Below are positions 1 to 64,000 of a DNA stretch of 64,000 nucleotides, in pieces. Source of the stretch: Bimuria novae-zelandiae CBS 107.79 (Eukaryota > Ascomycota > Dothideomycetes > Pleosporales > Didymosphaeriaceae). The position numbers were made by a program, and so were the translations under genes. The notes beneath the pieces were generated by a model. It was not told where the DNA came from and searched no databases. It saw only the letters and a list, made by a program, of their open reading frames with translations. Location: positions 379,898 to 443,897 of the forward strand of contig ML976673.1 of the NCBI GenBank assembly GCA_010015655.1. The letters run 5' to 3'. Position 1 is the stretch's first letter. Each line of letters opens with the position of its first letter.

Positions 1-1
1 G

Positions 2-403
2 ATCAACAGCCTGATCGATCCAAACAGGGCAGTTGACGAGGAGGACGAGTTCGATACATGGAAGCGCCGCGAGCCGCAGGTTGAAGCAGGTAGCGACAGC
101 GCAAAGTTCCCTACAAAATACTGGGTAGGGCTGCAGGATCGATACCCCAATCTTAGCAAGCTTGCGCTTGACGTACTCTCAATACCGGCTTCAAGTTGTG
201 AGTGCGAGCGAGTTTTCAGCGAGCTAGGCGACCTGTTAGAGCCTCGGAGACGGAAGATCTCTCCGGAGCTTTTGGCAGCGATACACTGCAGTAGAAGGTG
301 GAGAAAAGCTGGGTTTGGCAGCAGCGAGGTCGACGAGAAGGAGCAGCTTACGGTTGAACAGCTCATCTCAAAGTACCATGTGGACACATGGGACGAAGGT
401 TGA
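2..403 (+). pseudogene. hAT transposase, C-terminal fragment (5' end outside window)
   Basis: An open frame enters from the left edge and stops at 401-403. It translates to the C-terminal hAT dimerisation region: a KYW...YPNLSKLALDVLSIPASS segment followed by CECERVFSELGDLLEPRRRKI, the family's dimerisation signature. This domain helps hAT transposases oligomerise during cut-and-paste transposition. Only about 133 codons are visible, so whether the whole gene is intact cannot be judged. The visible part has no stop or frameshift. The downstream 440-565 region carries short repeated motifs typical of hAT ends. Confidence 0.85.
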
Positions 404-784
404 AACACCAAGCTTTCTATACAATTTGCCTAATTAGGAAACAAGCTCCTCAAGCCCATCCAGCCAGCCGAGCGCCCGTAGCCAATCAAGCCATCCAGCC
501 GGTTCTACGACCCACAAAACACCAAGCCATCCAGCCTATAGCCAGAAAGCTGGCTGGCTGGATTGTTGCCATCTGATGATCAGATACGCGGAAGGACCAC
601 CCTGGAGGACTCTGTAGATTGCCAAGGGTCCATATATCCAGTGCGTTTGTATAAGTATGATTATAGGAGTTTCAGAAGAATCAGACGAGGTTGTGAGCGA
701 TATCGACCTTGACGACCTACTTCGTCCTCGTCAATCAGCTGGCTACTCTCTGTGAGGCAGTCACGCACACGATACCTGACCACC
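404..784. repeat. hAT 3' subterminal region with repeated CCATCCAGCC motifs
   Basis: Downstream of the hAT stop there is no gene. The motif CATCCAGCC occurs at about 457, 492 and 528, twice as AAGCCATCCAGCC, with CCAGCCAGC at 460. An inverted run (GGCTGGCTGGATTG) lies at about 551-564. Clustered short motifs in both orientations near the ends are how hAT transposases recognise their DNA, so this is probably the element's right end. I could not place the terminal inverted repeat or the target duplication. Confidence 0.45.
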
Positions 785-2344
785 ATGAACACAAGCCACA
801 CTCGAGCCATGGTGCTCGTCTGCATCGTTGCAGCACTCAATTGTGCCAGTGTAGGCTACGATCAGAGCATGATGTCTTCACACAACATCTTGGTATGAGA
901 AAGGCTTCCCAAAAGATCCCACCAAGTCAACGTTAATTGAGTGACAGTCTGCATTCCAAACTAAATTCGGCCTCGACTCAAATCTCAAAGGTCTGCTCAC
1001 TGCGGTCCAAAACCTCGGTGGCATTGTAGCAGGTACGTGAATTCTTGGGGCCTTCACAGATTCTCCAAGCCACGGCATAACGCAGTACTAAAACTCCGTC
1101 GCAGATATCTTTGCCGGCGTCCTCGTTGACCGTTACGGCCGCAAGGGTGGCATTCTGATTGCTTCGGTCATCGTACTTCTAGCGTGTGTACTTCATGCGA
1201 CCGCTACAACCAAGGCGCAATTTTTCGTCGGTCGCGTCCTAGTTGGCATCGCCAAAGCCATTTCATTCCCGAGTCGCCTAGATGGCTCATGTCGAGAAAT
1301 CGCGACCAGGAAGCGCTCAACGTGCTGGCCAAGTTCCACGGCAACGGTGACCAGAGCAATCCGCTGGTCGTTGCAGAATACCGTGAAATCAAAGCGACTA
1401 TTTCCTTCGAGCAGGAGAACAAGTTAGAGACCTTCAAGAGCTGGTGAAGGGCCTTCGTCGCGAAGAAGTCTAACCTCTATCGCGCATACATCCTCATCAC
1501 GCTTGGTGTCTTCGAGCAAACTGTTGGCTCCAGCATCATCAGTTTCTACCTAGCTGATGTTCTGACGCTAGCTGGAGTAACTTCAGAGAAAGACCAGTTT
1601 GCCATCAATATCGGCCAGAATTGCGTCGCGTTCGCGGCGGCATTGGTCGGTATTTGCCTGATCGACAAGGTCGGTCGTGTGAATGCTGGTAGCAAGCTTA
1701 ACATTTTGCGCAGCGGTGCTGGCGTGCATGGCTGGGCTCAACGCAGCACAGACCGACAACGCGGCAAGGAGGAACGGAGTCATTGCCATGGTATTCCTTT
1801 TCCCGGTTGGATATTCCTCGACTTGGACTCCGCTCTCGTTCTCTTACTGCGCGGAGGTGCTCAACTTTACCATCCGAGCCAAAGGCATGGGGTACGTTAT
1901 CATCTCCTCACAATAATGGTACAATTTGCTAACGTCCGTGCTCCCCTTTAGTTTCTACGCCATATTCACATCCGCTACCGGTTTCTTCAACCAATACGTC
2001 ATTCCGCTCGGTCTCAGTGGCATTGACTGGAGGTAAGCAGATTCTTGTGTCTAGTTTTCATCATGCTTCGATGCTGATTTATTCCGCTTCAAGATTCTAC
2101 ATCGTCGGTGAGTGCTGGAACGTGTTCATGGCCGTCGTAATCGCATTCACCAACCTCGAGACCAAGGGCCTGACGCCCGAACAAATTGACCAGCGTTTCG
2201 AAGGTGTTCCGCGCGATCAGCTTATCGATGTCGTCGAGGCCTACGACGGAGGGAAACCGATCTCGGAGAAAGCTGGTGGGCGTGCCAGTCGAGATGGAGG
2301 TGGAGGAAGTGCAAGTCCCTGCATCGAAGGAAGTCAAAGGATAA
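785..2344 (+). pseudogene. MFS sugar transporter pseudogene
   Basis: Pieces of a hexose-type MFS transporter follow one another in order. There is an N-terminal helix ending GYDQSMMSS at 785, LKGLLTAVQNLGGIVA at about 990, DIFAGVLVDRYGRKGG with the loop 2-3 motif at about 1104, then PESPRWL at 1270, and helices 7-12 to a family-like C-terminus ending at TAA 2342-2344. Introns with good GT/AG ends are still visible, for example after IVA and after KGMG. Lesions: a deletion with frame change near 1262 joins helix 4 directly to the PESPRWL loop, removing about helices 5-6; TGA at 1445-1447; a frameshift near 1680; another frame change near 2279. An intact paralogue lies at 36557-38433. Confidence 0.85.
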
Positions 2345-3150
2345 ACGGGCGGTACACTCACTCACGCGATTTGATGCCTCTCAACCATACTAGATGAGTA
2401 TATTGGAACGAAAATTAAGATCAATAGTATTAGTATCCTTCAACGGTCCCACGCGTGTTTTCCATCAGAACTGGTATCATACATCCCTCACATCACCATG
2501 TTATGTACACACCCCAAGCTCACCCATGCTACAATCCAACCCATCACCCTGACCAGCCAATCTACTTCGCCAAATCAGGCGCCTCCTCAATCCTCTAATC
2601 GTGGAGGTACAAGGTCGGGTAAGACAGTTTTATTTAGGAATGTCTTAGTCCTGTGTGTTCCCTCTAGATAAGTAATACAGTGGCTAACTATATCTTCTCT
2701 ATACCTAACTATTCAGAATTCTAACTTGTGGTCCCTTTTGGCAGCCTTGCGCTGCGTATCATGATCTCAAATTGCTGGGAGAGCGCAATGCCGTCTCTCG
2801 GCGAGCCTAGAGTACCATGAGGTATCTAGATATGTCCAACACGACAAACATCAAGCTCAGGGATACGATGCGATGCGACTCTCAAAGTAAAAAATATAGA
2901 TTATAATTCTACAGTATCCAACGACTCAGATAGAATAGAAAGAAGGCCAATGGCGGGAAAGACTCGCGACAAAAGCAAGAAAGCGCGCATAGTCTCCACA
3001 AACGCCGCACCCCTCCCTGGTATACACAGCACAACGTGACCAGACGCGTGCATCCACCACAGTCAACTAAGTACACAAAGCCCTAGTGGAAACCTCTCGA
3101 CACCAATGTATCCAATCCATCCCAAAACATGTGCAAAGAAGCGAAGGAGC
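2345..3150. other. intergenic, with one LTR-like repeat fragment
   Basis: No gene was seen. Bases of about 2618-2715 match a dispersed repeat also found at 32901 and 54143 (see the repeat entries). The rest is AT-rich 3' flanking sequence between the sugar-transporter pseudogene and the end of the LRR gene. Confidence 0.5.
2618..2715 (+). repeat. dispersed LTR-like repeat fragment, copy 1
   Basis: Shares ordered blocks with 32901-33010 and 54143-54245. These are GGTAAGACAGTT at the start, then a TGTCTTAGTCCTGTGTGTT block, then a GATAAG...ATACAGTGGC block. Copy 2 starts with TG, which suits an LTR of a copia-like retrotransposon. No retrotransposon coding sequence is adjacent, so this would be a solo LTR or a remnant. 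The element class is an inference. Confidence 0.5.
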
Positions 3151-6100
3151 CTAAAAGGTCGGGCTTGGACAATCGAAGAACTCCTCCGTGGGCGAAGGTA
3201 TCCTGTCTTTCAGCCACGTCAGAACGGCATCGGTGCCTTTCTTCAGGACAGTGTAGTTAGGTACGCGGAACTTGTTCCCCTCGACATCGAAGCTGGTGAG
3301 TGTGCCGGCAAGGAGGCCGATGCGGGGCTCCAAGCGAGATAATTCGTTGTTGCTCAGGCTCACGATCTTGAGGCCTGCCACCGCTTCTTCTGATACTTCG
3401 TCGATGGTGTTGTCCGAAGCCAGAAGGGTCGTGAGCTCGGGGAACCTGACCCTAAGCTCGGGCAATGCGCCTGAAATGTGGTTGTTCGAAACGTCAAGGT
3501 GGTGCAGACTAGGTGCGGATAGCAACGAGGTGACTCCGTCTAATGTCTTGATCTTATTACCAGCAAGGCGAAGCTCACGGAGCTTGGGAAGCGCTAGGGG
3601 TTCTGCCAGTGGATTGATAATGTTGTTTCTGGAAAGATCCAATACCGACAAGAGCGTGAGTTGACTTGTGACAGCAGGTATCTTCATAAGTGAATTTCGC
3701 TGGAGGTATAGCTGCTTGATATTATGCGACTCGGCGAAACTTGCTATAGCCTCATCGACTTCGGTCATGTTCTGAGACGAGAGGTCGAGAGTGCCAGAAG
3801 GTGTCAGTTTCCAGCCATTGTCTTCCGCAGAGAGCTCTTCGCCAGCCAAATCGGCTGCGTCCTCAGGCAGATCCGCGCCTGGTACTGTTGCGGGGTCTAG
3901 CCGTGAGAAAAGATCGCGCTTGATGTCTTCGGCATTCATCGTCAGGTACTTTCGCTCGCGAAGCGGGTTCGCTGCAAGAGTCAAATTGTGCAATGCTTCC
4001 ATGAGAGCTATGCAATGGTCCAGCTTGTCGATATTATTCCCCGTAAAGTCGGCGTTCCGCAGCTGCGACAGAGAGCAGAATCCTTCAGGAATCGATGACA
4101 GACTGTTTTCACCAACAAGTAAAGTAGTGAGGTTCTTCCAGTCGGACATGTTCGGCAGCGTCGACAATCGATTTGCCGAGAGATTAAGATGCTTCATGGA
4201 AGGGAGCGAAACCGTTTCCGAGACACACAGACTTGTGAGGGAGTTGTTTGCTAAATATAAGTTCTGCAGGTTCGGCACAATATCTACTTGGAAGAATGCG
4301 CCACTAAAAGAATTCTTGGACGCGTTCAAATCAATGACCGACATTGATGTGAACACCTCGCTTGGAAGGCTACTCAAGTTATTGTTAGAAATGTTCAACG
4401 CCCTTAAACGCGTGAGAGCCCGGATTTCCGGTGGCAAGCTTGTCAGTTTGTTTCCCTGTAGCTCTAGTGTCTCCAACAAAGTCAGCGTCTCAACACTAGA
4501 AGGAAAAGCGCCTTCGAGCTTGTTCTCTGCAAGCTTGAGATCGCGCAGGGTGGGTATCTGAAACACAACGTCCAATGAATCCATGGACATCTTGTTCCTG
4601 GTGAGGTTGAGCCTGGAGAGCTGTGGTAGCCTTCGAAGGCCCATTGGTAACTCCCGAATCGAATTCCCGTGCAGATCCAGGCTCTGAATACCACCGAATT
4701 GTGGGACCACCTCGTCGGATTCCATTGCAGCTTCGTAATCCATGTCCGGGAACATAGACTCTGGAAGGGATTGAAGATCATTGTCGGCGGCAATCATAGT
4801 TGTGAGATCGACGACTTCGCCCCAAGCCGTATTCGCGTTAGGATCATATTGGTACATATTCAAGACTTCCTCAGGTATCTCGTTCAAGCTCATCGCTGCA
4901 ATGTTCAGCTTGCCGTCCGCCCGCGCAGCATCGACTCGCTTGCGCAGCAGGGATGCACCCCCTTTTGGATGTTGGTTGAACGGGTCTTCGAGGCCGAAGT
5001 CGAAGCTCGCAATTTCGACGGGATCTGGTATAATGGCATCACGCGGTGGGGTGTTCGTGCGAGGGCGAGGTGGACTCGTGGCAGTAGTGCGTCTCGCTGC
5101 CTCTCTGGCTTTCGCGATCTGCTCTCGCAGAGCTTGGGACGACTTCGGCTTGCTTGAGGCGGTAGTCGGGCCGGTCGTAACCGGGGCGCGTTTGACTGCT
5201 TTGGCCTTGGCGAGTTGTTCTCTCAATGCAGCCGAAGAACTGGGCGCCTTACGAGTCGTTTCTGGTGTCTTCTTAGCGGGTAGAGGTGTTGCAACGGGGG
5301 TAGCAGCCGGCGGAGAGATGGCTTGACCGAAAGTTCCGCCAATTGATGGTCGAGCTGTGGGTGTTCTCGCAACCATGGTTTTGCTATTAGAAAGAGGCCG
5401 CGCTTTTGGAGTTGATTGCAAGTTTTGTATTTGCGACAGGGGCGGCTTTTTCAGCATAGATGTCGTCCGAGCAACTGACGAGATCCTGCTGGGGGTCGCA
5501 GATGTGCTAGACGTCACTGCACTGACGCTTCGCTTGCCTGGGACCGTCATCGAACCTATGAGAGTGTTAATATTGCCACACGGTCATTTCGAAAAGTCAG
5601 TCTCTCGTACCTCTCTGGAGACCCAAAGTGCTTTTCTTTGGTGTAGCTGGTGCGTCTCGCGGCGTGCCATCGCTGGTTGTTGGTCGCCTGCCGTTCGACA
5701 AGGCTGACGCAGGTCTGGCTGGCGGTCCCATTGACTCTCCATTGCCAAAGAAGCTCGATCTTCGGCGCACTTTCCCAGCCGCTGGTGAAGAAGGCAGTTG
5801 CGACAGACTCTCGATCGTTCTTTCCGACAAGGACGCCCGTGGTTTCCGTATGGCCGGTGTAGGTGCTTCTACATCGTCGTCCACGAGCACAGGGGAAGGC
5901 TCATTGTCGTAGAAGCCTGCCCGTGAGCTGGCTCTCGACGATGCCCTTGATGCTGATCGGAAAGCGCCTAAGTTTCCTAACACATCATCGTTCTGCGGTT
6001 TCTGGGCGGTGGTCTTCTGCAACTGCGGATTGGTCCTGGTTTGACGCGAATGCGGAGGGCCAATTGGTTTCTTAAACACAGAAGCGTCTGCGACAGAGGC

Positions 6101-6472
6101 TCGAGGCTGCGTGAGGCTCGGGATGGAGCGCTTGGTGGAGAGCACAGATGTCCTGTTGGAGCTCGTGTTCGCAGACACCGGCGGGACCACAGAAGATCTG
6201 GCGAGAGACGATCTCGAGGCCTTCTTCTGCAGTGACGGCGGCGGCTGACTGGCGCGCGACGAGATGGTGGACAGCGAGGGCTTCTTCTGGAGCGACGACG
6301 GCGGCTGGCCTGTCCGCGAGATGGAGGACAGCGAGGGCTTCTTGCGGAGCTGTTCGGTAGACGGAGTACGGCTCAGGCCCTGGCTGGCTGCAGGCCTGAG
6401 CACGGGGAGGCGCGAGGTCGGACGCGGGATGCCAGAGCTGGGTCTGGGTATCCCGGAAGGCGGCTGCTCCAT
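3151..6472 (-). CDS. leucine-rich repeat protein, LRRC40-like
   Basis: Two exons: complement 5611..6472 and 3151..5555. The 55-bp intron (5556-5610) has GTACGA donor and CATAG acceptor, and the joined frame gives 1088 residues. The N-terminal third (about 1-290) is low-complexity, Ser/Pro/Lys-rich and basic, and opens with two SGIPRP motifs. The middle and C-terminus hold about 20 leucine-rich repeats of the typical LxxLxLxxNxLxxLP form. The end (VLKKGTDAVLTWLKDRIP) matches the conserved tail of LRRC40 proteins, so the call rests on repeat type plus tail. The biochemical role is unknown; LRRs normally form a protein-binding solenoid. A basic, proline-rich leader with SxIP motifs could bind microtubule plus-end protein EB1, which is inference. 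It is transcribed away from the divergent coiled-coil gene at 7125. Confidence 0.85.
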
Positions 6473-7124
6473 GGTGTTGCAGGCGACGAGTGACCTGTCG
6501 GCGCGTGGCTCTCACGCAGGACCTGAAGGCTCCATGTCCAACCAGGAGGCACTACTAGAAGGAAGACTCGCTTGCGATTGCAAGATAATTTCCCCGTATT
6601 ATGGGCAGCTGCGATAGGACACAGGGTGTGCGTTCGTGCCTGAGCGCGCGGGACAGCTATACCGTTGCCCGCTCAACGCGTGTTTCAAGCCCTTGTGTCC
6701 CAACGCGGCAAGGACGAGTCGCTCCTGCCAACCGTGCCAGCCCGCACCAGCCAACTCTCAACTCCACCTGCCTGCACCTGCAACCGAACCACCGAACCCC
6801 TCCGCCTCTCTGACACACGTCTTCCCACACATCGCGCATTGCTACATTGGGTCTCATACTGATCGCATTAGGTGCGCGACTGCGAGCCGCCGTGACCGAA
6901 CGGCAGCGAGGCGCATATCCGCAGGTTCCCACTGCGCAATCCGACGCGACCGCCCCGCTCACCGCTACGGCCCTCGAGAGCCAACATCCCCTCATTTACA
7001 TCCCTTCGCGTGTCGCGCAAACCACGGGAGCCCGTCGCGTCCCGCACGTTCGCGTATCATCGACCCTGCAAACAACGCGTCTGACGTGTCGTTCGCGTCG
7101 TGGTCCCGCTTGCGCCTAGGCAGA

Positions 7125-8678
7125 ATGGACTCCCAGGCAGTATTGTCGCAAGCCTCCCAGGGCTCAGCACTTATGCCGTCTACCGAAGAATCCAGGCCCG
7201 CGACTCCTTCAATGCGATCCGAGTCGCGCTCAGATACTTCTGAGCCCGCACAGTATACCAAAGCTGAGAAGTTCACCTCACCCGCACCGCGCACAACATC
7301 TTCGATGACTCCTCCTCCGTCCTCCCAGGTGCCAAACACCCGTTCTGCGTTGCGCACGCCGACACCCCCGACACCCGGACTGTCGTCTCCGCCACCGACC
7401 TCTAAGCTACCAAACCAGCCTTCGGCTCTGGTCGAGTCTGCAGCCGCCCTGTTCTCCCAGGAACAGATCAGCAATGCCTCTGCAGACGAGCTACGGGCCA
7501 TGGTCAATGACCTCAGCGGGAAATTGCGAGATGTACGGCTCTCGGCCGCTCACCATAAATTGCAGTACAACATGGCTGTGATGGAAAGCCAGGAGTCAGC
7601 TAGCCGGATGGCTGTCGAACTGGCCATGGCCCAACGTGAAATCGATGTGTTGCAAAAAGCAGAGGAAAAGCGGCGCTCCCAGATCCCGACTCCAGAGCAG
7701 ATCTACCAAGAGTCACCCATGGCTGCAGCCAATGCCATCTTGATGTCTGAAATGAATCGCCAGATCCAAATGCTTCAGAACGAGAATGAGGAGCTACGGG
7801 ATCTGTATGAACAGCAAAAGCGCTTGACCGAACATCGCGACGGCGAGATCCGCGGTTTGGTGGATGAGAATGATCGACTGAAGTCAAGGATCCGCAAGAA
7901 CCGAGACCACATGGCACCTTATCTGCCGTATCTGGAGCAGATGAACGAGTCGCCACGCTCTACGTTTGGTACGCCACATGCTACTCCACGTCACAAAGTC
8001 AATCGTGTCTCTGCCATTCCTCATGAGAACAGGGGACAAAACAACTTTGAGGCACTGCTTCTGGCAGACAAGATGCTAAGCCAAGAAACTGGCACGGCAC
8101 CTTCGACCCCGGCAAGGTATGGACAGAGGTCCCGCTTCAGCCATACCAGGGGTGCTCAGTCGATGTCCTCTCTTCCGCACACCCCGAGGGGTCACTCGAC
8201 TCATGCGGTCGAGATTCCACGGACCCCGACGACCTTTGCCCCTGTCAGCATCCCTCAGTCGGCGCCTGCAGCTCATTACATAGTGAAGGCAGCGCATGCT
8301 CGACGCGAAAGCAGCAACTCTACCATCACCGCCTCTAGTGTCGACGAAGAAGAAGCTTTCACCGACATAGAAGACGAAGAGGTGACTGAATCTCAAGCAA
8401 GTCAGCTCGCCACCAGCATGCTTCGCAGGGCGCCCACCGGATCGAAACCCACCGGATCGAAACCCACCGGATCGAAGCGAGCATCAGCTCCAACTTCGCA
8501 GTCGCACTTAGTCCAAAGTAAGATCTTTGGACAAGTGAAGAAAGGCCACGGTTTGACCCGTTCTGCAGAGCTCGAGAAGAAGCGGCTGCAGCCGTCGGAT
8601 CACCACGAAAGCCCGACCAAACGAGGCCGGCTGGAGGGAGGTATAGGTCTTGGGATTGGTCTGGGTCTTCGCGACTAA
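7125..8678 (+). CDS. coiled-coil protein of unknown function
   Basis: Single-exon frame of 517 residues from ATG 7125. The same frame is open to 6636, but that upstream part reads like untranslated leader (Arg/Pro/Cys-rich, no domain). Residues 1-100 are Ser/Thr/Pro-rich and disordered. About 105-275 form heptad-like coiled coil, including a stretch rich in NENEELRDLYEQQKRL-type sequence. The C-terminal half is again disordered with TP and SP sites. An exact triple repeat of PTGSK occurs near 8437-8475, then a basic KKGH...KKR region that could be a nuclear signal and a Gly-rich end. I do not recognise the family. Multiple TP/SP sites suggest phosphorylation by proline-directed kinases (inference). 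Confidence 0.8.
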   Translation: MDSQAVLSQASQGSALMPSTEESRPATPSMRSESRSDTSEPAQYTKAEKFTSPAPRTTSSMTPPPSSQVPNTRSALRTPTPPTPGLSSPPPTSKLPNQPSALVESAAALFSQEQISNASADELRAMVNDLSGKLRDVRLSAAHHKLQYNMAVMESQESASRMAVELAMAQREIDVLQKAEEKRRSQIPTPEQIYQESPMAAANAILMSEMNRQIQMLQNENEELRDLYEQQKRLTEHRDGEIRGLVDENDRLKSRIRKNRDHMAPYLPYLEQMNESPRSTFGTPHATPRHKVNRVSAIPHENRGQNNFEALLLADKMLSQETGTAPSTPARYGQRSRFSHTRGAQSMSSLPHTPRGHSTHAVEIPRTPTTFAPVSIPQSAPAAHYIVKAAHARRESSNSTITASSVDEEEAFTDIEDEEVTESQASQLATSMLRRAPTGSKPTGSKPTGSKRASAPTSQSHLVQSKIFGQVKKGHGLTRSAELEKKRLQPSDHHESPTKRGRLEGGIGLGIGLGLRD

Positions 8679-9290
8679 TTTGCGTCTACACATGCACACG
8701 AGACATAACGACTGACGATATGGGATGATGAAGCGGGTGTTTGGAGTCGATATGGAGCGATTGGATTTGTATTCTATGCTTCGGCATCCTGGATTGGCTT
8801 GCATGCCACCTTGTGATTTCTACTGAGTCTAGACTCGACTCTGATCTTCTGAGAGACGGATTTGGGTACCACTGATTGTATGGATTTGGGTACTACTGAT
8901 TGTACCGATGTGGATACCACTGATTGTATGGATTTGGGTACTACTGATTGTACCGATGTGGATACCACTGATTGTATGGATCTGGATACCACTGTTTGTA
9001 CGGATTTCGATGACCAACGATTGATAGATAGTAATTGCACGTTTTGTGTAGTGGAAAGACTAGCAGATCCAACATTTGAAGTAAATCGCAACACTGTCGC
9101 AGAAGATACATGGTGTTCATGACGCTGGAGAGACCGCCAAGGCGCTAGGCCTGGGCCCCGGCGAAATCATTTATCCGCATCCGGTCGCTAAGCGAGCGAA
9201 TTTCGAACAACACTTTGAACTTGACTTCGCGTCTAGCTTCTCGACAGCTGTACGTACTAACCACAGGTCGACCACCGCACAACCGCAGCC
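8679..9290. other. intergenic with 24-bp minisatellite; RPL13 promoter
   Basis: Apart from the minisatellite (8862-9012), no gene is seen. The last 250 bp upstream of RPL13 should hold its promoter and leader; I see no clear TATA box. Confidence 0.5.
8862..9012. repeat. 24-bp tandem repeat, about six units
   Basis: The unit is about 24 bp: a GGRTACYACTGATTGTA core followed by a variable YSGATKT. Six consecutive units alternate between two subtypes (one with GTATGGAT, one with GTACCGAT), so there is also a 48-bp higher-order period. It lies in the 3' flank of the coiled-coil gene and has no coding role. Confidence 0.85.
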
Positions 9291-10247
9291 ATGGCTATCA
9301 AGCACAACCAGCAGATCCAGAAGAACCACTTCCACAAGGACTGGCAGCGTTACGTGCGCGTGCAGTAAGTTCTGCTTGTCTGCTCATTTTCGTGAACATT
9401 CATGCTAACAGTTGGTAGCTTCGACCAGGTAATTCCCCTCTCATAGAGAGTAGTGGCGCCTGTGTCCATATGCTAACGGCTTAAAGGCCGGCAAGAAGAA
9501 GTCCCGTAGGGAGTAAGTGTCACACTCCACCCTGTCGTCGTGTGGACTTCAAGCGTCTAACGTTGGTTCAGAGCTCGCGCCAAAAAGGCTGCTGCCGTTG
9601 CGCCTCGCCCTGTCGACAAGCTGAGACCCGTCGTTCGATGTCCGACCGTCAAATATAACCGGCGTACGCTTTACCCACACAAACCATCCCGGCGCGCGGT
9701 CTAGGCTTCATCGCTTCCGGAGCAGTCGCTTCTTGCCCGCGACCTCCAAGCCGCCGCCGCCTCCCTTCTCCAACGTTGCACCAACTGACATAACTGTTTA
9801 GGCGTGCGCCCAGGTCGCGGTTTCTCCCTCGCTGAGCTGAAGGCTGCCGGGATCCCCCGCAAGCTTGCACCCACTATTGGTATCTCCGTCGACCCTCGCC
9901 GCCAGAACCTCTCCGAGGAGAGCCTCAAGGCCAACGTGGAGCGCCTCCAGGAGTACAGGAAGCGCCTCATCCTCTTCCCCCGTCGCAACGGCAAGACCAA
10001 GAACGGTGACGCATCTGCTGAAGACGTCAAGGCCGCCAAGAGCGGCGAGAACATCGTCAAGGCCACCAGCGAGATCTTCCCCGTCGTCAACAAGCCCGTC
10101 ATCGAGGAGGTCGCCATCAGCAGCGTCGAGGCCACCGAGAACGCGTACAGGAAGCTCCGTGACGCCCGCTCTGAGGCCCGTTACGCCGGTCGTCGCGAGA
10201 AGCGCGCCAAGGCTAAGGCCGATGAGGCTGATGCTAAGAAGAAATAA
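9291..10247 (+). CDS. rpl13: 60S ribosomal protein L13 (eL13)
   Basis: Component of the large cytosolic ribosomal subunit. Five exons: 9291..9364, 9419..9428, 9487..9512, 9572..9663, 9802..10247, 648 bp, 215 residues. The product starts [20 protein letters not shown] and continues through the eL13 signatures [17 protein letters not shown] and [10 protein letters not shown] to a lysine-rich tail. The length is normal for the family. Exon 2 is only 10 bp (one base of a His codon plus Phe-Asp-Gln), and the early exons are clustered as in many fungal ribosomal-protein genes. All introns are GT-AG (54, 58, 59 and 138 bp). Confidence 0.96.
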
Positions 10248-10598
10248 GCGGTCACGGATCCTACGTCGGTGCCGTGGTATGCTTAACGAGGTCTTGAAAA
10301 AGTGGTGGCGATTCGGCGAAGGATATTCCCAATATGGGCGGCGTCAATGGTTTGGAATGGGCCTGCTACGGTAGGTAGCAGTGAATGATATCTAGTCCTC
10401 AATGCAGCCACCATTGCCTCATGTGTGTCCGGCCTGTTTTTGCAGACGCTGTAACGGTTCTCTGGCGCTGATTCGCTCACTCTGCGCCTCTCCTTCCATT
10501 TTTTATGCGCTTCATATGGTTAATCAAGTAGGTCCGACTTCCTGGACGCCACGCAAAGGTCCATCCATCCAGCAAAACTTGACAGTGTTCCTGCGCCA
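10248..10598. other. intergenic, convergent 3' ends of RPL13 and HRI1
   Basis: 350 bp between two convergent genes. No gene, repeat or RNA was recognised. Confidence 0.5.
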
Positions 10599-11761
10599 TC
10601 AATCGTCCAAACTATCCACGCCTTCAGCAACTTCCACCGTCTCCCTCCATGCAACCCTCTCCTCACATTGCCACACATAATCCCAATACTTCACTGTTCC
10701 TCCCTCCGCAAGCAACTCGGGTTTGAACGTCATAGTACACGGCAAAAATTGATCTCCAATCCTCACCGTACGCTTCCACTCGCCCTGCTCACCCACCTCG
10801 CCCTTCCCCTCGCGCTGCCGCCACTCCCACCGCTCCACGCTCACATAGTCCCCCTTCACAACAACACCCTGACAGAACGCGCCCAGGCGAATGACAACGC
10901 CACGCACAGCGTGCTCGGGCGTGTCCAACCGCAACACAATCGAAAACTTGGGCGGATCCGGGTCGTCCAGCGAGGGCGTCACTTCCACAGGCAAATCGGT
11001 CCAGAATTCCTCGTACGACCACATGTTTCCGGTGCTGGGGTTTATGCCCTCGCCGCACTCGAGGGTCTGGGTCGCGTTGAGGGGATACATGGTTCCTTCG
11101 TCCTTTGGGATGGTGGACGCGTCGTGCGAGGGTGAGAGGTGGGCGGGGAGCGGGTGGCGCGAGTCGAGCCAGTGCGTCCATGAGGCACGGGTGATGGGGG
11201 CGGGCCAGGTGCGGTGGTGCTCGGGGTGGCGGTGGGCGGTGGAGGGCTTTTCGATGACGCCGTGGGGGTGCGGGTCGGGGATGGGCGTGGAGGTTGAGCT
11301 GCCGGCGAAGGCCCAGTCTAGTCTATAGTTCCCATGTCAGCTTGTGCTTACGATGATTTGACCTCGCTGCTCGTCTTAATCTTGTGCTATGATACCCATG
11401 GACTGGACCTATGATAATCACGTGCTCCTCCCTCCCTCCAGACTCCTCAAACCCCAATTGACAATAACAACGACGCTAAACGACGAAATACATACCTCGC
11501 CCGCGGCCCCCCCTCATTTGGCAACTCCGGATCCAGCGGTAAAATCGGCCTGAACACCCTCACGTCCACAAACTGCTTGCGCGAGCTCGTCAGCACGAGC
11601 GTGTGCGTCGGCTCGACGGGCTTCTCGGGGAGATTCAGCGGGTTCGTGGTCGGCAGGCCGAGGGAGTACGGCACGGGCGTTCCGGGCACCAGCGGGTGCG
11701 GCAGCGGGTAGAAGTAGTCGCGGCGGGAGATGCTGGTGTTTGCTGGGTCGGTTGTCGTCAT
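10599..11761 (-). CDS. hri1: HRI1-like protein
   Basis: Two exons: complement 11496..11761 and 10599..11322, joined in frame across a 173-bp GTATGT...TAG intron; 329 residues. Landmarks of the HRI1 family are SISRRDYFYPLP near the start, EPTHTLVLTSSRKQFVDVRVF, the exon junction LDWAFAG, THWLDSR, and EGTMYPL followed by TLECGEGINPSTG. Yeast Hri1 is a cytosolic protein of unclear biochemical role, linked to the Hrr25 kinase in yeast. The protein looks complete, and the start is the first Met of the conserved frame. Confidence 0.85.
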
Positions 11762-12332
11762 TTCTGACTCTGCGTGCTGGAAATGGGATGTATGGTCGGG
11801 AAACGTTTAGCCGGAAGGGTGTTGGTTCGTGGAGTTTATATAGGCCGAGAATAGGCGTTTTGAGTGGTGAAGCGGAAAGTGTGAGTATTTGTTGGTGTGT
11901 GTTGTGATGCAGGAGTCTAATGTAGGGCAAGTGTGGAGTTCGTGGCCCCGCTTTCACCTTACTTCGACGTTGTGTGTTTGGCACGCCGCATTATCTTGCT
12001 GCAAATTTCACGTCCTGACTTGTATAGCTCACAGTGCTAGCGAGAACAGGCTCACAAATACGATATGTATGAAGAAAGAAAGAGATGAAGAAGCAAACAA
12101 ATGCTTGTTGATAGTTATCTTAACCAACCGCCGATGACCAACGCCTAGGCATATCGCAGAAGTACCGGACGATGCCATTCAGGTACCGATGTGCTTTTCA
12201 CAATCCATTGTCCCATACCTCATGCTGGATGACCGATTTAGTCAGCCAGACCGCTCATTACCGTCGCACGCAGGTGCTGCAAGCAAAATCGATACTGCGA
12301 ACTAGCCGCAAGACGAAGCGGTCGCAAATGAT
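11762..12332. other. intergenic, HRI1 promoter side
   Basis: 570 bp between the start of HRI1 (-) and the end of the next (-) gene. No gene or repeat was recognised. Confidence 0.5.
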
Positions 12333-14327
12333 CTAGATGATCTCCTGCTCGGCCTCGTCCACATCCATATCCGCCTCCGCCTCCGCCTCATCGCCGCCGT
12401 CCATCTCGTCCTCATCCTCCACATACGAGTCGCAGGCACGAGCAGCGCAAAGCGCAAGCTGATAGATCATCTGAATCTTGGTGCTACCAGCCGGGATGTT
12501 GCGGTACTTGCAGAAGTTGATAAGTTGGACCGACTTCAACTGCTCATCCGCATCCTTAAGGCGCTTGAGCAACTCCTTCTTGGCGGCCACACCCTGCTTG
12601 TTCGGCGTGTCGTTGTTGATTTTGCGGGCGCGACAAAGCTTCTTCAGGTCTTGGAGATCAAGCACGCGGCGCGGGTCGGGAGTGTCCTTGGAGATGTGCT
12701 TGAAGTTCTTGGGGGCAAATTCCTCGCGGAATTTGCGCTCAGCGTCTTTCGCCGCTTTCTTCGCAAGGTTGGCCGCAGCGGCCTTCTTCTGCTTGCGGAC
12801 GTTCTCGTCGGCTTGCTGCGAGGTGAGCACCTTCTTGGTGGCACGCTGGGTTGCGCGAGCTTCTGCGGCAATCGCCTTTGCGCGGGCCTTCTCAGCCGAC
12901 TTCAGCGCTTTCTGCGAAGCGCGGATCGCGGCTTCCTCCTTGATGCGCTGACGCTCGGCGTCCTGAGCCTCCTTCTCCTCGCGCTCCTTCTCACGCTTGT
13001 CCTCACAGTCCTGACGGTACTGCTCCATGTCGGCCTTGCGCTGGGCCGGATCGTTGTCAACATCGCACGGGATGGCGGCGGTACCGTCCATGATGGCGGA
13101 GTAGCGCTTGTGACAAGCCTTGCCACTGAAGACGGAGCTCTTGTTCAACCGACGCATCCACTCGGCAGTCTTCTTGAACCGCCAGGCCCGCAGGCGCTCA
13201 ATCTCGTACGCTATCTCTATCTCGGCCAAATCATAGGCACGCAAGAGGAGGTAGTCCTATTCGTTGTCAGTCATGAACTTGACGATCAAAAAAGAATAAG
13301 CCGGAAGTACTGACATCTTCCATCTTCCACTCCTTCATCCCGTTTTCCAGCTCAAAGTCACAGCGTTCAGCTTGTATGACCCGGATACGCTGCACGCGCG
13401 TGGAGATACTCTTTGCATCGTAATTAATACGTTGCTCTTTCTTCAGACGGTCCGAAATCTGCTTGTCAGAGTACCCCTTGTCGCGCATCGCCATCATAAG
13501 CTCATCGTCAGAGTCGAGCTCGTGCGAAACCTTCTTGTGGTAAGCTGGCAAAGTACTACCCGCCTCGCGGTTGGCTCGACCGAAGCTACCAGGACGGCGG
13601 GACGGAGCGCTATACGCGATACGAGCGTCCTCGTCGATATCAAAGTTCTGCGTCTCGTCGATGGTAATGCGTTTCGCAGAGCGCGCCGCCGCATTGGTCG
13701 TGACGTGGAAGTGGGCTGGCTGTGCGGACTTCGACGGCGCCTCTGCTACGATGCGGGCGCGTTTTGAACGGGGCGTATCAGCGGGCTCTTCGTCATCGTC
13801 TCTATCACCGCGAGGGGCGGAGCCTGCATCGGCCGCGTCGAGGTCACCGTTGTCGTCAAATCCTTGCTGTGCAATTGGAGCATGGAGGTCGTCATATCCT
13901 TGAAGAGCTAGGTCGTCTTCCTATATAATGTTAGGAGGTCCTCGAAACTGTCAGAATCCGGGATTACTTACATGAAAGAACTCAGCGCCCATGGGGTCGG
14001 ATGACGGCAACTCATCATCCTGAGCGAAAGTGATGTCGTCCTGCCCGTGGGCAGGGGTGGCGGGAAGACCGCCCATTGCGAAGTCGTCGTCCAAGAGACC
14101 GACATCATCACCGAAGGAAGCAACAGAGTGGTTGTCGCCGCCCATGTGCTCCTCATCTTTAATTATCAGGTTAATAATGTTGTCTGGGTATACTCGTGGG
14201 GTGCAGCAGAGGGCAAAAGTGTGGGGCAAACGACAACTGTGTACCTACCGGACATATTCAGCTCAAAGTTGTCTTGGTTGTTGGTGAGCTTGGCCTTAGT
14301 CTTCTTCTTAGATGTTGCGGGAGCCAT
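12333..14327 (-). CDS. probable nuclear protein with Myb/SANT-like segment, unknown function
   Basis: Four exons: complement 14249..14327, 13972..14156, 13315..13920, 12333..13256, giving 597 residues with perfect frame continuity. The N-terminus is short and basic (MAPATSKKKTKAK), followed by an acidic Asp-rich stretch (about 27-110), a bipartite-like PRSKRAR signal, and then a helical block containing MMAMRDKGYSDKQISDRLKKE. That block reads like a Myb/SANT-type helix-turn-helix and is followed by a related RLRAWRFKKTAEWMRRLNKSSVFSGKACHKRY block. The latter half is charged coiled coil with a SAP-like LCRARKINND...KKELLKRL segment, and the tail is a run of acidic residues. The layout suggests a chromatin or DNA-associated protein; I cannot name the family. 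Confidence 0.8.
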
Positions 14328-15803
14328 GTTGAGGACTGTTGGTCGTTCGTAGGCGAATATTTGGTGTGGAGTCTGGGTTTGGAGAAAGGGAGTGTGGGCG
14401 GTGGCGGGGCTTTATTTATATACTGAGTTGCGCCCGGGCAACATTTCGCTACGCGGTTGCCGAGACTAAAATTTGGTGAGGTAACTCACTCAACCCGCGA
14501 TCTAAGTGAAGGCAGAAGCTGAAAGTTTTCGGGCAGTTGACGCTAGTCAGGTACCGCGCGGGAGCACAAATTGCGCTGAGGTGAGTGAGCTGAGTTGCCC
14601 TTAGGTGCACTTTACCGTCCGCCTAGACGCAGATCTACAGAGTGGCGTGAGCGAGCCCAGCATGCGCAATTAGGAACAATCGTGGAATAAGGAGGCCCGG
14701 GCATCTTTCAGCGGAGCTTGCAGATGATCTAAGAAACTATAAGAGTTTTCCAGGTAAATCTTGTGAGGTGGCCACAAGGTTCGAGACGCAGGTAGCTAAA
14801 AAGTTTGACGGGCTCAAGGCGACTCATACTTGTAAAATGCATACCACGACCTGGTTGGGAACGCCTCTTCCATCAAGGATTTGCCCTTGGGCAGAGACTC
14901 GTAACAAATCTGGTATAGTACGCCTCATAACCATGGCTATCTCTTTTGGCCCAAAGTACACGATATGTATCGAACGCGATTTATGTGCACGATGGGCAAC
15001 GCGAGTTGCGGAGACGGTCTCCTGGAGGGCATGGTGGTCCTTGCCCATATTGTTCGGCTTCAGAGCACAGAATTGGATCTGGATGGTAGATATCGACGTC
15101 TTGGGCGAGCTTTGCAAAATGTCGATCTCTGCAATAAGCTCTATTTGGATGCCTTCGTCGGCCAAATGAAAATTCATTGCGGAGGTGCCCCGCAGTATGC
15201 CCATATCACTGTAATTGTCGTACGTTTCTTGATCCTCAATGTCCAGGTCTTTCTCTTGGATGTGTTGTGGATATTGAAATGTATCTCGAGCACTGCTTCC
15301 TAGTCAATCGGCCTTAACCGCACCTAAGGATGAAGCGGTGGTATTTTATAGCGTTGTACACCTGGTTGGTAGCCAACCTAGGAAGTAGCCATCGGAAGAA
15401 TTACCGGTCTGAATTCGGTTCTTTTCTCATAAGCCACACTGATCTCATCTTGCAGTGCTGTTGAAATTGGGATGGACAACGCGGATGAGGGACCATCGTT
15501 CCGAGCGACGTGTGAGGAGGTTGCTGTGGCTTAGATGTGGCGCGCCTCCCCACGTAATCCATGTCGTGTGACGTAGCCCAGCTTTCACATTCAGATCAAC
15601 AACCCGGTTCGCTTTCATACGCCGCAGCAACTCAAAGATCGACGTCGGAGGCGATATCAGTGCAGATCTCCAAGAATCTGGTTACTGCAGACGTCACAAA
15701 ACCAACATTCGTTCACCATCCTTCCTCCCTGTGACTTTCACCACCCTACTAACAAACACTCCTACCTAGTTTATGGAACGGCTACCTGCAGCATACGCGC
15801 AAT
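14328..15803. other. intergenic with one uncharacterised minus-strand open stretch
   Basis: About 1.5 kb separates divergent genes. Apart from the possible exon at 14824-15302, I see no gene, repeat or RNA. The 500 bp before 15804 should hold that gene's promoter. Confidence 0.4.
14824..15302 (-). other. possible unannotated exon or gene remnant
   Basis: A minus-strand frame is open from about 15302 (after an in-frame TAG that sits in an acceptor-like GACTAG context) down to about 14824, where GTATGAGT looks like an intron donor. The roughly 155 residues have balanced composition (KDLDIEDQETYDNYSDMG, IAEIDILQSSPKTSISTIQ, GQILDGRGVPNQVVV) but match no family I know. It may be one exon of an unknown gene or a relic. 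The first Met of the shorter continuous ORF is at 15204. Confidence 0.3.
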
Positions 15804-17359
15804 ATGTCACTCTCCTATTTCAACGTGAAGAAGTTACGCCGCCAGTCAAAACAGCCCGAGTCTACAAATGAGCAAGCTGTTTCTGAAGCCGTGGATATAG
15901 CAGTCAAAAACCCAAATGCCGACCCTCCATTGAAATCGCCGCCCGCACCTGCAGTCAGCACGCCCATCGAAGAGCCGGCCGCTTCGCCCGTCCTCGACGA
16001 GGAAGACGAAAAGTTCCTCGCGCGTCTCGCCGCGATCGCCTTAGAGCCTGAAGGACCACGGCCGCCGCTCCCTAATCGACCAACAGAAGTCGCAGAGAAT
16101 GGTGAAAAGAAGACTGATAGAGATGCTCAAGAGGCGCTGATGGATGGCGCAGACAAAGTTCCGCTGCCTATGAGTCCGCCAGAGGTCACCGCCGCAGATG
16201 CTGACAGCGGCAAAGAGGCAGGCAAAGACGGGCTAGGCAGAAAAAAGAGCGTGATTTCGTCGTACTTCTCGTTGGCACAGGCGCGGTTCAAGAAGGCGAC
16301 TGACAAGCCTGTCAAAGAGAAAGATGGCAAAGACAAGGACACGGGCAAGAAGAAAGCCACCATCACTACCAAGGACAAGCAAAAGGCGGCCGATGACCTG
16401 CTCCTCGCTGCGGAGAATGCAAAGACCGATGAACAGAAGGAGAGGGAGAAAGAAGAGAAGGAACTGACGGCCGTCCTCGACGACCTCAACCTCGCCGCTG
16501 TAAACAATCGAGTCTTCTCTTTCTCGAAGGAATCCGAGGAGTTGTTTAACAAATTCAAGCTCGTCCTCAAAGACATTATCGCCGGTGGACCAACCGCATA
16601 CAAGGATCTCGAGAAACTGTTCACCGAGTACGACGAGACGTTGAAGAAGATGTACGGCAACCTGCCACCGTTCCTGCAGAGCATGGTCAAGAGTCTGCCG
16701 GCGAAGATGACTGCTGCGCTGGGTCCCGAGATCATGGCCGCAGCGAGCGAGAAGCCAGGCTTCGATATGAAAAACAAGGCAACGTACAAGGACGCCGCAA
16801 AAGACTACGCGAAGAAGAAGGTGAAGCAGAAGGCCAAGATTCCCAGCCTCAAGTCCCTGCTCTCTGCTGAGGGCGCGGTCGCGACCATGCTGAGGAGTAT
16901 CTTGAATTTCCTCAAGCTGCGCTTCCCAGCCATCTTGACAGGTACCAACGTCGTTATGAGTCTGGCTGTATGTTGTAAGTTCCGCTCCGGTCTCAATTTT
17001 CATGGAAAAGTCAAAGCTAACGATATGCAGTGCTCCTCTTCGTGTTATGGTACTGCCACAAGCGCGGCCGCGAGACCCGCCTCGAGAAGGAGGAGAGCGA
17101 CCGCCTCGCCGCTGAGAACGGTGGCTCTAACATCGCCTCTTCCGCTTCCTCTACGGTTTCCGACGCCGACTCCATCTTTGCCTCCAAGGCTAATTTGAAA
17201 GCCAATGGGGAATCTAGCGGACAAGGTGCTGCGGCTGAGGAGAAGCCCCAGCCAGCGCTGGTCTTCTCTGATGAGCGCGACGGGGCGAGTGCGCTGAAGG
17301 CAACGGTGGAGGATATGCCCAGCGTCAAAGATTTGCCGAGTCCTTCCGTGGCCCAGTAA
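15804..17359 (+). CDS. conserved single-pass membrane protein, unknown function
   Basis: Two exons: 15804..16974 and 17031..17359 (56-bp GTAAGT...GCAG intron), 499 residues. The first 190 residues are disordered, rich in Pro, Glu and Lys. A helical, charged domain follows (about 215-350, containing YGNLPPFLQSMVKSLP). One strong transmembrane helix lies at about 381-402, where the exon junction makes SLAVCLLLFVLWYC. It is followed at once by basic HKRGRETR, which predicts a cytosolic, positive-inside C-terminal tail of about 95 residues. The N-terminus has no signal peptide, so it is probably tail-oriented in an internal membrane (inference). I do not recognise the family. Confidence 0.82.
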
Positions 17360-17616
17360 TGGCGAAGGGAATCGACGGCAGTGTAGGGCGAGGGTCTGTC
17401 TTTTTTGCTTCAGATTGATATCCCTTATTGTTTTGTACTGTTCTTGTAATGATCCAAATCACGATTGGTAATAAGTCCAGGCTAATAAGCATGAAAATAA
17501 TCCTTAGTCTTCATCGAATTGATGTGTCGACCAAGCATCTTTGTCCAACCCATGCGTCGTATCTGAACATGCTTGTAGTCCATCAACGTAAAGTTTATGA
17601 TCACTTCCCAGAAACC

Positions 17617-19149
17617 CTACTCCCCCGGTACCCCGCCCTTTTCATACAGCGCAATCTCTAACTGCACCCTTAGATTCTCGTTCTCTTCGTTCTTCTCCTC
17701 CACTTCTTTCGTCCGCTGCTCAAGAGCTTCTCGCAGACTACCGACCTCCTTCCTTAGATGGTCGGCCTCAGACCCCTCGTCTTTGTGCTGCTGGACGTTC
17801 TTCAGGGCGGAGTTACACTGCGCTACCAGACTAGGATCGATTTGCGAGAAACTACCTCGGTCTCGGTCTTCGTCGTTGTGTATCGAAGGTTGGCGCGCTT
17901 GTGAAGGAATGCGCAGGCTAGGATGCGAATGCAGGGAGCCTTCGGTATCGGAACGGGCGCCCGCATCGTCGTCGGAAAGCGACAGATTTTCGCCAAGCTG
18001 TTGGCCGGCTGCTTTCCGCGCCCGCTTAATCTGCGAGCGGATGTTGTAGATGTCGCGCTTGAAGATGCGGATCCCTGGTAATCGTTCCTCGAGGATCCTC
18101 ATAGTGCGGGATACGCCGCGATCGCGGCCCTGCCCTGTGGCGCCCTTGACATTGCGCAGCATCTCCAGCTCGACGATCTTCCATACCCGACCTCCGCGCT
18201 CGAGACTGTGAGTTGCTTTCTTGATGGCAATTTCGGCAAGAGCATCGTGATTGTCGTCGGCTTGCGCGTCGTCATCCCGACTAGGCCTCTGCTGTTGCCG
18301 CTCTTGTTGCGCCGTGACTCCCCCGACGCCGACGCGGCTACTTTGCAAGCCCCATGTCCTCTTTCTCTGCACCGCCCAGCCCTCACTCGGTCTTCCCTCA
18401 TGGTTGTGCGCACTCTCGCCTACACGCAGCACCCACAGCCCGTCTCCGGCTCTCCTCCCCTCAATCCACATCTTGCACCCTGTCTTGTAGCTCACCCTGT
18501 TCTTCCGCACCCGCGTTTCGGGCGTAAGCTTGTGCGTGTTCTTGGGCGCGCCATAGCACACGCAGGCTAGCTTTATACGGGACCGGTTCTTGGCCGTGGT
18601 GTTGATAGAGAGCGCGTAACCGTGGGCCGAAGCGTGGGTCTGCGCGTACATGTGCAGGTCATGCCATGAAGCATGTGAAGATGCGATCGGTGGAAGCATG
18701 TCGAACTCACCGGGAGGCGCGGTATTCAGTGGTATTGGCGGCGGTGCGGCTATGTTCTGTGGCTCCGCTGGAGTGGAGGGTTCGGTGAAAGCATGGCCAT
18801 GGTGAGCCGCACTTGAGTCTGGAGGAGCGACTTGACGGGAGTTCTCGGACGATAGGTTTGGATCAAATCGTAGGCCATGTTGATCTATCGGTGCGGGATG
18901 TTCCGACGGCGACGAAACGCCGAAGGTAGATGTGTTGTTATCTGATATGGAATCCGCATGTTGGTGAAGAGACGCTAGGAAGGAGGGATAAGTAGACGTA
19001 GAACCTCCGAGGTCGTCGTGGTGCAAAGGCGCATATGTGCCTTCGGAGATATCGTGAGGACTGGGAGGGTGGACAGTAGGCATTGTGGGTTCGATGGTGG
19101 CCAGCTGCTCCGGATCGTGTGTGATTTGGAGTGAGGGGTCGTTGGGCAT
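17617..19149 (-). CDS. FAR1-type zinc-finger DNA-binding protein
   Basis: Single-exon frame of 510 residues. Residues about 162-255 form a FAR1/WRKY-GCM1-type DNA-binding domain: WHDLHMYAQTHASAHGY, then CVC (196-198), TGCKMW (Cys 225) and AHNHEGRP (His 248, His 250) as zinc ligands. The domain derives from MULE-type transposases, but there is no transposase catalytic core here, so this looks like a free-standing, domesticated regulator. The N-terminal 150 residues are Ser/Pro/His-rich and disordered. After a basic linker and an acidic patch, a C-terminal coiled coil (about 455-500) could dimerise the protein. The nuclear regulatory role is inferred from domain content. Confidence 0.85.
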   Translation of the reverse strand: MPNDPSLQITHDPEQLATIEPTMPTVHPPSPHDISEGTYAPLHHDDLGGSTSTYPSFLASLHQHADSISDNNTSTFGVSSPSEHPAPIDQHGLRFDPNLSSENSRQVAPPDSSAAHHGHAFTEPSTPAEPQNIAAPPPIPLNTAPPGEFDMLPPIASSHASWHDLHMYAQTHASAHGYALSINTTAKNRSRIKLACVCYGAPKNTHKLTPETRVRKNRVSYKTGCKMWIEGRRAGDGLWVLRVGESAHNHEGRPSEGWAVQRKRTWGLQSSRVGVGGVTAQQERQQQRPSRDDDAQADDNHDALAEIAIKKATHSLERGGRVWKIVELEMLRNVKGATGQGRDRGVSRTMRILEERLPGIRIFKRDIYNIRSQIKRARKAAGQQLGENLSLSDDDAGARSDTEGSLHSHPSLRIPSQARQPSIHNDEDRDRGSFSQIDPSLVAQCNSALKNVQQHKDEGSEADHLRKEVGSLREALEQRTKEVEEKNEENENLRVQLEIALYEKGGVPGE

Positions 19150-20836
19150 GAATGGCGCTAAATTGGTTCCAAGGTTTATTGTTGCGCACGTGCCGTGAGC
19201 CTTCGAGGTCCCGAAGTTCAGATGACCCTAGGCCCAGATACAACGCGCAACGATTTCTGCTAATAATTCCTATCTATTCAGTACGAGGTATAATACTACG
19301 AGCTACGCTGAAAAAACAGTCTCATCCTATCAACACGCTCTTTCTGGCGGCCACGACCTTGAGAAACAGCAGAAGCCCAGACGTCCTACAATGGGGTGAC
19401 AGCACCGTCTCAGGCATCTTTAACCACGCATGAATGTATGTTTTAGGAGTGGAAACTCTCGAGCCAGGTTCTCTGTCCCTGCAACCGCGTGATCCTCTCA
19501 AGTGCAACTTCTTGCAGTCCTACTGCTTCACACAAGTGGGCAAGCCTTCTTCGACGATCACCCATACACGCACCGATGGATTTAGAGCCCCACTTAAGAA
19601 CTACTCAAATACCATGTCATTTAGCGTAGTGTACTCTACGCAGCCCCAGACCAGCTTTTCCGGCGAGAGATAGGCCGAAGGCTCTAGCTAGTGTCACATC
19701 TTCTATTGAATTTGGCAGACTTTCAGGACCCCAGTAGGTTTAGACAGGCGCATCACTCCGCTTTAGTATCTTGTGGTAGGTCGATAACTCTGGTCAGGGG
19801 ACCGCCTGTGGGGAGCATTCCCTCTTAGGCGTGGGCATCTACTGATGGACATGTCACTCATCGCTTGGCTGACCACTTCATTCTTCACTGACAAGAGAAG
19901 ATTCCGCTGGCTGGTGGAACAGTCCGCCGTTGGAGAAGAGGGCACACCATTCCTCAATAGGTATAATACCTCCCTGCCAAATTATTCCTCTTGGTCACGC
20001 GCGTTAAGCTTTACCTACCCCAACTATCCTATATCAAGACGGCCCGGCAAAGTCATGTGTGTGCTAATAATCCATTTCCCTGAGGCGTACAAGCGCTGCC
20101 AAGATGGATGTTAGTCAATTGCATAGCATGGTTTTAAAACACGCTGTTCGCAGATCGATCAAAAACGACTTGTTTGAAGGGGTGGGCTATTTCCGCGTCG
20201 ACAACAAGCTTGGAAAGCAGCGTATTCGAACGTTAGTATGTTGAGAGGTTTTACGCGTATGCTAATCTACGTAGAAGAGCGGCTACTCGTAGTGTTCACT
20301 CCTACCCTCGAACTAGATGTTACCGGGTTAGGTGCATCTCGCTTACCCCATGTTTCCCCCGCAACCTCACCCCTGGCGAAATTTCAATTCTTGGCGTCGC
20401 AAGTACAGTGTGCATCTAACTTTTGCCCATTGGCGGCTTTTGTCGTCTAGAATCTGCACCACTCGGAGATTTTATCGATCGACGACGCCAATCTATTTGT
20501 TGGGGTATGCGAAACTGTGGGCTTGCTACCTAACCCGTGTGGCCACCTACAAGGCTTCATCGACCGTCTTTGGTGGACAATTGACTATTCTATGGACATA
20601 GCGTAGCTTTCTCAAGCACGAACAGTCCCTTGCATTTAGATGAACTAAATTAAAATTACCCGCCTAACATCACGCAAAAGTAGCGTTCAATAAAATGATC
20701 CCAGAGTATAAAAGAACCAGAAAATCCCTATCAACATTCAGCATCAACATTCAGCATCACGAGCAGGACTCATCTTGAAGTCAAACACAATTCTTTTTTC
20801 TTCTGTCTTCTCAAATATTTACATTCCTCAATCATA
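19150..20836. other. intergenic; pectate lyase promoter at right end
   Basis: About 1.7 kb without a convincing gene; only short ORFs with no domain. Near the right end are the TATAAAAG box (20707-20714) and a short direct duplication of a CATCAACATTCAG-type motif at about 20731-20759, in the pectate lyase leader. Confidence 0.45.
20707..20714 (+). promoter_or_regulatory. TATA box of pectate lyase gene
   Basis: TATAAAAG lies 123 bp upstream of the ATG of the secreted pectate lyase, in an otherwise TATA-poor region. The spacing allows a leader of about 90 nt. A strong TATA box suits an inducible secreted enzyme (inference). Confidence 0.6.
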
Positions 20837-21840
20837 ATGCGTTTCATCGACACCGCTACCTTCGCCCTGGCTGCCAGCTCGACGGCCTCAGCAGGCGTCA
20901 TCATGCCCCGTGCTGCTACTGTCAATCAGCTCGTTGGCTACGGTGCTGGAACGACGGGCGGTGGATCTGGCGCCGGAACGACCGTCACCTCGTGCGCTGC
21001 ATTGACCGCTGCCGCAAAGGCTGGTGGTGTGATCAAGATTTCAGGCAACCTTGATGGCTGCGGTATCATCAAGATCATCTCCAATACCTCCGTGCTCGGC
21101 GTCGGCGCAAACGCTGGAATCACCAATGGTGGCTTCCAGATCCGCAAGGCCACGAACGTGATTGTCCGTAACCTCAAGTTCCACCTCGCTCCCAAGGGCA
21201 AGGACCAGATCGACATCGACGAAAGCACCAAGGTCTGGATCGACCACAATGAGTTCACGAGCGCCGGTATTACCGGCGACAAGGACCAGTACGATGGTCT
21301 GGTCGATGTTAAGCACGGCTCCGACTCCATCACCGTCTCCTGGAACAAGTTCAAAGACCACGTGCGTCCCTTCTTCCCAGTAACATGTACATCGCTAACA
21401 CATCTACACAGTGGAAGGGCTCTCTCGTTGGTCACTCCGACAACAACGCCGCCCAGGACACGGGCAAGCTCCACGTCACCTACCACCACAACCTCTTCCA
21501 GAACGTCAACTCACGTCTCCCTTCCATCCGCTTCGGCACGGGCCACATCTACAGCAGCTGCTACATCGACAACCCGACCTCGGGCATCCACTCCCGTATG
21601 GGTGCTCAGGTCCTCGTTGAGGAGTCCTCGTTCACCAACACAAAGTCTGCGATCATCACCAACCTCGACTCTGACGAGGAGGGCTTTGCTGTGGAGAGGA
21701 ACAACATCTTCACCAACAGCGATATCAACATCACGAAGCCGGGCAACTTGAAGGTGCCGTACTCATACACCACCGACCCCGCGAGCGGTGCGTGCGCCAT
21801 CGTGAACAAGAGCGCTGGTGTGGGTGTCGTGAACTTCTAA
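20837..21840 (+). CDS. secreted pectate lyase, polysaccharide lyase family 1
   Basis: Two exons: 20837..21361 and 21412..21840 (50-bp GTGCGT...ACAG intron), 317 residues. A signal peptide covers about 1-20 (MRFIDTATFALAASSTASAG). The parallel beta-helix carries PL1 motifs: STKVWIDHNEF, then DQYDGLVDVKHGSDSITVSWN with the calcium-binding aspartates, and VNSRLPSIRFGTGHIYSSC with the catalytic arginine region. The enzyme cleaves de-esterified pectin by beta-elimination outside the cell, releasing unsaturated oligogalacturonides for plant cell-wall breakdown. The length is typical and all key motifs are present, so it should be active. Confidence 0.95.
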
Positions 21841-22130
21841 GCGGCCTGCTGAGTCCCAGGTGTGATTTATTGGGGTTGCTTCTTCCCGTGTATATATTTG
21901 ACACTGCGAGAGTATACATATTTTAGTCTTTGGAGGAATTTTACTAGTGCGAAATAAATCTTTGGCTTCATTCGTTGATAATTATGGTACGCATGAGTTT
22001 CCTTCGCCCTTGTCTTGAGGACCGCTACCAGTGTCCTACCAACCATTTGAAGGCATTCGTCGCCACTGCAATCGCCAATTTCGTCTCTCCCACCACCTTC
22101 CGTGGCTCGTTCCCCACTGCCCGTTCAAAC

Positions 22131-22331
22131 TTAGTTGGTCATAGCAGGAGTGGCGGCATTGAGTTCTGCCCTCTTGCACTGGCTGTGCGGGTTCAAGCCG
22201 CAACCTGAGGTCGAACAGTGTTATTTTTGAAAGTCGCGAGAAGTTCTGCATACCGACGTACCTTGGGGACTAGCGGCAGGGGCTGCCGAAGCAAGGACTG
22301 CAAGAGCCAGAGCTACAAAGAAAGTCTTCAT
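22131..22331 (-). CDS. small secreted peptide, 47 residues, unknown function
   Basis: Two exons: complement 22262..22331 and 22131..22204, joined across a 57-bp intron (GTACGT...CCTCAG). Exon 1 is a textbook signal peptide (MKTFFVALALAVLASAAPAA). The mature part is about 27 residues with two cysteines (CGLNPHSQC) and ends at TAA. It is too short for normal ORF calling; the case rests on the clean signal sequence, good splice consensus and frame agreement. It could be a peptide pheromone, an effector-like secreted peptide, or the 5' part of a larger gene spliced differently. Confidence 0.5.
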
Positions 22332-25300
22332 CGTGCTTGAGGGAAGGAGGTGCTGACGGTGAATGGGTGTAGTATTGGCGCGAATGAGCTGTAGAGGTGC
22401 TTGCTTCTTTGTCGCAGTGCCGTGGGCTCTTCTTATACCTGAGATGTTGATCCTTCACTGGCCGAGTGACTCTGTTGTACCGTCCGAAACCGAGAGGGTG
22501 TTGGTGGATTGTGGAGCTTTGTGTTAGTGCGTATCAAGAAGGTGGCTCCTTCCACTGGCGGTTGTGTCTCGCTGAGCTCCCTAAACAACTTAACTCCGCC
22601 AATAGTTCGGCTCGTGGAAACATCGGAGATGTATACGTCCGATGACTGCTTCAAGTCTATGCCGAGTGGTTAAGGGATTGGCAGTGGTGCTTGTCGTCTT
22701 TTTGCGGCTTGACTGTTATCAAGCAACAGCTATGCAAGTGAAAGCGCACTATGGGTCCGATCTACATGCAAGTACCTGTTGGAACTCGCATACATTGCAT
22801 TTGTCGGACTATAGAACGGTATGCGTGTGCTAGTACAGCGGCAAATGCCAAATTTGAACCTAATCATGCCTAGGTACCTGTGGGGGCTGGGTTTGATTGA
22901 AAGCTCAGCCCCGACCGGCGCGGCCAACGATGTCCAACCGAGACGTATATCTATTCTTTTGATCTACTTCGATTGATTGCGGTGCGTGCCAATGGGTAGC
23001 CTGGCCGAAGGATCCCGAGGTCGCTTCGTGAGAAGAACTCAGGTCTAGGAATCCTACGCAACTACTGGAGGGGTAGTCAAGGGTGTTTTCAGCCTGAGTG
23101 CAACAAGTACTTGTGAGAACATCAGTCTACCTTAACTACATGAGTGTCCGATTTTGTTTCCTGGGAGAGGCCTAGAAAGCCTGTTCCTACGCATTCTCTG
23201 CTTCATGTGATAATTCGCGCAATAGATTTCACCATTTTAGCAAAGCACTTACGTGGCTGACGTGGAAGGTTTCGGCTGTAGAGTTGTTTCCTCGGTCCTT
23301 TGAACCTCATTTTCCCGTTAGGCAGATACGTCTAAATCTCACATTTCTTCGATAAGAGCAAAAGCGGGTACATATACACAAAAGTATCACGACATTATCT
23401 TACCCTTAACTACATTCAGTCTAGAGATCATCGCTAGAATTAGGGAATTTGTAAGACCGATAGCGATATACAAGGTAACTTCCATATACCTTCCGAATCG
23501 AGTTAGCCAACCCATGCAACGTCCCGTGTCTGTAGGATTCACGCCGAGAGAACGGGACTACGACGTATAGGGAGATTGGGCTATTCAAGAGAGTGTAAAA
23601 AAAGCTATTTCAAAGGTTCTCAAATGTCTTACTCTACTGCTCCTCTCTAGGACTCATTACAGTACACACTTCATCTCACTACACATATACATCCTAAATT
23701 AAGAGACTATTCACGAAACAGTCTGCTCGGCTTAGGCTAAGTGCAAGAGATGAGTCTAGCTTGCGCGCGGGGCTTTGTGTATCCGATGCTTACCAAAGAT
23801 ATGTGTGTCACGGGCAAACTTGATGCTTTTTCGGGCATCTGTTCTCATCAACATCCTACACGGATGGTGATCGACATCACAACATTTGTGTCGCAACTCC
23901 CGGACTCGATCGCTGATAAATATTCTTCTTTACAGCAACTTTTCCGACTTTGGAAAAACACACAACTGGAGGAAACATACGACGGGAACATTTCACCTTC
24001 GATGATTGTTCACTCGGTGATCCTGTATGAAAAAAATGCCGATCTTGCCTAGCAGAGCATATCCTATGCAAAGCCAGACATTTCGCTAACAGGTCTAAAC
24101 CTTCATATCTGGCGTTGCAGAGGGTTTGAAGCAGAGGAAATGACAAAAAAGGACCATAATTCGGCATTAGAGCACATTTGAAAATTTGGATCTATAGATC
24201 CTGCCCATTGCCTCCCGTGAACTCATATACACGCTGTTTGAAGCCTTAAAAGATTGACAAGACTCTGCAAGTGTACCCGACACAAGGTTGCTCCAGAACA
24301 CATCGAAATAGACGTATTGGATTTGTGTCCCAGTAAATTCTAGATGCTCCGACGGTTGGATTGATTCTGTTATCAAATCACTGCGATTTTCCAACAGTCT
24401 ATGGAAAACTCGAGGAGAAGGCCGGAAGCAGAAGCCACCCAGATGTTGCTGGTCATTTTGGAGCCAGCCAGATGCCATCCGTCCTCTTCTTTAGAATTTT
24501 TAGAGGAGAAGGGGGAACATGATGTCCAGTGTCCGGGATTGTGATATCGCTTGCTTCCAGAAGTTCTCTCGGACATAAGTGCAGCCAAAGGGTTTTGGAG
24601 TGCGTAGAGACTTGTCGAGGCCCAGAGCACGGCGAAGACATGGCGGTTCGATTCTTTGGTTTTTAGTCTGTCGCGAACACATGGTACAATTGGCGAACTT
24701 TTTGGAATCGTCAAAGAAGCCGACCAGGTCCAGTCCATCATCAGGTTCCTCGGACAATTCGGGCACAATTGCAATCCAAAGCGCAAGGAACAACACATAG
24801 GCTTCCGCCGTCTCTTTTTCTTGTCTGTGTGATCCAATTGCAAGGGTTCGACCGCAGTGCACATTGCATTTTCGAAGGTGCATTTTAGTATTGTCGGTAG
24901 AGCGAAAAAACCTCTTTCCATGAATGCATCCCAGTTTTCTTTTTATCCCAATTCCAAAGGTCCCGCATAGAGAGAGCATGCAAAGAGGACAGAGCCCAGG
25001 CACACATGGGGTAGAGGAGTGTACCTTTTGCTTAAAGCAGGTGCGCTTTCTCAATCCTACACTCCGCAACAAAGAAGTCCTTCCGGCTCATATTGATAAA
25101 TGTTCGCGGTTTTGATGCGGTCCGGAAGCGGAAAACCCGGAGACGAACATGTGAAAGGCAACTGTCGTTTTTGGGAGCATGAGTAGAGCATTTCCGACCC
25201 CGAGATACCCATATTAAAAAATGATGCGGGTTTGTCGATGCAGTTTGTCAAGGGCGGACTCTCTCGACCACATCAGGTCATTTTTGTCTGTTTTGCGTTG

Positions 25301-25859
25301 GCTTTCGAGATCTAGGGCGCAATAAGAGCGGAGCATGGCGTAGTGGTCCGGGGCTTTTCGCGCCATCCATTGCCCTTGCGGCTAGGGATTTTATTCATGG
25401 AGATAGATGACTGTGTTGAGAACACCGAGTGCTGCGGTGACATGGCATGGATAAATTCGTGTTTTGGAGTCTCCTTGAGCGTTGGAAATCTGCGAACGTG
25501 GTGGAGAAGGGAGGAACAGCAAGAGACCCCCATAGTAATGTTGAATAGAAGTTTTGAAGGCCTTGCTGGGTTGAACGAGGGCGCGCCGTCCACCACACAT
25601 GGAACTCCTGGATTTGGATTTTAGAGTCCACGCCGCCTCCTCATAGCTTCTTATCAATGCGATTTTAGCCCCAACAAGAAATTGGGAATGAGTGTGGAGC
25701 GTTGTAAAGTCGCAGAAACGCCCTGAATTTATAGGGTTCTTCGTCCCAGCTGGAATCGTAACCGCTCGGTGATGCTCATCACCATCGCATTACTCGATAC
25801 ATTACAAATCACATATCCCTATCAAGCGCCAGATTCTCAGCACGCTCAGTACCTACCCC
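22332..25859. other. gene-poor stretch, no convincing gene
   Basis: About 3.5 kb of lower-GC sequence. Two overlapping minus-strand open stretches (24373-24921 and 24500-25072) and a plus-strand one (25343-25624) translate to Cys/Ser-rich sequence without recognisable domains, and their frames do not join by plausible introns. I call none of them genes. A decayed gene between 23.9 and 25.7 kb on the minus strand remains possible. Confidence 0.4.
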
Positions 25860-26443
25860 TCATTTCCTATACGGCGGCTTACTCACCGCATGCAAAAACG
25901 TGCTCTTACAATCACTCCCCTCCCCCCTCCACCATAACACATCCATACCCCTCGCCGAATCGCAAATCGTCCACCCCTCCGTCTCACCGTCCACCGTCAC
26001 AAGATACCCTCCATCCAGCGCCACATTTCCACCTTCCTGTTGCTGCGCCATGAACTGCAGTTCCTGTCCCGCGACCACAGCCGTGCTGTTATACGTGACC
26101 GACCCGATGCCGTGCGGCCCCGAGGTGGTGGTCGCGAGCACACCGTCGGTGAGTGTGAAGTTGGGGAGCGAGTTGTAGCCCGCGCCGATGAGGCGGAGGA
26201 GGAGGGTTGATTGGGAGACTGGGTCTTCGGCCTGGGAGAGGGTTAGTCAGGGTGTGGTAGGAAGGGAGTGGGGTTGGGACGTACGTAGGGCGTTGTTGCG
26301 TGCACGCCGCGGAGTTGGGAGGAGTTTGCGTTCGGGTCGGATTGGTCAGATGTGACGAGGAAGAACTGCGTGAGCTCTGTTGGGAGAGCGGTGGCGAGGG
26401 AGGCGCTCAGCGCGGATAGAACCGTTAATATTGTGAAGCGCAT
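25860..26443 (-). CDS. small secreted protein of a conserved fungal family
   Basis: Two exons: complement 26285..26443 and 25860..26231, both in phase 0 (53-bp GTACGT...CCAG intron), 176 residues. A signal peptide (MRFTILTVLSALSASLATA) is followed by QFFLVTSDQSDPN, RLIGAGYNSLPNFTLTDG, GPHGIGSVTYNST and a C-terminal WTICDSARG...GSDCKSTFLHAV. The two C-terminal cysteines are probably disulfide-bonded. This looks like the fungal secreted family I remember as DUF7907, but I cannot verify the label. Function unknown; extracellular by its leader. A donor-like GTGAGT after LHAV is ignored because the read-through tail SKPPY fits the family better. Confidence 0.75.
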
Positions 26444-27392
26444 TTTTATGAATCCGTTCTTCCCACGAGAAAGCTGAAAAGGTCAAGTCGAAGCGAGACG
26501 AGTTGGTTCGTGTTTTGGTTTTATATTGAAGACCTTGGGATGAAATATGTAGCGGGAGTATGTGCCCGGGCAAACAATGGTCTTATAAGTGTACCATTGG
26601 CGACCGTATACTTGTTCTTATACCTGCCACACGGTGCCACAAGGGTGCCAACGCGCAGCCCGTCAACCAACGAAATCGATGTCACACCCCAAACGCAGCA
26701 AACATCCCCTTTACACGCGGCGAATCACAGCCACACGAGCATTCCACTCTCCTGTCGATCGTGACATCAAACAGCGGGGATGATGCTAGCGCAGGAAACG
26801 AAACAAAGCGGACGGTGTGCGCTGCATACTGCAAAGGAATTTTTAAACGGGCAAGTGACTTCAGGTTGATGCATTGGGGACTTAATACACAGCAGGCTTT
26901 TGGTGAAGCCCAATGAAATGCATGGCGGTGTAACAATGAGCTGTAAAGCAGGATGTTTCGTGTTCGAGGGGTTGGGGATTCAGTGACTGGATCGGCAACG
27001 GCGGTCGATCTTTGACGCCAGTGCGGCTGTGGCGTTAGCGTGCATCCACCGTCTGCGCAACCAATGTCTTGGCTTTCCCATCAACGGTGCCATTCCGTCG
27101 TTGTTGTATGTGGAGACGGTGCTCTCAACAGCGGATCTCCTTTCAGGAGTAGATCCGACAACGTCACGACTATCCACCGTAGGTCCATCTGTTGCAATAA
27201 CGCAGTGAGGCAGGCAACTCACTGTCCGTAGGACATCAAGCCGTACATCGTCAAACATAGTTCAACAGCGTTCAAACGTCAAAGGCCGTTAACTTAGCTA
27301 TACCCTTCCCACCTCAAAAATGCTTAGCATAATTCCTCCCTCCCAAAATCAAGCCTACAAAAGGCAAACCCTCCCAATCCTCTCTCCAATCC
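26444..27392. other. intergenic, nothing recognised
   Basis: About 950 bp between the secreted-protein gene and the end of the F-box-like pseudogene. Only short unmatched ORFs; no repeat or RNA was recognised. Confidence 0.45.
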
Positions 27393-29263
27393 CTACTCGC
27401 ATCCCTCTCCGGCCACACCCTCCGAAAAAACCTCTTCCGTCGCCCCACTATCACAATAATCCTTCGAATGCGGATGCGCCCTCATCTCCCGGTAGCGCAA
27501 CTCCCTCGCCGCTCTCCCCAACTCCCTGATATCTACACCCTCCCCAACCTCCCTGATCAACCACGACCGACTTAGGTGGTTAACAGTACTCGGATTACCA
27601 ATAAAGTCTTCCTCGTCGCCCAGTTCTGCGCCGCCCGTGGTCCATAGTCTCAGCGTCCGTAATCGCGTGCCCGTTTTGTCTGAGGTGATAGTCTCCCAGA
27701 TGGGTCGCGCGAGCCGCTCGTCCACGGCGCAGTTCATAAGTGCCTCGCGTAGCTGACCCTTCTTCCTATAAGGGAGGAAAGACCCCTGGAAAGGTTCGCG
27801 GTCGTAAACATCGTATGAAGGGGGGTCTGTCCACGTGGGGTCTCGAAAGACGCGCCAGTTTGAGCAGTCCAGGACGAGGAAAAGTGATTGTAATCGTGGC
27901 ATCTTGCTGAAGCATTTGTATAGCTCCGTCTCGCGCGGCGAGGAGAGCATGCGTTTAATCGGGATGGTTAAGTCTTGGGGTTGCGGACATTGTACGCAGA
28001 TTTTCGTGAGGTAGTCCGCGGTGAAGATCATGGTGATGGCGCGCTGATGTGTATGCAGTCCGGTGCGGTCTGCCATCGCCCCTTCCTCCGTGGGCCGCAG
28101 ACACAAATTTTCCAATCTAGAGCCGTGATGGGTGAGAATGGCGTCGAGAATGCTGGGCTCGAGCGACCCGACGATTGAAAGCTCATCGAGGGGTGGGAAG
28201 GATCTAAGAAAGGATACTGCGGCGTCAGCGTAGTGAGGTTGTTCCTCCATATGGTCGTCGCAATTCAGCAGTACGGAGAGGCATTTTAGGCTGGAAAACG
28301 AGCAGTTCTGCGAGATCCAGGATAGCACATCCTCAGACATGCCTCTGACTCGTCCATGGCCTCCGCCGAGCGCGACACGGTGCAGGGAAGCGAAGTCTAC
28401 GTGCCGGCCCCAGGTTTAGATTTGTTCTGGCGATATGTTCGGCTGATGACCCAATATCAACAGCGAAACCAGCGACCTGCGATGATGCGCCCCGGGAAGA
28501 CCCTCACCACGGTCAATTCCTTCAGGCTCGGCGCCAGTCCAGCAGCCATTTGCATAACTGTCTCTTCATTGAAGTCGGCCACCTTAGTAAAATCCCACGG
28601 CGCGCAGCGAATTTTTCACGCTCTCTAACCGTGGGGACGTTGTTAATGCCACCTCAAAAGTATCAAAGACTCTCTGGGCGAGGCATTTCAATCGAAACGC
28701 GCGGTGGTGCAGCCTACACCGCGGATGCACATGCAGCGTCTCCAACATGCACGGTGGGAATTGAGTTCTACACTCGTACTTCAGGGCAGCGAGGGAAGGT
28801 AGTGTCCCAATTAGTTCAGCGACAGGCAACCACACCGTGTCCTCCACTCCTCCTCTTTCGATAGCCGTCTCATCATAGCAGAGGTACTGATAGCAGTATA
28901 CGAAGTCGTCACTGGGAAGTACGTCGTCGAGACCAGTCGTCGTTGGGTACTCGTACAATGCGAGGGATCCCATCTAGCAATACCCGTGATAGTGAGACAG
29001 CGCACATGGCGCGCGGAGTCTGTCTTCTGAAGGATATGAACCAGGGTATCGACGTCCGGTTGCAATGCCGCTCCTGCCCCGACGCGGATATGGACGGCGC
29101 GAAATACATAAGGGAGACTCGCGTTGCGGCAGAAGCCTCTGACCAGGCTGAATGCGTAGAGACTCGGGAAATGAGTTGTGGAAAGGTCGCCCGCAATCTG
29201 CTGCAGTATTTCGAGCGGGAGAGTGTTCAGACCGTTCCAGTATCTGGAGGAATTTGCTGCCAT
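27393..29263 (-). pseudogene. F-box/LRR-like protein pseudogene
   Basis: Three minus-strand blocks together read as one F-box-type protein. Block 1 (from ATG 29263) has the F-box-like start GLNTLPLEILQQIAGDLSTTHFPSLYAFSLVRGFC. Block 2 (about 28973-28584) and block 3 (28340-27393, for example FPPLDELSIVGSLE) read like LRR-type substrate-binding sequence. The frame breaks near 28975, at an A5 run (T-run 28612-28616), where four As would restore a sensible continuation, and again near 28430-28470 with an in-frame stop. No good introns bridge these breaks. F-box proteins recruit targets to SCF ubiquitin ligases. Small unrecognised introns are the alternative. Confidence 0.6.
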
Positions 29264-29772
29264 GATCAGGGTGTAACAGTGTGAGATTCCACTTACTGAA
29301 GCTTCTTGTTCTTCTTGGAAAGTGACATCCCCCCATCTACGGGGCTGAAGTGGGCTGGAAAGCGACCTACGAGTAGAAGGTGGTACAGCTTCTTTGGGAC
29401 TGGCAAGCCAAGAGCGGTTGCATAACCGTTCTCTCGCGTAAAGCTGAAAGCTGGCTATACACGACTATGTTTGTAATCGATATTCGGCTATCGTATTGTT
29501 TATCTTGGGGTTAACTTACTTATTATTTTAAACAAGCAATAGATTGTACCTTTAAGGGCCACTTCGACCTTCACGCGAGAGCCGTTACGTCCCAAATTCC
29601 ACACTCCCAAACTTCGTGTCAGCGCAGAAACCGTAGCAAATTAGCCGTCGAAGAACCCATTATCATATCGTGGACCGGCGCGCAATACACTAGGAGATAC
29701 AATTGCAAGGTTGCAGCCGTCTATCTGGTATTCGTACTGGTACAATATCTACAGCTCCCTCATGTCGTGCTA
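29264..29772. other. intergenic, nothing recognised
   Basis: About 500 bp upstream of the F-box-like pseudogene and downstream of SAM50. No gene or repeat was recognised. Confidence 0.45.
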
Positions 29773-31420
29773 TTACAAGAACTCCACACCCACTCCGAAG
29801 CTCAGTCCTTTCCTCGCCTCCTCTTTCGCCCGGATAACCAACGGCAAGCTGAAGTTGATCTCGAACCTCGCAATAGGATGAGCGTAGACAAGGCCAAAGC
29901 CAGCCGCCGCACTAGGCAGACCCTCGCGTAAGCTGGACAGTGTCTTCTTCATAGCGCTTTGTACGGCCGCGTTATCCGCCGGAATGCCCTTGTTCACAGT
30001 CTTCAGTGAGAGCAGACGGCCGCCGTTGATGAAAGCTTGGAACCGGAGAGGAGTCTCCTTGCCAACCCTGGGTAGAGGGAAGAGCAGAGAAGCTCCGCCA
30101 GCGGCAAACACATCACCTCCTACTGCGTCGGATCCGTCGTGAGGTCCCAGACCGGAAAGACGGAAGCCGCGTACATTGGTCGGGCCGCCGAGCTGAAAGC
30201 GGTCATTGATGCGTGATTGCTGCGGAGTCTGGCTTCCAGCAAGCGTGAGAGGGTAGAGGAAACCACCGCGTACACCGGCAGTTAGTGTGATGCCAGTGTC
30301 ACCGAATGGTAGTGCTACCTGTGATTCAGCTTCCGATTTGAAGAAAGCCACGTCGCCCTTGAGCGGCCCGTATCCCGCAAGCTCAGAAATGGTCTTCGCG
30401 AGGTAGCCTCGTTGCGGCAACATGGGGTTGTCGCGCTTGTCGTTGATCCAGGTATGCGTAAGACTAGATTTGAACGAGTCGCCAGCCTCTGCCCGAACAG
30501 TGGGAGAGGCGTTCTCAGCCAGACCGGTCACTTGCCGCCAGATGCCAGAGTAGCCGAACTCATGTTGATGGCCGCTCTCTGTCCGCCACAAGATTTTAGA
30601 GTTTCCGCCGCGCAATACTTCCTCATGGCTTGCCCAGCTCTTTAGCGTCGAGCTCGCGAAACCGTTGAGCTGGAACTTCAGATCCGGATTGCTTAGGATC
30701 GGGCTGTCGAAGGCAAGAGAGTAGGCAGATCGTGTGCGCGTTCCGAGCGAGCCGTGTGCATTTAATGTCTCTGCGCCTCCGAACAGATTCCGTAGCTCTG
30801 CGTTGATGTATGCGTCTCCTTCTGAAGATCCAACCTCAGTACCCGTCTTGATGGTATAGCTGCCACGCTCTTGGGCCGAAATGTAGACGTCGACATCATT
30901 CGGAGATGCAGTAGGGTGGTCAGGCCGGTCGAGAAACACGGATACGGGCGACTTGAAGATGCCTACATACGTCAGAGCAGGCTTTCATATGGCTCGTTAA
31001 GTCCTTACCGAAACGGTTCAACTTCTCCGTCGCATTATGGACCTCCTTCAGCGCCTCTTCCAGCGTGTACTCTTCTGCTCGGTTTACGCTCAATATCGGG
31101 TTGACCACACGTTCTAGGAAACTTCGGCGCGTGCGGTTGGCATGGAGGATGCGGACCGAGGAGATGGTAACCGGCAGGCTGGTGTTGTCTTCGATAAGCT
31201 CGGCCAGCCGCTCTTGGGACCTTCGATGCTGGGCGAAATTGCGCGCATTCAGCTCATCTTCAGCCTGTTTGTGGTCTGTTTTGCTCTTGAGCTTCTCGAA
31301 GACCTGAAGCAATTAGCTGCATTCCCATAACAACAAGAGATAGTCCATTGGATATGGCTAGTGAGCTGCGTATTCATCAAGAAAGACCTAACATACATCG
31401 TCTTCTGCTGGCGAAGCCAT
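29773..31420 (-). CDS. sam50: SAM50, mitochondrial outer-membrane beta-barrel assembly protein
   Basis: Three exons: complement 31397..31420, 31009..31303, 29773..30962, 502 residues. Exon 1 encodes only MASPAEDD, and its splice to VFEKLKSK restores one frame. Residues about 35-115 form the single POTRA domain, and the rest is the Omp85 16-strand beta-barrel. The conserved loop-6 motif is present as NVRGF, and the end GVGVEFL is the beta-signal-like C-terminal strand. SAM50 is the core of the sorting and assembly machinery that inserts beta-barrel proteins (porin, Tom40) into the mitochondrial outer membrane. Length and motifs are normal. Confidence 0.95.
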
Positions 31421-31803
31421 TGAGGCTGCTCGTGTGGGATGGAGTTGATCGAGCTTCATCGCCTTGGCATAGAATAGAGGGAACCTTGATTCCGATGATC
31501 ACGTGCATTTTTCCGCGGCGGAGCGGACAAAGCGTCCAGCCAGCCTTCCCCAGCTTCTATAACTAACTTTCAGACACTGGTCACCATCGCAACTTTCACT
31601 AAATCTGTCCTGTGTGAGACATTACTGAGAGCGTCTTCCGCCTACCTTCATACATATACCCTACGCCTGCGACGTCTTTTACTTCAACCTCGTCTACCCT
31701 TCACACACATTACGTTACCAAGTCCGACGCCGTATAGACGCCCGCGACTCTCAATCGACTTCTCATTCCCCCGCACCCTCTTCTCACACCGCACACACAC
31801 ACC
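31421..31803. promoter_or_regulatory. shared divergent promoter region of SAM50 and UBC6
   Basis: 383 bp separate the two divergent starts. The UBC6 side is CT-rich and ends in a CA run just before the ATG. No TATA box is clear. Head-to-head arrangement may allow shared regulation (inference). Confidence 0.45.
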
Positions 31804-32631
31804 ATGGCCACACCCGCCGCAACCAAGCGCCTCACACGAGAATACGCCACCATCTCCAAGTCGCCGCCGCCCTACATCATCGCCCACCCGTCGGAAAAGA
31901 ACATCCTCGAATGGCACTACATCCTGACCGGCCCGCCCGACACGCCGTACGAAGGCGGCCAATACTGGGGCACGCTCATGTTCCCACCGGACTACCCCTT
32001 CGCGCCGCCCGCGATCCGCATGCACTCGCCGTCAGGCCGCTTCCAGCCCAGCACGCGCCTGTGCCTCAGCATCTCGGACTTCCACCCCAAGAGCTTCAAC
32101 CCGGCGTGGGAGGTCAGCACGATTCTGACGGGACTGCTGAGCTTCATGACGAGCGAGGAGATGACGACGGGGTCGGTGCGCGCGTCCGAGGCGGAGCGCA
32201 AGCTGTTTGCGCAGCGCACGCGGTGGTGGAACAGCACGGGTGGCGGGTCCAAGGCGCAGAGCGGGAGTGCGCGCGGCGGCGCGGGCGCCATCAAGGCGGG
32301 CGACGGCGGCACAAAGTTCCGCGCTGAGTGGCCGGAGCTCGACGAGGAGAACCAGAAGTGGATGAAGGAGAAGCGCATTAACCCGCAGAACGGCCTCCCG
32401 CTGGCGTCGTCACAACAACCGCAATGCTCGCCTGATATGGCGGGGCTGAGGAAGCGCGTTCACGGTAGTGCGTCTACCGTCGGTGCTGTGGCACAGCAGA
32501 CACAGGTTGCGCGAGCGGCGAGCCAGGGCTGGCTGGGCCGCAACAAGTGGAGGATCCTAATCGGCACGCTGGTATCATACATCATCGTCGCGCGAGTACT
32601 AGGCGACGGTTCCCTTTCCACAGCTGCTTGA
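31804..32631 (+). CDS. ubc6: UBC6-like ER-anchored ubiquitin-conjugating enzyme E2 (UBE2J2 type)
   Basis: Single exon, 275 residues. The UBC fold covers about 6-150, with YEGGQYWGTLMFPPDYPFAPP and the active-site cysteine at residue 87 in STRLCLSISDFHP. The missing HPN-type motif and the LCLS context are typical of Ubc6/UBE2J enzymes. A low-complexity Gly/Ser/Ala linker follows. A C-terminal hydrophobic anchor (about 250-268, ILIGTLVSYIIVARVLG) makes it tail-anchored in the ER membrane with the catalytic domain in the cytosol. It passes ubiquitin to ERAD substrates with Doa10-type ligases. Confidence 0.95.
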   Translation: MATPAATKRLTREYATISKSPPPYIIAHPSEKNILEWHYILTGPPDTPYEGGQYWGTLMFPPDYPFAPPAIRMHSPSGRFQPSTRLCLSISDFHPKSFNPAWEVSTILTGLLSFMTSEEMTTGSVRASEAERKLFAQRTRWWNSTGGGSKAQSGSARGGAGAIKAGDGGTKFRAEWPELDEENQKWMKEKRINPQNGLPLASSQQPQCSPDMAGLRKRVHGSASTVGAVAQQTQVARAASQGWLGRNKWRILIGTLVSYIIVARVLGDGSLSTAA

Positions 32632-35600
32632 ACCCTGGAGGTAAAGTCCTACTTTCACTGTAACGCATAGGGAGTTTGGGGTTTGCATTGGGACGAGCAG
32701 AGACCAGGTTAGACATTATAATAGTTCATCATCACGGTAATTGCGTTTCATTTGACAGCAATGCATACTCCAGCACGTTGGCGTACGCCAGTAAAGCCAA
32801 CCTCGAGGCTGTTCTCAATTCCTGTTTCCAATGTATGTGTGACGTTCCTAGACGAACATGTTCTTTGATCAACTAAACGTGCAGGTACATACATATATAA
32901 TGTTAGGTAAGACAGTTCTATTCAGTATTGTCTTCGACCTGTGTGTTACCCTAGGATAAGGAATACAGTGGCCAACACCCACTTTGTACCTAGCCGTCTG
33001 GTGTCCTGGTACCCTGTATGAGTCTGGCATGACACAGACCAAATATAGTGGGATCTTTGCTGTGCCTCTAGCAATAATGTAGTCCGAGCATTCGATATGA
33101 CAGGCTGGTTGTAATTGCCAATGGTCGAGGCGACTTCGAAGATTCTGATCAAGACAATACATCAATTTCGTACCAGCGCACACCGGTTCCTTCTCTTACA
33201 GGCTCCGCAATCTTGTAACACATTTTCCTTCGTACCTCCCCTTGAGTGCCAACCAGAGGATCTGAAATGTGATATGGTTGCGCCGGAACATACTGAAGTG
33301 TCCCGCTCATGACGGCTTGCCATGCTGCCGTAAGCCTACCCGCTGCAAGAGCACGGGAGTGCGTGAACCACTATTCTTCGGTGATCCCATGGGTGACAAA
33401 TTCTCTAAAGCCCACGTGTAGAGCCAGGCTTCACCTCAATCCAAGCGCAAATTTCCGCCACCATATGGTTTCGGCGTCCAGGAACCACGGACTTGTGCTT
33501 TCAATCAGTTGCTCGGGAGAAGGCATTGCATTTGCGTCCAGATATCCGAGGGCCAGTACGAATACATCGCAAGTGGTGAGGCTCGTCCGAGCGAATGCGG
33601 CACGTGTCATATAGCGCGTCATCTTCTTCGATTTCAGAGGACCGGAATGAGTCGGAAGATAGGCGCGAGTCTTTGTAAGATGAAGTGAGACAGAGTCGAT
33701 CTCCTGTGACACAAGGGGATCGTAGAGCAGACTAAGTAGTATTTCTCCAGGCGTATGTCACCTCTTTCTATTCATGGAGAGGCGACTGGTAATGGTTGAT
33801 AACGTCTCGGTGTTGGTGCTTTGCCTCACGAACTACGGTGTAACTCACCGCTCGCAGCTGATAACCGCACGCCTGAGCGGGTAGATCCCTGTCCTCTCTC
33901 TGCTTCTGGAAGTCTGAGCAATGTCGAAGTCAAGCTTGCGCGTCAACTGAGCTCGTGATGATTATTCCTGGAGCCCCAAGTTCCGAACTACATCGGCCGA
34001 TGAGTTGGTGACGAAGACGGGAAGCCGGCAGATTGCGATGATAGATGGCGCAGTACTGTCAACGTTGCACAACGACGGGACCGGGTGGTGGCAGTAAGCT
34101 TAACAGGACGAATGTAAGACGGAAGGTTAGTCCTTCTGCGCATAAGATAAAGCGCGCTTCATGTAGTGTAAGGCTTAACAAGTACAGTACAACTTATACT
34201 TCGCTTTCATCTTGGGTTCGATCTCGGGCTCAAGCTTCTTAGCACTGTGCTAGTCCAGCTGCCATCGTCAGCAGGTGGCCAACCGCCATGCACGAGACTT
34301 CAATCTGGTCATGCTTAAGCCAATCGGCAGGAGCCGACCGGGAGATGTCCACTCGAAATAAGATTTGGTGTCGCGCAGAGAGAAGCCTTCTTTTTCTATT
34401 GCCGCACTCCGATACAAGACAATGTGATAAGTGAGGTTATTGGGGCAGCGGTGGCTCGGGTTGTTCGCTAGCTCGGGTGCTACTGGCTCGCTTGAAGATG
34501 ACGTGCAGCGAATGGCAAGAAGAACACTAGGATGCTATACAAAGGTGGAGGTCAGGTTGCTGCATAGAGGCACACGAGGCGAGAGTAGTGGGGGCAATAT
34601 GCAGGAGAAGGGGATGACAAAGGTAGAGCCGCGTTGAATGCACTGGGTTCCGCATCTATGGGCAGGCATGGAGGAAGGAGCAACTGGGCAGGCATGCCGT
34701 GGCAGAGCGCTAACTCGGTGAGAAGGGCAAGCCGCGACGCTCCAGCCAGGTACAGTGAAGCCTGGAGCCCCCCACGCACACCAACGATGGAATGATCCAG
34801 CCCGACAGCCTCTTGCACGTCCTTGTTGCGTGGAAAGATAGTGCAAGACCCACCGTTCCCTGTACTGTCTCACAAGGTGAGAAATTGTCGCTCAGTCTTC
34901 TACACAGGGTAGCCCAAGGCAGTGTATCGAAGCACTGACATGTGGCGTGCTGATTTGTCCACATCCTGTGGACTTGGACGCATTGCTTGTTGTGGTTTAA
35001 ACCATATGGCAGTGGAAGCTTCAATGCTCTAAGATTTAGTTCGGTGAGTCGATCCAATGTACCCATCTCTTTCTAGGAGCACACGGGAAGGAAAAGGGCC
35101 GGCGAACAATGTGCGACGAAGGTCGGGTAACTAAAGCAAGACAGTCTGGCGCTCTATGGGTCACAAACGCCGTGTGTCCTGCCACGAGCCTTTTATGGAT
35201 AGATTGGAGATACAGATCCGTGTTTTGTTCATATCAGGCCAAATGGCTAAATGCTCGTCAGCGTTGCACTCCATGCGCCATCGTCGAGCCGTCGTCTCAG
35301 TACTGTGAAAACACATGGAAGTTGCAGTTTGCCTTGCGCGAGAAGGTCGCATGCGGCACCGCCAAATGCACGATGCTCAAGGTGATCGATGACTTTTGGT
35401 TAGGTGTTCACATGCATGGTCCGTTGGTCTGGGTCGTGGTGAAGGCAGCGCTCAAAGGCTGTATTTCCTGAAGACGTAATGCATACGCCCAACCTTGCGC
35501 TTCAGCTTTGGATCCTTTGGGCTGTCGCCCTCCATCGGTGATAGGTAGCCTGGGCATGCGGGGGCGAACGTACCAATCCTTCGAAACGCCGCCGCCTCGT

Positions 35601-36556
35601 GTCGTCCTTGCAAACATTGCGACGCTACTAGCCGCTTTGCAGTTAGGCCTCCCTCTGCACCGTTGTAATGGCGCTGGTTCCCCGGGGCCGTTAGGCGTCG
35701 ATCGCGTCCAAACCTACAGGTAACCTTCGACCATCTGGAAGCATGGCACAGCATAACCGCCCTTCAGGTCGTGTCAAGAAACAATTTAATTGTACTGTCG
35801 GAATCGTCGAAGGGTTGACGAAAGCCCAGAGTATAATACATCTTGGAAGCCAAGATCACAATACCGAAAACTGGTTGGGCATACGCCGATCACGCTGTGC
35901 CGTTCGGCTGCAAAGCATGCTCTCATGTCCCAGCCTTTTCCTATATGTGGTCCCTGCGTAGTTACGTAGGCATTAGCTGAGGCCTCGTATTGTTTCGCTG
36001 CCATGCTCGTTAGAGAACCAAGTTGACCTACGACGGCAGGTATGTACTACTGGTGGGTCTAAGCAAAACACAGCTACGTGCTCACCTTTTCAAGTACGAC
36101 TACGAACTCTGATCGGATAGAAGAATTGGAGTGGTTGCACTGCGTGGACACAGAGGCTACGCCGGGCGGGGTGGACAAGACATGTGCGAACAAGCATTTC
36201 CACTGGCGGCAGGTGCTGAAGCTCACCAGTAGACCCAATTGGCGGTCGAGCTGCAGGATAATAACGGGCTAGCGTATACCCCTGCACTTCCTTAGGATTC
36301 GGGAGCAATACTACCCCAATTGCTACGGCTCGTTTGCGGGGTTTGACAGGATCTGGTGACCCAAGAAAAGACTCGGGCCAACAAACGGTGAGGCCGTCCA
36401 CCCTCCAAGTATTACCAGTAGTTATTTTACTTGGCGCGCAGACCATTATCACGCGGGTTGAAACAAACGCTGTTAATAAATAACCTACCTGCCTTGTTGC
36501 AGCTACTTCTGCTCCTCACTGTCCTTTCAGAGTTTTCCAGCTAACCAGTGGGCAAC
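32632..36556. other. gene-poor stretch with LTR-like fragment
   Basis: About 3.9 kb. The only identified feature is the repeat at 32901-33010. A minus-strand open stretch at 33431-33712 has even composition but no known domain and no plausible splice partners. The remaining short ORFs look like noise. Confidence 0.4.
32901..33010 (+). repeat. dispersed LTR-like repeat fragment, copy 2
   Basis: Starts TGTTAGGTAAGACAG and continues through the shared CTGTGTGTTACCCTAGGATA and ACAGTGGCCAACACCCAC blocks to TACCTAGCCGTCTGG. It is the best-preserved of the three copies in the window (others at 2618 and 54143). The TG start suits an LTR; no internal retrotransposon domain is nearby. Confidence 0.55.
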
Positions 36557-38433
36557 ATGAAGGTAAACCCACTTAACTCTCGTGAAAATCCTTGCCTGTA
36601 GACGAACATGCTAATTCCATACAGACATTCTACAACACCTACGCCATTTGTGCGTTCGCCGCCCTCGGCGGTGCGCTTTTTGGATTCGATATCTCCTCCA
36701 TGTCAGGTGTCCTCGGCACGAACGGCTACAAGAACTACTTTGGCAACCGTAAGTGAACCAAACTTGGAACTATGCACTTCCATTCAACTTACATTTACAG
36801 CCGCCGGCTACCGTCAAGGTGGTATCACCGCGTCGATGCCCGCTGGATCACTCGTGGGCTCTCTGATGTCATCTTTCATCGCCGATCGGTTGTCTCGTCG
36901 AACTGCAATCCAGATTGCCGCATTGATCTGGATCATTGGATCTATTTTCCAAACGGCGAGTAACGGCGTGGCTCTCTTGTGCTTCGGTCGTGTGGTTTCT
37001 GGCATATCCATCGGTATCGCTTCCGCCATTGTCCCAGTGTACCAGTCAGAGATTGCTCCCAAGGAAATCCGCGGTCGCGTTGTTTCCCTGCAACAATGGG
37101 CTATCACCTGGTACGTTCACAATGCTTCTATAGCACTCTATATCTCACCATGCGATAATAACTCCAAACTGACTTCAGACAGGGGCATCTTGATCCAGTA
37201 CTTCATTCAGTACGGTGCTTCCTTTGTCGATGGCGGTCCGAAGGATCCCAACCAGGGCACTTCGTCTTTTCGCATCCCCTGGGGCATCCAAATGGTACCC
37301 GGCTTCATTCTCGGCGTGGGAATGTTCTTCTTCCCTTACTCTCCCCGTTGGCTCGCATCCAAGGACCGTTGGGAAGAGGCCGTCCAAGTTCTGGCTCGCC
37401 TCCACGGTGGAGGCGATGTGAACCATCCCAAAGTGCTTGCAGAGTACAAGGAGATTGAGGAAGCACTCGCCTTCGAGCGTGAGCAAGCCGAGACCTCATT
37501 CGGCGCTCTCGCCAAGCCTCGCATCTTCAAGCGCGTCATCCTCGGTATGTCGATCCAGATGTGGTCGCAGCTCTGCGGTATGAACATCATGTAAGTCACC
37601 CCAGGTTTACCTGTTTCCGAATTCTTGGGACCACGCTGACTTCGACGCAACGTAGGATGTACTACATCGTCTACATCATGGAGGGCGCCAACATCGCCGA
37701 CGAGCTCCTCACCTCCTCTATCCAATACATCATCAACGTCGTCATGACGCTCCCGGCGATCCTCTATCTCGACCGCTTCGGCCGCCGCCCCGCGCTGCTC
37801 ATCGGATCCTTCCTGATGATGTCGTGGCTCTTTATCTCGGGGGCACTCCAAGCCTCGTACGGCGAGCACTACGACGACCCGGACAAGCACACCTCCTGGC
37901 GCATCGTCGGCCACAGGAGCGTTTCGCAGGGCGTCGTCGCGTGCTCGTACCTCTTCGTCGCGAGCTTCGCCACCACCTGGGGCCCCACTTCGTGGACGTA
38001 CCCGTCGGAGATTTTCCCCGCCAAAGTTAGGGCCAAAGCAGTGTCGCTCGCCACGGCGTCGAATTGGCTGTGGAATTGCATCCTGGCGTTTGGCGTGCCG
38101 CCGTTGCTGTGGAACATCAATTGGAAAATGTACATGATCTTTGGCACGTTCAATGGTGTTGCTTTCATCCATGTGAGTTACCTTGGGCTAATGTACGAAG
38201 TGTTGCGTTGCTGACATGTGGTTCAGATGTTTCTAACCGCGCCCGAGACCAAAGGCAAAACCCTCGAGGAAATGGATGAGGTCTTCGACCGCGGGATCCC
38301 CGCGTGGAGGACGAGCGCCGTGGAATCCAGGCTCGATCAGCTGCAGCGCGACATCGAGAAGGGCGACGTGAAAGTCAACACCGGAGCGCGGGGCCACCAT
38401 ACCGAGGAGGTCGTTGTGCCGAAGACGAACTAA
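36557..38433 (+). CDS. MFS hexose/sugar transporter, intact
   Basis: Six exons: 36557..36562, 36625..36748, 36801..37110, 37183..37590, 37656..38172, 38227..38433; 1572 bp, 523 residues. Exon 1 is only ATGAAG, giving MK before TFYNTYAICAFAALGGALFGFD, the expected helix-1 sequence, so this tiny exon is well supported. Other sugar-porter motifs are IAPKEIRGRVVSLQQW, PYSPRWLASKDRWEEA, DRFGRRPALL, WGPTSWTYPSEIFPAKVRAKA and PETKGKTLEEMDEVF. Twelve helices fit. It should be a plasma-membrane proton-coupled or facilitative sugar carrier; the substrate cannot be set from sequence. It is a relative of the broken copy at 785-2344 and sits just left of the transposon island. Confidence 0.93.
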
Positions 38434-38827
38434 GTCTGCGTCTGCGTCTGCCCGGTGGTTCTGGGCAAGGACAGGCTCGGTGATGGGTACTGCTTAAGTA
38501 TATCGTGGTATGGCAGATGTGGGTGATAACGTATATGGAATAGTACTCGTGGTGTTTTAGTGGCTTTTGGGGAGGGTGTGCAGGTTCGTGGCTAGGCTCC
38601 GTGGCGTATAGCGAGCGTACACCCCTGGACCAAGAGGACGGATAACATGCAATAAGAGATTTCTCAATGGGTGATGCTCACGCTGCTAGTGAACTCGTCG
38701 GCGACGATAGCATAACTTGTGCTTCGACTTTCGGGGTGATCTGGTTCAAGACTTGCATCAAACCTACATCGCCATCTAAGCAAGTTCCCTCGCTGCACCC
38801 ACACTCTAATATGCAAAGTTAAGCGTA
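38434..38827. other. 3' flank of transporter up to the transposon end
   Basis: No gene. The last two bases (TA, 38826-38827) form the left half of a TA duplication flanking the inverted repeat. Confidence 0.5.
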
Positions 38828-38868
38828 ACGTCCCTCCCTGCGTGCTGGGACACCCTTCGTGCTGGGAC
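38828..38868 (+). repeat. left terminal inverted repeat of the 15.3-kb island
   Basis: 41 bp beginning at the TA. The TIR contains an internal direct repeat, CGTGCTGGGAC, twice, which probably represents two binding sites for the transposase's paired helix-turn-helix domains. Its partner is 54102-54142. Confidence 0.85.
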
Positions 38869-39400
38869 GCGAATATTATTTTCGCATCCTAACTCTCTTC
38901 CCCTTCAATACTTAGAGTTGCAGTTAACGTCGTATTATTCTTTATAGATCTAAGCTCCTAACTCTAGCTAACAGCAGCAAAATTACAACAATGCTGATCA
39001 TGTTGTTGATCGTTCTGTCTACCGCGTATAACCCCGCTCTACCTTTACACCTCTACACGGCCACAGTTATTGACAGAGTTTCGAGCGTCGGTGCGTTGAG
39101 ATGATAGCCTTGTTAAATAAGATTATTTTTCTTAACTCAGAAATCACTTTATCTATCTGAGTGTACAATGCGAGTTTCTCCGAGCTTAGAGGCAGGTTGG
39201 GTGTCTTGGCAGAACACCTTAGCGCGCTTATGTAGCTCTGTATCAAATTTTACACTATGCCAGAAACAATCGAGTAGTGGCGCTCTTCTCGAACCTTCCA
39301 GCTGGTACCACGTGCGAGTTATTTTGGGCACATTTTCCGGGCTTTCTACGGCATGTCACGTGCGGGCTAGCCTGAGGATTGAGCCGCTCTCGTCGTTGCG
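38869..39400. other. 5' region of the pogo-like transposase
   Basis: About 530 bp between the left TIR and the transposase ATG. No ORF of note; presumably the leader and promoter. Confidence 0.5.
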
Positions 39401-41110
39401 TTGAGGATGTCTAGGGGCAATGGTTTGGCCTTGCGCATCACCACCACCGCGATCATGGACCGAGCCAGCCAGGCGCTGGCGGAAGTCTTCTCTGCAGGCG
39501 AGTCTGCGCCGTACCGTGCAGTTTCAGAGAAGAGTAGTGTTCCCCGCTCTACGCTCCATCGTCGTAAACACGGTGGAGCGTCGATGGAGCTCAAGGCCCA
39601 AAGCCAGCAATACCTGACCCCAGACGAAGAGAAAGCTATGGTCAAGTTTTTGTTACTAATGTCTAGTTTCGGGCACCCTGTACGAATTAAATACATACCT
39701 TCGCTAGCCTTCAGCATCGCTCGTCGGCGGTCTACGGTGATCAAACCAATCAAGCCACCGGGCAAGAACTGGGCTCGGGCCTTCGAGCGACGCCACAAGG
39801 AACTCAAGGCGAGAAAGGTCAGGGCTATCGACTGGAAACGCCACGAGAACAATATATATCCTAAGATCGCCGAGTGGTTTGAGGTGATAGAAAAGGTGCT
39901 GCAGGATCCTGCTATACTGTCAGAGAATGTTTACAACATGGACGAAACAGGAGTCATGCTAAGCAAGCTTAGCTCGGTTAAAGTCCTTGTAGGTAGAGAT
40001 GACTTGCGGGACTACAGAGGCGCAGGCGTCAAGCGCACTATGGTGACTGCAATAGAGTGCATAAGCGCTGACGGTAGGTCGCTGCTGCCTCTGATAATCT
40101 GGCCAGCCGCAACCCACCGGAGCAACTGGACTACTTATCCTACCCCTGGATGGCATTATGGGCATTCTGGAAACGGATATAATGACTCAAAGATCAGCTT
40201 AGAGTGGCTAGAACGTGTTTTTAACCCGCAAACCAAAGTACTGGCTAATGGAAAACCACGGGTGCTGATCTGCGATGGCTTTGGGACACACGAGACCCTG
40301 GAAGTCCTGGAGTTTTGCCTTGAGAACAACATTATTCTTTGTCGTCTTCCCTCTCACACGTCCCACAAGCTCCAGCCCTGTGACGTCGGGCCCTTCGCCC
40401 CGCTGAAGACAGCCTACCGTGACCAGGTAGAACGCCTAAACCGAGGTGGCATAGAGAATATTGGCAAGGAGCATTTTACCGCTCTTTATAAGCCTGCAAG
40501 GGACAGTGCGCTGACCAAGAGGAACATCCAGGCCGGGTGGGCTGCAACCGGGTTGTTTCCATTCAACCCAGAGAGAGTATTCAGGAATACACCAAAGCCG
40601 CTAGCTCAACTACCAGTTCCTGGCGCCGATGAGGTAGAGGTCATTCCTCATACGCAAGACGAAGTACCCCAAACGCCTGTAACGCCTGTGACAGCAGAGG
40701 CTCTTATACCGTTGCATAATCTGATCAAACAGGACGCTCATGCGCTTGATGAGATAAGCCAGCAGCGCTTACAGAGGCATGTACAGAAACTCACACGTGC
40801 TGCCCGAGTGTCGTTTGCCGAATGTGCCCTACTTCAGGACCAGAATCAGTCCTTAATCAAGATAAACAAAGAAGCAAAAGTTCGTCGGTCAACAAGGTCA
40901 GTGGTCCTAGGGAAAGCAAAGGTGATGAGCTTTGAAGACCTTGAAGAGGCTCGAGCGAAATGTGCTGCAAAGGAGAAAACATCCTTAGGCAAGGTGAAAC
41001 GCGGTCGCAAGCGCAAGGTTCTTGTACTAGAGACGGGTGTAGCAGAACTAGTGGTGCAGATGAGCGAAGCACCAGAGCGATGGAGGGCGCCGGTGGCACG
41101 AATGTATTAG
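39401..41110 (+). CDS. pogo/Fot1-like transposase, intact (DDE_1, CENP-B type)
   Basis: 569 residues without stop or frameshift. The N-terminal psq-type helix-turn-helix (about 12-55, SQALAEVFSAGES...VPRSTLHRRKHG) is followed by a CENP-B/Tc5-type DNA-binding domain with RNWARAFERRH-like sequence (here GKNWARAFERRHKELKARK). The DDE core shows NMDETG (first Asp), ICDGFGTHE (second) and LQPCDVGPFAPLK (third), with 35 residues between the second and third Asp, the fungal Fot1 spacing. The basic C-terminus (RGRKRK) may be a nuclear signal. It catalyses cut-and-paste excision and TA insertion. Unlike the neighbouring pogo relics at 45.8-51.8 kb it shows no RIP-type stops, so it is younger or was spared. 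Confidence 0.93.
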   Translation: MRMSRGNGLALRITTTAIMDRASQALAEVFSAGESAPYRAVSEKSSVPRSTLHRRKHGGASMELKAQSQQYLTPDEEKAMVKFLLLMSSFGHPVRIKYIPSLAFSIARRRSTVIKPIKPPGKNWARAFERRHKELKARKVRAIDWKRHENNIYPKIAEWFEVIEKVLQDPAILSENVYNMDETGVMLSKLSSVKVLVGRDDLRDYRGAGVKRTMVTAIECISADGRSLLPLIIWPAATHRSNWTTYPTPGWHYGHSGNGYNDSKISLEWLERVFNPQTKVLANGKPRVLICDGFGTHETLEVLEFCLENNIILCRLPSHTSHKLQPCDVGPFAPLKTAYRDQVERLNRGGIENIGKEHFTALYKPARDSALTKRNIQAGWAATGLFPFNPERVFRNTPKPLAQLPVPGADEVEVIPHTQDEVPQTPVTPVTAEALIPLHNLIKQDAHALDEISQQRLQRHVQKLTRAARVSFAECALLQDQNQSLIKINKEAKVRRSTRSVVLGKAKVMSFEDLEEARAKCAAKEKTSLGKVKRGRKRKVLVLETGVAELVVQMSEAPERWRAPVARMY

Positions 41111-41516
41111 GACGGTGTTAAAGCACAAGTGTTACTAGTATTAGACACGCGTTGTTGTTGCAAGAACACCTTTTCATAAAAAATCATAATACATCAATAT
41201 TAACTGACTTACGACTGTATGAACGTTCAGTTGTCCCCATGTGCCTCTAGTTATTGCGAGTTAGCGCTAGGCGGGGTACAGAGAACGCAGGGCTAGAAAG
41301 AAAAGCGGATTGCGGCAAAATATATTTCCGAAACCTTTTGGACCCTACACCCGTGATGCTGCAGCGCTTAGCTGCGCCTCCTCTCAGCCTTGCGACAGCC
41401 GAAGACGGACTGCAGTACTTCTCCCGGCCTGGGTGCGGCCTCGCAGCTCAGTAAACCTACGACGTTGCGAACCCCAATTAACCAGCATACTACGTCTATA
41501 TCGCACGCATCGCACT
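41111..41516. other. region between transposase and NLR
   Basis: About 400 bp. It was checked for a right-hand TIR matching the left end and none was found. It probably holds the NLR promoter. Confidence 0.5.
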
Positions 41517-44500
41517 ATGGATGGTCTTTCGGGCGCAGCAAGCGTTATCGCTGTGATCGACATGTCTGCCAAGATCACCGCGCTCTGCTTCCAGTACTCC
41601 GTCGCCGTGAAAGACGCAAAGAACGACATCGAACGTATTGGAAAGAAAGTTAGCAATATCAAGCGCGTTCTAGAAAGCATTAAGAAGCTGTTAGACGGAC
41701 TACATAAAGCGAGACTCTCTACCACTCATGGCTTGTTCAAGTCACTCAAGCAATGCTTGCTGGAGCTGCAGAGGCTGGAGGAGAAGCTGGAGCCGAGTAA
41801 GACTCGTAAAGCCATGAGCAAGTTTGGAATGCGAGCTTTAAAGTGGCCGTTTACTAGTAAGCAGGTGGAGAAGATCGTAACAAACATGAATAGTTACGAG
41901 CAAACCTTTACGCTAGCGCTCCAAGTTGATCAGACGCAAGTTTGATATTCGCTTCCTTCTAGCGCTAGCAAAAGCGGCTAACTAATTCTCAGGGACCTAA
42001 TCCTGGGCTTTGACCAAAAGCTTGACCTAGCGGCTCAGGACGCCTACATTCTGCATCGAAAGCTAGTCTTGACCGCACTACCCGCCGCCGAAGGGGCATC
42101 TTACGACTCCCATGCAGAAGAGCACAACGCACGATGCCTATCAAACACTCGCACTAAGCTGCTGGACGAGATCACAACATGGGCGAACGATAAAGACGGC
42201 AAATCCATATTCTGGCTAAACGGTATGGCTGGCACAGGAAAGTCGACCATTGCGCGGACGATTGCTCAGTCGTTTGCCGATCGCAGACAACTAGGAGCAA
42301 GCTTCTTCTTTAAGAAAGGCGAAGGTGAGCGCGGCAATGCCTCGCGGTTCTTTACCACCATCGCTAGCGACCTAGTGAAGCACGAGCCAGGTATACTAGC
42401 CGGGATCAGAAAGGCGCTCGACGAGGACTCGGCTATTTCGCAGCGGGCTCTAAAAGACCAGTTCGAGAAGCTGATCCTGCACCCACTCCTAGAGATAAAA
42501 GAGGCTCACTCGCAGGCATTATGGCGAATTATCGTAATAGACGCACTGGACGAGTGTGAGCGAGAGGAAGACGTTCGAGCGATCCTCCAGCTGCTTGCTC
42601 GGACGAAGGACATGCAGCCAGTGCCGTTACGGATCGTAGTCACGAGCAGGCCTGAGCTTCATATCCGCCTCGGCTTCAAAGAGATGCCGAACGGCACATA
42701 CCAAGACCTAGTCCTCCATGAAGTGCAAAAGAGTACGATTGAGCATGATATACGCTTGTTCCTGGAGCATGAGCTTGGTGTGATTCGAAAAGAACGCATG
42801 CTATCCTCAGACTGGCCAGCGAAAAACCAGATCCTCGTGCTAGTTGAGCTGGCTGTGCCGCTGTTCATCTATGCTGCTACTATGTGCCGGTATATTGGTA
42901 GCAAAGGAAGTAATCCCACAGCTTTTCTGAACAAGGTCCTGCAGTATCAAAAGGCGACCTTTTCGCAACTAGATCGGACGTACCTCCCTGTTCTCGATCA
43001 GCTGCTTAGTGAGCAAGAGGAAGATGAAAAGGAGACATGGCTTCAGGGGTTCCGAGACATCATAGGCAGCATCGTGGTTCTAGAGAGTCCGCTCTCTATT
43101 ACCTCGCTCGCATGCCTTCTTCGACTCTCCCAAGAGGAGGTAAAATGTCGGCTTGACTCTTTGCACTCCGTCCTTAGCGTCCCCAACAGCGAGGATGTTT
43201 CAATTAGGCTCTTGCATTTGTCCTTTCGTGAGTTCCTTATTGACCCCCAAAGACAAGGGAAAAGCCCGTTCTGGGTAGACGAGAAAAGCACACACAATAA
43301 GCTTGCATCTCGCTGCCTTGAGCTTATGTCCAGGCAAAGCGGTCTTCGTCAAGACATGTGCAGCCTCGTAGGCCCTGGAGTGCTGAGGAGCGAGATCGAC
43401 GATAGGACCGTTGCTAGCAGTCTGCCACCTGAACTCCAGTATGCTTGCCGCTACTGGGTCAATCATCTTAAGCAGTGTCAGCAAGAAATCATCGATAGAG
43501 ACGCAACACATCTCTTTCTTCAGAAGCACCTTCTTCACTGGTTAGAGGCCATGAGCCTTATAAGAGAGTTAAGCAGATGCGTCTACTTACTCGATAGTCT
43601 TCAAGCACTTACAGGTGTAAGTTCTATACAGAATCAGTCTTGGTGCTATGCTAATGTGTAACGCAGCCATCTGCAAGCGTTGTTCAAAGCTTTCTTTACG
43701 ACGCTAAGCGCTTTGTGCTGCGATATCAGTATATACTTACAGAAGCTCCACTACAGATTTATTGCTCTGCGCTTATATTCGCGCCTGAGAAGAGTCTGAT
43801 ACGGCAGACATTTGCGGATCAAGTGCCACAGTGGGTAAAGATGGTGTCAATGAAGGAGATGGATTGGGATGCTTGTCGCAGCACACTGGAGGGCCATTCC
43901 TCAGGAGTCACGGGGGTGGCCTTCTCGCCAGACGGGCGGCTGGTTGCGTCAGCATCTTATGACAACACAGTACGGCTGTGGGAGGCGACGACAGGGACGT
44001 ATCGCAGCACGCTGGAGGGCCATTCTGAGCATGTTAGGGCAGTAGCCTTCTCGCCGGACGGACAACTGGTTGCATCAGCATCTGACGACAAGAAAGTACG
44101 GCTGTGGGAGGCAGCAACAGGGACTTGTCGCAGCATACTGGAGGGCCATTCCTCTACAGTCTTGGCGGTAGCCTTCTCGCCAGACGGGCAGCTAGTTGCA
44201 TCAGGATCCGAGGACAAAACAGTTCAGCTGTGGGTGACAGCAACAGGGACTTGTCGCAGCAAATTAGAGGGCCACTCCTCTACAGTCTCGGCGGTGGCCT
44301 TCTCGCCAAACGGGCAGCTGGTTATGTCAGGATCCGCGGACAAAACAGTACGGCTATGGGTGGCGGCGACAGGGACGTGTTGCAGCACGCTGGAGGGCCA
44401 TTCCTCAGGAGTCACGGGGGTGGCCTTCTCGCCAGACGGGCGGCTGGTTGCGTCAGCATCTTATGACAACACAGTACGGCTGTGGGAGGCGACGACAGGG

Positions 44501-45814
44501 ACGTGTCGCAGCACGCTAGAGGGTCATTCTGATGATGTCGAGGCGGTGGCCTTCTCACCAGACGGGCAACTAGTTGCGTCGGGATCCTGGGACAACACAG
44601 TAAGGCTCTGGGAGGCAGCGACAGGGGCGTGCTGCAGCACACTGGAGGGTCATTACTCAGGAGTCAACGCGGTGACCTTCTCTCCAGACGGGCAGCTTAT
44701 TGCGTCAGCATCCTTGGACAACACAGTACGGCTGTGGGAGGCAGCGGTAGGGACACGGAACAGTATGCTGGAGGGCCATTCTAAGTATGTTAGGGCGATA
44801 GCCTTTTCGCCGGACGGGCAACTGGTTGCGTCAGCATCCTCGGACAACACATTACGGCTGTGGGAGGCAGCAACAGGGACGTGTCGCAGCACGCTAGAGG
44901 GCCATTCCTCGCAGATCAGGGAGGTGGCTTTCTCGCCAGATGGGCAGCTGGCCATGTCGGCATCTCATGATAAGACAATACGGCTGTGGGAGGCAGCGAC
45001 AGGGACGTGTCGCAACCTGTTAGAGGGCTATGCTACGAATCTCGACACAGCAGTCTTTTCGCTAGATGGGCGACTAGTTGCATCAGCATCCGACAACAAT
45101 ACAGCACGGTTGTGGGATGTAGCGACAGGAACGTGTCGCAGCACGCTGGAGGGTCATTCCTCACAAGTCATAGCGGTGGCTCTCTCTCCAGACAGACAGT
45201 TTGTCGCGTCAGCATCCTCAGACGCCACAGTACGGCTGTGGGAGGCAGCAACAGGGACTTGTCGCAGCATACTGGAGGGCCATTCCTCTACAGTCTGGGC
45301 GGTAGCCTTCTCGCCAGACGGGCAGCTAGTTGCGTCAGGATCCGAGGACAAGACAATACGGCTGTGGGTGACAGCAACAGGAACCTGTTGCAGCATACTA
45401 GAGGGCCATTCCTCTACAATCTCGGCGGTGGCCTTTTCGCCGGACGGGCAACTAGTTGCGTCGGTATCGTGGGACAACACAATACGGCTGTGGGAGGTAG
45501 CGACTGCGACGTGTTGCAGTACGCTGGAATTTCATTCCTCCACAGTCAGCGCGGTAGCCTTCTCATCAGATGGCCGGGCCCTTCACACTGATGCAGGCGA
45601 TATATCTTTGCTGTCACCCCCAGTTGTGCTGTCGCCTCTTTGGCATCAGACGCAGTCCCCTCACATCTTTCTGCAGGGTCAGTGGATACTTCGCAACCAG
45701 CGACGCTTCCTATGGCTTCCGTCTGAGTATCGATTTGAGTCGAGCGCAGTACGCGAGGATATCGCTTGTCTAGGGCACGCGTCTGGTTGTGTGGTTTTGC
45801 TTAAAATTTTCTAG
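41517..45814 (+). CDS. fungal NLR: HeLo-like N-domain, NACHT, WD40 repeats
   Basis: Three exons: 41517..41935, 41993..43616, 43667..45814; 1396 residues. Intron 1 needs a GC-AG pair (donor GCAAGT) to join LQVDQT to DLILGFDQK; intron 2 is GTAAGT...GCAG. Residues 1-140 (MDGLSGAASVIAVIDMSAKI...) resemble the HeLo-like N-terminal domain. The NACHT NTPase has Walker A GMAGTGKST at about 217-225 and Walker B IIVIDALDE at about 319-327. From residue 751 there are 13 complete 42-residue WD40 repeats plus a partial one, then a conserved tail ending GHASGCVVLLKIF. In such proteins the repeats sense a ligand, NACHT oligomerises, and the N-domain can drive cell death (heterokaryon incompatibility or immunity). 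It is complete and lies inside the TIR island; its stop is 10 bp from transposon A's TA. Confidence 0.93.
43874..45590 (+). repeat. 126-bp tandem repeats encoding WD40 units (13 plus a partial 14th)
   Basis: Thirteen in-register 126-bp units run 43874-45511, and a shortened unit follows at 45512. Units 1 (43874) and 5 (44378) differ at only two bases; units 3 (44126) and 12 (45260) differ at about eight. Most amino-acid change falls at unit positions 10, 11, 13, 14, 27, 29, 31 and 37-39, while LEGHS, AFSPDG and RLW stay fixed. Confidence 0.95.
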
Positions 45815-45826
45815 CGTCGTACATTA

Positions 45827-48800
45827 ACGTGTCCGTGCACCCAATGCACGGATTCAGCCAATGCACGCCGAACATCCGACGCGTCAAAACTCCCTACTTT
45901 CAACACGCGATAACTCCACCAATATGGATCCAATTCAAGCTGCGATAGATGAGATCGAATCGCGAGAACCAGGAGAAGATTTTTTATATATAGAAATTGC
46001 TACCAGATATGGTGTTAATCGATCTACACTCTCACGAAGGCACCGAGGTGTTACCGCGACGCGTGCAGCCAACATAATTAATTAGCGAAAGCTTAACCCA
46101 CAGCAAGAGCAGGAGCTTGTACGATATATCAAAAGGCTCACAGAGAGACATATACCTCCTACTAGAGAGATGATACAGAATTTTGCCTCGACGATAGCAA
46201 AGGAGCCAGTCAGCGAGAGCTAGGTTACCCGCTTTATTAACCAACACAGCATTCATCTTATCTCGCAATAGACCGTCGGCATAGACAGCAATCGCTACAA
46301 AGCTAATTCAGTAGATAAATATCGCCTCTATTTTAACCTTATACACAGCAAGATCGATTAATATCGCATAGATCCTCGTCATATCTACAATATAGATGAA
46401 AAAGGTGTCCTGATCAGTATCGTTGGTAGAACAAAGAGGATATTCAGCAGACGAATGTGGGAGAAGAAGGAGGTTAGGGCATTACTCCAGGATGGCAATC
46501 GCGCGTGGATCACGCTCCTAGCATGTATCTGCGCTGATGGATCAGCTTTGCCGCCAAGCCTTATCTATAAGGCTGCCAACAAGGACATCCAATCAAGCTG
46601 GGTAGAGGATATCAAGGCAGGATATTATAAAGTCTTTATTACCTTATTATCCTCTAGCTGGACGAACAACAATATCGGGCTTGCCTAGCTTAAGCAGGTG
46701 TTTGATTACTGTATAAAAGAGAAGGCTCGACGATTATATTAACTTTTAATTATAGACGGCCACGGATCTTATGTTACTATAGACTTTATTAACTACTATA
46801 ATTAGAATAAGATCCTGCTTGCTGTCCTGCCTTCTTATTTAACTTATACACTTTAGCTACTTAATGTTGCGATGTTTAAGCCTCTATCAACAGCCTACTT
46901 AGTAGAGCTATTAAGATACCTTTATAGAAGCTAGGGCCTAGCTTCTATTACTAAAGGCGACTTCTTTCCCCTATTCTAGAATGCGTGGAAGGCCTCTTTT
47001 AAGGAATTAACTATCCTTAGCTCTTTTAGAGCTACAGGTATATCGCCACCTAATCCTACACCAAACATTAACTTTTCCAGGTCACTAAAAGGTCAATATC
47101 TATTAATTTTTTATTAAAACACGACTTAAATGCCTTCGTAAATCTATTTTCTAGCGTCCTCTTTTAGCTACAGGCGTTGTGGCAGGCGCGCTGCCCTATT
47201 TTCTCTTTTAGCTCCTTAGTAAGCTAAAATCTTTTTAAAATAGCCCGTGCGCCGCTTAGATTTTCACGTTTAGTTAAAGGCTATAACTATAGCTAAGATA
47301 AGAAGATAGTCGTGACACTCCTTACTCTTACAAGATATAGGCACCTACTAGGCCTAAATACAAAGGCTCTCTATGCGAAGAGCCATGGCACGATTTAACA
47401 AAGCACTAGCTCTTAACACCTATAATAATAAGAGCTGCCCGCAGCTCTCTAAAGACTAACTATTAGCGTCCCTAACCTAACATAACACGCAAATAAGGCA
47501 GCCAGCCTGGCCTTATATTATACGACTCTTAGGGATAAAAAAGAAGGACAGGCCTGGCTCTGCCTTCCTACTACACCTATCTCCTTCGACACAGGCATCG
47601 CCAAGCCTGGTACAAAGGCTCTCCTCGCGCAGAGCCACGGCTCCGATTCGACAGAGCACTAGCTCTCTACACCTATTTACTCTTTCCTTTTCTTTCTTCT
47701 CACAGCACTAAACTGCCTCTAAACACACACAAGGGATCCACCCTAAAGTACATATACTGCTTAGTCTCCCTAACGGGAAGGGGAGCTATAGCTTAATATA
47801 GTAATAATACCCGCGTAGGCAAGAAATGCTTTCTAAGGTAGTGCGTTAGTACTATAATTCTATAGCTTAGCACGTCGTATATGCCCTTCGGGAGGCGAGA
47901 TGGTGGACTTAATCCCTATTAACTAGATAAAAAATAAATACTAACCAACTAACCAAGCCACCTGATCCTAACCCTATCCTTAATAGGTTCACCTAGGATC
48001 AAGAATTAGGCAATAGCTCCTTATTAGGGCTTAGCAATCATAACTAAAGAAAGATAAATAGGCTTATACGCTCTACAGTAAGTAATTAAAGTAGTAAGGA
48101 TATATAGAAGCTTCGTTAATTACTCCACCACCTATCTATTAAAAATGAGCTACTTAAGCATGACAACGATGGGCTTAGGCAGGCGCTATCTATTAAGAAG
48201 AAGCGTAATAAGAAGAGTAAAGCTCTAGACCTTTAATAACGCCAGGAGTATTATGGTGGGGCTATCTTATAGTTACTAAGGAAAGTAAGGAAGGCACGTT
48301 ATTATTAATTAATTAAGGAGTAAAAGGATAAGCAGTAGCAGCTTTAAAAAATAAAGATAGCAGAGCTAAAGAAGGCAGCTAAGCTATATAAGGAGAAAAT
48401 CTAGCAAGAAAAGCGTGCAGCGAGAGAGGCAGCGAAGAAGGCAAAGGAGAAGAAGAGAGCTGAAAAGGTAGCTCAGCGCACTGCCCAGAAGTCTGCCGAT
48501 AACGCTAAAAAGGCTCTATAACTATCCTAAAGGAGTAAGAGAAAAGCTTCTTAGCCATCTCCACAGAGCAGAAAGCGTCAGAAACGTGTTGTTGATGCTA
48601 CGGATGTTGGGGAGGCCTTAAAGGGCGCATCTGCTGCCCTAACCAAATCCACACGGAGCGGCCGCGACGTCAAGCTTCTAGATAGATTTAAATAGTGCAA
48701 ATAAATCGCAGCTATCAATTTACTATCCTAGTAGAAAATCTTATAATAATATTGTTTGTGGGTGGTTCTGCAGCCTTATTTCTAATAGAGCGTTTATGGT

Positions 48801-48847
48801 GTTCGGCGTGCATTGGCTGAATCCGTGCATTGGGTGCACGGACACGT
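45827..48847 (+). mobile_element. element A: pogo-like DNA transposon, RIP-decayed, 3021 bp
   Basis: Ends are long inverted repeats beginning ACGTGTCCGTGCACCCAATG, near-perfect for about 48 bp, with TA on both sides (45825-45826 and 48848-48849). The inside reads as a degenerate transposase from MDPIQAAIDEIESREPGEDF (ATG 45924) through NIDEKGVLIS and IDGHGSYVT to a Lys-rich C-terminus ending near 48693. It is broken by many TAG/TAA codons standing where Gln is expected. The third catalytic Asp reads Asn (LNVAMFKPL). TpA excess and CAG-to-TAG changes are the RIP pattern. It inserted immediately 3' of the NLR. Confidence 0.9.
47059..47970 (+). mobile_element. 0.9-kb nested insertion in element A, non-LTR-retroelement-like
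   Basis: The transposase reading ATGISPPNP stops at 47058 and resumes as NPILNRF after 47962. The intervening 912 bp are flanked by GCCACCTAATCCTA (47045-47058) and GCCACCTGATCCTA (47957-47970), a 14-bp target duplication. The 3' end before the second copy is A-rich and carries tandem CTAACCAA units, as in non-LTR retrotransposon or SINE tails. There is no coding capacity. Two related ~65-bp modules (47360 and 47612) each contain a 6-bp stem of GGCTCT paired with AGAGCC. Confidence 0.7.
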
Positions 48848-48849
48848 TA

Positions 48850-51847
48850 ACGTGTCCGTGCGCGTGATGCGCGGGCAACACCAAAACACCCTTAACTTCA
48901 ACACGCGACAACTCCACTAATATAGATCTAATTTAAGCTACGATTAATAATATTAAATTGTTAAAGCTAGGCAAAACTTTCTCGTACACAAAAACTGCTA
49001 CTAAATATGGTGTTATATAGTCTACATTAATCCAAAGGCATAGAGGAATAACGCGCCCTACATAAGTCAAGAACTCTAGCCAGCAAAAGCTTACCCCACA
49101 GCAAGAGGAGGAGCTTGTACGATATATTAAAAGACTCACAGAGAGACATATACCTCCTACTAGAGAGATGATACGGAACTTTGCCTCAATAATAGTAAAG
49201 GAGCCAGTTAGCGAGAGCTAGGTTACCCGCTTTATTAACTAACATAGCATTCATTTTATCTCGCAATAGACCGTCGGGATAGATAGCAATCGCTATAACG
49301 CTAATTTAGTAGATAAATATCGCCTCTATTTTAACCTTCTATATAGTAAGATAGATTAATATCGCATAGATCCTCGTTATATCTACAATATGGATAAAAA
49401 AGGCGTCCTAATTAGTATTGTTAGTAGATCAAAGAGAATATTCAGCAGACGAATGTGGGAGAAGAAGGAGGTTAGAGCATTACTCTAAGATGGCAATCGC
49501 GCATGGATTACGCTCCTGGCATGTATTTGCGCTAATGGATTAGCTCTGTCGCTAAGCCTTATCTATGAGGCTGCCAATAAGGGCATCCAATCAAGCTGGG
49601 TAGAGGATATCAAGGCAGGATATTATAAAGTCTTTATTACCTTATCATCCTCTAGCTAGACAAACAACGATATTGGACTTGCCTGGCTTAAGCAGGTGTT
49701 TAATCGCTGTATAAAAGAGAAGGCTTGACGATTATATCAACTTTTAATCCTAAATAGCTATAGCTCCCACATTACTATAGACTTTATTAACTACTATAAC
49801 TAGAATAAGATCCTGCTTACTATTCTACCTCCTTATTTAACTTATACGCTTTAGCCACTTGACGTTACGATGTTTAAGCCTCTATTAATAGCCTACTTAG
49901 TAGAGCTATTAAATTACCTTTATAGAAGCTAAGGCTTAGCTTTTATCACTAAAGGCGACTTCTTCCTACTATTCTAGAATGCGTGGAAGGCCTCCTTTAA
50001 GGAATTAATTATCCTCAGCTCTTTTAGAGCCACAGGCATATCGCCACCTAATCCTACACTAAACATTAACTTTTCCAGGTCACCAAAAGGTCGATATCCA
50101 TTAATTTTTCGTTAAAACATAACTTAAATACCTTCGTAAATCTATTTTCTAGCGTTATCTTTTAACTTTAGGCGTTATAGCAGGCGCGCTACCCTATTTT
50201 CTCTTTTAGCTCCTTAGTAAGCTAAAATCTTTTTAAAATAGCCCGTGCGCCGCTTAGATTTTCACGTTTAGTTAAAGGCTATAATTATAGCTAAGATAAA
50301 GAGATAGTTATAACACTTCTTACTTTTGCAAGATATAGGCACCTGCTAGGCCTAAATATAAAGGCTCTCCATACGAAGAGCTATGGCACGATTTAATAGA
50401 GCACTAGCTCTTAACACCTATAATAATAAGAGCTACCCGCAGCTCTCTAAAGACTAACTATTAGCGTCCCTAACCTAACACAACACGCAAACAAGGCAGC
50501 CAGCCTAGCCTTATATTATACGACTCTTAGGGATAAAGAAGGACAGGCCTAGCTCTGCCTTCCTACTATACCTATCTCCTTCGACACAGGCATCGCCAAG
50601 CCTGGTACAAAGGCTCTCCTCGCGCAGAGCCACGGCTCTAATTTAATAGAGCACCAGCTCTTTATACCTATTTACTCTTTCCTTTTCTTTCTTCTTACAG
50701 CACTAAACTGCCTCTAAACACACATAAGGAATTTACTCTAATATATATACACTGCTTAGTCTCCCTAACGGGAAGGGGAGCTATAGCTTAAAATAGTAAC
50801 AATACCCGCGCAGGCAAGAAATGCTTTCTAAGGTAGTATATTAGTACTATAATTCTATAGCTTAGCACGTCGTATATACCCTTCGGGAGGCGAGATAGTG
50901 GACTTAATCCCTATTAACTAGACGAAAAATAAATACTAACCAACCAACTAACCAAGCCACCTAATCCTAATTCTATCCTTAATAGGTTCACCTAGGATCA
51001 AGAATCAGGCGATAACTCCTTATTAAGGCTTAGTAATTATAACTAGAGAAAGATAGATAGGCTTATACAATTAGCAGTAAAGAAATAAGGTAGTTAAAAT
51101 ATAAAAAAGCTTCGTTAATTACTCTACTATCTATCTGTTAAAAATGAGCTGCTTAAGCATAATAATAATAGGCTTAAGCAGGCGCTATCTATTAAGAAAA
51201 AACGTAAGAAGAAGGGTAAAACTCTAGACCTTTAATAGCGCTAGGAGTATTATAGTAGGGCTATCTTGTAGTTACTAAGGAAAGTAAGGGAGGCACGTTA
51301 TTATTAATTAATTAAAGAGCAGGAAGATAAGCAATAGTAGCTTTAAAAAGTAAAAATAGTAGAGCTAAAGAAGGTAGCTAAGCTATATAAGGAGAAAATA
51401 TAGCAGGAAAAGCGTGCTGCGCGAGAGGCAGCTAAGAAGGCGAAGGAGAAGGAGAGGGCTGAAAAGGCTGCTCAGCGCGCTGCCCAGAAGTCTGCCCGCG
51501 ACGCTGAAAAAGCTCTACAAGTATCCCAAAAGGGTAAGAGAAAGGCCTCTCAGCCATCTCTACAGAGCAGAAAGCGTCAGAAACGTGGTGTGGATGCTGC
51601 AGATATTGGGGAGGCCTCAGAGGGCGCATCTGCTGCCCCGAGCAAATCTACACGCAGCGGCCGCGACGTTAAGCTTCCAGATAGATTTAAATAGTGCAAA
51701 TGAATCGCAGCTATCAAATTACTACCCTGCAAGAAAAATCTCGTGATAATATTGATCGTGGGTGGTGCTGTAGCCTTGTTTTTAATGGAGCGTTTTTGGT
51801 GTTGCCCGCGCATCACGCGAATCCGCGCATCACGCGCACGGACACGT
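48850..51847 (+). mobile_element. element B: second pogo-like copy, RIP-decayed, 2998 bp
   Basis: It begins ACGTGTCCGTGCGCGTGATG directly after the TA (48848-48849) that ends element A, and ends at 51847 before TA 51848-51849. It has the same orientation and content as A and closely similar sequence, but is more decayed, with more TAG/TAA. The C-terminal transposase part stays readable at about 51400-51690. The left TIR has one repeat unit (GCGTGATGCGCGG) where the right TIR has two, so about 17 bp were lost on the left. It carries the same 0.9-kb nested insertion as A. Confidence 0.9.
50057..50969 (+). mobile_element. 0.9-kb nested insertion in element B
   Basis: Same position in the transposase as in element A. 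The flanking 14-bp duplication GCCACCTAATCCTA is exact here (50043-50056 and 50956-50969). The tail has CTAACCAACCAACTAACCAA, one short unit more than in A, the kind of tail-length change seen in tandem-repeat tails. The insertion therefore predates the split of A and B. Confidence 0.7.
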
Positions 51848-51849
51848 TA

Positions 51850-52066
51850 ACGGCCTGATCTCACGATAAGCATAGTGCAAAATTTATAAGACATACTAGA
51901 CAACTAATTCTACTGCAAGATCCATATTCTGATAGCAGTTTCCTTCGAGGACAACCCTAGCGTTAGAGTTCATACGCTCAAACTACCTCTCAGAGCTAAG
52001 CCACAGTCCTGACAGCCGCTAGAAATAGATTACGCGGCGATGATGACATAAGAGGTGCGGAGCCGC
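51850..52066. other. spacer between elements B and C
   Basis: About 215 bp without a gene or recognised repeat. It is probably original sequence of the TIR island or its cargo's 3' flank. Confidence 0.4.
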
Positions 52067-53733
52067 CACCAGGTGGCGAGCTAATTCGTGATCGGTTTAT
52101 GTAAGCACAACCGCCAAATTTTGTTCTCCTATAGTAATCACCATACAAAGTCGAAATTCCAAGGTTCTTGACGCATATTAACTTGATTTTAAGGCTAAAC
52201 TTAATTTTAAAGCTTAAATCTGACGCGTAGAGCTTAGATTTGGTGTTGAGATCTTAGAATCTCTATAGTATGTAGGATATGTACAGTATATTCACCAGCG
52301 TTGTGAGCGTATCTTCTCGCCGCCAGTTTCTATAAGCCTTTGGCAGCGATCTGGCATCTCCTCAATAAGCTCCCTGATCTTATTGATAGAGATCTCATCC
52401 CATATTTGCCGTAGTATATCCTTGAGGTGTTTTGTAGTCCTATCCTAAGGCGTCTCACCTTTATATAGCTTGTGGAGACGCCTTTTAGCCTTTTCTTTAA
52501 GGATGAGCTAGCATCCTTTTGTAGGATTAAGATCTAGTAACCTCCTTAGGTGTATAAGGAGCCGCACTCCTTGAGATATCTTAAATATACGCGCAACGTT
52601 GTGTTTTAATCTTATATTATATAACAGGTTATTATCTTCTTATAAAATAAGATATTTATAAGGATTACGAGTGCGCGCGTCGTTAAGGATTTTAATATAC
52701 GTAGGTAGTATATGCTCTGTATAGTAGGCTTGCGTTATATGGTTCCCCTGAGGATCTACGTCGACTTTGGGAGGCTTATAAGCCTCCCATTCTTGTACGC
52801 GCTTTTCGTACTGCTAAGAGGACTCATACATCCTTTTGCGAGGTTTCGGCGGAGGCTTAATAACTATAGGCATCTCTTTGTCGTTGTTATAAAAGTAGAG
52901 CTCTAATTTAAAGTCCCAGTTGACGCAGGCGTACATGTGTAAAACCTGACCCCTAGGAGCGCTCCAAGGCTGCATATTAGTGACTTTTCTATATCGTTTT
53001 TGTTGCCCGCGTCGACGCAGCTGACGAGGCTTTTAGAGGCGCTTATATAGGTTAAAATAAGCCTCCTTAGTAAAGAAAACTTGATCCTAGTAACCTATAA
53101 TAGGCAGATTCTTATTCTACTAGCTATACTATACGCGCGTAGCTTTGTTGGCGTCTGTTAAAGGATTACTATAGGGCGCTATGTACATGTAAGCGTTAAG
53201 TCGTTAACTAAAGTTATATTATAACTAACGCTTAGAGAGCTTAACGCTATACTTTTTAGCTTAATAGGTAAGTAGGCGTTAACTATAAGGATTCTCCTTA
53301 GGCTCTACTATATATTTAAGAACTTATATAGGCGTTTAAAAAGCTCTCCCGAGCTTATTATTATTAAGCTTAGCTAAAGGCTTGCGCGTACGCCTTTGCG
53401 CGATCTCTATACCTAGCTTACGTTATTAACGCCTCTAACGTCTGCCTGTAGCCTTAGAGATTTAAAATAGCTTGTTAACGTCGTTAATAGTCTCGCTATT
53501 CGCCTAGTGGCTATAATAGTATAGGTAGGCTGATTTCGTAGGCGTAGTATATTAGATATTAGGTTTAGAGCGTTTAGGCGTTCGCGGCGCGTCGATTAAG
53601 CTGCTTATCGTAGGAATCGGACGAGATTTGGGTGATTGGTGTAAGGGTGAAGTTTTGTTGTAGATGGAGGGGCTGTTGTTGATGGCTAGTGCTGCTTACG
53701 TACACCGATCACGAATTAGCTCGCCACCTGGTG
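52067..53733 (-). mobile_element. element C: Tc1/mariner-like transposon, RIP-decayed, 1667 bp
   Basis: 41-bp inverted repeats start CACCAGGTGGCGAGCTAATT (52067-52107 and 53693-53733), differing at about two positions. On the minus strand a degenerate Tc1-type transposase is readable: SETINDVNKLF (helix-turn-helix part), then DQVFFTKEAYF, an EDNN block where EDGxPSH is usual, and the C-terminal signature KIRELIEEMPDRCQRLIETGGEKIRSQ. Many TAG/TAA codons stand where Gln would be. The flanks do not show the TA expected for this superfamily; only GCC is common to both sides. Confidence 0.85.
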
Positions 53734-54101
53734 CCGCTGGGCGCGAGCCGAGGTACTAATCACCACAGCAATCTTGCGTGAACATGGGCGTCGCAGCGAC
53801 CATGAAGCAAGACATGCTTTGCTGTGTTGTTATATAATTACCAGGACATAACAGCACTGTTTCATAGGTATCGTAGGCGCTAGGAGCGTCAGGGAGGCAC
53901 TGCAGCAAAGCAGGACTATTAGATACAAAAAGAAGACTGCTTGTAACTTTTGCGTAGAGCCGGCAATAACGACGTATTTTTTAGAAAGAAGGATTAAGAA
54001 TTGTTTATAGGTAGCCTAAGTATATTAATAATACTGTCTGATAGCTAATAGCGATATGTGCGAGGAATGTGGTCTGTTTGAATTCGCAGTACCCCTCGTT
54101 T
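53734..54101. other. right interior of the TIR island
   Basis: About 370 bp with no gene. It leads into the right TIR and has no similarity to the left subterminal region beyond the TIR itself. Confidence 0.4.
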
Positions 54102-54142
54102 GTCCCAGCACGGCGGGTGTCCCAGCACACAGGGAGGGACGT
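54102..54142 (-). repeat. right terminal inverted repeat of the 15.3-kb island
   Basis: Inverse complement of 38828-38868 with three mismatches. It ends GGGAGGGACGT followed by TA at 54143-54144. Confidence 0.85.
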
Positions 54143-54245
54143 TAAGTCAGATAAAACACTTCCATTTAACATTGTCCTAGTCCTGCGTATTACGCCAGGA
54201 TAAAGCAACACAGTGGCTGACACCTACTTTATACCTAGCCGTCCG
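54143..54245 (+). repeat. dispersed LTR-like repeat fragment, copy 3
   Basis: Aligns to copy 2 (32901) from the GTTA at the TIR boundary: ...ATTGTCCTAGTCCTG, CCAGGATAAAGC, ACAGTGGCTGACACC, then TTATACCTAGCCGTCCGG. It starts exactly where the TIR island ends, so the island may have inserted at the edge of, or into, this repeat. The remaining sequence to 54672 has no gene. Confidence 0.5.
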
Positions 54246-54672
54246 GCACTTCGAGTGCAAAAGTCAGCAAAGCCAAAACCTATAACTAACAATCTAGTAA
54301 CTATTTCACCGCTCATATTACTCTTTCTTATATTTTTAGTAGCGCGCAAGCGAGCCACGGATACGATAAGGCAGCAGTCCCCACGCAGGAACCTGTTGGG
54401 ATTAAACTCCATCATTCTTATAACTCAGGATGGCTGTCAAGCAATACCAAAGGAACTACATTTGAAAAAGTTGCGTTAATTTTGGCTCGTGACGCCGCTG
54501 CGATGCTATCAGATATGCAAACTAAACACATAATAGCGGCCGTAATGCTCTCATATAGCTTGCTTTTTTGTTGGACGTCGGTAACCGCGAGGCTTCACAT
54601 CCGTTCCTCGTTTTACTTATTTTGCAAAGCGTCGTTGAGGCAGCAATGCCACCAATCTCCCTTATCTGACGG
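54246..54672. other. intergenic, nothing recognised
   Basis: About 430 bp between the repeat fragment and the end of the nucleotidyltransferase gene. Short ORFs only. Confidence 0.45.
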
Positions 54673-56826
54673 CTACAGTGGAGGCCCTTGAATCTGTTGT
54701 CCAGCCTCGGTACCAGGAGCGCTCGTAGCCGCAACTACAACCGCAGCAGCGGCCCCCGTGACCGTCGCTATATGCGAAGACCCAGCTCCCGCATCAAGTC
54801 CTGCAGAAACAGCCAAAGTCGCCAAAGTCTCAGTGTCCGGCTCGGTCTTGTCTGGCTCAGGCGGAGGCTCCACAATCTCATCGAACAAGCCGCCCTCGGG
54901 CTGCACAGCTCTCCCCACGGCATTCAATATGCGCCCGACGCGCCTCAGCTCATCGCGAATAGCAACAATGCCGTCGTGTGTTACCGTGCGCGCAACATTA
55001 TGATCCAGTTCAAAAGGATCCTCGATGGCGAACAGATACCGCTGTCTCACCTCCTGCCCGTTAGAGTATGTCGTCGTCGCCTTCGTCCAGCCCTTTTCGT
55101 CCTTGCGAAGTATGCCGCCCGGCGTCCGCAGGCTAAGCACTTCATACGACCAGTAGAAGCCCATTTGTCTCTGGCCGAACGCGTTGTAGTGTGGTATAGA
55201 GGCATAGTAGTGGAAGAAGCCGCGCAGGAGGTCGCCGATGGTTTGCGTGTTGCGGGTTAGTTGACCGGTAGCAGCGTGATGCGCAATCTGCGCTTCGTCA
55301 CGCCAGAAGCGGACGGCGTAGCCGCTGACGGTTGTTTGTTGCAGAAGCTTCTCAAGGTCTTCTGCGCGGGTTGCGGTGGGGCGCCAGCTAGATTGAAGAT
55401 TGGGGCATACAGGTGGGGAGGCAATATTCACGAGATAGTGCAGCACCATGAGGACCCAGCCGTACGAAGAGAGTGTGCCTGAGTATGCGCTGTTGATCTT
55501 GCGGCGCTTGGCCCAGGCTTTGACGAAGAGAACTATGGGGCGGACTCGTGGGTCTGTGAGGGAGTAGCACCGTAGGAGCTGGGTGTTGTGGAGTGCGAGG
55601 TCGTTCGAAAAATTGATGTCGCATTGGATTCCGACGCCGCTTTTTGGGAAGTCGAGAGGGCCCTTCTTCCTCTCTCGCTGCCATTGCCTTGGAGCGCGGG
55701 GTCGGCACTCTTTGGAGGCTTCGGCTGTGTGTCCGGTCTCTTTGGCACCGTCAGTTGCAGGTGCCTTCGTCGCTTCGGCGTTGCCATCAGCTGAGTGATT
55801 TTCATGCTTCACGGTTGGCGTAGGAGTAAGCCTCGAAGTACTTGGAGCCGTCTTCGCATCCTGGAGTGTCGGAAAGTCTTGCGGGTCGTTTATTCCTAAA
55901 GACTCCAGCTTGCCGTCAAGCTCAGTGGTGTTGCTGGGCGTGGCATCGGGAGCCGCAGGCTGAGAGTACTGTTCTTCTTCCGGTAGTTCGTCCCATTTGC
56001 ATCGTTCTTCTACGAGCGCATTGTATAACTCCTCGGTTGGTTTCTCGCATACTTTGAGGATAGGCACACGCGTTCTAGTCAACAGGCGCCCGCCCATCTT
56101 CGCATCAAGAATGGCGCGTTCCAGCAAGCGCGGGACGTCTCGTTCAATGACGGTGCCCTGCGCTTTGGTGGGGTCCTTCCACTCTGGTACTATGGCGAGG
56201 TCCATGTCTGAAGCGGGCGTGGCAAATTCAGATGCTAAACTACCAAACATCACCAACTTGATCGAGGCAATGTCACCGGTGTACTTGTCGGTGAAAGCTT
56301 TGTGGCAGACGTCTTCCAAATGCTGCCTAAACGTCTCCTTCTCTTCGAGTTCTTCCCTTGTGATCTCAGCTTTCGGCACTTCCTGGGATGCTAGGTGGTT
56401 GAGATAGTCGACCTGAGAAAGGGGATCCGATACCTGGCGCTGTTGAAAGCCTGGATTCCCTGCGTTAGGATAGAGGCTCCTCAAGGGTTGTCCCTGTATA
56501 TATGGCACCAGGGGTCGAGGAGGAGCCTCCGCCGACTTCGTAGCATGGGAGATCCTTGGGTTGGAATCTTGAGGTCGTTGAAGTATCCTGGACACTGGTG
56601 GCGCCATATTGTACTCAGAGTGTGCAGGAGGCCCTGTTTGGTATCGATGCTCGCCGCCTCGCCATTGGGTAGCTCCGCCACGTTGTTGATAAGGCCGTCC
56701 GCGTCCTCTTCCTCGACCGCGACCTCGTTGGCTCTGTTGCTGGTAGTCGGGGGGATTGCCGCCCATGGTGACATTGGTGAGGATCATGTTCCGCAGTTCG
56801 TTCCTTTGTTCCTGCTGTTCCGCCAT
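54673..56826 (-). CDS. Cid1/Trf-type nucleotidyltransferase (non-canonical poly(A)/poly(U) polymerase)
   Basis: Single exon, 717 residues. An RGG-type arginine-glycine box (about 34-52) suggests RNA binding. The polymerase-beta-like core starts about 160, with FGSLASEFATPASDMDLAI giving the GS motif (195-196) and catalytic Asp 207 and Asp 209. The third acidic residue lies in GIQCDINFSNDLA, after a long low-complexity insert (about 290-400) that splits the catalytic domain. FVKAWAKRRKIN and the PAP-associated segment (TIGDLLRGFFHYYA) follow. Such enzymes add A or U tails to RNAs and direct their decay or translation. It cannot be told from sequence by eye whether A or U is preferred. Divergent from TFIIF alpha. 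Confidence 0.88.
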   Translation of the reverse strand: MAEQQEQRNELRNMILTNVTMGGNPPDYQQQSQRGRGRGRGRGRPYQQRGGATQWRGGEHRYQTGPPAHSEYNMAPPVSRILQRPQDSNPRISHATKSAEAPPRPLVPYIQGQPLRSLYPNAGNPGFQQRQVSDPLSQVDYLNHLASQEVPKAEITREELEEKETFRQHLEDVCHKAFTDKYTGDIASIKLVMFGSLASEFATPASDMDLAIVPEWKDPTKAQGTVIERDVPRLLERAILDAKMGGRLLTRTRVPILKVCEKPTEELYNALVEERCKWDELPEEEQYSQPAAPDATPSNTTELDGKLESLGINDPQDFPTLQDAKTAPSTSRLTPTPTVKHENHSADGNAEATKAPATDGAKETGHTAEASKECRPRAPRQWQRERKKGPLDFPKSGVGIQCDINFSNDLALHNTQLLRCYSLTDPRVRPIVLFVKAWAKRRKINSAYSGTLSSYGWVLMVLHYLVNIASPPVCPNLQSSWRPTATRAEDLEKLLQQTTVSGYAVRFWRDEAQIAHHAATGQLTRNTQTIGDLLRGFFHYYASIPHYNAFGQRQMGFYWSYEVLSLRTPGGILRKDEKGWTKATTTYSNGQEVRQRYLFAIEDPFELDHNVARTVTHDGIVAIRDELRRVGRILNAVGRAVQPEGGLFDEIVEPPPEPDKTEPDTETLATLAVSAGLDAGAGSSHIATVTGAAAAVVVAATSAPGTEAGQQIQGPPL

Positions 56827-57244
56827 GTTGAGCAGTCGTGATGTCCCTCGACTTTGCTACAGGGCAGGCACTGGTGGAGCAGCTTGGGTTTCAGATATGT
56901 GGGAGTAGATAATTCATTTGCACGTGATCATCCAGCCGGGTGTGTGACCGCACGAGCACTGCGACCGTCTCGGCGACATTCCTGTTGTGGGCTTGCGCGT
57001 AGGTGCCTAAGGTGAATTGCAGGGTTGTCAGCACGGACCCCTGCACAACCGTGGATTAGCGAGTTCTTGGCGTCAAGGCTGCGACGTCGTTCCATGGTTG
57101 CGGCGGCCGTTCGCCGTGACAAAGCGACGGCCTCTTTCTTTATCACCCACACCAAACACTGTCATTCTTCCTTACACGCAAATACACCGACGCACCATAA
57201 AAACGGAATATACAGCACACACTCGCTCCCACCCATCCTCCGCC
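56827..57244. promoter_or_regulatory. divergent promoter region, nucleotidyltransferase / TFIIF alpha
   Basis: About 420 bp between the two ATGs. The TFIIF-alpha frame is open upstream to 57017, but this part has no domain and reads as leader; ATG 57245 (MNGAPPPP) is preferred. No clear TATA box. Confidence 0.5.
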
Positions 57245-59284
57245 ATGAACGGAGCGCCGCCCCCGCCCGCGGCCGCAGCGCCCGCCGTATCTCGCGCTGG
57301 CGTCAGGAAACCTCGCAAGCCGCGCGCGCCAGCACAAGTGCTACGGCCGCCCCAACGCCCGCTGAAGAAAGTCGCGCGTACCGTCACTTCGCTCACTCAG
57401 CTGAACCAGCGCGCCATCCCGAACGAGCCCGTCACCGTCGACCAGCTCCGCGATGAGTTCATCAAGGCGGGCGCGAGCTCGTACAAACTGGTCGTCACCC
57501 GGAAAGACCTCAAAGAGCTGCGCCATCACGTCATGAGGCTGCAGAGCAAGGACCACGTCAACATCCTGAGCGACCAGCAGTTCACGCCGCCCGTCCGACT
57601 TCACCGTCGCGATCGACGGGCGCCGCCGGGTGGCAAGGACCCCGAGGGCGAGGTCAAGGAGGAAGACGTGGAAGAGGCGAAGGAACGCGAGCGCCAGGAA
57701 GAGGAGAAGGAGGCGCGGCGCATAAAGCGCGAGGGCATTCAGGCGCAGATCGCTCCCACGGGCACCACCAAGCCGAAGCCTTTTGGCAAGAAGACGGAGC
57801 AGAAGTACCGTCCAGACGACACCCCTGCAGCGAAGAAGCGTCAGCTGCTGCGCTACGAGGAGACAATGCCATGGTTCCTGGAAGACGATGACAACAAGCA
57901 GATCTGGGAAGGAACCTTCGAGTCGGAGATGTCAGAGCGCCATGTGATGCTCACCACGGCACCCTCTGGAACGGAGCAAATCATTCAGCTCGCTCCCTTG
58001 GAGCGCTGGTACCGGTTCAATCCCCAGACCAAGGCCAAGTCGACTGAAGACGACAAGTTGAAGAAGATGAAGAAGGATTCATTCTTTGAGATGCGAGAAA
58101 AGAAGAAGTTCAAGGAAGAGATGGAGCATGAACAGATCTCACGTGCTCGACAACTACGGACTAGGGTAGGCGGTGGAGACGACGATGAGGGCAGGATCAA
58201 ACGCCTCGATGATGAGGATATGCCCACGGTCAAGCGCGAGGCCGATGCCGATGACATTGACTTCAACGTGGAGGAAGACTTCGCTGACGACGAGGAGGGT
58301 CTCGTCGATCTCTTCGATGCCGACGATGAGACTGTCAAGGAGACAAAGGAGAAGCTTAAGCGTGATCAGCTCGGGGCTGCGGCCTTCGACTTGCGGGACG
58401 AGCGCGAGATCTGGCGGCTAGAGGAGCTTGAGAAGAAGCAAGAAGAGGAGAAGGCTCTAGCGGCTGAAATACGCAAGGCACTCGTCAAACGCGAGAAGAA
58501 CTATGACTACGCGGGTAGCGACGACGAGTTCGACAGCGAAACTGACTCGGAGACCGAGCGGCAACGGGCCAAAGAGGAAGAGGAGAAGAAGGCCGCCGAG
58601 CAGAATGGCAAGGCTGTCGAGGGCGACAAGACTGCCTCTGGCGCCTCTTCAAAGGCTGCCTCGACTCCTTCAGGCGCATCCCGCCCTACCGATGTCAACA
58701 AGAAGAAGCGGCCAGCACCAGGCTCGCCGAACCTATCCGAAGCCAGCGGCAATGAATCTGCGCGTAAGAAGCACAAGAGGAAGCACGAAAAGAACGCAGA
58801 CGGCACACGCAAGGTTGGACCGTTGCGCACTGGAGCTGCGTCTGGTAGTGACAGCGAGATGACGGATGCGGGCAAGGCCAAGAACAAGCTCAAGGTCCGC
58901 CTTGGCGGTACACCAGGTGTTACTCCTTCTGCAAGCCGTGCAGGAAGCCCAGCGGCCCAGGTCAACGGGAGCCGTGCAGGTAGTCCCGCAGCTGCTTCCG
59001 GTGCCGCTTCGACTGGTTCTCAGGGCCGCCCTCCAAACCTTCCGTCTGCACAGGAAATTTACGATGCTCTTCCGCCGCGGGGCATCGAAATCAAGGCGCT
59101 CATCACCAAGTTCAGGGCCCGCATGGACAAAAGCAACATGAAGTCGTTCATCAACCTCGTCAAGGCCGTTGCTTCTTACGACAAGGAGCGCAGCTGGTTG
59201 ACTCCGTTGCCGTCGCTTCCGTCGCAAGAGCAGATCGACGCCGCGATCAAGCCCACGCCCAAGGCGGCTAGCCCACCATCCTAG
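57245..59284 (+). CDS. tfg1: transcription initiation factor IIF, alpha subunit (RAP74/Tfg1)
   Basis: Single exon, 679 residues. The N-terminal dimerisation region with TFIIF beta includes YKLVVTRKDLKELRHHVMRLQSKDHVNI and, further on, PWFLEDDDNKQIWEGTFESE, a family hallmark. The middle is highly charged, with long acidic and KKK/EEE stretches. The C-terminus (about 600-665) is the small winged helix: SAQEIYDALPPRGIEIKALITKFRARM...FINLVKAVASYD. TFIIF binds RNA polymerase II, stabilises the pre-initiation complex and helps elongation; the C-terminal winged helix contacts the phosphatase Fcp1. Complete and ordinary for a filamentous ascomycete. Confidence 0.94.
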   Translation: MNGAPPPPAAAAPAVSRAGVRKPRKPRAPAQVLRPPQRPLKKVARTVTSLTQLNQRAIPNEPVTVDQLRDEFIKAGASSYKLVVTRKDLKELRHHVMRLQSKDHVNILSDQQFTPPVRLHRRDRRAPPGGKDPEGEVKEEDVEEAKERERQEEEKEARRIKREGIQAQIAPTGTTKPKPFGKKTEQKYRPDDTPAAKKRQLLRYEETMPWFLEDDDNKQIWEGTFESEMSERHVMLTTAPSGTEQIIQLAPLERWYRFNPQTKAKSTEDDKLKKMKKDSFFEMREKKKFKEEMEHEQISRARQLRTRVGGGDDDEGRIKRLDDEDMPTVKREADADDIDFNVEEDFADDEEGLVDLFDADDETVKETKEKLKRDQLGAAAFDLRDEREIWRLEELEKKQEEEKALAAEIRKALVKREKNYDYAGSDDEFDSETDSETERQRAKEEEEKKAAEQNGKAVEGDKTASGASSKAASTPSGASRPTDVNKKKRPAPGSPNLSEASGNESARKKHKRKHEKNADGTRKVGPLRTGAASGSDSEMTDAGKAKNKLKVRLGGTPGVTPSASRAGSPAAQVNGSRAGSPAAASGAASTGSQGRPPNLPSAQEIYDALPPRGIEIKALITKFRARMDKSNMKSFINLVKAVASYDKERSWLTPLPSLPSQEQIDAAIKPTPKAASPPS

Positions 59285-59822
59285 GTTGAGGTGGAGATCG
59301 CTGAGGAGACGCGGTATGCGCTGTTTTTGCACAAATTCAAGAGAATACGAGATGGCATTTGATTTCCTATGGGTTTTCATCGAAATTAGGGCATGAATTT
59401 GGCGAGGCGTTTGTGTAGATCTTGTCTGCTCGTTTGGTCGACGCTTTTCCGACTACAGCATTTTGGTGCTTTGGCCGCCGTTTTGTGGGCGTTTGTGTAT
59501 GTATGATTGTCAGAGCACATTTGGCCTGATTATTGTTTGAGACGATACATAGGGCTGCGGCTCTTGGGGGACAGACATTCTTGGTCGTTCCAGTTTGAGT
59601 ACATTCAATTTCACTGCTTGATTTGGAATACATTTTTTTTAGCCTCGTGTCGTGGCGTGCTGGTCAAAGACGTGCGGTTATGAGTCTTGCATGGTCTGCA
59701 TCACTTGCATCCTGCATTGTACTGCACTTTGATGCTGGTCATCTCGTTTGAGCCTAAAGTATCTGCAAGCGTAGCCCTGACCACGGAAAGTCTCCTAAAA
59801 GAACACATCCTACTTCAAACTA
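59285..59822. other. convergent intergenic region
   Basis: About 540 bp between the end of TFIIF alpha and the end of the permease pseudogene. No gene was recognised. Confidence 0.45.
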
Positions 59823-61696
59823 TCAGTTGAACAAAACCCCAAGCACCTTGTCCGCTTTTCCTCGCAGCCCCTTCCTCGGCACCTTCTCCTCTTCATCAGC
59901 GACGTAGAACCGCCTGTTATTATCCAAATCAATATCCGCCAACTTGATCCACCACGGCCCTCTGTAATACACCCTCGCGCCCAGATACAGCACCACAATC
60001 GTGATGACAGAGATATAACTAGAGAAGAAGTTCTTAGCCGAGGACGGCTTACCCAACGGCCACACAGCAAGGTAGAACTCGACGACGATCAAGATGACGC
60101 ACCAACTGAGCCCCCACCACGCGCCGTACGGATACGTCCACGGCTTCCAGGGGAGCTCGGCATCCGTGCGGCCCTGGGCGTGCCACGCGTGGCGAACCCG
60201 GATGTGCGTGAGGCAGATCATGCCCCAGCAGAAGAGCGCGAAGAGCGACGTCATGTTGGACAGCCAGGAGAAGACGTCGGCAGAGCTGTTCTTCACGTTG
60301 AGGTAGGCGAGGCCGCCGCCTAGGATACTAGTGAGAGCTAGCCCGAGCCAGGGACGGCCGGAGGCGTCTGCGCGCTTGAAGTACCGCGGTGCCATGTTGA
60401 GATGTGCGAGGCCGAGGACGTTGCGGCAGCCACCGTAGACGAAGATTGTACCCGTGGAGACGACGGAGGTGAGGAGGTGAGGATGATGGCGTTCATCATA
60501 TGGGCGAGGGCGGGGAGGCCGGCTTCGCGGTAGACGATGACGAAGGGGGAGGCGTTGGTGCCGGATGCGCCGAAGAGGTCTTTGTTGTGCGGATCTACGT
60601 TGATGGTTACCATGAGGGCTCCGCAGAGGTAGAACAGAGCGAGACGCAACCAGATGGAGCCGACGGCGCGAGGGATGGCTTTTCGTGGATTCTTCGTTTC
60701 GGCGGAGACGAGGCCGCAGTTTTCGGAGCCGGCCATGGCGAAGATACATGTTGGCAGTACGGATAGGAAGTCTTTGAAACCGTTGGTGAAGGCGTCGATC
60801 TTCTAGTAGCGGAAACCGACTGGTCCGTGACCAGGCGCTCCACCTGCTGAGACGACTGTAGTGTATATGAGTAGGTCGATTTACGGCACCTTAGTGTATT
60901 CTTACCTATCAGCGAGAATATGACCACGATGATCCAGCCGAATTTGATAGAGGATCCGACCACTTCGATCTCGCGGAAGATCTTGACGCCGAAGACATTG
61001 GCAGCGACCACGACAGCCCAGAAGATCGTGATCCACGCGGCATTTGGAAGTTTGTCTGTCCAGAAGCCCAGTATGATAGAAGTGACCTGAATCTCGTTGG
61101 CGACGGTAAGTACGTAATTCAGCCCTACCGCAAGTTAGTCAAAGAATGTCACTATACTCTTCTACCAACATCGCAGGAACTCAACTCACAGTATGCTCAG
61201 CCCAGCGCGAAAGCAGCGGAAGGGCAAACGAATTTGCTAGTCCATTGCACGAAAGCTGAAGGAAGTGGGTACATGACCGCTAGCTCCCCAATCGAGTGCG
61301 CGACTGCCCACACCATCGAACCAGCGAGAATGTAACTCAAAATGATGCCTGAAGGTTGAGTTAGTCATTATATGTCGCTTCACTTTACTCTAGATCTTGA
61401 AGCTACTCACCGACCGGGCCGCCTGAAACCAACGACTTGCCAGAGCCCAACCACAGGCCCATACCAATGGAAGAGCCGAGCGATATCATGGTAACATGTC
61501 ACGTCGACAAGCATCTCTGCAGCTCCATATCTGCGCCATAGTCGCCGTGATAGATTGGTCCTTTGGCAGCCAACGATGTCGACTTGTCGTCTGATGGTCG
61601 ATACTCAGCATGGGCTTCCATTCCTCCTTTTGGTGATTGCCCGATTTTTGGATTGAAGAGTCGAGGATAAGTGGAGAAGGTGCGCTGGAAGGTCAA
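59823..61696 (-). pseudogene. amino-acid permease (APC family) pseudogene
   Basis: Exon-like blocks on the minus strand spell a fungal amino-acid permease: MTFQRTFSTYPRLFN (ATG 61696), HVTMISLGSSIGMGLWLGSGKSL, SYILAGSMVWAVAHSIGELAVMYP, NEIQVTSIILGFW, AGSENCGLVSAETKNPRKAIP, TGTIFVYGGCRNVLGLAH and a long C-terminus to 59823. Lesions in frame: TGA at 61499-61501 (Arg expected), TGA at 61197-61199 and TAG at 60803-60805 (Trp expected in both), and an 8-bp tandem duplication (CTCACCTC, minus strand) near 60470-60485 that shifts the frame between ILTS and VVSTGT. All three nonsense changes are G:C to A:T. GT-AG introns are still recognisable (for example GTGAGT after GGPVG). Confidence 0.88.
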
Positions 61697-63091
61697 TTAC
61701 AAGCGGTGGAAAACAAATACTTAGGTACGGAAGGGACCATGAGGCCAACGCCAAGATAAGCACGCGCCTGCTTGGTCGTTCACGAAAGATAAGTAGAGTA
61801 ATTGGTGTCGCCTGCATGTATTACCTCGCCCTGATTTATAGAGATCGTTCTCCTTTGTTGTCCATGCTCTAGACCCGGGGTCATCGATTGGACTTTCTAT
61901 CTATTATTACGCGGCTTGCGAGCTCCCCTAATGATGATAAGGTACGCGCTCGTATTTCGGGTCGATTGGCCTGTTAGCTGTTGTATCTTGGGCGGCCTGG
62001 GCGGTGACACCGTTTGTGCCGCCTTCAGCAAAGGCTATAGTCGCTCAACTGGTTGGGCAACATGAGAGAGGTTGACAGGAATAGTTTTGTAACGGTAAAT
62101 TACGTGCCATTCAGAACAGAGCTGTTGTATAAGAAGTTTCGAGCGATGCGCAGGGGACCTATCTGAAAGTCAAAGTCTCCTAATATCACGGTGTATAACA
62201 ATCGTTTTAGGTTGAAAAATGGAGTTTCCGGGCAGAAAGAGGTGGTTACACCGTGATTGTCTTACAAAAGCTTGATAAGGCACAGCTATGTAAAAAGGGT
62301 ACCTAGACACTGCACTGTGGGGTTTTCTACTCACGAGCGCTTCTACGTATGCCCTGGGAGATCCAGTAGCCTGAATGGCTCGACATCGTAGGAGTGCCGT
62401 AAGCGTACCATTCCTCGGTCGTCAGACAGACGCTTGGAACACATCCCAACATGCGCGGTCGTTTCTTCCAAAGGTCACAATCCGTTCTGTTGGTGATCTT
62501 GGTGGTGTGCAATGTGGAACAGTACAGGCTGCGTATAACCTACATTGTCCATTGGATAAAATAGCAGCGACGAGATCTTGTTTATGCGCTTATCTCTAGT
62601 AGATATCAGACTAAACACAATGCGCCACATACCATCCTTAATATCAAGTCGCTCGGGAGCTACGATGCTCAAGAACGCCAATTCACTGCGCGTTGAGGCC
62701 CTCTCATGCCCTCGAAAAGCCACAGATTAGCCTAGGGTGACTTAACTTACTTTGTTTAGTTCTACTTGACGTACTTTAGTTAGTTCTAGGAGCACATGAT
62801 TAGTGCGTTATGTGCGACTTTTTCGTGGCCGTGAGACTCTCACAGGTGTTGAGAGGAGACCCAAACTAAGTCTAGCCGGTCCAAGTTAGATCAAGGTGAG
62901 AAATACTGACTAAACGCCAACTTCGAGCAAGGCTCCGACCCACCTGGCACATTTCATCATTCACAGCCATGACCTCATGCATTGGTGATGTGAATCTCCG
63001 CGGCGACGCGTTTTGTCAGCCCCGGAAGGCGCGAACAGTACCATGAGCGTCTCTGATCGGTGGGCCCGGGGTCACAAACTTGCGCGTAGCA
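61697..63091. other. intergenic, nothing recognised
   Basis: About 1.4 kb without a convincing gene. A short TTTAGTTAGTTCTA-type repeat occurs near 62752-62790. The right end should hold the promoter of the membrane-protein gene. Confidence 0.4.
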
Positions 63092-64000
63092 ATGGACACA
63101 CAGGCACGCTCCCCTTCCAGGCATGAGCCGAAAAGGCATACAGCACCGTTATCCTTCTTCAATCCGACGCGTGTGCTCTTCACATCCGAAATCGCGAGTT
63201 CGAAGCCATCGTTATCTGGCCACGTACCCGTCTCTACCAACACCGCGAACCTGATCTCGCACCCGGCGGTAACCTACAAGTGGACGTCGCGCAACAATCG
63301 CAAAGGCCGACATGCTGTCTCAATCGATCTGAGTCGTTGGACATCAAGGGATAAGGAGTTGACCCGCAGACCTACAACATCATGGCAGACAACACTGAGA
63401 GGGATATGGCGGATGTTCACCAAGTTCCCTGTGTGGGACGTATCGTATGATGTCGCCACAATCTTCACGCTGGGCAGCGTCGTCTGGGTCTTCAACGCGT
63501 TCTTCGTTTGGCTACCTCTCGCAGCGCCACGCACGGAATTCACGAATGAAGAGTTATACGGGGGCGGAATAACAGCGTTCATCGGGGCGACCATTTTTGA
63601 AATAGGCTCGATATTGCTCATGGCTGAGGCCGTCAACGAGAACCGCACGGCATGCTTTGGATGGGCGCTTGAGCGCGCTTTGTCCTCTGATAGCGAGAAG
63701 GCATCGGTGGATGGTCTGCATTTACGGCCGACGGAATCGCATTGCACGCATCACCACAAAAATAGGAGGAACCTTGTCGGAAGAGCTGTGACTATGGGGT
63801 CGATGCCGCGTCCGGGCTCGAAACTTCAACCGCAGGAGAGATCTTGGATCTGGTTTCCTTCGGTACAAGAACTTCGCAACCACTACATCCGCGAACTCGG
63901 CTTCCTTGCCTCCCTCACGCAACTTGTCGCCGCATCTATCTTCTGGATCGCCGGGTTCACCGCGCTGCCAGGTATTTACGATCACATGTCTCGCACCGTG
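63092..64000 (+). CDS. multi-pass integral membrane protein, 3' end outside window
   Basis: A frame opens at ATG 63092 (an in-frame TGA lies upstream at 63044-63046) and runs 303 codons to the right edge without a stop. The first 105 residues are Ser/Arg/Thr-rich and cytosolic in character (VTYKWTSRNNRKGRH). Then come hydrophobic segments YDVATIFTLGSVVWVFNAFFVWLPL, ITAFIGATIFEIGSILLMAEAV and LGFLASLTQLVAASIFWIAGF, separated by a basic loop. This resembles a common but uncharacterised family of ascomycete integral membrane proteins. Function unknown; the C-terminal helices are missing from the window. Confidence 0.85.
   Translation, partial: MDTQARSPSRHEPKRHTAPLSFFNPTRVLFTSEIASSKPSLSGHVPVSTNTANLISHPAVTYKWTSRNNRKGRHAVSIDLSRWTSRDKELTRRPTTSWQTTLRGIWRMFTKFPVWDVSYDVATIFTLGSVVWVFNAFFVWLPLAAPRTEFTNEELYGGGITAFIGATIFEIGSILLMAEAVNENRTACFGWALERALSSDSEKASVDGLHLRPTESHCTHHHKNRRNLVGRAVTMGSMPRPGSKLQPQERSWIWFPSVQELRNHYIRELGFLASLTQLVAASIFWIAGFTALPGIYDHMSRTV

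Follow-up and report, generated by a model that had tools for sequence, protein, structure and literature searches.

The window is a 64,000-nucleotide stretch of contig C18 of Bimuria novae-zelandiae. It contains a 15.3-kb segment (38826-54144) enclosed by 43-nt inverted repeats. The two arms lie 15,233 nt apart, at 38826-38868 on the forward strand and 54102-54144 on the reverse strand. They are alike at 40 of 43 positions, and both start with TA, so that a TA stands on each side of the segment. In the left arm, the TA at 38826-38827 is followed by ACGTCCCTCCCTG... and two GTGCTGGGAC boxes. The right arm has its TA at 54143-54144 and carries the right-type subterminal GAGGGGTACT. Matching terminal inverted repeats are one of the features by which pogo/Fot transposons are recognized.

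A second such feature is a DDE_1 nuclease with a DD35D triad. A 569-codon open frame on the forward strand (39401-41110) matches the DDE_1 profile (E=4e-31) and encodes a pogo-type transposase, which likely starts at the ATG at 39455, judging by comparison with relatives. Its catalytic residues are D181, D292, and D328, with 35 residues between the last two. A candidate helix-turn-helix of the CENP-B/Tc5 type ahead of the nuclease (HTH_Tnp_Tc5) scores below its cut-off (E=0.0002, 21.5 bits versus 22.2).

The second gene is an NLR on the same strand, downstream of the transposase. Profile matches and exon modelling give a stop-free reading of 1396 amino acids in three exons, with the order SesA-like, NACHT, WD40. 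Exon 1 (41517-41935) codes for a SesA/PigL_N-like N-terminal domain and is followed by a GC-AG intron. Exon 2 (41993-43616) contains the NACHT domain (NPHP3_N, E=2e-31), and exon 3 (43667-45814) the C-terminus and a WD40 domain, seen both as a profile match and as at least 13 repeat units of 126 bp. The frame is open only if the border of intron 1 is GC-AG; three relatives have GT at that position. The N-terminal domain matches SesA/PigL_N at E of about 6e-6, SesA just above the cut-off and PigL_N just below. A fold prediction of this domain from four sequences reached a pLDDT of 52.8 and was discarded. An N-terminal effector domain, a NACHT or NB-ARC domain, and C-terminal repeats make up the architecture of fungal NLRs, and the window gene has all three.

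The preliminary description of this locus had reported TA-flanked inverted repeats of 41 bp (38 of 41 identical), an intact DD35D pogo/Fot-like transposase, and an intact HeLo-like/NACHT/WD40 NLR. The repeats hold at the slightly greater length measured here, and the open frame, triad spacing, and DDE_1 match bear out the transposase. For the NLR, the NACHT and WD40 domains stand, as does the open frame given the GC-AG intron, but for the N-terminal domain Pfam gives SesA/PigL_N, and the label HeLo-like is not supported.

Much of the remaining interior consists of three nested AT-rich elements behind the NLR. The first (45821-48853) is pogo-like, has its own 54-nt inverted repeats (98%), and begins just past the NLR stop codon. 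The second (48849-51852), also pogo-like, abuts the first and resembles it. The third (52064-53736) has 44-nt inverted repeats (93%). Together they account for 7.7 kb, and the segment without them measures about 7.6 kb.

One question is whether the transposase has a nearer right end of its own. In five relatives (C15, C44, C11b, C24, and C18b), a family end lies 0.35-0.73 kb past the transposase. A matching repeat at this place had been named beforehand as an observation that would count against a single element; it is present in these sister copies, and in the window none was found. A scan of 41100-42000 gave no end-like sequence at up to 5 of 15 mismatches. When the gap between transposase and NLR was aligned with known ends on both strands, 10 of 11 alignments scored like shuffled sequence. 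The eleventh (the C11 end, reverse strand) had a score reached by 2.7% of shuffles, which is not notable among 11. These results agree with the earlier statement that no nearer right end is visible after the transposase in the window. The C44 copy has its NLR on the side of the transposase away from the near end, still within the end pair.

The ends of the segment are rare. An 81-base left end has one further match in the 77.4-Mb genome (C49:287522, 90%). The right end matches the same place and, over part of its length and at 76-90%, three others on C1 and C49. Because two rare ends stand in convergent order 15 kb apart, a chance pairing is unlikely; it was rejected on this rarity and on the asymmetry of NLRs around ends described below. 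Left and right end are equal at 40 of 45 positions, compared with a median of 31 to the ends of other elements. The left end is closer still to the C49 end (43 of 45) than to its own partner.

Other members of the family also carry NLRs. The element at C11:283280-287903 is 4.6 kb long and contains only an NLR between TA ends that are equal at 41 of 45 positions. Its NLR is 62% identical to the window NLR in the NACHT domain and 64% in the N-terminal domain. A further copy with transposase and NLR between matched ends, which the preliminary description had suggested looking for, exists at C44:544590-551563 (7.0 kb, transposase and NACHT, ends matching at 37 of 45). The element at C81:139329-144430 is a 5.1-kb HET-NACHT element with 597-bp ends that are 95% alike, and that at C62:394908-399964 is 5.1 kb long with an NB-ARC match in a 1067-residue frame. 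The C23 NLR element has dispersed copies at C12, C31, C9, and C65 (85-94%). Ends of about 600-800 bp are found in the C23 and C81 members, and a HET-NACHT-WD40 architecture in the C45 copy. The NLR of the window copy follows the transposase on the same strand; in C44 and C15 the two genes are divergent, and in C4 convergent. This variation in position and strand indicates that the family is not one fixed two-gene transposon.

Evidence for insertion at TA can be provided by an empty site, in which the flanks are joined over a single TA. For C62, such a site exists at C3 (98.2%, gap-free over 275 nt). For C81, the joined flanks match two copies that were read, at 90-91% and without gaps. TA target duplication, another mark of pogo/Fot elements, is thus seen in these two sisters. 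The same check, proposed earlier for the window copy, gave no empty counterpart among the matches listed, which are the best 40 of 285 candidates. Of these 40, 39 are of the C81 type and cross the C81 junction; for the window copy, C23, C12, C57, and C11, even the match of the flanks to themselves is absent. The list is informative for the C81 and C62 sites, tells little about these five elements, and is weak evidence either way on the window copy.

Across the genome, the family ends share a common design, a conserved ACGTCCNTCCCTG tip and two family-specific boxes. The two boxes within an end co-vary (0 of 20,000 permutations, 16 hand-picked ends). From the mismatch-limited search, the 97 places with no more than 2 mismatches were kept and the 3 listed ones with 3 mismatches left out; roughly 100 others lie beyond the listing. 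Around 133 ends, NLR genes are found 33 times on the inner side and twice on the outer side, where 1.28 are expected on each. HET genes, as a control, give 4 and 2 (expected 2.06). By the search used, 27 of the 93 NLR loci can be linked to the family. There are 18 convergent end pairs, 12 of which hold an NLR. In the other six, none was found by two models; the C145 pair, with perfectly matched ends, is such a case. Three of the 12 (C48, C32, and C49) have mutually unmatched ends (27-32 of 45) and were counted as convergent pairs but left out as proven elements. Relatives of the transposase lie within 3 kb of a NACHT domain in 9 of 15 matches (8 of 14 places), compared with 1 of 59 for more distant pogo transposases.

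Cargo has probably been exchanged among elements, because similarities of transposase and NLR disagree. Between the window copy and C44, transposase similarity is 70%, and the parts of the two NLRs that were read do not match. C15 and C44 have NLRs that agree at 68% over 151 residues and transposases that agree at only 55%.

The segment in the window is very probably one copy of a cut-and-paste family of the pogo superfamily (Tc1/mariner-like, with a TA target) whose usual cargo is an NLR. The initial reading of the locus, a pogo-type transposon carrying a complete NLR gene, is supported. In the proposed mechanism, the transposase would recognize the tip and the two boxes of the family ends. 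Everything between the ends would be excised and then inserted at a TA, which is duplicated. The window copy has both genes, and NLR-only copies would be mobilized in trans. On this mechanism the window copy would have moved as a unit, and the persistence of its cargo may reflect a benefit that the receptor brings to the fungus or to the element.

A bolder version, which can be put forward only tentatively, is that the NLR is a working second gene of the transposon lineage. Pogo elements would then keep acquiring and exchanging NLRs since the receptor aids persistence of the element. For instance, loss of the element or mixing with non-carriers could be costly, or the host could gain a selected allorecognition allele.

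Alternatively, the segment may be a composite, with a transposase element lacking its right end beside an NLR-only element lacking its left end. Its similar outer ends would give such a composite the look of a single element, and it could still move as a unit. It would agree with the existence of NLR-bearing elements in which no transposase is seen (C11 and C81) and with the near ends of the five relatives. However, the stretch between transposase and NLR shows no remnant of an end beyond a single weak score in 11 comparisons, the two ends of the segment resemble each other more than they typically resemble the ends of other elements, and the C11 NLR faces the opposite way relative to left-type and right-type ends. 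These points make the composite rather improbable.

Transport of the NLR by a Starship, with the pogo ends incidental, is very unlikely. Starships are described as carrying NLRs among their accessory genes (PMC12506042). The genome has 102 DUF3435 matches, which were merged by hand into 52 loci. One of them is found no more than 25 kb away for 3 of the 27 NLRs linked to the family (about 0.9 expected) and for 9 of all 93 (about 3.1 expected). Against this, no DUF3435 tyrosine-recombinase captain, which would mark one edge of a Starship, is found on contig C18 among the matches listed, and in the C62 and C81 empty sites the break falls precisely where the pogo ends are. C62 itself has rather the look of an element nested within a segment close to a captain match, and this segment exists empty at C3.

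NLRs and transposons are both frequent in accessory regions. A mere shared location in repeat-rich compartments, with which the 2 of 93 NLR loci that lie outward of an end would agree, is equally improbable and is disfavoured by the inner/outer counts of 33/2 for NLRs versus 4/2 for HET genes, the single NACHT neighbour among 59 distant transposases, the exact empty sites of two NLR elements, and flanks of the window copy with a GC content of 0.54-0.57, no RIP-like skew, and ordinary domains in four of five frames tested.

Fot elements typically measure about 2 kb and have a single gene. The pogo family described here shares with Fot1/pogo (Tc1/mariner) the DDE_1 domain with DD35D spacing, the TA target, and terminal inverted repeats; it differs in its length of 4.6-15 kb with an NLR and in its two co-varying boxes. 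Repeated pairing with a host-type gene of one kind is also a trait of the KDZ-type DNA transposons of fungi, which carry TET/JBP genes and have a different transposase and different cargo.

No description of a pogo family with NLRs as usual cargo was found in the literature searched. Precedents for NLR-carrying mobile elements are Starships and, by its published description, ToxTA (ToxhAT). ToxTA is one 14-kb element with eight genes, a TA duplication, and 74-bp inverted ends; it is judged non-autonomous, and these accounts show no transposase moving it (PMC6737239, PMC12506042). Its cargo includes a patatin-TPR gene placed in the NLR family by its authors. As described there, ToxTA resembles the present family in its TA flanks, NLR-type gene, and nested transposons; it is itself nested in Starships and is not presented as an NLR-dedicated family (PMC6737239, PMC12506042). 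Starships move NLR genes among other cargo, including one sesA-NACHT-WD40 gene in one element, but by these accounts have a DUF3435 captain and reach hundreds of kb (PMC12134995, PMC12506042). The HNWD/NWD incompatibility genes of Podospora anserina likewise combine NACHT with highly similar WD40 units, and the C45 copy has their HET-NACHT-WD40 order. The window NLR differs in its SesA-like N-terminus, and the source does not place the Podospora genes within a transposon, except that a transposon relic precedes one pseudogene (PMC1805685).

Fungal NLRs are patchy and fast changing, and they decide self/non-self outcomes. Apparently, ordinary DNA transposons can spread these immune receptors. 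With a cut-and-paste family that has defined ends and NLRs of several architectures, the way in which NLRs spread becomes accessible to testing: searches anchored on the ends in fungal populations can reveal mobile NLRs, and typing of empty sites can reveal how often they move. Since C62 looks nested near a captain match, pogo-NLR elements may also explain how some NLRs entered Starships. If the NLR is indeed a second gene of the transposon lineage, a large share of the NLRs of this fungus (27 of 93 loci by the search used) would either travel on transposons or derive from them, and this would account for their patchy presence and rapid domain turnover.

The preliminary description proposed that the window holds a pogo-type transposon carrying a complete NLR gene. 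The observation is real, and it extends beyond that proposal to a pogo family (Tc1/mariner-like) with NLR cargo. The window is C18:379898-443897 of the genome searched (77.4 Mb, 191 contigs), and the window element spans 38826-54144 of it; sister elements are named here after their contigs. Its inverted repeats of 43 nt (38826-38868 and 54102-54144, 40/43 alike) have TA at the start of both arms. Between them is a DD35D transposase frame (39401-41110, DDE_1 E=4e-31) with the triad D181, D292 and D328, the last two separated by 35 residues. They also enclose an open NLR gene, predicted to encode 1396 aa without a stop, given a GC-AG intron 1 and a GT-AG intron 2. Profile search found SesA/PigL_N-like, NPHP3_N/NACHT and WD40 domains, the WD40 part containing at least 13 units of 126 bp. 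HNWD genes are described in PMC1805685. Intron 1 (41936-41992) has a GC donor, where three relatives have GT at that border.

The full length of the window element is misleading, since three insertions inflate it. These nested elements (45821-48853, 48849-51852 and 52064-53736) each have their own inverted repeats and lie 3' of the NLR stop codon. They are AT-rich with RIP-like indices; the transposase, the NLR and both flanks have a GC content of at least 0.52. Two of the three contain weak transposase matches (26-27%). Without them the element is about 7.6 kb long, similar to its sister C44:544590-551563 with 7.0 kb. The two similar 3.0-kb AT-rich, pogo-like elements at 45821-51852 directly abut just past the NLR stop codon, and the NLR transcript's native 3' end has therefore probably been displaced.

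The family can be traced by its ends. The tip TAACGTCCCTCCCTGYGT occurs 200 times in the genome with at most 3 mismatches, compared with 43 times for the reversed pattern, and a second pattern, built from the C15 and C44 ends, occurs 55 times, against 1 in the corresponding comparison. Inside each family end is a box in two copies with 4-10 bases in common, in the window GTGCTGGGAC twice. The box sequence varies among elements and agrees within a single end. In a sample of 16 ends chosen by the analyst, at least 6 bases were common to both boxes in 12/16 ends versus 26/240 cross pairs, and none of 20,000 permutations reached the observed box-agreement sum. The double boxes are putative transposase binding sites. 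Two NLR elements, C23:214200-219244 and C81:139329-144430, have very long inverted ends of the right-end type (about 790 bp, 89% alike, and 597 bp, 95% alike, respectively), in contrast to the 43-nt ends of the window element.

Both ends were read for 13 convergent pairs, that is, two family ends facing each other, over 45 positions. Ten pairs have matched ends (window, C44, C11, C74, C12, C23, C57, C62, C81 and C145): the two partners agree at 37-45 of the 45, and when they are compared with the ends of other elements the medians are 29-32. The ends of C48, C32 and C49 do not match each other. An NLR locus, found with a NACHT or NB-ARC model, lies inside 9 of the 10 matched pairs. The exception is C145:59634-64109. 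The ends of this 4.5-kb pair match well, neither NACHT nor NB-ARC was matched between them, and more family ends lie just beyond the pair on either side. The same models found no NLR inside five convergent pairs additional to these 13 (C125, C165, C40, C72 and C8).

The cargo differs between sisters. C44 carries both a transposase and an NLR, as the window element does. The NLR of C11:283280-287903 resembles that of the window (NACHT 62%, N-domain 64% identical), and no transposase match was found inside this element. C62 has an NB-ARC match within an open frame of 1067 aa. C81 has HET and NACHT domains followed by ankyrin-like repeats, judged by eye in a stretch that partly reads N. In the 26-kb pair C57:260095-286186, the ends are alike over the 90 bases shown, and the NACHT gene between them is related to that of C23 (73-76% DNA identity).

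Association with NLRs was also measured across the genome. The 92 NPHP3_N matches form 82 loci, and adding 14 NB-ARC matches gives 93 NLR loci. Merging overlaps between 97 ends of the TAACGTCCCTCCCTGYGT search and all 55 of the C15/C44 pattern gave 133 distinct ends. Within 8 kb, a distance chosen by the analyst and applied in both directions, an NLR locus is on the inner side of an end 33 times (24 loci) and on the outer side twice, against an expectation of 1.28 either way. For HET matches, taken from 150 listed of 325 candidates, the counts are 4 inside and 2 outside (expected 2.06). The four HET-domain genes inside family ends within 4 kb (C124:139222, C18:824579, C110:82048 and C40:171580) are overall not clearly above chance. 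Neighbouring ends no more than 30 kb apart enclose an NLR in 12/18 convergent pairs, three of them with unmatched ends (C48, C32, C49), versus 1/19 other pairs. Among 77 scored of 2,522 transposase candidates, NACHT lies within 3 kb of 9/15 near-family matches (50-100% identity; two at C49) versus 1/59 more distant pogo transposases, that one being the C4 locus, already counted. In total, 27 of the 93 NLR loci have either an end that faces them within 8 kb or, at 3 kb or less, a near-family transposase; chance may account for one or two of the 27.

Evidence for insertion comes from empty sites. The flanks of seven elements were joined over one TA and matched to the genome. Of 40 matches listed from 285 candidates, 39 are to the joined C81 flanks and span the C81 junction, and one is to those of C62. 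Base by base, the C62 junction aligns to C3 (98.2% over 275 nt) and the C81 junction to C15 (91.1% over 271 nt) and C45 (90.1% over 273 nt), all gap-free with a single TA. These two sisters thus inserted at TA and duplicated it, since their empty sites have one TA where the element has TA on each side. The many matches place C81 in a dispersed repeat, and the match at C3 places C62 in a duplicated segment. The 40 matches include none from the flanks of the window, C23, C12, C57 or C11, not even at their own places, and are therefore uninformative for these five.

Stretches of 1.4-2.7 kb from inside C23, a decayed NLR element, match C12 (92% and 85%), C31 (89%), C9 (94%) and C65 (86%); the remaining listed matches, to repeat or end parts, are weaker or cover less sequence. 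C12 and C23 have the same end type, and in both elements about 1.4 kb separates NACHT from one end. Such dispersed copies are as expected if an NLR element had multiplied.

NLR cargo has probably been exchanged among family elements, judging from pairwise figures rather than trees. Between the window element and C44, transposase identity is 70%, yet the NLR parts compared gave no match at E 0.001. Conversely, the C15 and C44 NLRs are 68% identical over 151 residues and their transposases 55%. Several NLR types occur within or next to family elements, among them SesA-like with WD40 (window), HET with WD40 (C45), HET with ankyrin-like repeats (C81) and NB-ARC (C62), and copies differ in the strand of the NLR and in where it lies with respect to the transposase. 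Stops in the transposase stretch versus the NACHT match, which are unequal in length, number 15 vs 0 in C45, 30 vs 1 in C48 and 2 vs 0 in C4. This hints at, and fits, receptors being kept while transposases decay. Counting against this reading, NLRs too are broken at C12, C23 and C100.

In the probable mechanism, the transposase would bind the double boxes at both element ends, cut out the whole unit and insert it at a TA. The window and C44 elements, with their own transposase, could supply the enzyme to NLR-only elements with compatible boxes, such as C11 and C81; both the match of transposase to ends and this mobilisation in trans are presumed. The inserted NLR would join the host repertoire, and the transposase would afterwards be lost by mutation.

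Transposon-borne NLRs are known from Starships. Published papers state that fungal NLRs can be transposon-borne, with a Starship paper as source (PMC9815663), list NLRs among Starship accessory genes (PMC12506042), report one NLR in the Starships described (PMC12134995) and mention an NLR-HET gene as Starship cargo (PMC9594970). For ToxhAT (ToxTA), they describe TA duplication and an empty site (PMC12506042) and a patatin-TPR gene within it, such proteins being termed an NLR family (PMC6737239). Among the papers listed by full-text searches, with subscription journals and preprints mostly outside their coverage, none has a title or abstract opening concerned with NACHT or NB-ARC receptors borne by pogo/Fot elements. 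The NB-ARC element C62:394908-399964 lies about 7 kb from a match to DUF3435, the Starship captain (C62:406884-408211), and its empty twin, C3:1542535-1542815, has a further such match at a distance of about 4 kb (C3:1547250). Some NLRs may enter Starship cargo in this way, through pogo-NLR elements nested within Starship-like segments.
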